Assembly: GCA_002270565.1 (NCBI GenBank)
Contig: NQMI01000016.1
Span: 124,001 to 188,000, forward strand
Reading direction: 5' to 3'
DNA: 64,000 bases
DNA from: Stenocarpella maydis
Lineage: Eukaryota > Ascomycota > Sordariomycetes > Diaporthales > Diaporthaceae
Positions within the stretch are counted from its first letter, which is position 1. Every line of letters begins with the position of its first letter. Positions 1 to 64,000 of the stretch are shown in pieces. Below the pieces are notes generated by a model. It had not been told where the DNA came from. It worked only from the letters and a program-made list of their open reading frames with translations, and searched no databases. Made by a program: the position numbers and the translations under genes.

Positions 1-115
1 GGCCGTTGGCCACTGACTCGAGAAACACCTTCTCTCGTACATGGGCCTTTCTGGAAGAACATCTTGCACTGATCTATAACGTACCACGGTTAGTATGCGA
101 TTGTTGCCCTTCAGA

Positions 116-499
116 TTAGCTCACTGTCCACTGATCGTTCATCCAGTCGTCCTCAAGCTTGTTCTTTTTCCCAACCGTGTCTATACATTTCAGCACCTCG
201 TCACGGAACTCCTGGACAGCATCTATGTTGAAGGTATCATATGGACGCATCTATTGGTAAACTGCAACACAGGTGTACTTGCCATTATCCATATCCTTAG
301 CAGACGTCAATTTCTTCCCCTTCTTGGGCCCGTATTCATAAACGGGCTTCTTGGAAGAGCCAGCACCTCCATTGCTGCTGTTCGAACCTTGAGAGGGGGG
401 TCTGCTTCCGGCAATAATTGATGAATATATATTAGAAGAATGATCATTAGAAGGTGATTTTGAACTTGGAGGATGGGTTGGTATAGGGCCATAGTACAC
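116..499 (-). pseudogene. Degenerate uncharacterised reading frame
   Basis: Reading down from 499, 82 codons end in a TAG at 253-251. The same frame then continues for 41 more sense codons, from about 250 to a TAA at 118-116. The first part is Ser/Pro/Asn-rich followed by a Lys/Gly-rich patch (YEYGPKKGKK). The second part is charged and protein-like (VQEFRDEVLKCID, KKNKLEDDW). Protein-like sequence on both sides of one stop, in one frame, suggests a nonsense-disrupted gene. I do not recognise the family. An intron spanning the stop is possible but I found no good splice pair. Confidence 0.25.
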
Positions 500-1092
500 G
501 CACCCAGCTTTTTCCCAGTATAAGAAATTAAGCGTGCAGCATACCTAGTTCCCTTGTACCGCTGGCTCCTTCACCCCGCATTTAGAAAGGCCTACCCTAA
601 CCCTCCGGGCCTGGGCCCCTGGGCGCTTGCACTCAGAGGAAGGCCCTCCACTCGCCTACAGGAAGGCTACCCACGCGTCTTCTCTATGCCCCAATAAAGG
701 GCCCTCTGTATACCTATAGGAATAGCTTTTGAATGAGCGTGCAAAGAGGTATATAACGGGCCTTCCTCTAGATATATAGAGGGTAGGCAGAGGGGCGCTA
801 TTTGGAGGGGCCTTTTAAAGGGGCATACGGAGGAGCCCTTTGGAGGGGCGTGGAGAGGGGCTTCAGAGTGGGGGAGGTATAAGAATTTGTAGTGTGCTGC
901 GCGCTTGATTTCTTGTACTGGGTGTGCCCATAGGAAAATGCCGGGTGCGTGTACCATGGCCGATTGGTACTATAGCCTTTGCGAGGATAAAAGAGTCTGA
1001 ATGTGTTGTATTGACAACGAAACTCTGAAATTCCGGAACAGTTTTGTCTCCCTATTTATATTTGTCGTACCTGAAAGCCGTAATGCAAATAT
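500..1092. other. Intergenic stretch, no gene seen
   Basis: Several short reading frames cross this stretch but none looks like a protein. The 600-930 part is rich in AGG/GGCC runs on the + strand and codes for nothing I recognise. Confidence 0.4.
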
Positions 1093-1650
1093 CTAACTGT
1101 CAAAGTAGTCTTTCTTTCGGTCTTTGCTCCGGCCGCGAGGGTCTCTGGCCGGGGCCGTCACTACCAACTGTGTACCAAAATTGGAAATTGCGGTCCACAT
1201 TTGCTGTGCCGCGAATGTTGTTGCTCCGGGGGCCATGGAACCATCAGGTCGGTTTTCCCACAGCTGAAGAGCACTGAGCCACGTTTGGGCCGCCAACTGC
1301 ATAAATTCGATACAAAATTAGGGTAGCAATTGACATGCCGGCTTGCAGAGCCTCAGAGAAGCCAAATTCACGACCGAACGGGGCCCCAACAAGTTTCTGG
1401 ACCCTCGTGTCTATTTCGGGATTTGCTGTTGAGTTCCTTTCACATCATGCCTTCCCACCTGTCCATTCAAGTATGTGTGTCCATGAGAACGTAGGGCGGC
1501 TTGAGGGCTTGCATATCTTCCGGTTGGGGGTGTGGCATTTCATCGTGAGTGCTTGAGCCGTATCCTGAAGTTCCTTCGAAAGGTTGTCATGCCATTTCCA
1601 GAGTGAATCTCCCGCTGAGTAATATGTTGCTTTACACTGGGCAAGATATT
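1093..1650 (-). pseudogene. Possible degenerate gene remnant
   Basis: Two overlapping minus-strand frames look protein-like. One runs from about 1645 to 1245 with residues such as GDSLWKWHDNLSKELQDTAQ, a TGA near 1460, then RVQKLVGAPFGREFGFSEAL. The other is a C-terminal piece (1302-1093) with AAQTWLSALQLWENRPDG. The frame change near 1300 could be an intron or a frameshift. The family is not recognised. The composition supports former coding, but this is a weak call. Confidence 0.2.
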
Positions 1651-2681
1651 TATTATTTATGTTTTCACTTATTGTCTTCCTCTCTTCGTCGTTGTTGATT
1701 ATTTCTGACGTTTTGTTTGGTTGTGTATATGTTTTCTTGATGTGTTTTTGCTTTGCTTATTTTTTTAAAAAAAACTTTTCGGCTTCTCGAATTGAGGAAG
1801 GAGAGGTTTCTTGTTTGTTATGAGTAGTTTGGGTCTGAAGGTTTGGGCCCAGAGATCGCAATTATGGTCCCAGTTGCACCAGTCAGCTACTTTCCCTGGA
1901 GTGCCTTGGGAGCCTTTGTATTGACGTAATAAGCCAGACGTTCTAAGTCCGCTTGAGGCAGTAAGACTCTTAATGGTCACACTGTGGCCCTTTTCGGTAT
2001 ATGGGACTTGTCAATAGGGTCCATTCGATGTGATATTCAACGTGTATATTGAGGTAATCTTCCACACCGCTCTCCTGATAACATACTGTGAGCTCTGGGA
2101 GCACTCACGTAAGTTGCGCACTTGCAGTATAGATCCATATAGTAGCTACTAGCCTTAGTGCGCACCTATTTCCACACAGCGTTCCTAATATGCCTACGCC
2201 GCGCTGCTATTGTTGCCACGCTAACAAAACGGCATTTACGTGGTGGACTGTCCGGAACTAGAGGAGCAGAGGATTCGCTCACGGGGAGCCCTCGCGCCGC
2301 TCATACTGTAGTTGCGCGAAGACTTTAACCTCGCCCTGGATCATCTAAGAGCGGTTGCCTTAGTAGCTAGATTGCTGCTGCGATAGGGAAGGGTGCCACT
2401 TTACACTAAAGCTGTAAATGAGGCAATGTGCGAGGGTGTCCAGAATATGCGGTGCGAGAAATGCGAGACTGCGCGGTGCTGGCGCAGGGCGGGAGATGGG
2501 ATCCGTGACTACGATGGTATCTTCAGAAGTTCAAATTTCCTGGGACGGTCAAGTTCTAGCCAATCTAGCGTGGCAAACGCGACGACCGCGCTGCGTGCGC
2601 GCCTAGTGGCAAATTCTCTTTAACGTAAAAGGTAAACTGAGATGAAATTTACTAAATATGTGTCAGAATGCGTTTTCTTTC
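1651..2681. other. Intergenic stretch, no gene seen
   Basis: No credible coding frame. The 1660-1780 part is T-rich. Around 2130-2160 there is a small palindromic GTAGCTACTAGC-type sequence. Confidence 0.4.
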
Positions 2682-3427
2682 CTAGACAGAATAAAGGTTT
2701 CCTCCAACAGCGAGTATGTTTCGACGCGTATAGGTCCTTGTTGGCTTTGAAAATTTCGATAACTGTGCAAGCGGAGTTCTTGTTCCAGGGGGGGGGGTGG
2801 GTGCTAGCCTGGCCCATTCCGGGCAGACATATTGTTTATACGGGGTGTCGGGATGATCCTCCCGGAAGTTGCCCAGTCCCCTCAGTAGGCCGAGCTCCAA
2901 GCGCCAGTTGAAAGATGCAACTAGCTCCTCACAGAGGGATGCCATCACTGCATATTGCTCTGGGTTTGTACAACCGTAATCGCGGGGGTCTTCCAGGAGG
3001 CCAGTATCAAAGTCTGGACGAGTCCGGTACCAGAAGTACTCGCACTCGTACTGGGTCGCCGGACCGAACCCGGTACAGAAAAACTTGTACAGTCTGAAGC
3101 TGCATAGCGCCACGGAATTGAGGAGAGCAATTTGATATAGGTGAGATATGGGTGCTCATGACTCTTGCTCAGCATGCCGATGGAGTAGCCGATTCGGAGA
3201 CCTGTCATTGGATTCGTCCACCACTCACGGCATCTATACCACTTCTTCCAAAGCCAATACCAAACTCTCCCTTTTGGACCGACGTGCGGAAGCGGACGGC
3301 GTTCCATGGTTCGAACAATATGAGCCGGTTGTAAGAAGACGACTGCACTGTTGAGAAACATGGGATGGGAGCTCAAAGCCATTACACAGGGATTACTTAA
3401 ATGCATCGTGACCGAGGTCCTAGTCAC
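2682..3427 (-). CDS. Uncharacterised protein, partial or spliced
   Basis: Two minus-strand frames join near 3090-3180. The upstream part has basic, Trp-rich sequence (RVWYWLWKKWYRCREWW, TGLRIGYSIG). The downstream part reads TQYECEYFWYRTRPDFDTG, CEELVASFNWRLELGLLRG and DTPYKQYVCPEWARL. Aromatic-rich but well-spread composition and continuity across about 700 bp indicate a real gene or a recent relic. The frame change needs an intron or an indel, and I could not place a convincing donor. I do not recognise the family. It sits upstream of broken SNF2 and NLR-type sequence in the same accessory block. Confidence 0.4.
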
Positions 3428-3496
3428 GGGCCTGTAATCAAAAGACCCACGCCCAGCGGCGCTGCGGCTAGATACTGGTCCCCAAAATAGAACACC

Positions 3497-4892
3497 TTAT
3501 GGTGCGCCGCAGGTCGCCGCCAACTGTCGCTGTGCTCGGTGGACTCCATAGCTACAGAAATAGAATTGTTCCTTCAGCCTGAAAACAGGACCTGAATGAA
3601 GGATACGGCACCCGCAGGCCGATGTTTTAGCAGCTATCTGCAATGTGCCGAGGAACTTCGAATTAAGACTGGTGCTTTCCGTATTCTCTATAATAGGACC
3701 TTTTGTCGTTCCTTCGTCGATTGTTAGTCCGCCCGAACCGTGATGTGAACTCCATGATTGGCAACATACCGTGATTTTGCTTTGCCTTTCTCTACTGTGT
3801 GTCGATAGAAGCATATCAACCAATTCCTGCTTTCCCTCTTGCACCTGCCTGACATACTAAATGCCAACGATTAGCGACCGCGGTAAATCCCTCAAAAGCA
3901 CGAAGACCGGCAAACCTCCTCGATGGACTCATTAACGCAGAAGCGGACTGCCACGACAGGGAGCGTCTGTCCAAGCCGATACATCCGGGCCAGAGCTTGT
4001 TCTTCTATGGCCGGATTCCATTGTGGCTCCATCAAATACGCACGGCTCGCCGCCGTAAGATTGAGTCTGGCACAAATACATGTTAATCTTTGCAACCATG
4101 ATATGAATCTTGAAAGGTGCCCGTAATTACCCGACAGCGCCACAGGAGAGCGACATGAGAAGTACTGCCTCTGCTTCCAATTCCGAGAAGCGATGCATAA
4201 TGTCAACCCTTTGATTGGCAGGTACCTTTCCGTCAACCTGCAAGCAGGTGAATCCTGCGTCTTTAAGTGCCGTTGAAACGAGATCTAAAGTCGACTTCCA
4301 GAACGAGAAGACGATACTGGACACGATTAGCAAGTTCTGGCCATGATAAGTGGTGCGTACATGTCTGTACTAACCTCTTCTTTACTTGGGTCTGGCTTCT
4401 TAAATCACTCACGAGGGCTCGGATTTTGGTTGAAGATACCCTGCTAGGTCGCCAACCCCCCTACATTGTGCCTCTATAAGACCTAGACTGTTGGGACTCT
4501 AGCTCGTGCAACGGAGCTCCCTCAAGGGAACTTTGCAGTGCCCCAATCAAGTCTGTATAGCAGGACCGACATTCAGTAGATTCCTTGCGGATCATCAACA
4601 CTGCGGACCCCTTGCTTGCTGTGCGCTGCGGGAGACGGTCCTCCGGCCTAGGCGATGGCGAATTCAATATTAAATTCCCATAGATTGTGCAAGTCGAGGT
4701 CGATTCTGCCAGATCATCATCACGCAGAGGCTTATCCACAAAATCAAAGGAAGCACCGAGATCTTCCCCGTCAAATTGCGAGTCTGAGCTTGATTCTGAC
4801 GGATTAGCATCTGATAGAGCACATCTGGGATCCATAGAACATCCCAGATTGCAAACCATCCTCAGGGCGTTGATCTTTGATATGGCGTTCAT
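3497..4892 (-). pseudogene. C-terminal half of a RAD5/HLTF-like SNF2 helicase
   Basis: Read down from 4892, the sequence starts at the segment that in RAD5/HLTF-type SNF2 proteins lies between the two ATPase lobes (KINALRMVCNLG). A degenerate Cys-containing RING-like stretch follows (ECRSCYTDL), then the helicase C lobe: STKIRAL, VFSFWKSTLDLV, GFTCLQVDGKV, SRAYLMEPQWNP, ARMYRLGQT and VRFCVNESIEE. Introns are visible near 4388-4340 (GTAAAG donor), near 4120 and at about 3915-3850, after which the frame continues as VRQVQEGKQELVDMLLS. The ATP-binding lobe (Walker A, DEGH) is absent: just upstream, from 4943, lies opposite-strand NLR-type sequence. It is therefore 5'-truncated and most likely non-functional. 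The cut point is inferred from where homology-like sequence ends. Confidence 0.75.
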
Positions 4893-5089
4893 ATATCCGT
4901 GCCCTCTGGTCTCTGAGCTAATTATGTTGTCCAGGTACTGAATTGTGGCTCAAGTCTGATAAGAAGATAGAAGGCCTCGGTCTTAGATACTTTAGCCTTC
5001 AAAGATATGCCAGTGAAAATTGGATATCCCACATCTTGAAATATCTCTCGGAAAGTTCTCACGTACAGCTGCATTCTGATATCCCTCTG

Positions 5090-7033
5090 ATGAGACAGCT
5101 TCTGCGGTTCACCGCGGATCACCACGCCCTGTTGAAGACAGTGAGGCCACATATTGATGGAAACGACCAAACCATGGCCCCGACTCCGGTGCTGCAACAA
5201 CTAGAGGCTTTCCCCGGACCATGTGGTCTGATCAGCCGCGTGCTTTCTTTTCATGAGTCTTTCTCTGCTCAGCAACTTTCCGAAGGTCCAGGTATGCATC
5301 CTGGGACGCCCCTCTCCCTTTTCTTTGCCTTTGCCCCCTCCCCCCCCCCCCCCCTTTTTTTTTTTTTTTTTTTTCTCTCTTTTGTTTTCTGGCCCAGTCC
5401 CAGTAATATTGGTAGCTATGCGCTAAATGATCTGGTATTTTTCTTAGACATTCTAGCGGTCGACTCAGATCCCACTCTGCTCTCCCTCGCAAATTCTAAC
5501 TACCAAGCTGTCGTAAAGGATCTACTTCAAGCAACCACCTCCTCGGTTCTCACAGAAGCTGAACTGGTCGCCTTTAGAGCTCAGTTTGGAGGTACTGCAT
5601 TCGCCTGCCCCGTAAAAGGCTGCACCCGGGGGTTTTCTTCCGAAACTGAGCTGAATAACCACAAGACCCTGCGACACAAGCAGCGTCTGAGATGTCATCA
5701 TGACAAGTGTATCCACAACGATGTGGGCTTTGCGAATACAAGCAGTCTTCAACAGCACGTGAAGAGAGTGCACATGAAAGAGACGCCAAGAATTCCAACA
5801 GAACTCAAGAGGAGAAAGAAGATCCAAGAGCTTGGGTCACCTGTATATGAGAACCCTGACACAGCTGATACACTCCCTGCATCCCCTCGACCCCACCCCT
5901 TGGGCGACCTCGACATTGAACGCCTTGCTCCTCAGCACAAGAAGGCAGGGGGTAATGATTGGTATGTCGAGTTCAACCCAACAGTTCCTCTCATGCTCGA
6001 TGTAGATCTATTCCACACTCTGGCCCACGACTGTTATGTGTGCTGTGCCAAGTTCAGCATGGATGGTATGTATATTGCCACAGGCTGCGAATACTCTGCT
6101 CAGATCTACAACTTTTTCAGCGGAGACAGAGTATGCATTCTGCAACCCGACAACATCGACGACGGAATTTATATCAGTTCCGTGTGCTTCAGCCCTAATG
6201 GCAAGTTCCTTGTGACTGGAGGTGAGAACAAGGTGGTCCGGGTAGGTACTCGAGACGTCACTACACCTGCAGTTTGTTTGCTAACATCACCTAGGTTTGG
6301 GACATCGCTTCGCGTACAGTACGGAACGTCTTTCCTGGCCATGAAGATGAGATCTGGGATATAGACTTCTCTCAGGACGGCCGCACAATAGCATCTGGTA
6401 GCGCCGACGGCACTGTTCGTTTATGGGATATCGAGAACAGTAGCAGCATTTTGACGCTGCGCATTGAGGACTGCCACGGCGTTACCTCAGTCGCCATCTC
6501 CCCCGATACCCGGCTGGTGGCAGCCGGAAGTCTGGAAAGCAAAGTCTACATCTGGAACATGGAAGGCGATCTGATCCAAACCTGTGAGGGATTCTACGGA
6601 CATACGGATTCTATAAATAGTATTGCATGGTACCCGAGTGGAAAAAATATTCTCATCGCGAGCATTGATAGGACCATCAAGATGTGGGAGGTCGATTCAC
6701 CTCAGCTTGACGGAGATCTTGATCTGAAGACTTTCAATGGCCATGCGGTAAGCCGTTATCTTTGTGGGGTGTGTAATAACAACTGACGTGAATGATCTTT
6801 AGGATTCTGTTCTCTCAGTGGCCATGACACCCGATGCTCAGTGGGTTCTGTCCGGTTCTGAGGACAAAGGGGTGCAATTCTGGGACCCAAGAACCGGCAA
6901 TCCACAGCTGATCCTCCATGGGCATAATGATGCTGTTCTCTCAGTTTCACCGTGTCCAAAAGGTAATTTCTTTGTTACAAGCTCGATGGACAAGAGAGCA
7001 CGTCTTTGGAGGTACATACGAGTTGGCCCCTAA
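5090..7033 (+). CDS. NLR-tail / C2H2 / Tup1-like WD40 chimeric protein
   Basis: Exons by hand: (4943)5090-5291, 5448-6241, 6295-6747, 6803-7033, with phases that fit exactly. The first in-frame ATG is at 5090 (559 residues). The open frame reaches back to 4943 without an ATG, so an upstream exon may be missing. Order of parts: an alpha-helical segment like the C-terminal region of fungal NACHT/NLR proteins (RYASENWISHILKYL, LRFTADHHALL); a FRAQFGGTAFACP segment opening two C2H2 fingers (CPVKGC...HKTLRH and CHHDKC...HVKRVH); then seven WD40 blades. The blades closely match the Tup1/RcoA propeller (LDVDLFHTLAHD, GVQFWDPRTG). Tup1 is a nuclear corepressor. The N-terminal tetramerisation region of Tup1 is replaced here by the NLR-type and finger parts. 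The propeller appears complete and unbroken. Its function is unknown; a DNA-binding corepressor-like role is only an inference. Confidence 0.8.
5292..5447 (+). other. Intron with C15-T20 polypyrimidine tract
   Basis: GTATGC donor at 5292, 15 C (5340-5354) then 20 T (5355-5374), a GCTAAAT branch-like site near 5422 and a TTCTTAG acceptor ending at 5447. Its length (156) is a multiple of three, so the unspliced frame also stays open. That unspliced reading would insert a Pro/Phe homopolymer. Confidence 0.75.
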
Positions 7034-7361
7034 GTAGGTTGAATCGATTTGAGAGGATCTGTCCTGACATGAAGAATAATATTACCATTCTCATGTAGTC
7101 CATAACCAAACTGTTTCCAGGTGGGCCTCAAGAGATGTTGGCGTAAGGTTTAAGTAATACAAGGTAGCTACAAATGTAGGTGCAGCACCATAGAAGACAT
7201 GAAGATTGCCTACTCACAACACCCCACACACCGATGACAATGACAGCTAGAGCGAGCGCAGCTTCAACTCACAAACAAAATTAGCCCTGAGCAGTCAGTC
7301 TACATGAATCCACACTACACTCACAGAAGTCCTTGTAGCTTGGGGTCAAGCCAAGTCGTAA
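7034..7361. other. Intergenic, no gene seen
   Basis: 3' flank of the WD40 gene. It contains no reading frame of note and only ordinary mixed sequence. Confidence 0.5.
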
Positions 7362-8481
7362 CTAATTCGAGACAAGCATGACAAGTCCGATTTGTTCAAA
7401 GACGTGGCGAAATTTGAGGGAAAGGCACCCAGCCAGCCACGATTCGCATGGGCACCGGACAGCACGCCCTGTATGGACGGATCGCCTTGTCCCACCCCTC
7501 ACTGGGCCCTGTTGCGCAGATTCAACCCGTGGGCGTCCTGGAGTGGGGCTTGGTGTTGGTGGCGGCAGCCGGGCTCGGACTCTGCCGGAGAGCCTGCTCG
7601 ACCCGAACTTCCTCGGCGCGCAGCACCTCATCGTGCCAGGTGCGATATCCTCGCTCCGTCTTTTGCTGGTCTCCCGCGCGGCCGAGCCACGTCGTCGCTG
7701 ACCGCCTCGAATACGTGCAACCCGTCGACCGGCGAGCAGGAGGAAGGCGGCAGATCCTAGGCTTAGGAACAAAACCTGGGTTATCCGGTTCAACGTAACT
7801 AAATTTCCGGGATAGTCCCATAACATCCCTTGTCGAGCCTGCAGGTTCGCGATGCGCTTGGTCCGTTGGCAAGTGGCCCAGCACCCGTTGGGACGTGACT
7901 ATGATATATCGGTGGTCCCACATTTGCCGACCAGGCGGCATTGCTCGAAGAATTGCAACCCCTCCTCATGTGGTCCTAGTTTGTCGCAGAATGTGAAGCT
8001 GATGACAGGGTACTTGCTTTGATCACATAGAGTTGCTTGGCTTGGAAGGCTTCTGACACCGTCCGAATGCGGTCTCGTCATGCAATGGCCCCTGTCCGTC
8101 CATCGCTGCGAGCGGCCAGTGGACATCTTGCAGAAGTGTGTTCCAATCGACTGGGTCGCGCAACATAAACTCGTCCTCACGGACCAGAGCTACAACCAGA
8201 ACAGTTCTGGAGCATTGTTGCGAGAGGGTGCCTAGAGCAATATGTTGGCGACCCTGAGTGCAGAGGTACAGAGTTCTATTATCAACGCGATCATCTCGGC
8301 GGTGCCCTGCATTCTTTGATCCACTCGTTGCGGGTATTATGAGCATTATCGCGGCGACACTGATGAGGAGGGAGTGGCTGTTTAACTGTATCGTAAATGT
8401 GTTTGGGAGAGGCCGAATGGGGAGGGAAGTAGTGCAAGTCTGATCGAAGTCAGCCGGCATCAAGGACCAAAAGGGCTTCAA
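7362..8481 (-). pseudogene. Unresolved coding-like region
   Basis: Several minus-strand frames look partly protein-like but do not join cleanly. One runs from 8481 with a hydrophobic segment (LLISVAAIMLIIPA) and then LREDEFMLRDP-type sequence. A second runs to 7899 with KYPVISFTFCDKLGPHEEG. Further down a third, ending at 7522, is Arg/Glu-rich (RTWHDEVLRAEEVRVEQAL). The frame changes near 8060 and 7900 would need introns or indels. The family is not recognised. It could be one spliced membrane-associated protein or a decayed gene. Confidence 0.25.
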
Positions 8482-8528
8482 AAGAGCACAGAGTTATATG
8501 AAATGTTGCGATCAATCATTTCAGCGAT

Positions 8529-9914
8529 CTATAGAGACTCGTTCTGCAGCAACATTGTCAAGCCCGTTCTTAGAGCCTCCAATGCCCCTTTGCTCGGCTC
8601 GCCTTGACCAAAAGAGTGGCATAGCTCCATGTAAAGAAGATCCTCATCGCTGCAAGGAACCTTGACAAGCCCGGCTATCTCCTGGACGATTTTCCTCAGA
8701 ATCATACCCCTGTCCTTTCGGTTGCTAGCTGCGGTATGAAGGATCTCAGTTATGAGTGTAGCGCTTGTGTGATACGTCCGGCTGTCTCCTTGGATCTTTT
8801 GCTCGCCCAAGGCATCTCGTATAGCGTTTTGATAGACCTTACGATAATGGGCCAGCGTCTGTGGCAAATCCCCTTGCATTTCGGGATTGTGGAGAACTCC
8901 GTCAGACCCGTATCCGTACTCAGCTGGATCCCAGTCTCGAATCAACCAGCCCGGGGTATCTAAGATTGCCTAAAGACCTGGGCCAGGCGCCGACGCCGTC
9001 CCAATCGAGGATGCCAACAAGGTCTCCTGTGGCGAGACAAGGAAGTTTTGGAGGTCGAAATCCGGATGGGTGAGGACAAAGGAGTGAGCATCGGCCGCGA
9101 AAAAGTCGTCTAGGCAGACAAAAAAGAACCGCAGGAGTCGTTTTTGGCCAAGAAGAAATTCCGACAAGTCAAGGTTATGCCTATTGAGTGCACTGGTATA
9201 AAACTCCTTGGCTGTCTTGTAAGGCCCGCTTGGGAAGTAGACAGGCATGTAGTCGGGGTTGTCCTGCTCCAGGCGCTCAGCGAATGCGTCAATGTCCAGC
9301 TCACGGCGGCAACTAGCACTAGGCGGTCGACCATCGCTGAACATCAAGCGGCCGCCCTCTCTGAACGAGAACTGGCTGAGCTGAACCATAGCTGACGCCA
9401 CGTCCTTGAGAACGCGGGTTCGGCGGCGGCGGTAATCCTCTTCTGACATGCCCGGGCACTCGGCAAACCAGAAGTCGTACAAAGAGATGCCGGATATGAA
9501 CGAAAGACATATGTGCGGACAGCGGAGAGGGTTGTCTGGAGTTTTGCAGAATCCGAAGACGTCGGGGATGGGAATTGTGGTATGCTTCCGAATGAGCTGC
9601 ATTGTCCGGGCTTCCGATTCCAGCTCGTCGGCGCATAGCGTGTTCCAGTGCCCGGGCGTTCCGTTAATAGGGATTTTAAGAAGCCATGCTATTCCTCGAT
9701 CTCTAAACTTGATTGGGAATAGGATATTGTAGGCTCCATGGAGTGGCGCTTCGACAACGGGTGGGTGCGCTAGACGGTCTTTGGGATGTTTGCTGTCCCA
9801 GATCTCGGTGGCCGTTCCAGGAACCGAATCCAATCGAACGACAGCGAGAACTGGGAGAAAGGACGCCAGCTCATCCCCTTCGGCGTCAGCGGGCGATGGG
9901 TTATACTCAGGCAT
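8529..9914 (-). pseudogene. APH-family phosphotransferase with two compensating frameshifts
   Basis: A fungal member of the aminoglycoside-phosphotransferase/choline-kinase-like (APH, PF01636) group. The ATG at 9914 opens MPEYNPSPADAEG. Features in order: AWLLKIPINGTPGHW and ESEARTMQLIR (nucleotide-binding lobe), IPIPDVFGF, ICLSFISG, and the catalytic loop HPDFDLQNFL at about 9060. The metal-binding motif DWDGVGAWPR (DWD codons 9006-8998) is present but lies in another frame. One base is missing near 9020-9035 and one extra base sits in the GGGG run at 8953-8956. After that the original frame resumes with WLIRDWDPAEYGY and continues to the stop at 8529. The total span is 462 codons, so the two indels cancel. 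As read, the protein stops at about 8970 without DWD. Either it is a pseudogene or both are sequencing errors. Confidence 0.75.
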
Positions 9915-10320
9915 GTTGAAATACTGGTTGTGCGAGGTAGAAAGCGTTGAAGCTAGATGTTCTTGACGAGGAAAGGCTGTGAAGAATCGCGTCAACTGGT
10001 GGTGGAGATGTGTATTTGTCGAAGTGCTGTATCCATTCCAGTCGGGAGCTGTCTGATTATCTGTCCAGCCGTTTGGCGAAGTTTTGATAGCCCACGTACA
10101 ATCGAGGTTGGTCTCGGTGTGCCAAGACGAGAGGTGGACTTTGCCCTGCAGGATCAAGTACAGTTTATGGTCTGGACTATTGAGAGCGCTGACTTCAGCT
10201 TTGGTTTCCATAAGCTCCCCAACCGGGTTATGAAAACCACCCCTCTCCACCCCTGTTCGCAGTCCACCCGAGCTCGGAGTTGTTGGCGCATACGAGCACC
10301 CAGCTCTGGAGCTGGGAATC

Positions 10321-10926
10321 TCACTTCTGGTGGCCAGCTAGAGTACGCTTTGGGAGTGAGAAGCACGGATAAAGCTCTTCCAGATTGTCTTCAACGCGGA
10401 TCCCGTCATCATAGCACGTCGGGGTCATGTCGTCGGTAAAGTACGGACGCGGGCCCCTGTCGACCTCCTGTATCCACGCAATCTCGCGAGCAACCCTCGC
10501 ATCCAAGGGCAGTTTCCTATCCACCTGGTACCTGTTGTCGTCTCCTAGCTTAGTAGCCGCGTGGATGGGCTGCGCAGCGGTCTCGTCTATCTCTCTGCGG
10601 AACTCGGGTGTACAGGAATCGAGAAACACGTCGAAACAGACGACCATGCGGTTGCGGCGGAGCTGTACGGCGTACAGCTGTACCTGCGCGCCAGCAGCTT
10701 TGCAGGTGTCTGTGGGCGATGATTATTCTGAGGGTGTGGCCGTTGCGTGGCCAAGCTGGCCAAGGAGGGCAGTGGCAAACTCGTCGGCCAGATTCGTAGC
10801 CAGGGCAAACGCCGTCGACGAGTGCCGGGACGCGGGCACGGGCTGGTACTTGACATCGGCAAGACATCGTATCGTGCCGTCGGCCTTTAAAGCAGCCAAG
10901 GTTAGAGGCGAGACGTCTAGTTGCAT
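10321..10926 (-). pseudogene. Uncharacterised gene with an in-frame stop
   Basis: The ATG at 10926 opens MQLDVSPLTLAAL. The frame runs through ADVKYQPVPASRHSS and DEFATALLGQLGHA to a TAA at 10725-10723. It then continues in the same frame through GAQVQLYAVQLRRNRMVVCF, DVFLDSCTPEF, GDDNRYQVDRKLPLD and GPRPYFTDDMTP to a stop at 10321. Coding-like sequence on both sides with no frame change suggests a nonsense mutation such as CAA to TAA. An alternative is a shorter protein started downstream at the ATG near 10647. The family is not recognised. Confidence 0.45.
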
Positions 10927-11125
10927 CTTGGTATCTGTTCTTTCTGCGCGAGTTGAGTGAGTGTTGAGCAGGCACCTCAGGCGTCGCATTACCCGTTCGG
11001 TTGGCTGGCGTTGATGGCAAAGGTTTGGAGAAAACCGAGAGGGAAGCTTGTTTTAGACATTGAACCAGTGATTTAAATCAGTTCAAGCTAGTCTACAATG
11101 CCCAGGGCAGTATGTAGGCACCCCA

Positions 11126-12686
11126 ATGCCTCATAGCAACTATAGGTCTATGCATTCGCTCGTCCTGGGCCTGGCTCTGCGTTGCCCGATTCCCTGCCTT
11201 AGCTTGGCTTCCCAGTGGTTGTCGGACTGCGAAAAGCATCATGGAGACAAATGCGAGCAGAACCAGGACTCGGTACTTCCGAAGCGAGTAATTGAAATCG
11301 GGCATGTCCTTCAAGATGGTTCGCTGAGCACACGGCTGGTGACTACCGATGGCAGCCGTGGCAGATATCTGACGTTCAGCTACTTTTGGGGAAGCGCCCC
11401 TTTTTTACCTTGACTGTCGACAACATTGACGATCTGCACAGATCTCTACCCAGCAATATGGTCCCAAAGACGATACAGGACGCTAAAGTACTGACGCAGC
11501 ACCTCGGTTTTCGCTACCTCTGGGTCGATAGTCTCTGTATTATCCAAGGGGATGACACTGTTGCGGCTGCCGATTGGAAAGAACAGTCACGCGAAATGGG
11601 GAGAATATATCGCTCAGCTTTAATGACGATCGCGGCAGCGGCTGCCACGGACTGCCACGCTGGCCTATTCCAGGCGCGACCGCCCCCGGAGGTTCCTTAC
11701 TGCCCTGTTCTTCAGCGACAAGGGAGCCAAGACATGGTCTATCTGGGCCAGGGCCTGCAGAATATTCAAAACCAGACGGAACCGCTCAGTCTGCGCGGCT
11801 GGGCACTCCAGGAAGCAGTCCTCTCCAGGCGCCTGCTCACCTTTGGGACCGCCGAGTTATCCTGGAAGTGCCGCTGTTGTAACTGCCGAGAGACCGTACT
11901 CCTGGAGCTGCCCAACGAGGCTCCATCCACCAGCGTGCTCAGCACGGCGCCAGAGATCTCGGCATCGTGGGTGAAGCTCGTCGAGGAGTTCAGCCACCGG
12001 GAACTGGCCTTCCTGACTGATAAGCTGCCTGCCATCGGCGGGTTGGCGGTGGTTGTCTCTGATGCCCTGGGACACGAGTCGGAATTTGGAAAAATGAGGC
12101 GCACCATATGCTTCTTTGGAGACATCTGGGAAGCGTACGAGACGGGAGTCGGGCCTTCTCCAGGCAGAAGATGCCCCGTGCACCTACTTGGTCCTGGGCA
12201 TCTGTTGATGGCGGAGTGGAGTTTTTAAAAGGTGGCGTGCAGCCAGTGCGGCTGGAAATCAAGGATAAGTCACCTATTATTACCGGGCGTGTCATAAAGA
12301 TTGCCTCCATTAGGTATCAAGCGGAGGGGAGCTATTATGGCAGATTCGAACAACACCGGCCGTGGACGGGGTTTCAAAGGACAATGAAGACCTTCGTGGA
12401 TGATTTGGATGACATACCGGAAGCACATAGAAATGGCCCCAGAGGAAATTGTCTGGTAAATGTGTGGTTTTTCTTCTTGGGAAAAGCCGAAGGACTGATC
12501 CTGGTTCCTGCTGAACCAAGAGCAAACCAGACGAGACACTTCGCGCGGGGTAATATGAAACGACTACATGAGCTGGTTTCCGGCGAATCTCATTCAGTGG
12601 GTAGATACCGGCGAGTCGGTGCTTTCGTGGGATACGTGGAACCACAAACGAAACATAACCAAGCCGTTACAGTGGAGATAGTATAG
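11126..12686 (+). pseudogene. HET-domain protein gene with two frameshifts
   Basis: HET (heterokaryon incompatibility, PF06985) proteins mediate non-self recognition and cell death in filamentous fungi. The hallmark segments appear in order across three frames: WLSDCEKHHGDKC, RYLTFSYFWG (frame 1, to 11410), TIQDAKVLTQHLGFRYLWVD and SLCIIQGD, MGRIYRSALMTIAAA, SLRGWALQEAVLSRRLL (frame 2, to 12228), and RAPTWSWASVDGGV with the C-terminal part (frame 3, to 12686). The first shift lies in the TTTTGGGG run at 11384-11391, the second at about 12135-12165. Each is explained by one missing base. The gene is otherwise near full length, so the decay is recent or the breaks are homopolymer sequencing errors. 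The start at 11126 is uncertain. Confidence 0.8.
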
Positions 12687-13027
12687 AACTGGACGTTCGG
12701 GCTGACTGGTGATGAAAATCAAGGTCACTTCAGTACTGGGACCGAGTTTTCAGAGGACTGAAACAGAAGATTCCCATTTATTGTCTATGTGTTGTCGAAG
12801 TCATCGTCCAGAAAGCCTCGAATGGTGTCATATGTCTGTCAGCACTTTCCGGCTAAGGATGGAACGAGTGCGCGTCAGCGATCATTTTCATTGAAAAAAA
12901 AGACCCGCCTGATACATTCAGACCAACTCAAGTATTCTCTGGTTAAGTGGTAGCCAGATGCTTCTGAATCGAGTACTGCTAGTAACAACAACCGAATGGG
13001 AACGACTTCACAAGACTCAGACACCGA
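12687..13027. other. Intergenic between convergent genes
   Basis: 3' flanks of the HET gene and the carboxypeptidase. No gene is seen; there is a short A-run at 12893-12901. Confidence 0.5.
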
Positions 13028-14500
13028 TCAGGCCCTCTGAAGCATGGCCAACACGCCGGCCCAAGTCTCCACCGCCGTTGGCGTGATCTGGTTAGCGGGC
13101 AGTACGAAGCCATATGTTCCCGTGTCCCTCAGCTCGTACGTGTAACTATAGGTCGCATTGCCGGTGGCATCGACATAGTCAACACTGGACCCGGTCGTGG
13201 CATAGAGTGTGCTGCAGGACTTTCCGATGGTGTAGGATGTCCCGGAGACGCCTGCAATGGCAGTCCTGGCAGCAGAAGCTAGTGACTGCAGGGCGGCGTT
13301 ATTATCGGCGGTGGCAGCGCAGTTATACCCATAGGCTACGCAGTGATAATTAGCAAATGTGGTCCTGGGCGAGATAAGACGGGGACGGGGCTGGCAGGGA
13401 GAGCGAAGTCGGCCATGCAGGCCTGGACTTACCCCAGAGAATGTACTGGCCATAGGAGTGGAAGTCGATGTAGAGGCTGATACCGCGGGATGCCTTGAGC
13501 TCCTGGATCTGAGAAACAAGACCCCTGGTCTCGGGAGCGTCACTTGCCGCCTGGCCTGGTTGTGATAACTCGGTCAGTTAAGTTGACTTGGCAAGCATCC
13601 ATTGGGACTGATTTCCTACCCTTGTATGTCTCAGAGCAAGGGTTTGTAGATGCGCCCCCGGTAGCAGACCACTGGTAGGGCCAGTTGCGGTTGATGTCTC
13701 GACCGACGCACGAGTTGCCGCTGACCGTCTGGCGGTTCTTGCGCCACAGGCGGTCCGTGGTCTGCGAGTAGACGAACCCGTCCGGATTCACGACGGGCGT
13801 GATGTAGAAGTCGAACTTGTCCACGACGGCCTTGACGGCGGCATTCGACGCGTACTGCGTCAGCAGCGTGTACGCGATGTACTCTGTGGTTTTGGATGTG
13901 ATCCACTCGCGGGCGTGGACGTTTCCGTGGAACACGACAGCGGGCTTGGAGCCCTTGCCTCCGCTGCCCCAGATGTGGATGCCTGTAAGCGCCCGGCCGC
14001 CAACTGATGAGCCGATGGTGTAGATCTCCGAGCTATCTGGGAAGCTGGCCTGGAGGTCGCTCAGGAAGGTCAGGTGGGAAGCGTATGGATGGTACGCAGT
14101 GAACCATGAGGCGTCGGGAACTGTTGGTTAAAGCCCGGGTCAATATAACCACACCAAGCACGGAGGATCCGGCGAAAAGCCTACCAGCCAGGGCCTGAGA
14201 CAGCTCGCCCTCAGCAGCAATGCTCGCACCGACATCCTCGTCGAGGACAGTGCTGCTCACTCCGAGTTCCTCCACGGCAGACACCGAGCCAGGGGCAACC
14301 ACAACATCGACAGCGCCGGTGCTACCAGGGTTCAGCACATGGGCCGCGAGCTGCGACACCTCTGCGGCCACGACCTCGTCAGAGCCCACGTCTACGCGCA
14401 GGATCTTGTAGCCGGTGTAGTCGACCTGTGCGTCTTTTTCTGGGAGCACGGCGGCGGTTGCCAGGGACAGCAGAAGTGACGAGATCAGCATTTGCTTCAT
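13028..14500 (-). CDS. Secreted M14 metallocarboxypeptidase A-like
   Basis: Exons 14500-14185, 14120-13620, 13555-13433 and 13335-13028 give 415 residues in perfect phase. Introns are 64, 64 and 97 nt. Intron 3 has a TGCTAAT branch site. A signal peptide (MKQMLISSLLLSLATAAV) and a propeptide of about 85 residues precede the catalytic domain. Zinc ligands and catalytic residues of the carboxypeptidase A family are visible: HAREW (HxxE), RDINRNWPYQW (substrate-binding Arg/Asn), DFHSYGQ (third ligand) and YTYELRDTG (catalytic Glu). The enzyme is expected to remove C-terminal residues from peptides outside the cell. A TATA-like sequence lies about 77 bp upstream of the ATG. Confidence 0.95.
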
Positions 14501-14576
14501 GGTGGACAGACGAGCGCTTGCAGGTTGGCTGCCCCCAAGACTATTGCGCCGTGTGAGGAGCGACCTGTTCTCTTGG

Positions 14577-14583
14577 TTATATA
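14577..14583 (-). promoter_or_regulatory. TATA-like box of the carboxypeptidase gene
   Basis: TATATAA on the minus strand, about 77 bp before the ATG at 14500. Its position fits a core promoter with a short leader. Confidence 0.45.
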
Positions 14584-16369
14584 GTCGATCTCCGCCATTT
14601 GAATGTGTAATGGATATATAACAGCAGCTGACGCCATCGTGGATGAGGAAGGTTAAGCCTTGCCCAGCGCCGCGCCAAGTTGGAATGATAAGACGTGCCC
14701 AAGCCTGCTGCCCCCAAATTCCCCCTTCTATGAGGAGCCGGCCTGGGCTAGCAACTTATACCTCCCCGCCTTGCCCTGAAGGGAAGGTGGCCGGTGTCTT
14801 GGGTAGCAAAGCGCCAAGCGCCCTCCCGCACAATTCGAGTACAACAATTCGCTCGGACGGGCCAAGACAATAATTAGTGGCAGACGGTCAGGGATACCAA
14901 GCTCAACTGCTGCTTGTCTTGGTCCATGCCGCCGCATCACTGAACTGGGCAGGTGTGACCTTGCATTTGATTCACAGTTGTTCATGTCATCATCAGTTGA
15001 TTTCAGGTGTTTTCTCTTCCGGGGCTGTGAGCTTTAATTAGAGCATCTCCTACGGATAACTAGGTAGTTACCTGGGTACTTTGTTGGCCTTTGGCTACTC
15101 ATCCTGAACGATCTCTGCGCGGCTTCAAGTCCGTCTCAACTAGCCTCAGCACGAGGCTGTCACTATTTTGTTAGTGATAGGCTGTTATGTTTTAAAACTC
15201 ATTATTATCAACGTTGTAACTATTTCTTATTAACGCTGCGCCTCTAAGCGTTTAACTATGACTGTGTAAAGGGACCGCCGCAGCCTTGTTTTTAACAGAA
15301 TTGTAACTGGATTAGGAAGGAAACCACCTCGAGGGGAGCTGTGTTGTGTCCCGATTTGGATGTCCAAGCCCTCTAACTACTTCAGTATCTTTGTCTTCGG
15401 CATCAAGAACTCCGACACTTATGGGTAGAGATTTTCAACATCATTTATACCCTCTTGGGGCTCTTCCCCAAGTCTGTTCAGATTTCATTCGTCTCTTCCA
15501 GCACGTTGGGGCAACCAATGCCACAGCAGATTATCATAGCTACAACATACACACCTGACTCTAAATATACTAGTAAACAGTCACTGTGCTGAGAACGAAT
15601 TATGTTCTTAGTCAGTCCCAACTTTGTCATCTTGCTCTTGTAATCCCTATTCTTCAGTGACCTTCCCATTTGCATTCTCAACTCTTGTGCATGACTTAGC
15701 TTTTTGCTGATCATAAGTGCCCTTTCCTCACGAATGAGACCTACTAATCTATTATAACTGTCGTGTTGGGCACATCAATCCTGAATGCGACCACGTCCCT
15801 TCACAATTAACCCAATTGCACGACGCCCTGAGTCAGAATAGATATCCCGTTGAAGTGCGCTGAGACTTTCGGCGGATTAATGATTATGGAATCTACATGT
15901 CGTCTGTGAATTGTCTCACCCGCTTGGCTCTTACGATTTCCCGGGTACTTAAGTACACCGCTAAGCCACCAAGAGATTCTTTGCCATCATAGCTTGAGGA
16001 ATTGAAGCTCTTGATGACAGCGCGCCAATGCCACGGATTCTACTCTGGTACGCGCTGCGTGGGCAATTGCGGTGGCTAAGAATACGTCAAAGATGTCTTC
16101 TTTGGATGTACGGTTGCAGGGCTTTACGGCAACGAGACTCAGGGTGTCGTTGGGCTTACATTTGCGACAGTGCCTGTGAGGATACGCCTCGGTGACTGCG
16201 ATGATAAACCACTCGCGCAGAGCCTGGAAGAAATGCAGGTTGCGGGAGCCAATGCCAGAGGCCACCAGCAAGGTGGTCTTTAGTTCATTCAAGATCTGCG
16301 TTCCTCAGCGAAGAAAACTGCATCCTTCCAGGACCAGCTGGTCGTCCAGTCCAAGACCCATCCTACTTT
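14584..16369. other. Intergenic, no intact gene
   Basis: The 15150-15300 part is AT-rich with TTATTA-type words. A minus-strand frame at 16292-15987 (FFQALREWFIIAV, EDIFDVFLATAIAHAA) is weakly protein-like and may be more decayed sequence next to the amidase relic. I cannot assign it. Confidence 0.4.
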
Positions 16370-16610
16370 GACGAGCAGTGGAACGCCATAGAGGGGACTG
16401 CGTAGTCTTCCCTGCCATCTCTCGTTGCCTAGTCGCTCTGCCCTGACCAGCAGACTGGCTCGATCGGCGACGCGGGTCAAAGCATTCAGGTGCATGCTAT
16501 CATGATTGAGCGATGTGGTCAAGGTAGGCATTGACTGCGTCCGCGCTGGTGACTGTGCCACTCGCGAGCAGCCTCTGCAGTCCCGCCGCCGTCAATTTCA
16601 GGAGGTCCAT
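16370..16610 (-). pseudogene. N-terminal relic of an amidase-signature gene
   Basis: The ATG at 16610 opens MDLLKLTAAGLQRLLASG, then TSADAVNAYLDHIAQ, typical of the start of fungal amidases. A stop or frame change follows near 16500. The next frame reads HLNALTRVADRASLL, ERLGNERWQGRLR and SPLYGVPLLVK, matching the segment just before the amidase catalytic Lys region. After LLVK (about 16370) the similarity ends. The catalytic Ser-cisSer-Lys core is absent. It is a truncated, frameshifted relic, divergent from RFT1. Confidence 0.65.
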
Positions 16611-16937
16611 GTTATGCAGAAGTGACCTTTCAAGAAATGATGATGTCGAAAGTCACTCCTTACAAGCGCATTGAATGTTGTCTCGTCGTGGTGGAGCTGT
16701 GCCACTTCCAAGTCCACAGGCCTCCTTGGAAGTGGAAGGGTTAGGGTCTGGCAGCGACATACCTCACCCATGCATACTTGCATCGTGCTTGAGCCGACTC
16801 CATCCCAACCTGTCTTCTCGCTGGCTGACAGACGACCACGACATCACTGCCCTCCCCAGTGCCGGCCTTGCCCAGAAACAGCAAAGAAGGATTCAGTCTT
16901 CCAAATTTGCAGGGGAAAAGGCCCGTCAGTCTACCAA

Positions 16938-18823
16938 ATGGCAGGGGACGACGGCGAGGCAAAGGTGGTACGGGGCGCCTCGCTCCTCATCCTGCTGCAG
17001 GTCCTCTCGCGCGCAGCCACCTTCGTCGCCAACCAGCTCCTCCTGCGCTTCATGACGGCCTCCCTCCTCGGCGTGTCCACCCAGCTCGAGGTCTACTACC
17101 TCTCGGTCCTCTTCTTCGCGCGCGAGAGCCTGCGCGTGGCCATCCAGCGCCAGGGGCCGCTGGCAGCTGATCCGCCGTCCCCTCCACCACCGCGCGATGG
17201 CGCGATGACTCCTGGGCAGGGTGACCACGACGACAACAGGCAGGATGCCAGCCGGGCTGCCGCCGCCGCCGCCCAGGAGACCCAGGCCGTGGTGAACCTG
17301 GGGTACGTCGCCGTCGCGCTGGGGCTCGGCGTCGCCGCGCTGCTGGGCCGCATGTACCTCGCCTCCGTCCCCGCCGCCACGCTGCTGTCCACGCCGTACC
17401 TGGTCCCCTCGGTCTACGCCTACGCCCTCTCCTCGGCCCTGGAGCTGCTGTCGGAGCCGGCGTTCGTAGTGATGCAGGTGCGGCTGCGGTTTGGCGCGCG
17501 CGCGTCGGCCGAGGGCGCCGCCACCCTTGCCAGGTGCACCGTCACGCTCGCCGCGGCGGTCTGGGCATCCCGGAGCGGCGTCGAGCTGGGTGTGCTGCCG
17601 TTTGCGCTGGGGCAGGTTGCCTACGGGTCCGGGCTTCTCGCGACGTACACCCTGTACGGCGCGGGGCTTGCGAGGGAGGAGGGCTTTTCTCTGTTCCCGA
17701 GGCGGATGGGCCACGGGAGGGAGTACATCATGTCATACTTCTACCAGCCGACCCTCAAGCTCGCGTCGTCGATGATGCTGCAGAGCTTCGTCAAGCACAT
17801 CCTGACTCAGGGCGACACCTTTCTCGTCACCATTCTATCTACGCCCACCGCGCAGGGCGTCTACGCGCTGGCGAACAACTACGGCGGTCTCGCGGCCCGG
17901 CTGGTCTTCCAGCCCGTGGAGGAGAGCAGCCGTAACTACTACAGCCGGCTGTTGTCCAGCGACAGCGAGCCCAAACCATCCTCCCAACCCACAGAGAAAG
18001 GCACCGCAAAAGAGGACGACGACGACAGCGTCCAGGCTGGCCCGCGGCCTTCCAAAGCAGCACTCGCCCAGGCCTCCGAGAACCTGACCGCCCTGCTCCG
18101 CTTCTACACCTTCGCCTCGGTGCCCCTCCTGGCCCTCGGCCCCACCGCCGCGCCGCTCGTGCTCTCGCTCATCGCCGGCCCGCGGTGGACGGCCTCGGGG
18201 GCGGGCGAGGCCCTCGCCGCGTACGTCTACTACATCCCGCTGCTGGCCATCAACGGGCTGGCCGAGGCGTTTGTCGCCTCGGTCGCCACCGAGGCGCAGG
18301 TGCACCTGCAGTCGGCATGGATGACAGCCTTCTCAGTGCTGTTCGGGGTCAGCGGCTATGTGTTCCTGAGCGTGCTCGGCTGGGGCGCCGTCGGGCTCGT
18401 CTGGGCCAACGGGATCAACATGGCCGGGCGCATCGCCTGGGCTTTGTGGTTCATCAGGCGCTATTTCGCCCAGAGGGGCGCCCGGTGGGACGTCATGGAT
18501 CTCTTGCCCAACCCGCTGGCTGTTCTGGCTGCAGCGGTCGCGAGCCAGGTCGTGAGGAGGGTTGTGGATTCTGGGAGCGCCGCCGCGGGAGTAAAAGCTG
18601 TCCTTGGGGAGCTGATTAAGGTTGCGGGCACCGCCGTGCCTTTTGTGGGCGTGTTGTAAGTTCTAAAACTGCCCATCTCATCTTGATTATCCGCTGTCTA
18701 AATGCCTCTTGTTTTCTGCGTTACTGATTCATGTTCCGCAGAGCATTCGCCGAGCGCCGGTTCCTCATCCAGTGTTACCAAGCTGTCCGGGGTGGCAGCC
18801 CCGGTGCTCCAAAACCACAATAG
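16938..18823 (+). CDS. RFT1: RFT1 lipid-linked oligosaccharide translocation protein
   Basis: RFT1 is an ER multi-pass membrane protein required for luminal supply of Man5GlcNAc2-PP-dolichol in N-glycosylation. The ATG at 16938 (MAGDDGEAKVV) precedes GASLLILLQVLSRAATF and the RFT1 hallmark LLGVSTQLEVYYLSVLFFARES. Later come EPAFVVMQVRLRFG, SYFYQPTLKLASSMMLQSFVKH, TQGDTFLVTILS and GVYALANNYGGLAARLVFQP. A first exon to 18655 ends in a GTAAGT donor. The 86-nt intron (18656-18741) leads to a small last exon, 18742-18823, coding AFAERRFLIQCYQAVR and a short Pro/Gly tail. The result is 599 residues. Without splicing the protein would stop at 18659. A Pro-rich, Asp-rich, Ala-rich insertion sits near residues 80-120. 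The coding sequence is very GC-rich. Confidence 0.93.
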
Positions 18824-18935
18824 AGAAATACAAGATACCAGTCGGTCGTGTTTCAACAACCTGCAACGTCTCTGCGAGCATATAACCCTCTAAAGTCTAG
18901 GGGGCACCATCTAAAATCATGTGGCCTGCTCTGCT

Positions 18936-20841
18936 CTAGTCGAAAGTGATCTTTGTCGCCTTCTTGCTCATGTCAACGTTCTTGAAGAAGGCGCCGTATG
19001 CGTCGTGCTGCTTCTTCTTGACGGTCGTGCCGAACTTCATGAGCTCCTCCGGCACAGGCTGGCCAGCCGCCTTCAGCACATTGATCAGGGAACCCGAGTG
19101 TGTCTTGTCGTGCTCTGTGAACAGAGTGATGGCCTTGCCCTCCTTGCCTGCACGTCCAGTCCGGCCGATACGGTGGACATAGTCCTCGATAGTCAGAGGG
19201 AACTGAGAGAAGAAGTTAGTGGCCCGTAGCTCCAGACCGGCGGGGCATCTTGTGAGAACTTACCGTCAGGTTGACCACGAGCTTCACCTCGGGGATGTCC
19301 AGACCTCTGGCGGCAACATCCGTAGCCAGCATGATCGTCGTTGTTCCGGCCTTGAACGCTTCAAGACTCCTTGTACGCTGCTCCTGCCTGAGGTCGCCGT
19401 GGATGGCGCACACGTTGAGGCCACGGCTTGTCAAGAACTGCTCCACACGGGTCGTCTCCTTCTTGTACAGGCAGAACACCAGGATACGATCGTTGTGCGC
19501 CTTGCCCCTCTGGGCGTCCTTGAGGATCTCCAGCAACCGCCTCTCCTTTCCTCTCGGGTCCACAACCTCTACTGTCTGGGCAATCCGGCTGTTTGCCTGC
19601 AGCTCGATGATACCATTTCCGTTGCCGTCGCCTGTCTCGCCGCCGGGCTTGTTCTTGTTGATGATCACCTTGACGGGGTTGACCATGAACGTCTCGGCAA
19701 GTCCCCTGACCTCGGAGGGCCATGTCGCCGTGAACATGAGTGTTTGCCTCTTCTCCTTGGCCGGGCACGAGCCAATGATCAACTTGATATCGTCCTCGAA
19801 ACCCTTGTCCAACATACGATCGGCCTCGTCTAGGACGACGAATGCGGCCTCGGAAAGCGATATGGTGCCATCGGACAAGAAATCCTTCAAGCGGCCCGGG
19901 GTGGCTACGATGATGTCTGCACCCTTGCGGAGGAGGTTGCGCTGGTCGTCCTTGCTTGCACCACCATAGATGCACACCGCCTTCAGGCCGACCAGGGACG
20001 CCAACGTGCTGGTCGACTCGTGCGTCTGCATCGCCAGCTCGCGGGTGGGCGATACTATCACGGCACGGGTAGGGGCGACCCTGTTGTTGGTCGGCTTTGG
20101 CAGGGACAGGAGGGCCTCCACGCAGGGGAGCGAGAAGGCATATGTCTTGCCGGAACCGGTCTCGGCGATACCGACGACGTCACGGCCCGAGAGAGAGAAG
20201 GGCCAGGAGGCGGCCTGGATGGGAGTCGGGGTCGTGAAAGTTCCAAAGGGGTTCTTGGACAGGAGGCGCGAGGTGGGGAGATGGGAGAACTTGAGGACTG
20301 GGCGCAGGGTGGTGGAAGGGTTCGTCTGGTCGTGGATGGAAATGTGATTTTCGTCGAGGAAGGCCTTAACCTCGGACTCGGGGACAGCGGTGAGGGCCTC
20401 GGTTTGCTGGTACTTGGATGGCGCACCGTTGGCGACGGGCGCTCCTGCGGTGGCCTCCTTGTCTGTTTTCTTGTCCTTCTTTTTATGCTTCTTGTCCTTC
20501 TTCTCCTTCTTGGCAGTGGGCTGGTCCTCGACAGCGTCATCGGTCGGGGCGTCAACATCCATGGCATCGGCTGCATCGGTGTCGGCGCCATTCTGCTCCT
20601 CTGACTGCTCCTTGTTGTTGTGTTTCCTGTCCTTCTTGTCCTTCTTGTCCTTCTTGTCCTTCTTGTCCTTCTTCTCCTTCTTCTTCTCGGACTTGTCCCT
20701 TTTCTCCTTCTTCTCCTTCCTTTCCTTCTCTTTTAAAGGCGCATCATCGGTGGCGGCAGTGGGAGCGTCAGTCTTGACCTTCTTGACCTTTTGTACAGCA
20801 TCGACCTCTCCTTCGAGGCGATGCTTCTTGCCGCCTGACAT
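18936..20841 (-). CDS. DBP3: ATP-dependent RNA helicase DBP3
   Basis: DEAD-box helicase of the nucleolus acting in 60S pre-rRNA processing. Exons 20841-19264 and 19202-18936 give 614 residues. The 61-nt intron has a GTAAGT donor and a CTAAC branch site. The N-terminal ~190 residues are a Lys/Asp/Glu tail with [12 protein letters not shown] repeats. Core motifs: [10 protein letters not shown] (Q motif), AETGSGKT (I), PTRELA (Ia), ATPGRL (Ib), DEADRM (II, DEAD), TATW (III, where most DEAD proteins have SAT), [12 protein letters not shown] (V) and [10 protein letters not shown] (VI). The TATW variant is characteristic of Dbp3. It is convergent with RFT1, with 112 bp between the stop codons. Confidence 0.93.
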
Positions 20842-21953
20842 GGTCGGGATATGTGCCGTGTAGTAACGGATTACACGGGTGCAGGCGGTTCGACGGGTGT
20901 CTGGAGTGCCTGGCGCAGTCCCAGGTTGGCTGTCTGGGATGCTCAACGCATCTCGAAATTTTCCTGGGTCCCCCAACTTTTCTGCCGGCCCGGGCCCTAG
21001 CTAGGCCCTCAGGCGCTTGGCCCAGTCTCGGCTGGCGTGTCTAAATACAGAAGGCGGTGAGCTGCAACGGCCCAGACCTTGGAGACCCTTGGTCTTTACT
21101 GTGGGCACGGCTGATGCATCGTGAACAAACACTACAAGCTAGAGTGGCAGCTCCCTTGCAGACCATCAGACCATGCGAGCGAGCCCCAGGATTCATCACC
21201 ATGTCCCGTTCGGCCCGCGGACTGCTTTGGAAAGGACATCATCGCTATACAGTCGACCTGAGGTGCGATGCTGCCTTCGCAAGACGAACTTTACTCGGCT
21301 TGACCAGCGACACGTGCGAGGCATTCTCTCCACTCGTCACCATCCTAGGATTCCTTCTTTTTCCATTACTTATTGGAATCCCATAGTCTAGACGAGCAGC
21401 AGTAGCGTGCACTTGGGCTTGGCATACACTCCGAGAACGGTTGCAATACCTATGAGCACATCATTCAACACCGTTCTGGCGCAACACAGCAGGAGAATTT
21501 ACTTGTCAATGCTGGCAGCTCCTGCAGCAGCCACTCACTCACAGCACCGTTGTTTCTCCGAAAGAGCCTCAAAGAAGAAGCTTTGACATCGGCGGCTGCT
21601 AGAGGCTTGGTTCGTTTTCCAGGGGCTGACTCAAGGACCTTGGCCCCAAGTGGAATGGCGAATATGGCGTCAGTCAGAGTTTGCGACCCACTAGGAGATC
21701 CTCAAAGCACCCCTGATTCCGCATCGCAGTTTTTGCGGCAAATCCCCCTCGGCCGTCCCAATGGTGAAAGACATTCGGCCGCAGGGGCGGTCGATGGGGA
21801 CTGTCAAATCAATTTATGTAAATGATATACTAGTGTATGTCAGCGCATGCGGCATCGGTGGTTCTCGGCCTGTCTTCTAAAGGGTCAAGTTGAAGCACCT
21901 TGGTCTGACCAAATCCACCTTCGATAGCTCTTCTCCAGCCACTTCATCGTACC
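20842..21953. other. Divergent intergenic region, no gene seen
   Basis: Lies between DBP3 and the permease gene, which diverge, so it should hold both promoters. Short reading frames here are not protein-like. There is a CT-poor, mixed leader just before 21954. Confidence 0.5.
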
Positions 21954-23736
21954 ATGGCCGTCAACACCCCCACGGTGGTGCCAAACCCCTCAGGGAATGA
22001 CATCGAGAAAGATGCCGTCCACACAGATCCTGGCTTCATGTCCGACACGAAGCCCATACGCGAGCCCCAGCTCAACGTCGGTGGTCATGCCAACGTCCAG
22101 CGTCAGCTCAAGAGCGTCCACATTACCATGATAGGATTCTGCTCGGGCATTGGTACCGGTCTCTTCATAGGCACCGGCGCCGCCTACGCCAAGGCTGGGC
22201 CCGCGGGGCTGCTCATCGCCTACTGCCTCGTCGGGCTCGTCCTGTACTGCGTGATGCAGAGCATCGCCGAGCTTGCAACCTTGATCCCCACCGCCGGCAG
22301 CTTTCCGCACTGGGCGACCCGCTTCGTGGACCCCAGTGTTGGCTTCAGCCTGGCTATCAGCTATGGGTATTGTTATACCATTGCCATTGCCAGCGAGGTC
22401 TCTGCTGCCGCGGTTATTGTGAGCTATTGGACAGACATCACTCCCGCGCTGGTTATCACGGTTGGCCTGGTGTTGATCCTGGCCATCAACCTGCTGAGTG
22501 TGAAGTTCTATGGCCATTCTGAAATCTTCAGTGGCATTATCAAGGTAACCTCGAACAGGATGAAAGAAACCCAAACATAAATACTGACCGCATCATAGGT
22601 GTCGTGCTTCCTTGGCCTGGTCCTCGTCGGCATTGTCATCACTTCAGGGGGCGGCCCTAACGGCACGCCCATCGGGTTCAAATACTGGCATGACCCAGGT
22701 GCTTTCACCGAGTACAACGGCATCACCGGGTCGACAGGAAACTTCCTCGGCGTGCTGTCCGCCCTTGTCAATGCCTCGTTCAGTTTCATCGGTGTCGAGA
22801 CCGTCGTGATCGCCGCGGCCGAGTCCAAGTATCCCCACAGGGACATACCCAAGGCAGCCAAGAGAGTCACATTCCGCATCGGGCTGTTCTACATCCTCGG
22901 CGCCATCCTCATCGGCATCATCGTCGACCCGAGGAACCCAGGCCTGGTCAGCGGCGAGGGCAACGCCAAGTCGAGCCCCTGGGTCATCGCCATCGAGCAG
23001 GCCGGCATCAGGGCCCTGCCGAGCATCGTCAACGCGTGCATCTTGGTGTCGGCCTGGTCGGCCGGAAACTCGTACTGCTGGGTCGGTAGTCGGATTATCC
23101 TGGCCATGACGACCGACTACCAGCTCCCCCAGGTGTTTGGCAAGACGTGGGGCAACGGAGTCCCGTGGCTCGCCGTCATCGCGGCCTGGCTCTTTGGGCC
23201 GCTGGCATACCTCAGCCTTGGCAGCGGCGGTCCGGCCCAGGCCTTCACCTGGCTGCTGAACCTTTCCACTGTGGCCGGCCTTATCGCGTGGTCCACGCTT
23301 TCTTTCTGCTACATCCGCTTCTACGCTGCCATGAAGGTGCAGGGCGTGTCGAGGGACTCGCTGCCCTGGGCAGCCCCGTTCCAGCCCTACGCGGCGTGGG
23401 TCGGGTTTTTGGGCTCCGCACTTATTACACTTGTTTCTGGGTTCCCCGTTTTTCTAAAGGGTAATTGGTCCACATCTGATTTTATAGCGAGTTATATTGG
23501 GATTCCGATTTTCATCGTGCCAATCATTGGCTGGAAGCTGTGGCACAAGACCAAGGTACGTCGCTGTCGGATCGGACCCTGCGCACTCCGCATGTTACTA
23601 ACGGCGTTTCCAATAGTTCCTTCGCGCCAGTGAGATTGATCTTTGGTCTGGCCGCCTTTACGACGAGAAGCACGCCGGACACGTAGAGGACAAACCAAAG
23701 GGCATTGGGAGGCGTTTCTGGAACTGGCTTGTGTGA
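21954..23736 (+). CDS. Amino-acid permease (APC/YAT family)
   Basis: Plasma-membrane amino-acid/proton symporter of the fungal YAT family (PF00324). Exons 21954-22544, 22599-23555 and 23617-23736 give 555 residues; introns are 54 and 61 nt (CTGAC and CTAAC branch sites). After a ~50-residue cytosolic N-terminus come QLKSVHITMIGFCSGIGTGLF (family motif at TM1), SIAELATLIPTAGSF, FSFIGVETVVIAAAESKYP and IPKAAKRVTFRIGLFYI. About 12 membrane spans follow to FWNWLV at the C-terminus. The start is fixed by the conserved hydrophilic leader. Substrate range cannot be read from the sequence. Confidence 0.92.
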
Positions 23737-24110
23737 TTATGTCGCGCAGATCGCGACTTCAAGCGGCCTTTGAGATTCAACATCTTTTATGATACCCAGT
23801 AGCTCGAGCGCGACGTTGTTACAGATAATTATATAAATAATGGCCCCTTTCGGCCGTCTTATTCCTGCCCAGTGGTAACTTTCAGTGTCTCCCGCCCGCA
23901 ATACTCTTTATAGTAGCATCTTTTATACCTTTGTACGCCTTTGAATGATCTCCTTCACGTGTCACTGGAAGGTTTTCGAACCGCAGGGTGAACCTTGTGC
24001 GTCTAGGGAGTTTTGAATGCATGTATGCGTTGCTTGCAACAGAGCAGGTGCTGCGGAGCCGGAGATCGCAAGCAGATTTTATTTGATTCTGTCAATTACC
24101 CCGTGTATGC
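23737..24110. other. Intergenic, no gene seen
   Basis: 3' flank of the permease. It includes a TATATAAATAATG-like AT stretch near 23830 and no coding signal. Confidence 0.5.
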
Positions 24111-24123
24111 ATCGACCTCCACG

Positions 24124-24560
24124 TCAAAGCCTGCGGTGGCCTGTTTCCTCCCGCCAGCAGCGACGACAGCTCTGACACCCCCACACAGAGCGCCCGGCCC
24201 AGATAGTGACAACTCCAATCCTGCGCCATCCGCACTCAGCCTCTCGCGTCAGCAAGTCAGTCATAGCCAGTCGCCCAACCGTCACCTGCTTGTCGTCAAC
24301 GGTATCAAGGGACGCCACCCAGTTGGCCGGCGAGGCGCCTTGACACCCCAGCAGAGCTTGACGTTTGCCATGACTTGCCATCCGCGGGATGAGGCCGGTG
24401 ATGCCGATGCCACCCGCCATCAGCAACAGGCGTTGTTGTCGCACTAGCATGCCCGAGGCAGGCTCGATGGAGTACGGTCCGTCGGGCAGCGTGGGCAGGG
24501 CGAGACGCCCGGGGCCGCGCCGCGGCAACACCCCGCCCCTTCTCGGCGCCCGGACGATCC
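24124..24560 (-). pseudogene. Relic of a ferric-reductase-like NAD-binding domain
   Basis: The minus frame contains LALPTLPDGPYSIEPASG, then LLLMAGGIGITGLIPRMASH and VDDKQVTVGRLAMTDLL, and a remnant of the CGP segment (VVTIWAGRSV). This order matches the C-terminal NAD(P)H-binding part of FRE/Nox-type flavocytochrome reductases: DGPYG, then GGxGIT, then CGP. The membrane and FAD parts are missing, the CGP motif is mutated and frames break downstream. It is a decayed fragment; weak coding-like sequence extends up to about 24760. Confidence 0.6.
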
Positions 24561-25197
24561 TCCGGGAGGCACCGCCCTCCGACGCAGAGCCTCCCGCAGA
24601 AGCTCTCGCCCGCAGCAGGGCGGTGGGGACTGCCTGGGAACGGGTGCCTCGAGGGCTGCGAGACGGCGGTGATGGGGCCGGCCGGTGGGCAAAGGTAGAG
24701 AAGTGTGGGTGTCAGGGTCTGTATTCTGTAGCATTCCATCTGGAGTCACAGCATAGTCACCTCACACCAGCGAGGAGCCCTCGCAGAAATATCTCAGGGT
24801 TTGTTTGCACTTCACCGCGACGCTTCTCACATGTCCAGGTAAAGAGACCATTTCCAAAACCCACAACACAGTCTGACGCATCTGACGCGAAGCTATGTGG
24901 GCAAATCCGCAGCGATGCGAGCAAATCTCTACTGGTATTGTAGGACAAGCTGCAGGGACGTCCTGCTTGGACCAATCGTCTTACACCAGACTATATCCGA
25001 GTGCATTTTAGGGAAAACCTGGGCACGAGCCGCTGCCATAGGCTCATGAGCAGACCAAAAAAGATCCCAGACAGCTTGGTGTGTGACCTCCAAGCCGATA
25101 GGCGACGTGATACAACAGCAAGCCTCATCAACACGCCCTAGCCGCCAGCCACGGCCGTTCCGCGCCGCTCCCGAAAAAGGGACGAGATATCCCCCTC
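24561..25197. other. Intergenic, no intact gene
   Basis: Upstream edge of the reductase relic (GC-rich to about 24680), then ordinary sequence up to the F-box gene stop. No further gene is seen. Confidence 0.4.
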
Positions 25198-26943
25198 TCA
25201 GGGGGTCGCCGCGTTTCGCCCCAGGCCGTGCAGGTTCCCATTCTCGTCGATCCTGAGCTCTGGGTAGTCCGGCTTCTGCATGCAGCCGCTCATGCGCCGG
25301 GGCCAGTCGACCTCGCCGTCGAAGCCCCACCTGGACTCCCTGCGCTCGGGGCCCGTCCAGCCCACCCTGGCGGCCTGTATCCGGCGCAGCAGGTCCTTGG
25401 TGCGTGTCTGGCTGACGTTGTTGAAGATGGACATTTTCACGCCCGCGCCCTCGGCCACCGCCGTGAGCTGCATCATCACCTCCTTGTTGAAGCGTGTCTG
25501 GTCCGCGTGTGGTGGGTTTCCGTGTCGGATTAGCCACGGCACCGACACGTCGACGTTGAGTTCCCTCAGGGCCGGGAACCTCCCCTGCTGCTTGGCCTCG
25601 AGCAGCTTGCGCAGGCCGACCGTCAGCTCCTCGTCCTCGTCCCCGTGGGTGAGGTGCAGCATCTCGAGCTGCTCGGGCAGCGAGTCCCTGAGCCGGTCGG
25701 GATCGGTGTCGGCGACAAAGCCGAACAGGTATGTGCTCGCGATGCGGAACCGCCTCAGCTTTGTGAACGACGAGAAGCTGCCCATCGGGCGTGTGTAGTT
25801 GCCGGCGCCCCACTCGTCAAACTCGTAATCGTGGGGGTAGTCGATCCAGACCTGCTCCAGGCTGTCTTTCTGCTGCTCCAGGGCCTCCCGCACTGACCGG
25901 TAGCTGATGAGGAAGATGGGTTCTGACTCGGAGATGATCTCGCCGATGTCGTAGATGAAGGTCTTTAGTGCTTTCGGGGCTGCCAGGATGCGCCGCAGCT
26001 CGAAGGGAGATATCCTGCATTGGCGCAGCTCAAGATGGGTGATGTCCACGCTTTGAGGCCGCATTTCAGTCATGGGCTTCAGCGCCTCCCTGTTTCGCAT
26101 CGCAAGTACCCGGTGCAGGTAGACCGAGTCCAGCCCAGGCAGCGTGAAGAGGTCACGCCAAAGCTCGAGGTGCTTTTCTGGCCTCGAGGAGCCGAAGCAT
26201 GCCCTTGTGACATTGCTCAACATGTCCTGGCCAGCGGCATACCGGATGAGGTAGTGCACGAACCGCAAAGAGAATGGCTCCAGCAGCTCGAGGTCAATGC
26301 TTGTCAGCCTGGGCAGGCTGCGGATGAGGATGGCGAGGGTCAAGGCCTCGCGGGACGACTTGGACGAGCTGGCGAGTTTAAGGGCACCGTCGACATTCAT
26401 GGCCATGTCGGTCTCCGAACTGTCGTCTTCGTCCCCGCTGCCCTCGGTCGTGCTCCAGTCACTGTAGTTGGCGTCCGACCCCGCCTCGAGGAACTCGTCC
26501 TCGAATTCCGTCTCAATCTCAAAGACCTGCTCATCCTCCTCGGCACGGCCAGCCTCACCGCCACAGTCCGCAGCAGCACCGGCGGGGTCGGGAGAGACGA
26601 GGCCGACCTGTTGAGAGAGCTGCCTGGCAACCTCCACAATCTCCGGAGACAGCTGCGCGGCGGGTGCATGGAGTGTGCTCCTGGCGTTCTCATGAATGCC
26701 CAGGTGCCGCACGCTCCTGCCCAGCTCGGGCTGGCGTACGAGGAGGGCGGTGATGATCTCGAGGTGGCGGAGTTCGTCCTTCCAGGGCGTGCGCGACAGC
26801 TCGATCGAGCGGTAGAGGTGGGGCAGTGCCACGCCGCAGAGCTGGTGCGAGCATCGGACGAGCTTGGCAAGGGTGGACTGGCTGGGGATGAACTCGCAGA
26901 TGCGCGACAGCAGTTCGGGCGGTAAGTCAGAAATGGATGTCAT
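25198..26943 (-). CDS. F-box protein
   Basis: Single-exon gene of 581 residues. Residues ~4-45 form an F-box (ISDLPPELLSRICEFIP, LAKLVRCSHQLCGVALPHLY), the segment that binds Skp1 in SCF ubiquitin ligases. An acidic low-complexity stretch follows at ~155-185 (EEDEQVFEIETEFEDEFLE, GSGDEDDSSETD). The remainder reads as degenerate leucine-rich repeats (LPRLTSIDLELLEPF, ITHLELRQCRISPFELRRIL, LEMLHLTHGDEDEE), the usual substrate-binding part. The substrate is unknown. Confidence 0.88.
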   Translation of the reverse strand: MTSISDLPPELLSRICEFIPSQSTLAKLVRCSHQLCGVALPHLYRSIELSRTPWKDELRHLEIITALLVRQPELGRSVRHLGIHENARSTLHAPAAQLSPEIVEVARQLSQQVGLVSPDPAGAAADCGGEAGRAEEDEQVFEIETEFEDEFLEAGSDANYSDWSTTEGSGDEDDSSETDMAMNVDGALKLASSSKSSREALTLAILIRSLPRLTSIDLELLEPFSLRFVHYLIRYAAGQDMLSNVTRACFGSSRPEKHLELWRDLFTLPGLDSVYLHRVLAMRNREALKPMTEMRPQSVDITHLELRQCRISPFELRRILAAPKALKTFIYDIGEIISESEPIFLISYRSVREALEQQKDSLEQVWIDYPHDYEFDEWGAGNYTRPMGSFSSFTKLRRFRIASTYLFGFVADTDPDRLRDSLPEQLEMLHLTHGDEDEELTVGLRKLLEAKQQGRFPALRELNVDVSVPWLIRHGNPPHADQTRFNKEVMMQLTAVAEGAGVKMSIFNNVSQTRTKDLLRRIQAARVGWTGPERRESRWGFDGEVDWPRRMSGCMQKPDYPELRIDENGNLHGLGRNAATP

Positions 26944-28145
26944 TATTATTGGCTTTTTGAGAGGCTCCGTCTTGCCTCCTCGCCAGCGTTTCTCAACAAA
27001 GGAAGAGGTACTGCTATGTGTATGAAGGGGGCTTGAAGAGGTTCGGACCTCGCGAGGCTGCGTGGTTGATTGTGGTGACTGTGAGATGATTTAGCGGTAG
27101 GCACGGAGTGGTAGTAAAAATTCCGGAGTGCTGAAGGCTGATTTCAGCTTGATTCACTCAGGGCCTGCAATTTCTGCTCTGACCTCCTGTCACCACTCAG
27201 TTCACTGCACTCACTAAGTGCCAAACATCCCCCCCCTTGATTTTCATATGCCCAGGGTTGAACCCTTAGATTGAAAGGGTCCTTGGCCTCTGCCAAGAAG
27301 TCTTGGACTGTTGCAAGGTACGTCAAATCCGCATTAACCAAGTCACTGTACGGAATAGCTGGAGGTTTCGCTCTTAATCCGATCACAATCCCCCCCCTCC
27401 ACTTTTTTTTTTTTTAAAGAGGAGGCCGCAGTCCCCTGCAAAAACGCCCAAGGACGGTGTTTAAATGATAATACAATGCTGACAATAGGTTCAAAACACA
27501 AGACCAAGTCACTGTAGATGTGAGCAAGCCAATGTTTTTGCTCTGTGACGATTGGACTGACTCGCACTTGGCACCAACAACGCTCTGCAATATTGCATTA
27601 AACATTAAACGCTTGTATAAGCGAGTTGCACCCGTGACCACCTGATTCTTGAAATTGGTAGCTTTAATTATCCTCCAGAACTCTGAGCTTCTCCTCCACG
27701 TGTGATCGTTTATTGTCAGCGACGCAAAATGGTGCCGGAAAATATAACATCCTTCAGGTGCTGCTCGAATCTACACATACAGGCTATCTCCAGTAAGTAT
27801 AACAGTTATTTCCCAACTACCCTCCAGGTTGTCATTTTACCGGCACAGATAGCCACAACCGGCAAAGAGCGTCTGCTTTGGCTACTCGGTCGAGGCGCAT
27901 CATCAGTCGCATTGTCCATCATACGTCGTAGCATAAAACATAGTGCTCAAGTCCTGTGTCTCTCGGAAGGCCGGTCAACGCGGCGACGACAACAAGAGAT
28001 AATTAAAATCCTAATACCTGGGTAGTCGAAATCAGAAAATTTCCCCAAGTTATTAACGACAGATCTCGACCGGGCTTAGGTTTCACGCAGTGTGCAGAGA
28101 GAACAATTTTTTTTTGTCTTGTATGTAAGCCGTTGGTGCCTGATG
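26944..28145. other. Intergenic, no gene seen
   Basis: Promoter side of the F-box gene, then A/T- and C-run-rich sequence (runs near 27228 and 27390-27415). Reading frames here are short and not protein-like. Confidence 0.45.
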
Positions 28146-28852
28146 TCAACAGAGTGGAATATATACGCGAAAGTAGGCCACAACCCGTCCAGTCGTCCAT
28201 CCACCGCACCAGCTGCCCGCAGACCTCGGGACGGTGGGGCATGTCCCCCAGCGCATGACGAGTCCGACAGGATGGCCTCGTAGACCCCCCCCCCCCCCCG
28301 AGCATAGCCACCGCCTTGAGGGAAAAAGGCGAGGCCCTGGCTTCATGCCGCTCCGCTCAGATGACCATGAGCCGCGGGGCATGATCCACGAGACGTGCTT
28401 TGGGCCGATCCCGCCGGCCATGAGCCATAGGCGGGCGTCGATCTTCGTTTTTTGCCGGCGCCGACCACGTTATACCCACCATACGGCCGTGAATACCCCG
28501 GCATGTCGCTGAGCGCGATGCGGCTGACGCCCTTGGCGGCCTAGTAGAACAGCGTTTTTTTTTCTTTTCATCGCGTGTACTTGCATCCGGGGAAAGGTTA
28601 CATCAACAACGCCAGTTACTGTCACCGGAGCGGGTGACCATGTTCGTGAGGATTGACCGGAATGTACCATCGCCCGCCCATACCTGGTCGATCCTCCCGC
28701 TCGTAGCCAAGGGGCCGAAAGTTCACGCCGTGTCTACAGGTGATTCGGAGTGCTGGTGCGGGCGGGGCAAATTGGATATGCAATCGTCTAATCGCCATTC
28801 CCATGGCACCCGTGCCGACCACTAAGTAATCCGGTAGGATTGTTTCAGCCAT
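28146..28852 (-). pseudogene. Relic of a flavin-dependent oxidoreductase
   Basis: The ATG at 28852 opens MAETILPDYLVVGTGAMGMA, a Rossmann dinucleotide-binding start (GxGxxG). YGV-like and RPLGYERED fragments follow in broken frames. Further on (about 28420-28350) IGPKHVSWIMPRGSW and SERSGMKPGPRLF match the segment after the second, NADP-binding Rossmann motif in bacterial and fungal FAD/NAD(P)-binding proteins of the FMO-like type. Frames change at least twice, and a 15-C run (28285-28299) interrupts the 3' part. It was clearly once a longer gene and is now non-functional. Confidence 0.6.
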
Positions 28853-29639
28853 GCTGGGCGGTATCGTCGTTCACCACGAGAGATATGTCCAGGAGGAACA
28901 ACATCGATGCACTTTCAATGAGACCGCAGTGTGGAGTGATGGCAAGTTTTGAGACCAGCAGAGGACTGGCCGCGCGTTCATGTCTAGAAGATTACTTTGC
29001 ATCAGAATATAGCTTGGAAGTTGAGTACGTGCGTGTGTATGTTGGCCATCCTTTGGGTGTAGCCGACCCTTCTGAGGTGTTTCTCTCGACAACTTCCCAC
29101 GGTACTTGCAACAAGGGCGTGGTCATGCTGCTATTCCTGCCCATGTATTCTCCCGTGTGGACTTGTCCCATCCCTTTTCTTCGCCATGGGTATTCAAAAC
29201 CACAGCCGCCATGGAAGAATCACACGCAATCAAGCGAACTCTGAATTTAGCAAGGTCTCATTGGAACTTCTAGCTCTAATAGCCTACCCAGGTACACATC
29301 AACAAGACCGCGTAGGTGTCCTAGAGACACTGCAGTACCCCACGTGGAGCAAAAGCATGTATGTCTAAACCATAGCAAGCGCTGGCATGGGAGCGGAGCC
29401 AGCACCGTTGCATCAGCAGACACAGCACGAGACTTCGGGCCAATTTAATCTGATCTAGGGCGCAGGGCCTTCCGATTCATCAACAACGGGGCATCAATCC
29501 GCGGTCTTCGGTTACCGCACTTGACTCACCCAGTTCTCCGCTTGGAGCGGATGGTCATAATAAAGAAAAAGAAAGACAAAGGAAATTTTTTTGGGTTTTA
29601 TAAATTTTATAACGAGCATGCAAAATACAGGAATAGGAA
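28853..29639. other. Intergenic, no gene seen
   Basis: A 134-codon + strand frame (28840-29244) is present but has no protein-like pattern, and I do not call it. Confidence 0.45.
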
Positions 29640-29745
29640 CAGAGGAAGGAAGAGAATGAGAAGAGAGGAAGGGAGGAGATGAGGAGAGAGGAAGGGAGAG
29701 GACGAGGAGAGAGGAGAGAGGAAGGGAGAGAATGAGAATGTGCGA
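29640..29745 (+). repeat. Purine-rich GGAAGGGAGAGGA tract
   Basis: About 105 bp almost purely of A and G on the + strand, built of irregular GAGGAAGGGAGAG and GAGGAGAGAGGA units. It lies just beyond the 3' end of the gene at 29920-32227. Open frames across it come from its composition. Confidence 0.8.
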
Positions 29746-29919
29746 GGGCATATGATAGGGGTAAGACGAATGCTCACTAGTCCATCTCCACACACTCCAA
29801 CATGCATATGCACCACACCTGCTAGTTTCAAGCCCGGTACTGTCGAATACCGGGTTAGAGACGCGAAAGACCGACTAGGAATGTGGGATCAATTTCTCAC
29901 CTCTTGAATTGGAAGTGTC

Positions 29920-30042
29920 CTACTTCCTCTTCTTCAGAGGCGCGATCTTGCGACCCTCGCCCTTGAACTTGGGAACCTCCTTGACCTGCTTCAGCATCTC
30001 CATCTCCTCGAGGGCAAGCTGGCTCTCAAAGTCCTCGAGGGA

Positions 30043-30077
<35 letters not shown>

Positions 30078-32227
30078 TGGGCTTGGGCTTGAAGGCAGGC
30101 TTGAGGATAGCCTTGAGAGCAGACTTGGGAGCAGGCATGGCCTCCTCTTCCTCCTCAAAACTATCCAAAATGTTTGCGAGCTTGGGGTCGATCGCGCCCA
30201 TAGTGGCTAGCTTCATGGGCTCTGTGTTGGCCGCGGTAGCTTTCGCCGGTGCGGAGGAGGATTGACCAGAGTTGGACGAGGTTGCAGCAGCCTGCGTGGG
30301 AGCTGCAGACTGGGAGGGAGGCTGGGGGCCCGAAGTCGTCTGGGTCGGCTTCTTGGACTCTGTCTTGGCCGCGCTGGCTGACGCCGTTGCGGAGGGCTGA
30401 CCAGAGTTGGAGGAAGTCGACTTGGAGTTGGCAGCCTTGGCAAGAGCGATTCGAGCAAACGCAAACAATGGCTTGGGGCGAGGTGCTGGAAGGGGACGCT
30501 GACCCTCGGGTCGCTGTGCGGCCGAGGGAGCTGTGCTCTTGGGAAGAGGCTTGGCGGCTGCCGATGACGATGACTGGGCTGGAGCGGAGGGCTGGGCTGG
30601 AGTACTGGCCGTCTCCTTCTTCTCTGTCTTGGCCGGAAAGGCTGTTGCCGGGACCGAAGATGATTGACCAGAGGACGAAGAAGGAGTCACCTGCTTGGGA
30701 GCAGCTTGGAGACTAGGCTTGGGAACTTCTGTAGTGGGGATCTTGAGCTGTCTGCGGCCGCTGGGTGCACTGCCGGAAAGACGCGCTGGGACTGCAGAAG
30801 AGGATAGTCGAGAAGCTGTCTGAGGAGCTGCTTGAGGAGCCGGAGCAGATGTCAACGTTGGCTGTGACTTGGCGAGTCGCTGGATTTGTCTGGGTCTTGC
30901 AGTCGAGGTAGGCTCTGTGACCTGAGCCTTGCTCGGCTGCTGCTTGTCGCTCATGCTCAGCCGCGCCATCATTTCCATCAAGGATGAAAAGTCCGGCTCG
31001 GGAGAGGAGATCTGGAGATTGACAAATTGCGTCGACATGCTCATGACCCTCTGTGCGAAGCCCGGGGAATCTATTGTCGTCGGCGACTGGGCATTTGGAG
31101 AAGCCTGGGGAGACTTTGGATCCAAATCCATGAGATCAACTGGCGGAGACGATTGGATTGTCACCGTTCCGGGGCGGGCGGGCGAACAAGCAGGGGTAGA
31201 AGGGCCAGGGGAAGGGAGTCCAGGCTGACTGAGCTGGAAGCCTTGGGCGAATGCGGCAAGAGGGGCAAGACCGCAACGGAAGCCGTCGTACTTCAGCTTG
31301 GTGGCCAGAGAGGTGGGTGCAGCGCGAGCATTGGGAGCGGGCTCAGGCTGGAAGGTTGGCACCTAATCCAGATGTTAGAAACCATGGATACAAAGACTGA
31401 TCGAGAGCTGGGACGATAGATAGTGTGCTGTATGGGACAGGGGGTCAAGTCTTGTGTATGGGATTGAAGGTGAAGGTCAATAAAAAGATGGGATGTAAGA
31501 ATAATACCTCAGGCGTAGCAGCTCGGTCTTCCACCGAATAGGACACTTCCGTCTTCTTCTCGGGGCTGGACAAGGACAAGGACTTGGGGGAGAGAACCAG
31601 CGAGGCGAACGATGCATCTTCGTCAGCTATTTGGCTAACACAGGAGCCACTTCCCCGGCGAGAGGGCGCAGAATTCTATCCTGAGCTCTCAGACACCGGC
31701 TGAGGGTTCTTGCGGCCTGGGGGTGCCAGGGCTTTTGCCGACGGATCGATTGCACGAGGGAGACGAGACCTATCCTGTGAGTTTGTCAAGAGCGAGGAGG
31801 TCTTTGGGACTGTGCTTGTCAGGGATACACCAGAGGACAAGACATGAGTGCTGGGCCACTTCAGTTGGGAGTGGGGGGGACGGTGAGAGAGGATAGGGGA
31901 GAGGCCGAGGAGAGGGGAGAGTCGAGAGAGGCGAGGAGAGGGACGAGAGGGCTGGGAGATGGATTGGGGCTGAGAGAAGGGGTTAATGATCTTGAAGGTG
32001 TCGGTGCGACGAACAGGAGGGGCACGAGGGGGGGGAGGAGGAGGAGGAACGAAAAGGGGGTGCTCATCTTCGATGCTGTCAAAAGCACCAGGGACCCTAC
32101 GCTTGCGCGTCGGGTCCGTGGCGCCGCAGTCCAGCACCGTGGTGGTGACCCAGAGGAAGCCAGCTAGGCAGACGACGGGCAGCGAGGCGCCGACGAAGGA
32201 GAGGACGGAGGAGAGAGAAGAAGACAT
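29920..32227 (-). CDS. Low-complexity, membrane-anchored hypothetical protein with an in-frame TAG
   Basis: Exon 32227-31508, intron 31507-31363 (GTATTA donor, GGATTAG acceptor), exon 31362-29920. The ATG at 32227 starts MSSSLSSVLSFVG, then one hydrophobic segment (LPVVCLAGFLWVTTTVL). A long disordered Pro/Ser/Ala region follows, with PPPPPPP, SSSSGQSSS, and near the C-terminus a KPKPKPEPEPEPEPEP array. The end is basic-acidic (LALEEMEMLKQVKEVPKF, IAPLKKRK). A TAG at codon 184 (31678-31676) interrupts exon 1, but the same frame continues with 56 coding-like codons to the donor; the whole is 721 codons in one phase. It may be a nonsense mutation. A 114-nt phase-neutral intron starting at a GTGTCT donor could also remove the stop. 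No known family. Confidence 0.6.
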
Positions 32228-33612
32228 TGTGACTGATGCTTCTGATGAGGCGGGATGGGGAGAATAACAGACGACAACAACTGTCAGGTGCGGGTGAGGA
32301 GAATGAAAGCTCGAGAGCAAGGTGAACGTTGCAATGATCAAGAGAGGTCTCAGCGAAAAGCTTAAAGCAGTTCTAGTTGACTTCTGGTGACAGAGCGCGG
32401 TGAGGAAAAAGGGAAGAAGGGATGGTGTTGCGATGGGGCTGCAGGATGGGTTTATAAACAAATCCCCAGGCTGCACGGTCACGTGGACCCCCAAGGCTCG
32501 CCTGGCAACGAAGCTCCCCTATGATTTCAGTGGCCTTAGTAGCCAGGCGGGTCCTGAGGCTGCAGCTGGCCTGGAGCTCCATGCCACTATCGCAGGTGGG
32601 CAGCTACCTCTGGGGCTGCTGGTTCACCCAGCAACGGGGTCGCCCACCTCGAGCAGCCATGGCAACGGCTGGTAGGCTTGTATGAAAACAGAGACTGTTT
32701 GGTAGCTACTGGGAGAATGCTCCACGGTAATGGCCTACGTAGTGAGCAAGAGTTGGCTCTATTTAAGGAGGGCATGTATGCATCGTGGCCTCGCCCAGGA
32801 GGACACTCCCGTCTGATACTTGTCAGCAACGGATTAGCGATGAGAGTATTGGACCATGAGATTCCAGATACAGCATGGCACTTGAGAGTATTACGATTAT
32901 TCGTGACTGTGTGCGTTCAATCATGCCTGAGGCCCATCTGGGACGTCTGTTGAGGCTCAAACCTCGAGGTGGAAGCCCGTCCCACAGCCACGTTGCATCT
33001 TCTTCACCTATGGATCGCGAGTTTAAACGATGGGATCGACCCTACTCTTGAAGCACCTTGAACATACGAAACAACTCTCCTCGTCCTTGCCTAGCCATGG
33101 CAAGCAACTCTGTAGTTTTTGCAGATTAAGGCGACGAGGTCAGGAGCTGCTTAATAGTACTTGAAAAAACAACAAAAGGTTCGCAATGTCTTCGCACTGG
33201 GCACCTAAATTGAAACTGCCTTTTCAAATTCAAAAGGGGATCGAAGGACCCCCATTTCCCATTTCATAGGAGTGCCATCGACGCTTGTCTGGGCAACAAG
33301 ATATAATGAAACCCCACACAGATTGGACATAATCATCTCCACAGGCAGCAACCAGTTCCTCAGCGCAAGAGAATTAAAAGAAAGTGATTTATTATGACCA
33401 GGATGTTGAGGTTAAACCTATGATCTACCAAATCCAACCCCAACACCTCAAAATGAATGTACAATGCGGCCTTCGTCATCAGCTAGATACAGCGTCTCAT
33501 CTATCCCCTCATTTTTATGTTTCCCTTTCCTGTCCGAATCCTCGTCCCAATCCCTCAAAGGGGTATCCCATTAATCCAAACCATGTCGTAAGAGCCAGTC
33601 GCCAGGCGCTTC
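32228..33612. other. Intergenic, no gene seen
   Basis: Promoter of the preceding gene, then ordinary sequence to the 3' end of the Egh16-like gene. No supported frame. Confidence 0.5.
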
Positions 33613-34412
33613 TTAAGCCGCAAAGTTGCGGGCCATGCGGCGGGCGGTGGCAGAGCCGGCCGCGGGGGCGGCAGAGCTGGCCGCGGTGGCGGCACCGGGC
33701 TGGGTCATCTGGACGGGAATGCAGCCGCCAAAGGGGCCGGCGTTGCTGGGGTTGACGAGCTTGACGAGGCACGTGTTGGCCTGGCCGGCGATGTTGCCCG
33801 TGCACTTGGCGTCAGCGGGGATGGCGACCTTGAAGGGGAAGTCCTCGTTGATGTTTGTGGCGCGCTTCATGATGCCGACCGACTGCAGGGCGCGGGCCCA
33901 GAAGCGCTTCTCCGACTTCTGGATCTTGCCCTTGTTGCCGGGAACCTGGGTCTGGACGTCCAGGGCCGTCCAGCTCTGGCCAGTACCGTCCTCGTTGAGC
34001 ATCGCCTTGTAGGGGCCCGCGCCGTCGGAGGTGACGATGTGCAGGGTGCCCGAGACGGAGCCGCCGGGTGTGATCTGGGCCAGGGTGTTGCCTGAGAGGG
34101 CCATAGCGGCCTGGGTGCCGGACTCGATGTCGTTGTCGCCTTGCTGCGGGGCGTGTTAGCGGTTGTTTGGATGCCTGGGTTGGGATGGTTACTCACGCCG
34201 TTGGTTCGGCCACAGGCGTCGGCCTGGTCGCCCTTGAAGACGGTGGTGTCAGGCTCGGTCACCTTGTTCTTGCCGGCGCCGGGGATGACGCCACCCTGGA
34301 TACCCAGAGCAGTGGAGTTGCCACCAGCGTCACCGGTTGCGACGGCGATCTTGCCATGGGCGGCAACGAGAGGGGAGGCGGCGAGGGCGATGAGGAAGAT
34401 CTTGGAGAACAT
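33613..34412 (-). CDS. Egh16/GAS1-like secreted protein
   Basis: Exons 34412-34197 and 34143-33613 (52-nt intron, GTGAGT donor, CTAAC branch site) give 248 residues. A signal peptide (MFSKIFLIALAASPLVAA) is followed by HGKIAVATGDAGG. The family pattern of Egh16H/MAS/GAS proteins (DUF3129, appressorium-expressed in Blumeria and Magnaporthe) follows: ADACGRTNG, GSVSGTLHIVTSDGAGPY, FPFKVAIPADAKCTG, NTCLVKLVNPSNAGPFGGC. Cleavage after VAA would leave an N-terminal His. The last ~30 residues are an Ala/Ser-rich tail. Such proteins are secreted at the surface of infection structures; the biochemical role is not established. Confidence 0.88.
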
Positions 34413-36281
34413 TTTGGCTGATGTTGGTGGTAGTGGCGAGATGGTGGATTGGCGGTTGATGGGAATGAGAATAAGATATTATAATGGAGGAGGATGATTT
34501 AGATGGTGATTATAGTTACGAATCAATCGTAAGCTACTCTGCAAACCTGGCAGGGATGAAAGAGGAAGAGGGAAGAAGACTGAAGACTGATGCTGATGCT
34601 GATGATGATGGAGAGAAGGGAAAGTTGTGGTGTTCAGTGGAGGAGTAACGGCATCTTTATAATTTATCAACATCGTGAGGCTCTCTATGAGCTGTCGATG
34701 CCCGTGGCCTGGCTCGTATGGTCATGGAGGCTCATCCTGGCCCGTAACCTCGCGTCGGCCATGCTCCTGACTGCTGAGCGCCGTGTTGGCACATCTCGAC
34801 AACAGCCTCCCCCGCTTTCATGACCATGTTCTCGTGCTAGTCCAAACGGTCTTGAGGACAATGCAACGTATAATTGACTCAGAAATCGGACAGCAACACT
34901 CAGACGAAGCCTGTAGGTCGTTGGATCATGGCTGGCCGTACGACGTTGTCCCGAGGCCTGCGCCACCAACAGCCCTGCGAGGGGGAAACCGCCTGCCAGT
35001 CCGTAGTGGGCCCAGGTCGTGATACATCACACAGCCGCCGCGTGTGGGGCGCGCAGACAATATCGTAGGGAGGAAGCGGCTCAGGTGGGTGGGGTTCGAA
35101 ACGGACTGCCGATCATCCGGCAGGTGGTCAAGTCGAGCCGATGCGGCATTCTTGTCGTCCCTCGGCGCCCGATGCCCGATTCGGAGACAGGTCTGGGCGA
35201 TTCCTGGGCAGAGCGGACTTGGGATGAGGACGAACAAGGGAAAAAAAGGGCTGTCCAAGCGGGTCTCATGCGAGGCTCAAAACACCAGGGGGGTTCGTGA
35301 TGGGACCCTGCATGTGCGACTGCGGCTCGAAAGGGGGTGGGATCTGAGGCCGCTAACCTCCGCACCCATCATTGATCCTCCTCCAAGCGGGCAGCCAGAG
35401 AGAGTGCAGAGCAGCCCGATTGGTCCAGCAAATTTGACTGCAGCCCATAAACAATGCTACTCCGCAGTGCGTTGTAATATAAGCTTGATTTGATCCGCTT
35501 GTTTCGTTTATCGGGCGAAACTTAACATTTCCCTGCCCTGTGTTTGGCCTGGTCCTCCAACATCCATCCATCCCCCTTACGCCACCGTCAGCAGACCTGG
35601 GCTGGTCGGCAAGCGAGAGCGACGAGGCTTTCGGTTTACAGAAGCTGACTCCGAAAAAAGGTGGCAAGCAGCAGATCTAGGCGTCTCTGCTTGCTGGTCT
35701 GCGTGGACCAAAAGTCCGCGTGGTCTCTGCCTCAAACCCGACAGCCAGCCTCCTACAGTCCAGACTTCCGCCCGGATAACCAAAACTAAAACTTGCACAG
35801 CTCAGCCGGCTCCCCAAGGTACGGACAGAAGAGTCGAAGCACAGGAGGATTGCCTTCTTCATTAATCGCTATCATTCATTCCAATCACTCACTAATCTTG
35901 GCCCATCTGATTAATATCAGATTTCCCATCTGTCAATGAACTCCCGGACGTGCAGACGGGCCCAAGGCCAAGAAGGCCAAGCAAGCCCTCCCGCCTGGGC
36001 ACAACGTGCCAAGCTACTGTCGTCGAAGATGATGGCCCTTGGCAAAGAGCTTGGTATTTGCTGATCCCAAGAATCTCGGCTGCAATTGACCGTTTCGCTT
36101 CCACTCAGCAAGCCCGCAGAGTCAGTGCGCCAGCGAACTATATAATGTAGCACCCCAAGATCGGCAGGGCCACCAACCGACCTTCGCTGGCTACCCGGCA
36201 GATTCGGGCAGTATTTTTGCGAGTGGACAAAAGAACCATGTCCCGTGACCCAAGCATAGGCACGCAGCGACAGAGAAACAT
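34413..36281. other. Intergenic, no gene seen
   Basis: Contains a GATGATG/GATGCTG-type simple stretch near 34585-34615. The remaining sequence has several 90-150-codon frames on both strands without protein-like pattern. Confidence 0.45.
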
Positions 36282-38485
36282 CTACTCACACGTCTTGCCA
36301 CCCTCTCCTGCCTTCTCGTCTGACGTGGTGCCAACCGCCAAGTTGGGGGCGTGAACGCCATGGAACCCGAACCCAACAGCAAAGTCCATCTCGGCCCTGC
36401 CCATCTCGCGCATTGTGCGGGCGTCCAGGCACAACAGGTAGCTCTTCCTGCTGAAGCCATCCAGCACCACGCTCAGCAGGACTCCGTCGTCCTCTTTGAC
36501 CCCGCCCGGCCGCGGCACAAAGATCGCCTCTCCTGGCGTGTGCCCTGGTGGGTTGTTCCATTGCAGCACAGCTCGCGAAACCAGGTTGGTTTTCACTATC
36601 GTGTCCACAAGCGTGGATCTTCCACTCATGGCTAGAGAGTACACATATCGGTACGGTTTTGTGTGGTAGGCGGGGTTGATTGTCGGTAGTTCCCCAATAT
36701 GCGGGCTGGGGATGTTGATGGTTGACGCCGACTGAGGAGGGCATGTTGCTTTCCCATCCTTCACAGTGCTTCCAGTGGCCTCGTGGATGTGCTCATCATC
36801 CCCGCCCCTCTGGAAGCCCTCTTGCATTAGAACCTGCCGGAATCTTGGCCGGGGCGGGAATACCGAAAGTGTCACTGCTGCTAAGCCCCTGAGAAGCACA
36901 GCGACCTTGTCTGTCTTTTGGCGAATCTTGTTGCCTAGATTCAGACCTTTCTGTCTGAGCTTCTCCGCTGCTGTTTTCAGTATATGTCTCATCATCTCCA
37001 GCTGCGAATGGGGGCTTTGTGGTGGTATGGGGTGGCTCAAAGGAAGGGTGAACCTCCACCTCGTGAGCCACGGCAGTGTGTTCCTGGCGTGCTCCTCTGT
37101 TCCCCAGACAGTCTTGGCTTTCGCGTCTTGGTTCAGCATGACGTCGTAGTAAAAGCCTTTCAGGATGTTCATGTCGGAGTACTCGACCGTATCGCAGCTG
37201 ATGCTCCACTTCTCCACGTTGTCTCGGGTGTCGAGATACGTTTTGTCAAAGCAGTTGACCGTGTGGAAAAAGAATGCGGCCTCGGTTTCGAACTCGGCCA
37301 CCACTCCGCGTCCCCGCAGCCTGTCAATGATGAACCATTTGTTCTTCCTACTCGGGCTGAAAGGCTTCAGCGCGTCGAGCACGTTTCTGTTCCAGAGGAT
37401 GCCAATCCCGTCGAGAGAAATATGAGAGCTCGGCACGCGCAGCACGACGAAATGCTGACTCAAAAAGAAGCTGTGGACATATGACATGGGCACATCCAGC
37501 CGACTGATTGTGGCAAGTATCTCTGTTTCTCCAGTGGCTGCAGATACCCGAAAGATCTTGTATGTGGCCGGAAGCCCGGCCTTGATGTTGACATTGATAT
37601 AGTCGCCTGTTGTGGGACAGCGCTGTGCGTGGGCGCAGGAGAGTTCTCCGTCGAGTTCCGGGAGCATATCGTCTTGTCTGGCAAGGCTAATGGGCTCAAG
37701 GGTGCGCCGATCTAGTTCACGTAGGAGATGGCAGTCAGTGCCAAGCCACATCGTCTCCTGTGGGAGTGCAAAGCCCTGGCCCGCCGATTGAAGCCCGGGC
37801 ACACCCAGCTGCACAGTTACTCCGATGTTCTCTACCTTCTTCGACTCCCTCCTCGTGTTTGAGACTACCCAGGTGCTCATTATCTTGCCGAACAGGCCGA
37901 TGCAGGGATCAGCACGCTGTCCAAAGGTGATGATGTCGCGTACTCCGTGTTTTTGCACGTGTTGGACAAAGGTGTCGCACTGCCGCCGGGAAGAGTACCA
38001 AACCTTGGTGCCCACGCCGGTCTCGGCAGCGACGATGTCGAAGCGATGGGTATGTGCCAGGCCGTCAAACCAGTGGGAAATGTGAAGCGTTCCGTTTGGG
38101 GTGTTGTCCACTGTGTTGGCCCCAGGCCCGGTCCTGAAGAGGGTTCCCGCGGCCCAGGAGGGGATATGGCCTTGGACTGGAAGCTCGAGTGGCCCTCGAT
38201 GCTCGCAGAGGTTGGAAAACTGTTCTCAGGTGCCGATTAGCAAACGGACTGGCAGGGAGCATCTGCTGGGCTTTGAGGGTGTGGGCTTTGCTGCAAGAGG
38301 CAAGGTCATCAAGAACCCCCGGTGCTGCGCAACTCTGAGCAAGTTACACTTACTCCAGCTTCGTTTGGCCAGTCGAGATAGGCTTGACCCACGGCGCTGC
38401 GCACGGAATCATTCAGATCAGCCTCCTCGTTCTCCGCCGACCTGGCAATGGCGTTTGGAGACAGAGTTGCTGCTTGGGCTGCCAT
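36282..38485 (-). CDS. Carotenoid oxygenase
   Basis: Non-heme iron carotenoid/apocarotenoid cleavage dioxygenase (PF03055) of the CAO-2/CarT/CarX group. Exon 1 38485-38354 (MAAQAATLSPNAIARSAENE ... WPNEAG), 134-nt intron with GTAAGT donor and AACAG acceptor, exon 2 38219-36282; 689 residues. Conserved pieces: GHIPSWAAGTLFRTGPG, LHISHWFDGLAHTHRF, and the four iron-binding His segments SCAHAQRC, SYVHSFF, FFFHTVNCFD and GFHGVHAP. A variable insertion of ~100 residues around residues 440-540 carries basic helices. A GTGAGT donor-like site at the very end (AAGACGT/GTGAGT, near 36287) suggests the true 3' end could lie in a further small exon. The substrate (torulene, beta-carotene or an apocarotenoid) cannot be decided here, and no phytoene synthase or desaturase gene is nearby. 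Confidence 0.9.
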
Positions 38486-40862
38486 GATGGCAAGGTATGT
38501 GTCGGCCTAACCAATGCTTTCAAGACTGGGAATGTGTTGTTTTGTGCAGGTTGTTGCTTTGTGCAGGTTTCCACGAGCACTCGTGGTACCAGACTTGTGT
38601 GGGTTTGTGTTTGCCTGGTCTGGTTGTGGGAGGCAAGAGCACACAGAGAAAGCACATCCCGTACCAGGCTAGGATTGGAAGGAGGTCCCGGCAAGCAACA
38701 TCGCCTCCCCAGGTTTTGCTCGCACTTTCCAACCATCCCTCGGATTCAGTTACTCACAAAGTCCCCAACGCACAAAGGCATTCACTGTGCTGCTTTGAGG
38801 ATCCTGGCTAGACGATAAACGAATAAAGAAAGAGGTCCAAGGCAGCACACGCATTTACACGCATCCCGTACCACGCATGGGTCAGACACAGTGGAACCCA
38901 AGTTCAAGACAAACACTCCTACAAACCCTGACAGCCGCTCCAAGGCCCCAGCTAGCCAGTCGCAATGCTACAAGAAAGGAGGGAAAACTAGTTTGTCTCA
39001 CCCTGTAATTCGGGCCGAGTGCATATTGGTATGCTCTCAGGGCTAAAAAGAACTCTCCGAATTGGGGGTTTGTAATCATTACGAGCAACGTTAGAGGGGG
39101 TATAGTAAGATCAGGGCACTAAGACTCCAGGAAAATGGGAAGCATATACACCAGGTGTGCACTACTATGTTTCACCCGGCAATGTTAGATGGGACATTCC
39201 TGAATCAGGGGTCAAACGCACATGTTTTTCTTTTTCAGCAGCGAAACGCTAGGGTATAGCCAGACTGCTCCTGATCTTCGAATTAAATACCAAGCTCGCT
39301 AATTGGCTGGTATACTGGCGTGTACCTAGGTACTTAGGTAATTTTCAACTTCCACACATTTTGTAAAGATACAGTTGCGGTTTCTAGGTTCCTGAATGCA
39401 GGCACTGAATGGCCGTTTCCTTGTCGCTCACACTGGCATAAGACCGTGGCGGACTTGGCGGTATCGCAGGTGCAGGCGGAATTTCCCAAGACAAGGCTAT
39501 CTTGAGACAAAGACTTGAGAGTACAGAAACACTTCGTTGCATATTGGGTCCTCCTTGAATTTGATATTACATTGGAAAGACACTGGGAGGAAGAGAAGCC
39601 GTGATATGAGAATGATGCGAGATATCAATTGATGATGTGGGTTTTGCCCAGTCCTAATCCCAGGACAGTTTGAAGAGTTATTATTAAGACGTGCTAGAGC
39701 CTACATATTGAGCGCAATATTTCGAAGAGAAGTCTTTTTTTTTAAAGAAAAAGTGTACAAATTATCAGTTTGAGTTTAAAGTATTTCAGTTCCCCCACCC
39801 AGTTCACATTCTACCTTGACGACGCACATTAACCACCCGCACAGCGACTTGCAAACCCGTTGATTTACGTCGGGGTAACACTGCGAGATCACTCTACGTT
39901 CCAAAATGAACACATCGCATGTACCATATGACCTCGATTGCACTTAATGATCCATCGGGGAATGCTCAATTGGCAGGGCGCTCTTGCTCCGTCCTATCCG
40001 GCTTACTCATCCAGAACAATGTAGCGTTGATGATCATCACCAGTTCCACACCTTCCAAACACAATGCTTACTGGTTGGTTATGGAGTACGTAATTTTATA
40101 CTGGAAATCACCGATTCTAAGAAACAAAAACGTTATGAGACGATGCTCATTGCTGTTCAGGACATTGCTTACTGCCTCGAGAAGCTGGCTGGTTTGAGTG
40201 ACCAGCACGGCAGCCCATTATGGGATGGTCAGGCTTATGGGCCAAGAACGGTAAATGCTCTTAGTAACCACGGAATGGAAGTGACCTATATGGCAGTGTG
40301 TGGAAAGGCTGCGCCAACCCCTTTTCCCACCTTGTATTCCTAGTACATATGTAGGTCAGCTTATGGTGCCACGTACCATGGGTGGACTTTAGACATAATA
40401 AAAGCCAGAGCCGACTTCCGAAAACCGTCCCAGGAGGTATGCGCAAGCCAGACCGGTCAGACTTGTAATATAATCAAAGTGGTTCCAAGGTTTTGGGGGG
40501 GGGGGCGCGAAACCGGGGATGACAATATTGAACCCGGGAAACACAAGAGGGATCATGAGGCTGAGTACAAAAGACGAGGATTGTAAGACGGAAATCACAA
40601 TCAGGGAATTTCAGGCTGTAGATCAGTAGCTAGAGACTGAGTTTTAGAAACTTGGACAAACAAAGTGGTGGCCATAAGCCGGGGGATTACTCATGACACT
40701 CGATGAGGAAGGGATTCACAACCATCCTATGGAAGTGTCAACAGTACGACGGCCCAGAATTTTGACAGAGTGACAGGCCGACAGGGTGACAAGGCTCAGG
40801 CCTGAGCGTGACGAGATTTCCAAAGTCCAGATGAGGGTGAGTAACTACGCTCGTTTCTCATG
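38486..40862. other. Long intergenic region, no gene seen
   Basis: Between the carotenoid oxygenase promoter and the small secreted-protein gene. It contains the palindromic CCTAGG/TACCTAGGTA-type words common in these fungi (39325-39345) and a G-run at 40495-40506. Reading frames look random. Confidence 0.5.
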
Positions 40863-40868
40863 TATAAA
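40863..40868 (+). promoter_or_regulatory. TATA box of the small secreted-protein gene
   Basis: TATAAA lies 141 bp before the ATG at 41009. A CA-rich, pyrimidine-interrupted leader follows, typical of highly expressed fungal genes. Confidence 0.5.
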
Positions 40869-41008
40869 TGTCCTTCTCCTTCATCCCGGATTCCTCTTTC
40901 CTTCAACCACAGACAGACCAATACAGACCAACACAGACCCAGAAGCAAAATCAAGACTTTGCAATAGCAATATCACCTATCATATATCCACTCAGCCCCA
41001 CCACCAAA

Positions 41009-41377
41009 ATGCCGTCCATCAACACCATCACCAAGCTCGCCCTCGTCGCAGCCGCCACCCTCGCCGGCGCAGCCTCCATCGGCGCCCGGGCCAGCTACAG
41101 CGGCGACATGACCTACTATACCGCCGGCCTCGGGGCCTGCGGCGAGAACAGCGGGCCCAACGACCCCGTTGCCGCCGTCAGCCCCTCGGTCTACAACAGC
41201 GGCGGCGCCTGCGGCAGGACGGCGACCATCCACTACAACGGCCGGAGCGCCTCTGCCCGCGTTGTCGACCGGTGCGCCGGCTGCGCCACCGGGGACATCG
41301 ACGTCACCCAGTCCGTCTTTGAGCAGCTCGCCCCCCTCAGCGCCGGGAGGGTCCAGGTCACCTGGGAGCTCAACTAA
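41009..41377 (+). CDS. Small secreted RlpA/barwin-like double-psi beta-barrel protein
   Basis: 122 residues, no intron. A signal peptide (TITKLALVAAATLAGAASI) precedes a ~95-residue domain with YSGDMTYYTAGLGACG at its start and ARVVDRCAGCATGDIDVTQ near its end, followed by a Leu/Ala-rich final strand. This is the RlpA-like/expansin-domain-1 fold seen in fungal cell-wall-modifying and papain-inhibitor-like proteins. The conserved Asp of the VVDRC motif and the Cys pattern are present. The start was chosen at the signal peptide, since the longer upstream frame is leader sequence. It could bind or loosen polysaccharide, or act as a small secreted effector. Confidence 0.88.
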   Translation: MPSINTITKLALVAAATLAGAASIGARASYSGDMTYYTAGLGACGENSGPNDPVAAVSPSVYNSGGACGRTATIHYNGRSASARVVDRCAGCATGDIDVTQSVFEQLAPLSAGRVQVTWELN

Positions 41378-41999
41378 GGTACGCATGCATGCGGGCGGGG
41401 TTTGGGTGTGAGCCGCCGAGATTCCCTAATATTGGATGTTCAGTTGTGGTCCGATATATATACTAACACGTTGCGTTACAAGAGCTTCGTTACATTTTGG
41501 AGCGCACTGGCACTTTACAAACATCAGCTTTTGGGCATTCTAACGTTGCGTCTCGGATATCAAATTCCAACGATTTGAATTAGACAAATAACCAGGGCTG
41601 ACGCTACGAGAAGTGATGTGGATGGTCTGGAGCTTAGGGGAGATTTTGGTATGAGTTTTTGGAACCATTTTCCAACTTGGGGTTGTCCCCATTCGCGGAA
41701 AGAGTTTGTGGGCATCTCGGTACCTAGCATATGAGATCAAAAAGAGATTACAAGTCCTCATTAGCACAAATACTTGTTGGATGATCTGCATGGTATCTGA
41801 GTGATTCCGTATTGTTCAGCCTTCCATAAAATTTTCAGGTTGAGTTATCGACTCCTTTTTGCAGAATGCCGAGTCTCGCCTGAAGGGGTTGGAGACATAG
41901 GACTGTAACATTGTTGAGCTGAGCAATATGTTATTTGAGACGGTCTCTACGTCGAAATGGCACACCGAGACTAGTTGACTGTAAAATTCGTTGATTTTC
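41378..41999. other. Intergenic, no gene seen
   Basis: 3' flank of the small secreted-protein gene. Ordinary sequence, no coding signal. Confidence 0.5.
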
Positions 42000-42330
42000 G
42001 TTTAGAGTTGCCTAGAGAAGAAAGAAACTTTTTTCTTAAAAAAAAAACTGTTCTGATTATAAAAAGTTATAAAAATAAATCCTTTTGAACTTTATAATAT
42101 ATTTCAGTTTATAATTCTGAACTTCTAATTAATCGAAAATCTTACTTAATAAATCTAAAACAAAGTTTAAGATTTAAAATAATAAAAGAGATTAGAGTTT
42201 AAGGAATTGAAGGTTAATATGTTTGGGGATAAAATTATATATAATACTATTATTAACTTCCTGTAGAGGCTTTAAAAGGAGGAGTCGGAACCTACAATAG
42301 ATAATACATAAATAATATAATGTTGCCGAA
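42000..42330. other. AT-rich island
   Basis: About 330 bp made mostly of A and T, rich in TTATAA, AATAAT and TTAATTA words, with an A-run at 42039-42047. It contrasts sharply with GC-rich neighbours. No coding frame. It could be a heavily RIP-mutated repeat remnant or a matrix-like spacer. Confidence 0.65.
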
Positions 42331-43218
42331 GCCCTTAGCCTGTTAAATGTCAACTCCAAGACATCTACCTATTGACTAATCCTGGTAGCAAGTACCTGTG
42401 ACATTATCGCGTACTGCTAGCAACACAATAGACCGTCCGGCCAAAAGACCTTAATAACCAATCCGAAGGATTGGCTATTCCTAGCAGTATATAATAGCCG
42501 TACCGTCACAGTACCTAGGTAACTACAGAAGATACATGCAACCCAGATAATCTTGGTGTGTTGTGGTGCGAATCAACGACGGCCCTCATGGCGAGTTGTC
42601 CACAACTCGGCTAAGACTATGCCCCAGTGACCATACCTCTGAAAATCTCGAAACTGCCGCAACTTTCTCATGCTTGTCTGGGCTGAAAATTGCAACCGCA
42701 GAAGTGATGTGATAATTGCCGCCACTGACGCACCGCAGAAGCCAAGAACCGAATAATAAACTGGCCCATTCCAGTCCAGTCTCTCTCGATGGTCAAGACT
42801 GGCCGGCACGCGAGACACCAAAACTGGGCAGCAAACAGAAGTGTTTCATGACCCCGGGCGTCGCAGGGCCGACAGAAAAAAAAGATCAAGCGTCAAATTA
42901 ACCATCATGCGAGTCGCTATGTCCTGAGACGGTCGCTGTGCTACGAGAAGCACGCCGGGAGTTGTCTATACGCCCACACGCCCTTGGTATCAAAGCCATA
43001 TAAAGATCCGCATTTGTAGCATCTTAGTTGCTGCCCTCCTCGTCATCTAGTGCATTTGCTTCGGCCAACATCCTCCATCCTCGCTCTTCATTCTCCTCTA
43101 GTGCCGGCATCCGTGGTTATATCCGGAGATATTGGTCTTCGCCGCGCTCGCTGGTGGCTCGTTGGTGTCGCAAGATAGCCACGCCGGACTCGGGTTCTCT
43201 TTGTCTCGAGCAAGACCC
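42331..43218. other. Intergenic, no gene seen
   Basis: Contains TACCTAGGTAACTA-type words (near 42515). No supported gene. Confidence 0.5.
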
Positions 43219-43602
43219 CTACTCCCCAACCTTAACCCCGTCAGCCTGCTTCTCCCTCGCCAGCTTGTTCAGCTTCTCGGTGGCGGCTTTGAGGCTGTTG
43301 ACGTCGGCGCCGCGTATCAGCGGCTGCCCGTTGACAGCCACCTGCCTGCCGTTCTTGAAGAACATAAACGTGGGCATGGCCGAGACGCCGTACTGCACCG
43401 CGACCGGCTGGACGTTGTCCACGTTGACCTTGGCGAAGGCAAGGTAGCCCGGTATCGTCGACGCCTTTGCGAACTGCTCGTACATCGGGGCGATGGCTTT
43501 GCAGGGGCCGCACCAGTCCGCGTAGAAGTCCGTCACGACGTACATGGTCTTGTCCAAGAGCGACTGGAACTCGGCGGGACTCGAGATGTGGTTGACGGAC
43601 AT
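43219..43602 (-). CDS. Thioredoxin
   Basis: 127 residues, single exon. A thioredoxin fold with the active site FYADWCGPCKAI (CGPC), then AFAKVNVDNVQPVAVQYGVSAMPTFMFFKNG, including the cis-Pro (AMPT). This is followed by a short charged C-terminal helix and tail (KLAREKQADG). It is a small thiol-disulfide oxidoreductase of the cytosol, reduced by thioredoxin reductase. No targeting peptide is seen. Confidence 0.93.
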   Translation of the reverse strand: MSVNHISSPAEFQSLLDKTMYVVTDFYADWCGPCKAIAPMYEQFAKASTIPGYLAFAKVNVDNVQPVAVQYGVSAMPTFMFFKNGRQVAVNGQPLIRGADVNSLKAATEKLNKLAREKQADGVKVGE

Positions 43603-44822
43603 GTTTGCGGCTGTGGGTATGGGCTCTGGAGGGGCGCTCGGGGTGGTCTGTTTGATATGGAGTCAGAGGATGTAGTGTGGATGAGAGGTATTAAATATTG
43701 TACAAGGGCAAATTCGTCAACTTTTACTTCCGAGGCTCTGTCGTCGTGACGGCCGGGTTGAGTGGGATGCTCTTATCTTATCAAAGACCCTTGGTTGGGG
43801 TTACAGTGGAATTAGTCATCACGCCCTGCTACGTCTTGGTCGCTGACGCCGCGGTCCAGTGGGTTCTAGAACTTTTGGGAACCAATATCGTGAATTGTCT
43901 TCATATATCTACTGAACAACAAAAGCAAATCGAGCCGCGGTCTCAACGCTCTGGGTCCAATACCCAAAATTTTTGAGCATGGCGGAAATGCTAAGGGAAT
44001 TCTAGGCAAGTTTTGTATCACTGAAGAGCTCCTCGGATCAATCCAGAAACCCGAGTCTGCTGAGAGGGCCAAGCGATTTCCGAGCCCTTCCAGGTGCAAG
44101 CAATGGCCAAAGTACCCAGGATTGCATGTAATTGGCCTTGAACCCAACCTAGGATTTCACCCAGGCCTTGTACATGCCTAAGTATGCGCGACACAAAACC
44201 TGAAGAAACTAGTTTCTCTCTCGCCGTATTTGTCCACCGCTGGGAGGAGCGCAGGAAATGGTGAACCAGGCGACCACAACCTAGGTAACAAGAGTTATCT
44301 TTGCCGTTTGGCTCGCCAGACAGCAACCGGCCGCGATTATGATGATTAATCCCCTGCTGCCGACGGAATTTATTGTTGGAGATTTGAGTGGAATTAAGGT
44401 GTCTGCTCAAACAGCCTGCATTAAGTCCGAAAAGGGTCTGGGCATGCGGATGGTGCGGAGAATGCGGAGAATGCGGCCGTATTTCTTAACACATGCACGA
44501 AGAGCATAAAAGCTGCCGGAACTGCCAGGTCCACTTTAAAATCCGGCCCAAAAGCCGCGTCGCCTGCAGATTGCAGGGATACTTGCTGACTTTAAACCAT
44601 AGCAGAATCATGGAATCATAGAGGCTGAGCTTTGTGACGGGCTCGTTTGCCCTGTCTATAAAGCTGGCAAGTCCCATATTCCAGATAAAAGTATCTAGTT
44701 ACCGTTCTCAAGAGCATCAATTGATTCCACAAGATCATCTAACTACCCAAGCGACCCAGAAAACACCACCTGCAATCAGATTTGCTTCAACTCAAACAAT
44801 TGTCCGACTCACTACACCAACA
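43603..44822. other. Divergent promoter region, no gene seen
   Basis: Between thioredoxin and the SDR gene. Open frames are short and random. The SDR leader (about 44700-44822) is CA-rich. Confidence 0.5.
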
Positions 44823-45890
44823 ATGGCTGGCCCACCTTTCACCCTGCCCAGCAAGTACGAAGAGGTTCATAAGATTGAGAACCAAGCCGGCCCGGGAGAT
44901 GCTCGACCAACAGGCTTGCAGATCCTCAAGGACGAAGACCGCCTCGACGGATCCCTCAACAACAAGGTGGCAGTAGTCACCGGCTGCTCATCAGGCATTG
45001 GCATCCCAACTGTCGAAGCTCTGGCAGCGGCAGGATGCATCGTCTACGGGGGCGTCCGAGGAGCCAGTCTTGGGCGGGCAGAGGAAGCCCTGTCGTCGGT
45101 TCTGAGCGACCCCAAGACTAAGGACAGGGTCCACCTCCTCGACCTAGACCTGACCAGCCTCGCAAGCGTCAAGGGTTTCGCTGATGAGATCAGGAAGAGG
45201 GAGTCCAAAGTCAACCTCCTCATCAACAACGCCGGGATCATGGCCGTGCCCACGCGCGAGCTCACCAAGGACGGGTTCGAGTCTCAGTTCGGAACCAACC
45301 ATCTCTCCCACTTCTACCTCTTCCAGAGCCTCAAGGACCTCTTGGTCGCAGGGACCAAATCGTCTCCAGGGTTCGCGTCCCGCGTGGTCAACGTCAGTAG
45401 CTCCGCACACCGCTACAACACAGTGGTCCTGGACGACATAAACCTCGCCAAGCCGGGAAATTACAACCCTGGAAAAGGCTACGGCAATTCCAAGACCGCA
45501 AACATCTGGATGGCGAACTACATCGAGCGCCACTACTCATCTCAGGGTATTCATGCGTACTCACTCATGCCGGGCGGCATTGCGACGCGGCTGCAGAAGC
45601 ACGTGCCAGACATGATGGAGTCGATTAAGGGCGTAACGAGGATCGAGAACTACTTGAAGAGCCCGGACCAGGGGTGTGCGACAACCATTTGGGCCGCCAC
45701 GGCACGTGACCTCGAAAAAAGAGGTGGGGTGTTCTGTGAGGACTGTTGCATTATTGGCCCGACGGAGTACAAGAATGATGGGTTTGATCATGTTGCTCCT
45801 GGGTACGCCGAGTGGGCTTACGATCCAGAGGGTGAGGAAAAGCTGTGGAAGCTGAGTAATGAGCTAGTCGGACTCGAGGCGGACGCTTGA
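44823..45890 (+). CDS. Short-chain dehydrogenase/reductase
   Basis: 355 residues, no intron. NAD(P)-binding TGCSSGIG (TGxxxGxG) at about residue 55, LLINNAGIMAV (NNAG), VVNVSSSAHRYN (catalytic Ser) and GYGNSKTANIWMANYI (YxxxK). PGGIATRLQKH follows the active site. This layout resembles WW-domain-oxidoreductase/retinol-dehydrogenase-like SDRs. The N-terminal ~45 residues before the Rossmann strand are typical of fungal members. The ATG at 44823 follows a CA-rich leader; the longer upstream frame looks like UTR. Substrate unknown. Confidence 0.93.
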   Translation: MAGPPFTLPSKYEEVHKIENQAGPGDARPTGLQILKDEDRLDGSLNNKVAVVTGCSSGIGIPTVEALAAAGCIVYGGVRGASLGRAEEALSSVLSDPKTKDRVHLLDLDLTSLASVKGFADEIRKRESKVNLLINNAGIMAVPTRELTKDGFESQFGTNHLSHFYLFQSLKDLLVAGTKSSPGFASRVVNVSSSAHRYNTVVLDDINLAKPGNYNPGKGYGNSKTANIWMANYIERHYSSQGIHAYSLMPGGIATRLQKHVPDMMESIKGVTRIENYLKSPDQGCATTIWAATARDLEKRGGVFCEDCCIIGPTEYKNDGFDHVAPGYAEWAYDPEGEEKLWKLSNELVGLEADA

Positions 45891-48027
45891 AACGACGTCT
45901 CTGCAATTGTAAACATATCATGAATTAATGGTTCGGTTAGATTCCGTCGGAATGCACCAATAATACTCAATGCTTGATCTCACAGCGCTTACAAAGCGGG
46001 AGCTCGGATCAATGATTTTCAATGTCCATGCTTCACCCACGATCCATGCTAACATGCCGGTGTCGCATAGCCCGCTTAAGATCTGTAGTCAGCCGCTATG
46101 GGTCTTGGGGAAAGAGAGAGAGAGAGAGAAAGGGCCAAGGAAGCAGTGGCGTGATTGGGTGCCAATGTCAATGCCGCTGCTTATCGCAGAGAGGCGGTAT
46201 CAAGTAGGGCCGATGTGCCCTGGGGCGGTTTACAAATTCCTCGCGGTCCGCCATCAAGAAAGGTGACTGACGCCGCTGTCGGCTGTTCCAGGTTGCCATG
46301 TGGAAGCATTTTCTCGAACAATGACCTGTTCTTCCACCTCATGCATGCGGAACGGGCTTGCGGAGAGCTGGGGGAGGGGAATCAGGGGAAACGCGAGATC
46401 GACCCTGAGGGGGGAGGGGGGGGGGGGATGTGGGAGAAAGGGAAGTCTGGGAAACATCTGGAGATACGGAGGACCACGCACGTCTACACTAGAACAACCT
46501 TGGGGAGTCGTGGATCCGAGTCAAAACGGCGAGCAGCCGAGATCAGGGGCTCATACGGTGGTGAACAGCAAGTAGTTGCTCGGCACAGGATAATGGCGCG
46601 AGGGATACAGCAAGCAGCCTGGGCGCCGACATTCCTGATTGGACACACGCACAGCCTCCGTTTCCAGCACAAAATATCTCAATCTTGTTGGCTCCTTCAG
46701 CCCAGGCACGGATCTACCGACCTCTCGCGACCTCTCGCTAAGGCCTGTTTGCGGAGCGGCTGGATGCACCTTGGCCGGCCGTGTGTTTTGTTGTTGCTGC
46801 TCCTGTTCTTGTTTGCACATAACGAAGTGTAGTCTACGGTCGTGGTCCATACGGAGCTGTGGCTCTTTGGGGCTCTTTGCTAATATACTAGTCGGGAATG
46901 GTGCATCTCGTTTGCCAAGAGATACACAGATCCGGAGGCTCCGTTCCCGGGCTTTTGCCTCTTCCCGGCTGGTCGAAATACCGCCAACTTCCACCACCAA
47001 AAGGTCGGACCTTGCACGAGTTCATTAGGCAGGTTTGGCAGTCTTGAAACACGTTTCCGCAGGTGACGTCGTGCTCTCAGACGGAAGGGTGGGTGGGCCC
47101 TGGCAACACACCGAGTAATTCAGCGGCATCAACGTCACGTCAAAACTACTCGGCGGATTCGGTGGAATGCCGAGCAGTCCGCCACGGCCCGTGGGCTGGA
47201 CTCCTTTGCGGGACCCACACCAGAGCCGCATTTCCCACGACCGTAATTCTGATATTCCAAGGAAATCTCATCATTTTTGGGCTTTCTGGGGTCCTTTCGC
47301 GCCCGCCATGCCTCACCGTTTCACGCCTGCTTACCTGGGATAGACACAATCAACAAGTACCCAAGTCACTGGTACACTATGTACACCGTACCCCGGTGCC
47401 GAGGATGTTGCGGTGGGACTTGAAAGCAACGACGGCAGCCCTACTTTTCGGAAACGTGCCAACACGATCTACGACAGGGCGATAACTACACGCGACCGGT
47501 GCCTGTAGCCCGTCCTCTCTTGCTGCCAAGACGATGAGGTCGATGGGCGGGTTATGACGGGTGGCGTTCAGGTTTTGAAGCAAAGTACAAGCCCAAGGGC
47601 CGAACTGACTCGAACAGCTCGTGACTACCAGACTGTGGCAAGCCGAATGCACCGCAGACAGCCATGTTCGCACTCAAGAAACATGACGTTGACTGCAGAC
47701 ATCGTGCTATTCTCTTCCGATGCTACTTGGCGGCCTGGAGCACCCACTTCGCGACCCCGAAGTGGGTCACCAGCAAAGTGAGGCTACTGGAGACCACGAT
47801 CCCACATCATCCCACAGCGGCGGATCCAGACCAGGACCATTGACCCCGAACCTCCTTGCAGGCCATCCAGGTAAACCGGGCCTTCACGTAATCTGGAGAT
47901 TTCCTGGAGTCAATAAAGATGGTTGTTTTCCCCAGCTCATGGCCACTTCTCCGGTAGCCTCTCCGCAACTTTACCCCTTCTCTTGCTACGTTGGAGTGTC
48001 ACTCACGTTGACAGCCCTCCTTCCAAG
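45891..48027. other. Intergenic, simple repeats only
   Basis: No supported gene. There is an (AG)n run at 46113-46129 and a G-rich run at 46408-46428. A 225-codon + frame (46155-46832) crosses the G-run and looks random. Confidence 0.5.
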
Positions 48028-49896
48028 ATGTCTGGCTATATTCCCTCTTTCGCTCAACCTCCCTCGAGGCCGGGTTCTCTGGCAGCATCCCGGGCAAACT
48101 CCTACGCCGGATCGAGGTATGGCCAATCTCGTCCCGCCTCCCCGTCACCAGGCAGCCCATATGCGTCGCACCCAGCATCTCCTGGCCCTGGAAGCCCTCT
48201 GCCATCAAGACCGGGCACTTCCAAAGGCCCTTCTCGCTCGGCAACCCTCCATGGGAGATCTAGGCCCACCAGCCCTCCACTGGAGACGGAGACTGAGCAG
48301 ACCACCCCCGATGTCATGTCTGTGTTGGAACACGCCAACGAGTTGATCCGGGACGAGAAGGGAAATCCCAAGATTGGGCGCATCGTCGGGGGAAAGTTTG
48401 TCAATCCATCGAACGAGCAAGTCGACCCCGATTGTGGAGCGATAAAGACAGTCGATATAGATATGCCGCTTACGCTGACAGAGCTTGTCAACCACAACGA
48501 CAAAGAGTACATCGTTCTCGAGTACGCCACCGGCGACAAGCAGAACCCGTACAACTGGAAGCCAGCATACAAGAGCTTCGTAACAGCTATGCTGTGCCTA
48601 ATGACCCTCTTCATCGGTCTCGCCACGACGGCGTACAGCTCTGGAATCGGCAGCATGGTCAGGGACCTCAACGCCTCGCAGGAGGTTGGCCAGCTCGGCC
48701 TGTTCACCTTCAACTTTGCCTGCGCCCTCGCCCCCATGGTGTTGGCCCCGTTCTGCGAGCTCGTTGGCAGGAAGATCGTCTACGCTGGCGCGTTCCTCTG
48801 CTTCACCCTGCTATTCATCGGCCTGGCCCTCGCGAAAGACATCGGCACCATCATCGGGCTCCGGCTCCTGCTGGGTCTTTTCGGCTGTGTCGGTACCATC
48901 CTGGTGGGAGGCACGTTCGACGACATGTATCTCCCCCACGAGCGCTCCCGCCCCATGGCTCTGTTCTCGTGGATCGCCATCTTCGGGACCGTTGCGGCGC
49001 CAATCTACGCCGGCTTCATCGACCAGGCCATCGGGTGGCGCTGGATCGAAGGTATCCAGGGCCTGGCCAACGTGCCCCTCCTGATCTGCATCTTCCTCTT
49101 CTTCCCCGAGACGCGAGGTGGCGTCGAGCTCCACAAGCGGGCCGTGGCCCTGCGCAAGGCCACCGGGGACGAGCGCTACGTCGCCGAGGGCGACATCTAC
49201 ACGCCTGACATCAAGTCCATGCTGAAGGCCTCGTCCGTCAAGGCCATCCACATGCTCGCCACGGAGCCGGTTGTCTTTTCGTTCGGCCTGTGGATCGCCT
49301 TCTGCTGGGGCGTGACCTTCATGTTCCTCTCCGTCATCCCAATCACCTTCACCGAGAAGCGAGGCTGGTCTGAGGGCGTCAGCGGCCTCCCCTACATCAG
49401 CCTTGCCATCGGCACAACCCTCGCCTGGATGGCGCACCACATCCAGATGCGCAAGTACGACCGTCTCACCGCCAACCCCAGCGTCACCGTCACCCCGGAG
49501 GCCCGGCTCTACGGCGCCATGTACGGCGCCATCTGGCTGCCCGTCGGCCTGTTCATCTACAGCTTCACCCAGTACGCCTACCTCTCGTGGGTCGGCCCGG
49601 CCGTCGGCCTCGCCCCGATCGCCTTTGGCATCTACTTCGTCTTCGAGTCCACCTACAGCTACACGGCCGATTGCTACGGGCCCAGCGCCTCCTCCGCCAT
49701 TGCCGGCCAGGGTCTGATGCGGAATACCCTGGGGGCGGTCACTCCGCTGTTCTCGACGCAGTTCTTCCACAACGTGGGCTCACAGTATGCCGGCTTGATC
49801 CTGGCCCTGATTGCAACTGGGCTGAGTCTCATCCCGTTCGTCATGTTCAAATTTGGCCCCACGCTCAGAGCTAGGAGCAAGCTGGCACTTGTGTAA
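48028..49896 (+). CDS. MFS transporter, DHA1-type
   Basis: 622 residues, no intron. A ~170-residue Ser/Pro-rich cytosolic N-terminus (SRPASPSPGSPYASHPASPG) leads to DKQNPYNWKPAYKSF, the conserved segment before TM1 in fungal DHA1 drug/polyamine transporters. There are about 12 membrane spans with motif A-like ELVGRKIVYAGAF, YLPHERSRPMALFSW and the loop FFPETRGGVEL. The second half has TEKRGWSEGVSGLPYI and PPAV/VGLAPI-type helices. The start is the first ATG followed by the Ser/Pro-rich leader. Substrate not determinable. Confidence 0.92.
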   Translation: MSGYIPSFAQPPSRPGSLAASRANSYAGSRYGQSRPASPSPGSPYASHPASPGPGSPLPSRPGTSKGPSRSATLHGRSRPTSPPLETETEQTTPDVMSVLEHANELIRDEKGNPKIGRIVGGKFVNPSNEQVDPDCGAIKTVDIDMPLTLTELVNHNDKEYIVLEYATGDKQNPYNWKPAYKSFVTAMLCLMTLFIGLATTAYSSGIGSMVRDLNASQEVGQLGLFTFNFACALAPMVLAPFCELVGRKIVYAGAFLCFTLLFIGLALAKDIGTIIGLRLLLGLFGCVGTILVGGTFDDMYLPHERSRPMALFSWIAIFGTVAAPIYAGFIDQAIGWRWIEGIQGLANVPLLICIFLFFPETRGGVELHKRAVALRKATGDERYVAEGDIYTPDIKSMLKASSVKAIHMLATEPVVFSFGLWIAFCWGVTFMFLSVIPITFTEKRGWSEGVSGLPYISLAIGTTLAWMAHHIQMRKYDRLTANPSVTVTPEARLYGAMYGAIWLPVGLFIYSFTQYAYLSWVGPAVGLAPIAFGIYFVFESTYSYTADCYGPSASSAIAGQGLMRNTLGAVTPLFSTQFFHNVGSQYAGLILALIATGLSLIPFVMFKFGPTLRARSKLALV

Positions 49897-50500
49897 TGAT
49901 AGGGATGAAGAAGAGCATGGTAGGTGATTTTTCCGATGTGTACATAAACCCGAAGTGTGCATTTTCGGAGTATATCAGCTCAACATAAAGCGTCATAGCA
50001 TCTTAGCGATGAGTTAATAGTTCAGAGTATTTGAACCAAGAGATTGTTCCAAACGCCCAGCGCATTGTGCCTGCAATTGCACAACAGCACTGTGATGCTG
50101 TCCAACTAGATTTGCCTCAGAATGAATTCATGCCCTGGATTGGAAAAGAAATGTGCATAATGTGGAGAGATACTCCTGAGCTTGGTTGGCGCCGTCGAGT
50201 AGCGGAGCGTGCAGAGGCTTCGGGGCATCCGGGCTTACAGTATACGTAGTTCTCGTATATCTTCTAGTAAGACCCGGTATTCTGTGCCCCTTTACAAAAC
50301 CTGTGTGTAACTTCTCGGATACAATCCGTCTGAATTCGCCCCTTTTTACTTAACCGGCTCTTCGCGCCGAAAGCTCAATCGGGAGACCTTGGAAGCATTG
50401 CACTGTATCAACCGATCGTGTCTACACAGTAAATAGAAAGTCTTTCTACCTTGTGCTCTACGCAGAAAAGCTGAATAGACTAGAGCTCGTCTTAGACTCA
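49897..50500. other. Intergenic between convergent genes
   Basis: No supported gene between the MFS gene and the stop of the carboxylase beta gene. Confidence 0.5.
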
Positions 50501-52376
50501 TTACCGGAACACCGGGTGGATCTTGCCGCTCTGCCGATCTCTCAGCCTCTCTGGAAGTTTCACCCGATACCTGAAAGCTTTGTTAACTTCAAATCGTACG
50601 TAATGTAGCCCAGAGCGTGCAATGGCGGATGGATGAGCTGCAAAAGAAAAACAGTGGGATCAATGCAACTTACATATGGGTCGTCCAAGCGCAGAGCAAA
50701 CGCCTCGTGTCCGCTGGATCAATGATCTCTGGGACATTAAACGCAGCAGCAGTGCGCACAGGATTCTGGAGCCTAGTATACTCCTCCATTAGGCTATCGT
50801 AGATCTGGGCTCTTTTCTCTCCGGCTTCCCTCAACTCCCTGGAGTGGCTAGCTTCTATGCCGCCTTCCAATGGGAGACTGCCCGATTCAAGGCTCGGCCA
50901 CGCGACACGATTGTGAGGATCCCGGCAGTCAGCCATCAGCCCGCCGGCAACACCGTAGCACTTCCTGATAAGGACATTGAAGACCGGCATTGTCGTGGAG
51001 TAGTAGGCCTTGCCCAGCTCAACCCCGTATTTCATCGTTGCTTGCCGTTCCGCCGCGGTGCCGACAGCATATCCAGGGCAGTCGACGAACTGGATCAGGG
51101 GGAGGTTGAAGACGTCGCACAGGTTCAGGTGTCTCGTAATCTTTTGTGCTCCCAGCGCGTCGGTGGCACCACTCAGCACTTCGGGGTTGTTCGCCACGAC
51201 CCCCACAGGCTGGCCATGCAGCCGGCCGAGCCCCACAAATGCCGTGTTGCCCCAGCCAGCCCCTATTTCGAGCCAGGAGTCTCGGTCCAGCGTCGTCTGT
51301 ATCAGCCGCAGCATGGAGTAGGCCCGTTGGCGGCGGCGAGGTATCATGGCGCGCAGCGACCTCACGTCCCTGTCAGGAGGATCTGCGGCTTCCGCGACGG
51401 GAGGTAGATGGTTTAGTCCACAATCCGGGACGTAGGAGATGAACCTTCGGATCTGGTCGAAGCAGGCAGCCTCGCCAGGGGCGGCATTGTCGATTGTCCC
51501 GTTCGCGCAGTGGATCTCCGGCCCGCCGAGCTCACCGACGGTCAGTCCCTCCTCAAAGGTTGCCTTTGCCACGACATGTGGCCCGGCGTTGAACAAGGAG
51601 CCGACGTCGCTCGCCATGACCGAGAAGTGGCACGCCGTCACCCGCGCTGCACCAAGACCAATTGCCGGGCCCAGCACGGCACCGACGTTCGGGATCCCAA
51701 GGCTGAGCTGCTCGGCAACCTCCCTGAAGCCGGGGGTGGGGGGCACATAGCTGTACCCATCCGCCATGATGGTCGTCACGGAGCCCCCGCCAGAGCTGCC
51801 GTCGACCAGCTTGACGATTGGCAGCCGCAGGTCCAGGCACAGCTTCTCCATGTACACCGTCTTGGCCCAGATGGCCCCGTCGGCGTGGCCAGCCCGCAGC
51901 GAGAAGTCGTCTGCGGTGAACAGGACACGGCGTCCCCCCACCGTGCCGAAGCCCTGGACGTTGTTGCTCGGCGTGAAGCCTCGGACTTCGTCTCGCGCCT
52001 TTCCGTCCTTGCCCGCAGGCGTCGTCCTCCAGTCTATGGTTCCTGCTACGGAGCCGACCTCATAGAAGCTGCCCGGGTCAAGGAAGGCATCGATACGCTC
52101 CCTGACCCACAGCTTGCCTGCCTGCTTCTGGCGCACATAGCCTCGGCGGTCTATCGGTGGGGTTTTTGCGATTTTCTTCACGGCTTCGACTTGTCCTAGT
52201 ACGTCGGACCAGTCGGCTGGAGGCACATTCTTGTCCTTCTTCCTGGTTCGCTTCGTCGGCTGCTTCTCTTGAGTATCCGTTGGCGTGCTGGCATTGGCGT
52301 GGTTGGGGCTTTGTATTTGAGCTGCGATCTGCTTCAGTCGCATCCTCGCTTGGGTGTCGTCATTGTCCCCGCCCAT
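50501..52376 (-). CDS. Acyl-CoA carboxylase, carboxyltransferase (beta) subunit
   Basis: Exons 52376-50674 and 50570-50501 (103-nt intron, GTAAGT donor, TTAAC branch site, TTTCAG acceptor) give 590 residues ending LPERLRDRQSGKIHPVFR. Splicing restores the C-terminus past an apparent TAA directly after THM. Carboxyltransferase (PF01039) segments: RERIDAFLDPGSFYEVGSVA, LRAGHADGAIWAKTVYMEK, LPIVKLVDGSSGGGSV, SLGIPNVGAVLGPAIGLGAA (oxyanion Gly-rich), and in the C-terminal half GQPVGVVANNPEVLSGATD, LPLIQFVDCPGYAVG and KAYYSTTMPVFNVLI. The N-terminal ~60 residues are basic (KRTRKKDKN). It transfers carboxyl from carboxybiotin to an acyl-CoA. The VDGSSGGGSV stretch is unlike the MCC beta pattern (VDSGGANL), recalling a separate bacterial-type acyl-CoA carboxylase clade. 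Head-to-head with the alpha gene. Confidence 0.88.
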
Positions 52377-52685
52377 CGTGGTTCACGTTATTGGTTGAAG
52401 CTGCAAGCATTGGACCCGAGTGAGCTCGGTAGGGAAATTGCCACGAGGATGCATGGTTCCATGAGGAGATGGCGCCCATTCACCTGGAGTCCAGCCCCTG
52501 TACGGAGTAGATGCGCAGCCGAGGTTCACTTGGGGCGGGGGTTGGTCCACCATTAGCATTCCCCCTCGGACCTGCGACTACATACAGGCAGCGGTTTCCA
52601 GAGATATCACCAAAGCAGATACTGCTGGTCTCGCGCTTCCGGAATTGCCAAGGCTTGCATACCTGGGTACGTACAGCTTGAGGCT
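52377..52685. promoter_or_regulatory. Divergent promoter shared by the carboxylase subunits
   Basis: 309 bp separate the two ATGs on opposite strands, so it is very likely a bidirectional promoter giving matched expression. It contains a TACCTGGGTACGTAC near-palindrome at 52659-52675. I did not identify a known binding site. Confidence 0.6.
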
Positions 52686-54722
52686 ATGGCTCCTGCACGG
52701 ATCTTGGTGGCGAATAGGTGAGTACGACAATTGCATGTGGGAAAGACGCCCGATGGGAATATACGAACTGATTGTACACCGGGATAAAGAGGCGAGATCG
52801 CTGTGAGAATTCTCTCATCAGCCCGTGAGCTTGGCCTTCATACCATTGCCGTTTGGACCGAGAACGATGACGCCCACGTCGCATACTCCCACGAGGCAGT
52901 GCAGCTTCCCTCAGTGTCCTCATACACGGATCCGTCGCACCTGGTGTCCCTGTGTAAGGAGTACCACGTGGACCTTGTGCACCCCGGATACGGCTTTCTG
53001 TCCGAGTCACCAGTCTTTTGTCGACTGCTCGAGGATGCCGGCATCACTTTCGTGGGCCCCGGCGCCCATCTCCTCGTACGGACCGGCGACAAGCTGAGTG
53101 CGAGGAAGCTGGCTGACGAGTGCCGTGTGCCCGTACTCCCGGCTCTGGCCGAGCCAGTTGAGAAGTTCGAGACATTGAGGGCATTCGCAGATGATGTCGG
53201 CCTGCCAATTATGATCAAGGCGGTCGATGGCGGCGGCGGCAGAGGCATCCGCCTTGTGCGACGGCTGGAGGATCTTGAATCAAGCTTCCGCAGGGCCGTG
53301 AATGAAAGCCCAAGTAGGAAAGTGTTTGCCGAGAAGGCCGCCGTCGACGGCTTTCGCCATATCGAAGTACAGATCATCGGCAACGGGAGGGGTGATGCCC
53401 ATCACTTTTGGGAGCGCGAGTGCTCGATACAGCGTCGATTTCAGAAAGTCGTTGAGATCGCGCCATCAACCGTACCGAACCGTACGCTCATCGCCTCCGT
53501 CATAGAGGCTGCTGTGCGCATGGCAAAAGCCATTAAGTATCAGTCACTTGGTACATGGGAATTCCTCGTCTCTACCAAGAACTCGCAGTTCTATTTCATG
53601 GAAATCAATCCTCGACTTCAAGTTGAGCATACTGTAACAGAAGCAATATGTGGCGTTGATCTGGTCCGGTTACAGCTTCTCATTGCGCTTGGCAGAAGCT
53701 TTCCTGATATTGGCCTCAACACGCCACTGAAAGCCGCTGCTACCAGCACGTCGCCCAGTTCCACATCAGTACAACTCAGGATCACGGCAGAGGACGTCAA
53801 GCAAGGTCTCTCGCTTTCAATCGGTAGAATTCGCCGTGTTCTTTTCCCAGGCGGCAATGGGACCCGAATAGACACTCACCTACGACCCGGCGTGATCGTC
53901 TCGGCAGACTTCGATTCTCTTCTGGCCAAGCTAATTGTCACAAGCACCGACTGGGATGCTGCGGTCGCAAAAGCCGAGAGAGCGTTGCAAGATGTCTCGA
54001 TCGACGGTGTGACGACTAATCTCGGCTTGCTCCTGGGTATTGTACGATCCGCAGACTTTCAGAATGGTCGTTGTGATATACGATGGCTAGAAAAGCAACT
54101 GGAAGTGGTCAACGGCCCAAAACTAGACCTCTCAACCACGATTGGCAAACTGAATGGTGGCGGTGGCGATCGCATGAACCATTCCTCAGCACAGCCATCT
54201 AAATCATCTGGGCAGCTTGTGAGAAAAGGTGACCAATATCGAATCAAAGTGGAAAGTAGCGAAGATGTGGATATTTTTGAAGACCTTGTTTCAATTACAA
54301 GTGTCATTCGAAATGACTTTCCAGAATCACTCGCGGTCAAACTATCAACCTTCAATATTGATAACCCGGACGCCTCCCTTAACCATCAGAGACAAAAGAG
54401 CTACACCGTTCGCATCCTGAAGCAGTCAGAGACTCAGAAGTGTCTCGAACCGTCTACGGGTCGCTCTCGAGCTACACGTGAAGACCCTTCGAAGCTCATT
54501 TGCCCCATAGCCGGTCAAGTCATCGAGTTCCTCGTAGACGAGGGAGACGCAGTTGCCGAGGGGGATGCAGTTCTGGTCATCCGCCAACAGAAGATGGAGC
54601 TAGAAATAAGATCCCATCGGTCTGGGGTCGTCAGGTCACTGGTTGGCCTCGATGACGGGGATAGTATCGCCGTGGGCACTGCCATCTGCAGTATCGATGC
54701 GGCAGACCGGGAGAAATTATGA
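52686..54722 (+). CDS. Acyl-CoA carboxylase, biotin carboxylase/carrier (alpha) subunit
   Basis: A 32-nt first exon (52686-52717, MAPARILVANR) is followed by a 72-nt intron with GTGAGT donor. Exon 2 (52790-54722) begins GEIAVRILSSAREL; 654 residues in all. The split falls inside the family start motif ILVANRGEIAVRIL, which confirms it. Biotin carboxylase: HPGYGFLSESPVF, KAVDGGGGRGIRLV (ATP-binding Gly loop), FAEKAAVDGFRHIEVQII, ERECSIQRRFQKVVEIAP, MEINPRLQVEHTVTE and RPGVIVSADFDSLLAKLIV. A biotinyl domain lies near the end (LICPIAGQVIEFLVDEGDAV). The biotin Lys sits in RQQKMELEI rather than the usual EAMKM. It carboxylates biotin with ATP and bicarbonate; the partner is the beta subunit encoded divergently. 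Confidence 0.92.
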
Positions 54723-55250
54723 AAAACAAGGCTCCGTCAGCACATATTTGGCGCATGGGCTGCCTCCCAGATCCAGATACGCACGCACAAAAGACCTGGC
54801 TCAAAAGATGTTGTGTTCCGGACCGTTCGCTTCGGCAAAGCAATACTCCAATAACACGAGACCTCTCGTGGTATGACAGAGGCATACTTGGAGCGTTCAG
54901 CTTCACTAGCGCCCCCCCAGAGGCGAGATAGTACAAAGACTTATGCAGACGGTGAGATGGCAAAAATCCATGGCCGACTGCATCCTCAACTGTACCCAGA
55001 CTTGCATCCTTGTGCACAAGCATGACGGCGAGTGGCACAACTGCGGTGAAGATGCAAGAATTGATTCAAAGAGCCATCAACACGCGGCAATCGAATTCTG
55101 CAACTCAATAACGGAAATTGAATGCAACTATCAGACAAGACAACTTTACAGAACAAAAAGGCAGTTGCCCAGTCTCCAGCACTTGGAAAATATTCACCAC
55201 ATCTAGTCTTTTCGGTCATCTTCTTCAGTAGTCACTCCTCATTTTCCAAG
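54723..55250. other. Intergenic, no gene seen
   Basis: 3' flank of the alpha carboxylase gene and promoter of the glutaminase pseudogene. Frames here are random. Confidence 0.5.
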
Positions 55251-57774
55251 ATGGCCGGAAGACTCTTCTTCAGCCATGTCTTTGTAGTCCTCGCAGTGGC
55301 TGTTCTTGTGAGTGGGTTCGCGCGGCAACAACAACAACATGAGGTACAACGAGACGGCCCAGCCGTTGACTGTAACAATAACCCCCTTCCGATCTACGCT
55401 CCAGCTAGGCCTCCTGCTGTCCCTCTGGCAGTGAGGAGCCCTTACCTGAGTGCCTGGTCCAAGACAGCTTCGGGTGGTACCTTGAACTGCGGCGATTCTA
55501 TATTCTGGAAAGGGGCCCCTATTGGATGGGAAGGCATTGTTGCTGTTGATGGCATCTCGTATGAATACATTGGGTCTGGCTTACAATGCCCACCTACACC
55601 AGCAACATTACACCCCGCCATACCAAATACCGGCAGTTACGATTCTCAGTACTCCAACTTCACATTCCTCGCCGGGCCTGTCACCATCGAAGTAAGCTTC
55701 TTTTCCCCGGTGACCCCGAGGGCTTTATGCCGAAGCTCTATCTCACTTAGCTACCTCGCATTCAGCGCCAAGTCAAATAACTACGAGGAGCACAATGTGA
55801 AGTTCTATTCCGGCATAAATGGGGCATGGATAACACCAGTCCGCACTATAAACCTTGTCTGGGATATGAAGTCGAACGGCCGGGACTACGTTCTTGAGCC
55901 CACTAAACGTGCCGCTACTAATAGGGTGACAGGCTCGGTGAACGAAATTTCAACCTGGGTCTACGCACTTGAGACACCCTACCTCTTCGGAGAGGACGAT
56001 GAGTTTCCACAATGGGGTAATATGACCTATAGCACCAGCTCAGGTGGCTTCCAAGCTTTCACTTTTGAAAGCGGATTTGCCCCACAAGTGCGGGCTCAGT
56101 TCGTCACCCAGCATGAGTTGACCAACACAGTCGACCGTAATTACAGAGGGTGGGGAATTCAAGAGCCTGTCTTTGCATTTACCCACGATGCCGGGAACGT
56201 CACTTCAGCGCAGGTCCGGTACACAATCGGCTCGGTACAGACGCCGGTCGTCCGCTATCTCAGCGTCGCAGGTTCCAGCACGGTGGCGCGGTGGTGGTGA
56301 AAAGTGCTACGGCGGCCTGTACTCCATGATCAATTTTCACTGGAACGATTTTGACGCCGTGTCTCAGCTGGGCGCCACGTTTGAGGCTCAGTTGAGGGCA
56401 GACGTCAGCGCTTATTACAAGGACAGCGAGAACTCCACGAGTCATACCTTTACAAGTGACAACTTTACTCGGCCGAAATCTGAAGATCATTCAAATATTT
56501 CTGGACGGCCCGCCGACGGCGTGGACCCGTACGGCAAGGAGTACATGTTCGATCCGAGTAATGCATACGGATACCTGGCTATGGACAACTCCGCTGGAAT
56601 CCCAATTCCTGACATTGACGAGATAGAAGTTTATTACTCCATCCTCGCGCTTTCGGCTCGGCAGGTGATGGGTGCTTATGTCTATGCCATCCCACCGTCA
56701 GGTACTGCAAGCTGCAATGGCGGATTAGGCTTCTCAGACGGCGGATTCCCACTCATGTTCCAGAAGGAAATATCTTCTGACGGGAACATCAACACAGTAG
56801 ATGTTCTCTTTCCGGCCACACCTGTCTCCCTGTGGGCGAACCCAGAGATGCTCAAACACACGCTGGAGCCCATGTATCAAGTAACGGAATCTGGCTACTA
56901 TCCGAATGGGTACTCGATGCACGACCTTGGAACGCACTATCCCAATGCTACGGGCCACATGGATAGAACCGGCGAGTACATACCAGTTGAGGAGAGCGGA
57001 AACATGATTCTGATGTCTTATGTCTATTATAAGTTCTCTAGCAACACGGCCTGACTCAAAAGCCACTACCCAACTTTAAAGCAGTGGGCCGAGTTCCTCA
57101 CCGGATCCAGCCTAGTACCGGCCTATCAACTCAGTACAGACGACTTTGCAGGGGAGTCAGTGAACCAAACAAACTTGGCGATCAAAGGGATCATCGCCCT
57201 GCAAGCAATGGGCGCCATAGGCCATGCCGTGGGCCAGCCCGCCGACGCCGCCAACTTCTCCGCGACTTCCGCCGCCTACTACCAGCAGTGGGAGGGCTTC
57301 GCAATCGACCCGGACGAGAGCCACGTATTCCTCTCATACCAGTGGCGCTCGAGCTGGGGCCTCTTGTACAACACCTACATGGACCTGCTCCTGGGCCTCG
57401 GGGCCGTCATGCCAGAGCTCTACAGCATGCAGTGCGCGTGGTACACGAGGCACAGCCAGATATACGGCGTGCCCCTCGACAGCCGGGCCACTTAAACCAA
57501 GAGCGACTAAGAAATGTTGACCGCCGCGACGTGCGACCCGGTGACGCGCAGACTGTTCGTCAACGCCCTCGCGCACTGGATCAACTCGACTGCCACGGAC
57601 CTGCCGCTCACTGACCTCTACGAGACCACGGGCAACGGTAGGTACCCTCCCGGCCTAGAATTCAAGGCACGGCCAGTGGTGGGCGGTCATTTCTCACTGC
57701 TGGCCCTGTACCGTGCAGTCCTGCTTGATAACCGCGGTAGTGATAGCCTCAATAGCACGGTACACGGACCGTAG
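55251..57774 (+). pseudogene. gtaA-like: Glutaminase A-like (GtaA) secreted protein pseudogene
   Basis: Extracellular glutaminase of the GtaA type (DUF4965/DUF5127/DUF1793 fungal family). The ATG at 55251 gives a signal peptide (FVVLAVAVLVSGFA). Family segments run along the whole length: VPLAVRSPYLSAW, LCRSSISLSYLAFSA, EEHNVKFYSGINGAWI; after a frame change QKEISSDGNINTVDVLFPA, YSMHDLGTHYPNATGH, ESGNMILMSY, STDDFAGESVNQTNLAIKG and finally KARPVVGGHFSLLALY. Breaks: one extra base near 56280-56300 (GGTGGTGGTG), then in-frame stops at 57052-57054 (TGA), 57493-57495 (TAA) and 57508-57510 (TAA). They lie at sites where the family has aromatic residues. The remainder is well preserved, so inactivation is recent. 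Confidence 0.88.
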
Positions 57775-58798
57775 CCGCGGTCTACGGCACGTTGACGGTC
57801 AAAAAATTAAATAGCAATCCTACGGTGCGGAGTATCGCCTTTATTCTAAACAATGGCACTTTGGTCATGCAAATCTTGCCCAGGATCGGTGTATTGAACT
57901 GGCGAAGATGAATTTCGGGATCTATATTGCAGCTATAAGTAGGGTATCCCGGGCTATTATAGCAAGATTAGAACTAACTATAATAAATTCTTTAAAAAAT
58001 ACGTGAATAGTATGAAGATATTAATCAAAACTAAAAACGTATAACTATTAATTGGCTTATAATTTATATTTATTCGAATTTTGTGTGTTGTGGTGCAAAG
58101 TACGTAGGTACCGAGCTGGTTTCGTTTCTAATCCGGCCCTTAAAAAAAAAGAAAGGAACTGCGAGGGTTCCTTCATACAGTCGTAGATAGGTACCGAGCG
58201 CACCACGGCTTGACGAAATTCGGCCTGCATTGGAAACCTCTGTCCTCAAGGAATAATTTCCAGCCGGACGATGAGCCCCAGTGTTAAAACAGATTGACCT
58301 ATGGTTGAACATCCCGAGGCCCCAGGAGTGCAGAATACCATTCTAAATAGCCACTCCAAGGCCAACCCCGCACTCCACGGCGACTTGCACAATAATGCGG
58401 AGGACCCGACCCGAAGCTGTACGGAACCGTGGAGTCTGAACCGAGGAGTCTGGACCGAGTTTCTGTGAGAGCCGTTGCCTGAGCCGCACTCGTTCTTGGC
58501 CCACTCGGTTCCTCAACGGGCTCAACCACTCTTTAGTTCTCATCAGACACTGAAGAGCCCGGCTCGGGCATGGGGCAGCAGCGCGATCCCTGGTGTAAGA
58601 GTGCGGATATTTATAACCAACCCCGCATCCACGATGGGTATAGAGAGCCAAAGGACCCTGGAAGCCCTCGAGTGTAGTCAATGCTAGTTATCGCTACGCG
58701 CGCTCCCATACTGTCTTCTAGCCATTTTCTTTTATCAGTCTTTGTGTCTCAGACTCAAAACTAGAAGGAACAGGAAAGAAAACACCCGTCCTCGCGCC
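57775..58798. other. Intergenic with AT-rich patch
   Basis: 57950-58080 is AT-rich (TTATAATTTATATTTA-type words). The part before 58799 carries a TTATAA box at about 58611. No gene is seen. Confidence 0.5.
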
Positions 58799-59746
58799 AT
58801 GTCTCAGGATACCATAACCAGGCTCGAGGCCCGAGTCCTCGCAGCCGAGCGCCTTGCTGAGCGTGTGAGTTCTCTTGACTCTGATCTCTATTCAAGCTAT
58901 GGGTGACCGAGGCTGGTCCCCATAACTCAAATCTTTCTCCGTTGACGCTGCTCCTTCCTTCAACCCACAGGCTCAGGCCCGCGGCACCATCGAGAACATC
59001 TTTTCCAAGTACATGCACCTGCACAACGTGTTCCGGGACGAGGAGATCAAGCAGTTGTGGGTCAAGCGTGGCACTGAGGGCATCCACGCGCAGTACACAA
59101 ACGTCGGGGTCTATACCGACTACGACTCTGTCATGAAGTACCACTCGGGCCGCCCAAGCCCCGTGGGCAAGCTCATCCTGCACATGACCAACACGCCAGT
59201 CATCGAGGTCGCCGGGGACGGGCAGACGGCCAAGGGGTTCTGGAACATGAACGGCCTCGAGTCCGGGACAACGGACCCGGCCAACGTCGGCGCCATGCCC
59301 GAGAACCTCTACGAGCCCATCGACAAGAACGTTGGTGACAAGCGCGTCTGGGCGCACTGGGTATGGTGCCAGTACGCGCTCGACTTTCTCAAGCAGGACG
59401 GCGAATGGAAGATCTGGCACTTTCGCTGCCTGGAGGTTGCGAGGGCGCCGTACAGCGAGAACTGGGTCTCGTTTGCCGAGAAGAACCAGTTTGCATTTGA
59501 CAAGGTATGTGCGCTTACTGCAATGCTGTATCATGTTTCTTGCCCTCGCGCGCAAGAGGCAGCATGTTTACAAATGATGAGCAGGATCTCGCCTATTTCG
59601 GCGATGATGGAAAGGCCGTTTTCATGCCCCCGACGGACCTCCCGGCGACGAGCAAGTCTGACATCTACAGCCCGCACCGGATACAAAAGCTGGCTGTCAA
59701 TCTGCCAGAGCCGTACAAGTCTTTTGAGGATGTGGGGGAGTATTAG
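58799..59746 (+). CDS. SnoaL-like domain protein
   Basis: Exons 58799-58864, 58971-59504 and 59585-59746 (introns 106 and 80 nt) give 253 residues. After a short coiled-coil-like start (DTITRLEARVLAAERLAE), the central part reads GTIENIFSKYMHLHNVFRDEE, VGVYTDYDSVMKYHSGR, GKLILHMTNTPVIEVAGDG and YALDFLKQDGEWKIWHFRCLE. This is an NTF2/SnoaL fold as in PF13577-type fungal proteins. The C-terminal exon reads MPPTDLPATSKSDIYSP. Such proteins are often isomerase- or hydrolase-like; no catalytic residues can be assigned and no biosynthetic cluster is nearby. Confidence 0.85.
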
Positions 59747-60759
59747 AGTGCGTTGAGTTTTACCCACGCGCAGCATGCATAGTTAATATAGACTCGGCGA
59801 AGGAACAAGATCTTCAGGACAGAACATGGTTCAATAAAAGTGACCATACTATGTAGCATGTAACACGGACTCGTACATTTGATCTCGATCTTGAAATGAA
59901 TTCTAGAATGCACTTTGGTGGATTGTTTGAGTAACACAAGCGAGCTGCAGTTATGGCAGATTCACAGTGGGCCAGGAATGTTGCATTGATATTGATATAA
60001 CCTCACAGACTGGAGTCCATATCCAGCGCTGTCGCCACCGTGCTAGCTTATATAATACTCATGCATGGCCACAACGAGCATGCTTTGGCTCATTGCCTCT
60101 GTTCAGTGAGCCGGAATCCCGGCAGGGGGGGGGGAGAGGGAGCCATCTATCTGCTGCACGTTGAAGGCTGAGCCCCATTGATTGGCCCTAAAGTACTGCA
60201 GGTGCCTCCCTGCATAGACAAGAATCAAGACCCCTGGGATCAGCGAAATCAAAAGGACTCACATGCCAGCCAACGAGAACGGTGACGACCCCAGCTGACT
60301 GGGATGCATTCTGCCGCGTGGCCACGCGCAATCGCAGACCGAGATGCCTGATTCGAAGACCGCCCGTAATGAGCCCCAGCGGCAGGTGGGCTGCTCGCCC
60401 CAGATGCCGTGTTCCCGCCCCAGGGCAGCAGCGAATAAGGGGCCGCCCTCTCGGCCCTGAGGTGCCAGATGGGGAAGGTCACAGGCGGCCTAAAGTGGCC
60501 CAGTCACTATCGTGGAAAGGATCCGAGCCACAATGCTTGATTGCACGACACGCGGCTCGGCGGACCTGCCGCTTCTACTAATAATAAATAAGAGCCCAAG
60601 TGCAGTAGCCGCTATACATATATCTATATCATAGACGCCTTGCGGAGCCCAGGCACATCTTGCCCAGTCCGTCTCTCGACAGCTACTGCTACGCCCGGTC
60701 CTGGCACCACCGCATCGTCGAAACAAACGATCGAGGTTACTCGACTACCGTGGACAGAT
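59747..60759. other. Intergenic, no gene seen
   Basis: Includes a G-run at 60125-60134 and an AT-rich leader (TACTAATAATAAATAA near 60577) before the RNase T2 gene. No coding signal. Confidence 0.5.
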
Positions 60760-62187
60760 ATGGCCGTTTCCGTCCTCGCCGTCCTGGCGGGTCTCGCCGT
60801 CTCGACTCTCGTCAGTGCTCACACTGGTGCCTCCATCTTCAACACAAGGGCAACATGCTCGGGATCGGTAGAGAGCTGCTCGTCGGGGGCCAGCGCGGCG
60901 TCGAGCTGCTGTGTGAATAAGCCAGGAGGGCAGTTCCTGCAGACCCAATTCTGGGACACAAACCCAGGTGAGTGATGCCGCACCACCGGGCGCATCCTGG
61001 GCCCCATTGCTGACGGGGACATGACCACAGTCACTGGCCCGTCCAACTCGTGGACCATCCACGGGCTGTGGCCGGACAACTGTGATGGCACCTACGACGA
61101 GAATTGCGATCCCAGCCGAGATTATAAAAACTTGACTGAGCTGATCCAGACGTACGGCAGTGACTCGCTTCTCGACTTCATGAACAACTACTGGCTCAGT
61201 GACTCGGAGAGCGCTGAGGCCTTCTGGGAGCACGAGTGGTCGACGCACGGCACCTGTGTCTCGACTCTTGAGCCGAGTTGTTATTCAGATTACCAACCCG
61301 GCGAGGAGGCCGTCGCCTTCTTCCAGACCGTCGTCAACCTTTTCAAGACATTGGACACGTACACTGTGAGTAGCACGTTCCATATGCCGCCGCATGGGAA
61401 TTACTCTTTTTACATAAGCCCAACATCCTGACACTGCTATTTCAGGTCTTGTCAAAGGCTGGCATCGTCCCATCCAACACAGCCACCTACACCTCCAGCC
61501 AGATTACCAAGGCCATCTCCGCATCCTTCGGCCAAGACCCTGTGATCCTCTGCAGTGGCAGCACGCTCTACCAGATTTACTATGGCTTCGTTGCCAACGG
61601 CCCACTTGCCGACGGGGCATTTGTGCCCATCGCCATCAACGGCGAGTCCTCAAACTGCCCCAGCTCCGGCGTCAAATACCCCATCAAGTCCGGCGCAGCA
61701 CCTACGTCCTCCACAAGGACTGCCACGGCGACGGGCACGAGCACCTCCGCCGCCGCAACCGCAACCGGAACCTCGGTCTCTGGTTCCGGCTACTGGAATG
61801 CCCAGTACAACGGCAACGCGGAGGGGTGCCTCATCAGCAAGGGGACCTGGTACATCGGCGGAACCTGTGCCACGTACAAGGCGACCGCGACCAGTAAGCC
61901 CCCCGGAGAGACCAGAACCGATCCCGTGACGCGAAGGTACTGACTAATATCGACCAGGCGGCGGCTTCACAATGACATCTTCCAAGGGCAGCTGCGGAGT
62001 GGCCAACGGGGTCCTCAGCTGCGGCAGTGGTGTTGCCTCGAGCACGTTCTCCGTGGCTGGCGGCTTGCTGGCGTACAACGGGCAGACCGAGTTCTACGCC
62101 AGCGAGGTGCCATCGGGGTCTGAGCAAGCAAGCGTTTCTGTCTCCTCGCAGAAGTACTCGGTCACTTTCCAGTGGCAGTCTATCTGA
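60760..62187 (+). CDS. Secreted ribonuclease T2 with C-terminal domain
   Basis: Exons 60760-60967, 61031-61365, 61446-61893 and 61958-62187 give 406 residues; introns are 63, 80 and 64 nt. Signal peptide (MAVSVLAVLAGLAVSTLVSA). Both RNase T2 catalytic segments are intact: WTIHGLWPDNC (CAS I, catalytic His) and WEHEWSTHGTC (CAS II, Glu and His). Cys pairs match the fungal subgroup (CSGSVESC, SSCC, CDGTYDENC). A Thr/Ser/Ala linker at residues 265-285 joins a ~110-residue C-terminal Gly/Ser-rich beta domain, as seen in fungal RNY1-like members. It hydrolyses single-stranded RNA outside the cell or in the vacuole. Confidence 0.93.
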
Positions 62188-63342
62188 GATGGCGTGTTAG
62201 GGAGATATTTGCTCAGATCTGCATGACTGAAAGTGGAGCGAGAGGTGTCACTCTGCACATAGGTTTTGACTGCCTAGTTAGATCTGCCAAGCTGCCATTC
62301 TTACATGCCAAAGAAAGCCATTTTGGACCAGAATTGGGTCATTATTCTCAAAAAAGTGATGACAATTGCTCTTTCGCAAATGCAATTTGTCGCCATTCGG
62401 ATGGTAAAGAGCCGTACGTGCAGGAACACCAGACTGCATCTATATGGTTTTGTAACTTATAGATGTGTCTGGGCTTGTCAAAAGTCTTTCTATACTCAAT
62501 ATCGCACAAAAAAAGAAAAGTAGCTGAGCTTATATGTCAACTTCTCTGAATTGTACGGGCGCACTGTTGCAAGTCGGCTTGTGTAACTGCTGAGGGGCAC
62601 CACCGCTTAGCTGCGTTATGTACCTAGTAGGTGTCTAATAAGATTCGACCAATCTTACTGTATGGCGATTTCCATTTTGCTATTAAAACACTCGTACCAA
62701 ATTGGAGACCATAGGGACCCAAAATATCCATCATGTCCAATGGTATGACAGGGAGGCAACATGACGCCAGCGTCGCAGGTGAAGGGGGAAAACGTATTGC
62801 CGTCATCTCACTTTAGCAAAGAGAGGCCGCCACATTTTAAACCTTTCGCTAAATTCACAATTGCCAGTTCCTGCAAGGTCCCCTGTCTCATAACACCCTT
62901 GTACCGATTGTCACTGGGACGAATTGTCTGACGTGGGTGGGTTCCGCCAATTATGTGAAACGCTGCGGTAAACGCTGCTTCAAAAGCTGTTTGAGCCGCC
63001 ACTGCAATCCCGGCTGAGATAGTGCGACGCGCAATACTTACTGTCCCATGTGGGAAACTTGCTCTCTTATGGCGCAGAAAATGCTGGTAAATATAACGAG
63101 GGGCCGAGGGTCAGATCTCCGTCATCTTTGGATCCTCACCTCCCAGAGAGCTCCAAGGCCCAATTGTAAGCCCACACACCACAACACAAAGATTTCATCG
63201 AGCCTTGCAACAGCATAGTGTGAGCTCCAAATTATATAAGATCATCCTTGCAGTTACCAACACCGGTGAGATAAGCCTATCCGGAGTGGCTATTCGATTT
63301 CGGTCACAAAACACACCGACGCATCAAGCCTGTCCCCTGGGG
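62188..63342. other. Intergenic, no gene seen
   Basis: 3' flank of RNase T2, then mixed sequence with a TACCTAGTAGGT word near 62622. No supported gene before the one at the right edge. Confidence 0.45.
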
Positions 63343-64000
63343 ATGGAAGGTAAGAATACTCAAATCCAGTATAGCCTGCTACTTTCATCGAAAATTCCCG
63401 ATATGCCTCTTATTTTGTGATTTAGAACATATCACAGATTTACAGACCCAGCGGCAAAACCTGTCGAGCGTCGAGTTGCTCAATCTAATGCTGGCTTACA
63501 CTGTGTAGAACCGGTTATCCTGGAGGCCACGGCCAGGCCGCTGCCACCATACCAAGTGCCCGGGAGGGTCTCGGAGGTATACCGCACACCGCGATCGTAT
63601 GTGGCAACGCAGTCAGGACGAGACTCGTACTTGGCGAGGCCGCCCCAGGTTCACGACAAGGCATCGGATGCAAAGTCATGGTCGCGCCAGACGCAAGATG
63701 CCCTGGATGCGTACAGAAAGATGGGACAAGAGCAGCGGAGCGACGCCGGCCAGGATATCCCGGACGGCAGCTCTGACAGGCCCCAAGGGCTCGAGGAAAA
63801 CGTGGGGGTTGAGGCTGCCGGATATCGCCTGGACCGTGGGAGCGGTGACGTCCTTGGGAGCCCTCAAGCACCCGAGACGAACCACACATCAGAGGATCCG
63901 GCGTTTAGCTATTTTGCAGCTTACGCCGAGGCAGGCGAGCAGCTGGAGGAGAGGGATGCAGCGCATGAGCCGGGGGTCCGACAGGGTCCGCCCAAGAATC
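63343..64000 (+). CDS. Uncharacterised gene, truncated by the window edge
   Basis: An ATG at 63343 with a 7-nt coding start is followed by a 76-nt intron (63350-63425, GTAAGA donor, ATTTAG acceptor). It then reads HITDLQTQRQNLSSVELLNL to a TAG at 63506-63508. A second frame from about 63505 to the edge is fully open: EPVILEATARPLPPYQVPG, RTPRSYVATQSGRDSYLARP, then charged, disordered sequence. The two frames join if two bases (a duplicated GT in ACTGTGTAGAA) are ignored, giving LMLAYTVEPVIL. So the gene either has a 2-nt insertion or its own start downstream. The family is not recognised. Confidence 0.5.

Follow-up and report, generated by a model that had tools for sequence, protein, structure and literature searches.

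A fungal fusion gene of two zinc fingers and the interaction half of Tup1

The gene at positions 5090-7033 of the window is a genuine fused gene in which a two-zinc-finger module is joined to the interaction half of Tup1. Here, the window is the whole stretch of DNA that was analysed (64,000 nucleotides; G000:C67:124001-188000 of a 53.5 Mb assembly, on which the genome-wide searches were run). Four exons on the plus strand (5090-5291, 5448-6241, 6295-6747, and 6803-7033) are separated by introns of 156, 53, and 55 bp, all of which are GT-AG introns with phases 1, 0, and 0, respectively, and together encode 559 aa with zero stops. This exon/intron reconstruction bears out an earlier note on this DNA, which had described one spliced, stop-free frame with its phases in order. 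The coding span of 5090-7033 proposed there also stands, but the ATG at 5090 is only a candidate start because the homologous frame extends upstream to about 4958-4961. The locus has the following features.

3895-4369, minus strand: C-terminal pieces of a helicase in broken frames (PF00271, 57 bits, two frames joined for the scan)
4961-5291, plus strand: constant helical tail, in a frame that is open from 4922 and has a candidate ATG at 5090; the family's reading frame lacks its 5' end here
5292-5447, plus strand: intron 1 (156 bp, GT-AG, phase 1); relatives resume at the same place (DILAVDSD)
5448-6241, plus strand: exon 2, which carries the fusion junction and spans the last part of the constant module, both fingers, the linker, and Tup1 from its entry to the first blades
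5606-5677, plus strand: C2H2 finger 1 (CPVKGC...H...H), by ligand pattern; below the Pfam cut-off
5693-5773, plus strand: C2H2 finger 2 (CHHDKC...H...H), by ligand pattern
5804-5827, plus strand: basic stretch LKRRKKIQ, a possible nuclear import signal; relatives are basic at the same place
5900-6013, plus strand: Tup1-derived linker and arm (LGDLDIERLAPQHKKA..DWYVEFNPTVP), matching native Tup1 from residue 261
6014-7030, plus strand: Tup1-type WD40 propeller with seven blades, interrupted by introns 2 and 3 (Pfam WD40 and alignment with native Tup1)
6242-6294, plus strand: intron 2 (53 bp), apparently common to the fusion relatives and not present in the genome's native Tup1 gene
6295-6747, plus strand: exon 3 of the gene model
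6748-6802, plus strand: intron 3 (55 bp), at the position of the last intron of native Tup1 (ancestral)
6803-7033, plus strand: exon 4 of the gene model, with the stop codon at 7031-7033

The fingers, the linker, the Tup1 arm, and the first blades all lie within the uninterrupted exon 5448-6241, and the fusion is therefore real and not an illusion of splicing. The earlier note had itself raised two separate genes, or an ordinary Tup1 gene with the fingers in an intron, as ways in which the chimera could dissolve; both fail because one exon holds the fingers together with the first blades and because the join is kept in 10 other database proteins, whose Tup1 parts have 55-73% identity to the native protein. 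Given a junction within a single exon and its recurrence in these proteins, we attach a negligible probability to an artefact, i.e., two adjacent genes or a prediction mis-join. The two C2H2 fingers are likewise upheld by their Cys-Cys-His-His ligand pattern, which is present in all 18 family members (window copy included) for finger 1 and in 17 of the 18 for finger 2, though finger 1 scores below the Pfam cut-off for zf-C2H2 (21.2 versus 25.2 bits) and Pfam lists no zf-C2H2 stretch for finger 2.

The C-terminal half forms the complete Tup1-like propeller that the earlier note had described: Pfam yielded seven WD40 stretches (208 bits; P0001, 237 bits), and yeast Tup1 (PDB 1erj) aligned with chimera residues 213-559 in one stretch (E 1.1e-81). 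The chimera's best database match is Diaporthe ilicicola Tup1 (diail_4509). Within the assembly itself, native Tup1 is encoded at G000:C209:270249-272294 (minus strand, four exons); the chimera shares 63% aa identity with it over 351 columns and enters it at native residue 261 (BLASTP). The N-terminal tetramerisation helix of Tup1 is missing, as the earlier note had supposed: Tup_N (PF08581) is absent from the module scan of the chimera, in which all nine families up to an E value of 1 were listed, and present in P0001 (59.8 bits). The middle repression/proline-rich region is missing as well, because the fusion entry at native residue 261 lies after it. Compared to Tup1/RcoA/Rco-1, the chimera is alike in linker, arm, seven-bladed propeller, and last intron position; it differs in the two fingers and helical tail that precede the Tup1 part and in one extra intron, while Tup1/RcoA/Rco-1 has the Tup_N helix and the middle repression region.

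In a two-sequence alignment, 221 of 338 propeller residues are identical to native Tup1, with dN of 0.27-0.28 and a saturated dS of 1.7 (LWL85) to 2.8 (NG86). The 124 of 336 propeller columns that differ from native Tup1 are those that tend to vary (mean entropy 0.65 versus 0.44 overall); a mean as high as this did not occur in 20000 permutations. Simulated neutral decay to 65% identity introduced 5.3 stops on average, and only 2 of 200 runs stayed stop-free. These comparisons point to long purifying selection on the window propeller in the past. At the same time, 52 of the 175 columns that are invariant among 120 listed Tup1-type matches are altered in the chimera, mostly in blades 7 (10/24), 5 (9/23), and 2 (9/25). 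With 30% of the Tup1-invariant columns altered and a WD40 score of 208 versus 237 bits, the propeller is not that of an ordinary Tup1; its fold is probably kept, though part of the usually frozen sequence has changed.

A first search for relatives, using chimera residues 1-236 as the query, gave eight proteins; a second, using P0128 residues 1-365, scored the best 7997 candidates by shared words, covered protein lengths of 283-978 aa, and gave at least 17 proteins, with P0128 and the other seven among them. These relatives (P0121-P0137) come from the sources 'lgn' (16) and 'jgi' (1), and many are mechanical ORFs running into introns. Among the matches listed, named NCBI records in the searched length ranges contained no family member, and the scanned collections of viral contigs and genome contigs contained no relative of the module. 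Within the genome, chimera residues 1-236 have no second copy, and P0128 found a single weak match at C23, which covers the finger region and contains a stop (E 1.6e-5). C23 carries a distant C2H2 ORF (G000:C23:8607-9410, minus strand; L066:1608-2411) with a tail-like ORF upstream (FVLLSYVCNNWLHH). We rejected this C2H2 ORF as an NLR tail, as inspection by eye of the ORFs in the surrounding 8 kb revealed no NACHT. An AlphaFold2 model of P0128 (16-row alignment) had a mean pLDDT of 49.5 and a pTM of 0.26; in ten-residue blocks, pLDDT was 69-83 in the fingers and did not exceed 51 in the first 200 residues.

The relatives differ in what follows the fingers. BLASTP traces each of the 17 ends to one of four genes in this genome (weakest E 3e-8). 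Ten carry the Tup1 arm and first blades (BLASTP against own-genome genes), and only these parts of Tup1 are visible because the ORFs end in an intron. P0134 contains the Tup1 linker alone (up to DDW), followed by an unrelated helical end without a match in the own genome, and the Tup1 propeller has apparently been lost or replaced in this protein. A TAF12 piece is present in P0129, P0130, P0131, and P0133 (58.8-77.9% identity), and P0131 itself matches TFIID subunit 12 in PDB (E 6e-11). The TAF12 matches extend no farther than residue 281 and do not reach the histone fold, which the own TAF12 gene encodes in the next, downstream frame (PF03847, 45 bits). P0127 carries a MED15 piece (38% identity over 104 aa); the own MED15 gene was identified by PDB 7jmn (E 1.5e-10), with a glutamine-rich alignment. 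The MED15 piece is followed by a match below the cut-off to Aft1_OSA, a domain of a stress bZIP factor (E 0.0025), and P0127 would perhaps hold two captured pieces in a row. P0128 shares a 34-aa stretch (50% identity) with a gene on C59 that we take to be LisH/SomA/Flo8-like and in which Pfam yields a TFIIA match alone, below the cut-off. With Tup1, TAF12, MED15, and LisH-like ends on one module, the family comprises a constant tail and C2H2-C2H2 unit with exchangeable transcription-regulator ends. The native Tup1, TAF12, MED15, and LisH-like genes are all still present in the own genome, as looked for in integrated decoys.

In each of the 10 fusion ORFs, the Tup1 part begins at native residues 243-262 and ends at 375-376, beyond which the ORF reads on. 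The read-on resembles window intron 2 (xTRAVTTPAASLLTS) clearly in P0122, P0123, P0124, P0126, P0132, and P0136 and more weakly in P0121, P0125, P0135, and P0137 (by eye). Because the native Tup1 gene of the genome is continuous (intronless) at the 375-376 site, this common exit makes one old fusion event likely, and a single event is also the simplest reading of the Tup1 branch. Intron 2, on the simplest reading, would have arisen together with the join or later. Native Tup1 also has intron 3, which argues that a DNA-level copy of a Diaporthe-type Tup1 gene was joined with its last intron kept. In the module tree, the Tup1-tailed rows (P0134 included) are split from the TAF12, MED15, and LisH-like rows at 99/98. 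Propeller trees (about 100 columns) did not recover the 11 fusion propellers as a single clade; a single fusion clade is not rejected (p 0.49) in the tree with four natives (three plus the own). A larger tree contained 58 native rows, the own included, drawn from 120 listed matches, of which 62 were skipped by pattern and 1 as a duplicate or for its length. Here, all fusion propellers but P0121 (10 of 11) cluster with the two Diaporthe-type natives (83/98, not starred), and the own native Tup1 falls with that of D. ilicicola. From this grouping and the best database match, we call the host Diaporthe-like.

The earlier note had called the tail NLR-type, and this claim is not established. The tail motif H-x2-IAFAC ... 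YASxNW-x2-H resembles the region after the nucleotide-binding domain in own NLRs such as C46 (L051), C134 (L075), and C298 (L076). A profile of 10 own NLR tails, which were chosen by a motif taken from P0121 and P0128, gave E values of 4e-4 for P0128, 0.055 for P0121, and 0.26 for the window tail, compared to 0.076 for the best of 1000 shuffles. With a fairer profile of 11 NLR tails chosen without the motif, nothing reached significance and the signal was gone: P0121, the window tail, P0128, and P0127 ranked 12, 17, 18, and 176 of 1138, behind shuffled sequences. Conversely, the tail profile run against six frames of 72 loci found only the window's own copies significant, and run against 23 NACHT loci and three C23 loci, it found nothing significant (best 0.09, at C23). 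Genome searches with NACHT and NPHP3_N gave no match at the window coordinates, and no nucleotide-binding domain was visible ahead of the tail in any family member, as judged from the database proteins. We consider the likeness suggestive of an NLR origin of the tail.

Residues 54-449 of P0121 align with window 4958-6286 (48.5% identity, E 2e-130). For the residues that precede this alignment in P0121, and for the upstream residues of P0128, no significant match was obtained in the window or in the 20 kb upstream of it (best E 0.035); those of P0128 also have none anywhere in the genome. Judged by these alignments, the window copy is 5'-truncated relative to its relatives, with homology ending near 4958. 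Near 4950, the 5' side of the helicase apparently abuts the truncated 5' side of the chimera, head to head. The extension of the helicase over 4370-4949 is a tentative reading, to which Pfam, PDB, and the search for a second genomic copy lent no support. The window copy may work as a short form from the ATG at 5090, or it may be dying. That it is a relic beside a broken helicase, recently cut at its 5' side and unexpressed whatever the rest of the family does, would account for the missing upstream parts and for the head-to-head arrangement with the broken-frame helicase pieces; we nevertheless regard this as unlikely, though with an appreciable chance, as 559 codons without stop, frameshift, or splice damage and the strong past purifying selection on the propeller speak against it.

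Downstream on the minus strand is an APH-like phosphotransferase frame (8973-10337; PF01636, 20.6 bits, just below the cut-off of 23.2). A HET domain frame (11296-12225, plus strand; PF06985, 80 bits) lies about 4 kb downstream of the chimera, and an RFT1 gene is located at 16644. The stretch between the chimera and RFT1 looks like a fast-changing recognition region. Farther away, frames for a carboxyl transferase and a biotin carboxylase lie side by side (50673-52382, minus strand, and 52788-54719, plus strand) and are presumably of the methylcrotonyl-CoA carboxylase type.

In the HET-E/HNWD NACHT-WD40 incompatibility proteins, the WD40 repeats are near-identical and fast-changing, whereas the chimera has a Tup1 propeller with divergent blades. 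These proteins resemble the chimera in having a fungal C-terminal WD40 propeller, as described in the available part of PMC1805685. In the accessible portion of PMC12258605, C2H2 fingers, mostly C-terminal, are reported in 34 Sordariales NLRs, and a CHK2-derived kinase is described as a putative integrated decoy; a Podospora NLR with a C-terminal zinc finger is reported in an excerpt of PMC5658179. The chimera and the Sordariales NLRs both have C2H2 fingers toward the C-terminus and end in a copy of a host protein, with signs of a single event in each case (PMC12258605, same portion). The chimera differs from them in that the window copy has no NACHT/NPHP3_N match and in that transcription regulators take the place of the CHK2-like kinase. 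The plant protein RRS1, with its integrated WRKY decoy, offers an analogy of mechanism, with a transcription-factor domain on a receptor as bait (PMC5539180, in the part available); RRS1 is a plant NLR, and we claim no homology. Tup1 is unmentioned in the available main text of PMC12258605, and among the titles and abstracts retrieved on fungal NLRs, decoys, and Tup1, none names a finger-module fusion of this kind. Integrated decoys in fungal NLRs have already been proposed (PMC12258605, same portion).

The best explanation, to which we give somewhat less than an even chance, is that an old module family was joined to Tup1 once, that the captured piece is an integrated bait or decoy, and that the window copy is 5'-truncated. 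By analogy, we favour an integrated-bait role for the captured pieces in general. A captured piece would offer the docking surface of Tup1, TAF12, or MED15 (putative docking parts) to DNA-binding regulators or to a foreign protein hijacking them; the tail, which may be the end of an NLR-type receptor, would sense the docking, and the fingers would help to place the protein in the nucleus. In yeast, activators bind the MED15 and TAF12 subunits, according to the available part of PMC8137143. That the family is one of fungal immune receptors, with a constant tail and C2H2 fingers and a C-terminal hotspot that swaps Tup1, TAF12, MED15, and LisH-like baits, is possible but doubtful.

The main rival to the bait reading is that of a competitor or dominant-negative protein, in which a free propeller, TAF12 piece, or MED15 piece would bind the repressors or activators that the native protein binds and the fingers would tether it to chosen genes, where it would block or redirect normal regulation, with no receptor involved. 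The loss of the N-terminal and middle regions of Tup1, the end of the TAF12 matches at residue 281, before the histone fold, the conservation of the fingers across the family, and the lack of any visible receptor domain are all in agreement with such a role. We consider it rather unlikely, as the altered Tup1-invariant columns would weaken native-like binding and the long conserved tail and the swap of different regulators are left unexplained. The available text of PMC2882346 describes the Tup1 N-terminus as oligomerising and binding Ssn6, the middle region as needed for repression, and the WD40 part as serving protein-protein interaction; it also states that the Ssn6/Tup1 complex has no DNA binding of its own and credits the Tup C-terminus with a role toward downstream repression factors. 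The last two statements, together with the domain order of fingers followed by propeller, suit the proposal in the earlier note of a self-sufficient corepressor, whose own fingers would bring the Tup1 propeller to DNA and bypass a DNA-binding partner. This proposal found no support and is improbable: the missing tetramerisation and middle repression regions argue against a self-tethered corepressor, only the WD40 part is kept, with 52 of 175 invariant columns altered, and sister modules bear TAF12 or MED15 pieces instead.

If the immune-receptor reading is true, the family would be a fungal counterpart of plant receptors whose integrated domains are exchangeable. The captures of Tup1, TAF12, and MED15 would then hint at targets of foreign proteins in fungal nuclei and provide baits for screens. 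Receptor or not, exchangeable regulator ends on one finger module would be an unusual route to new regulators.
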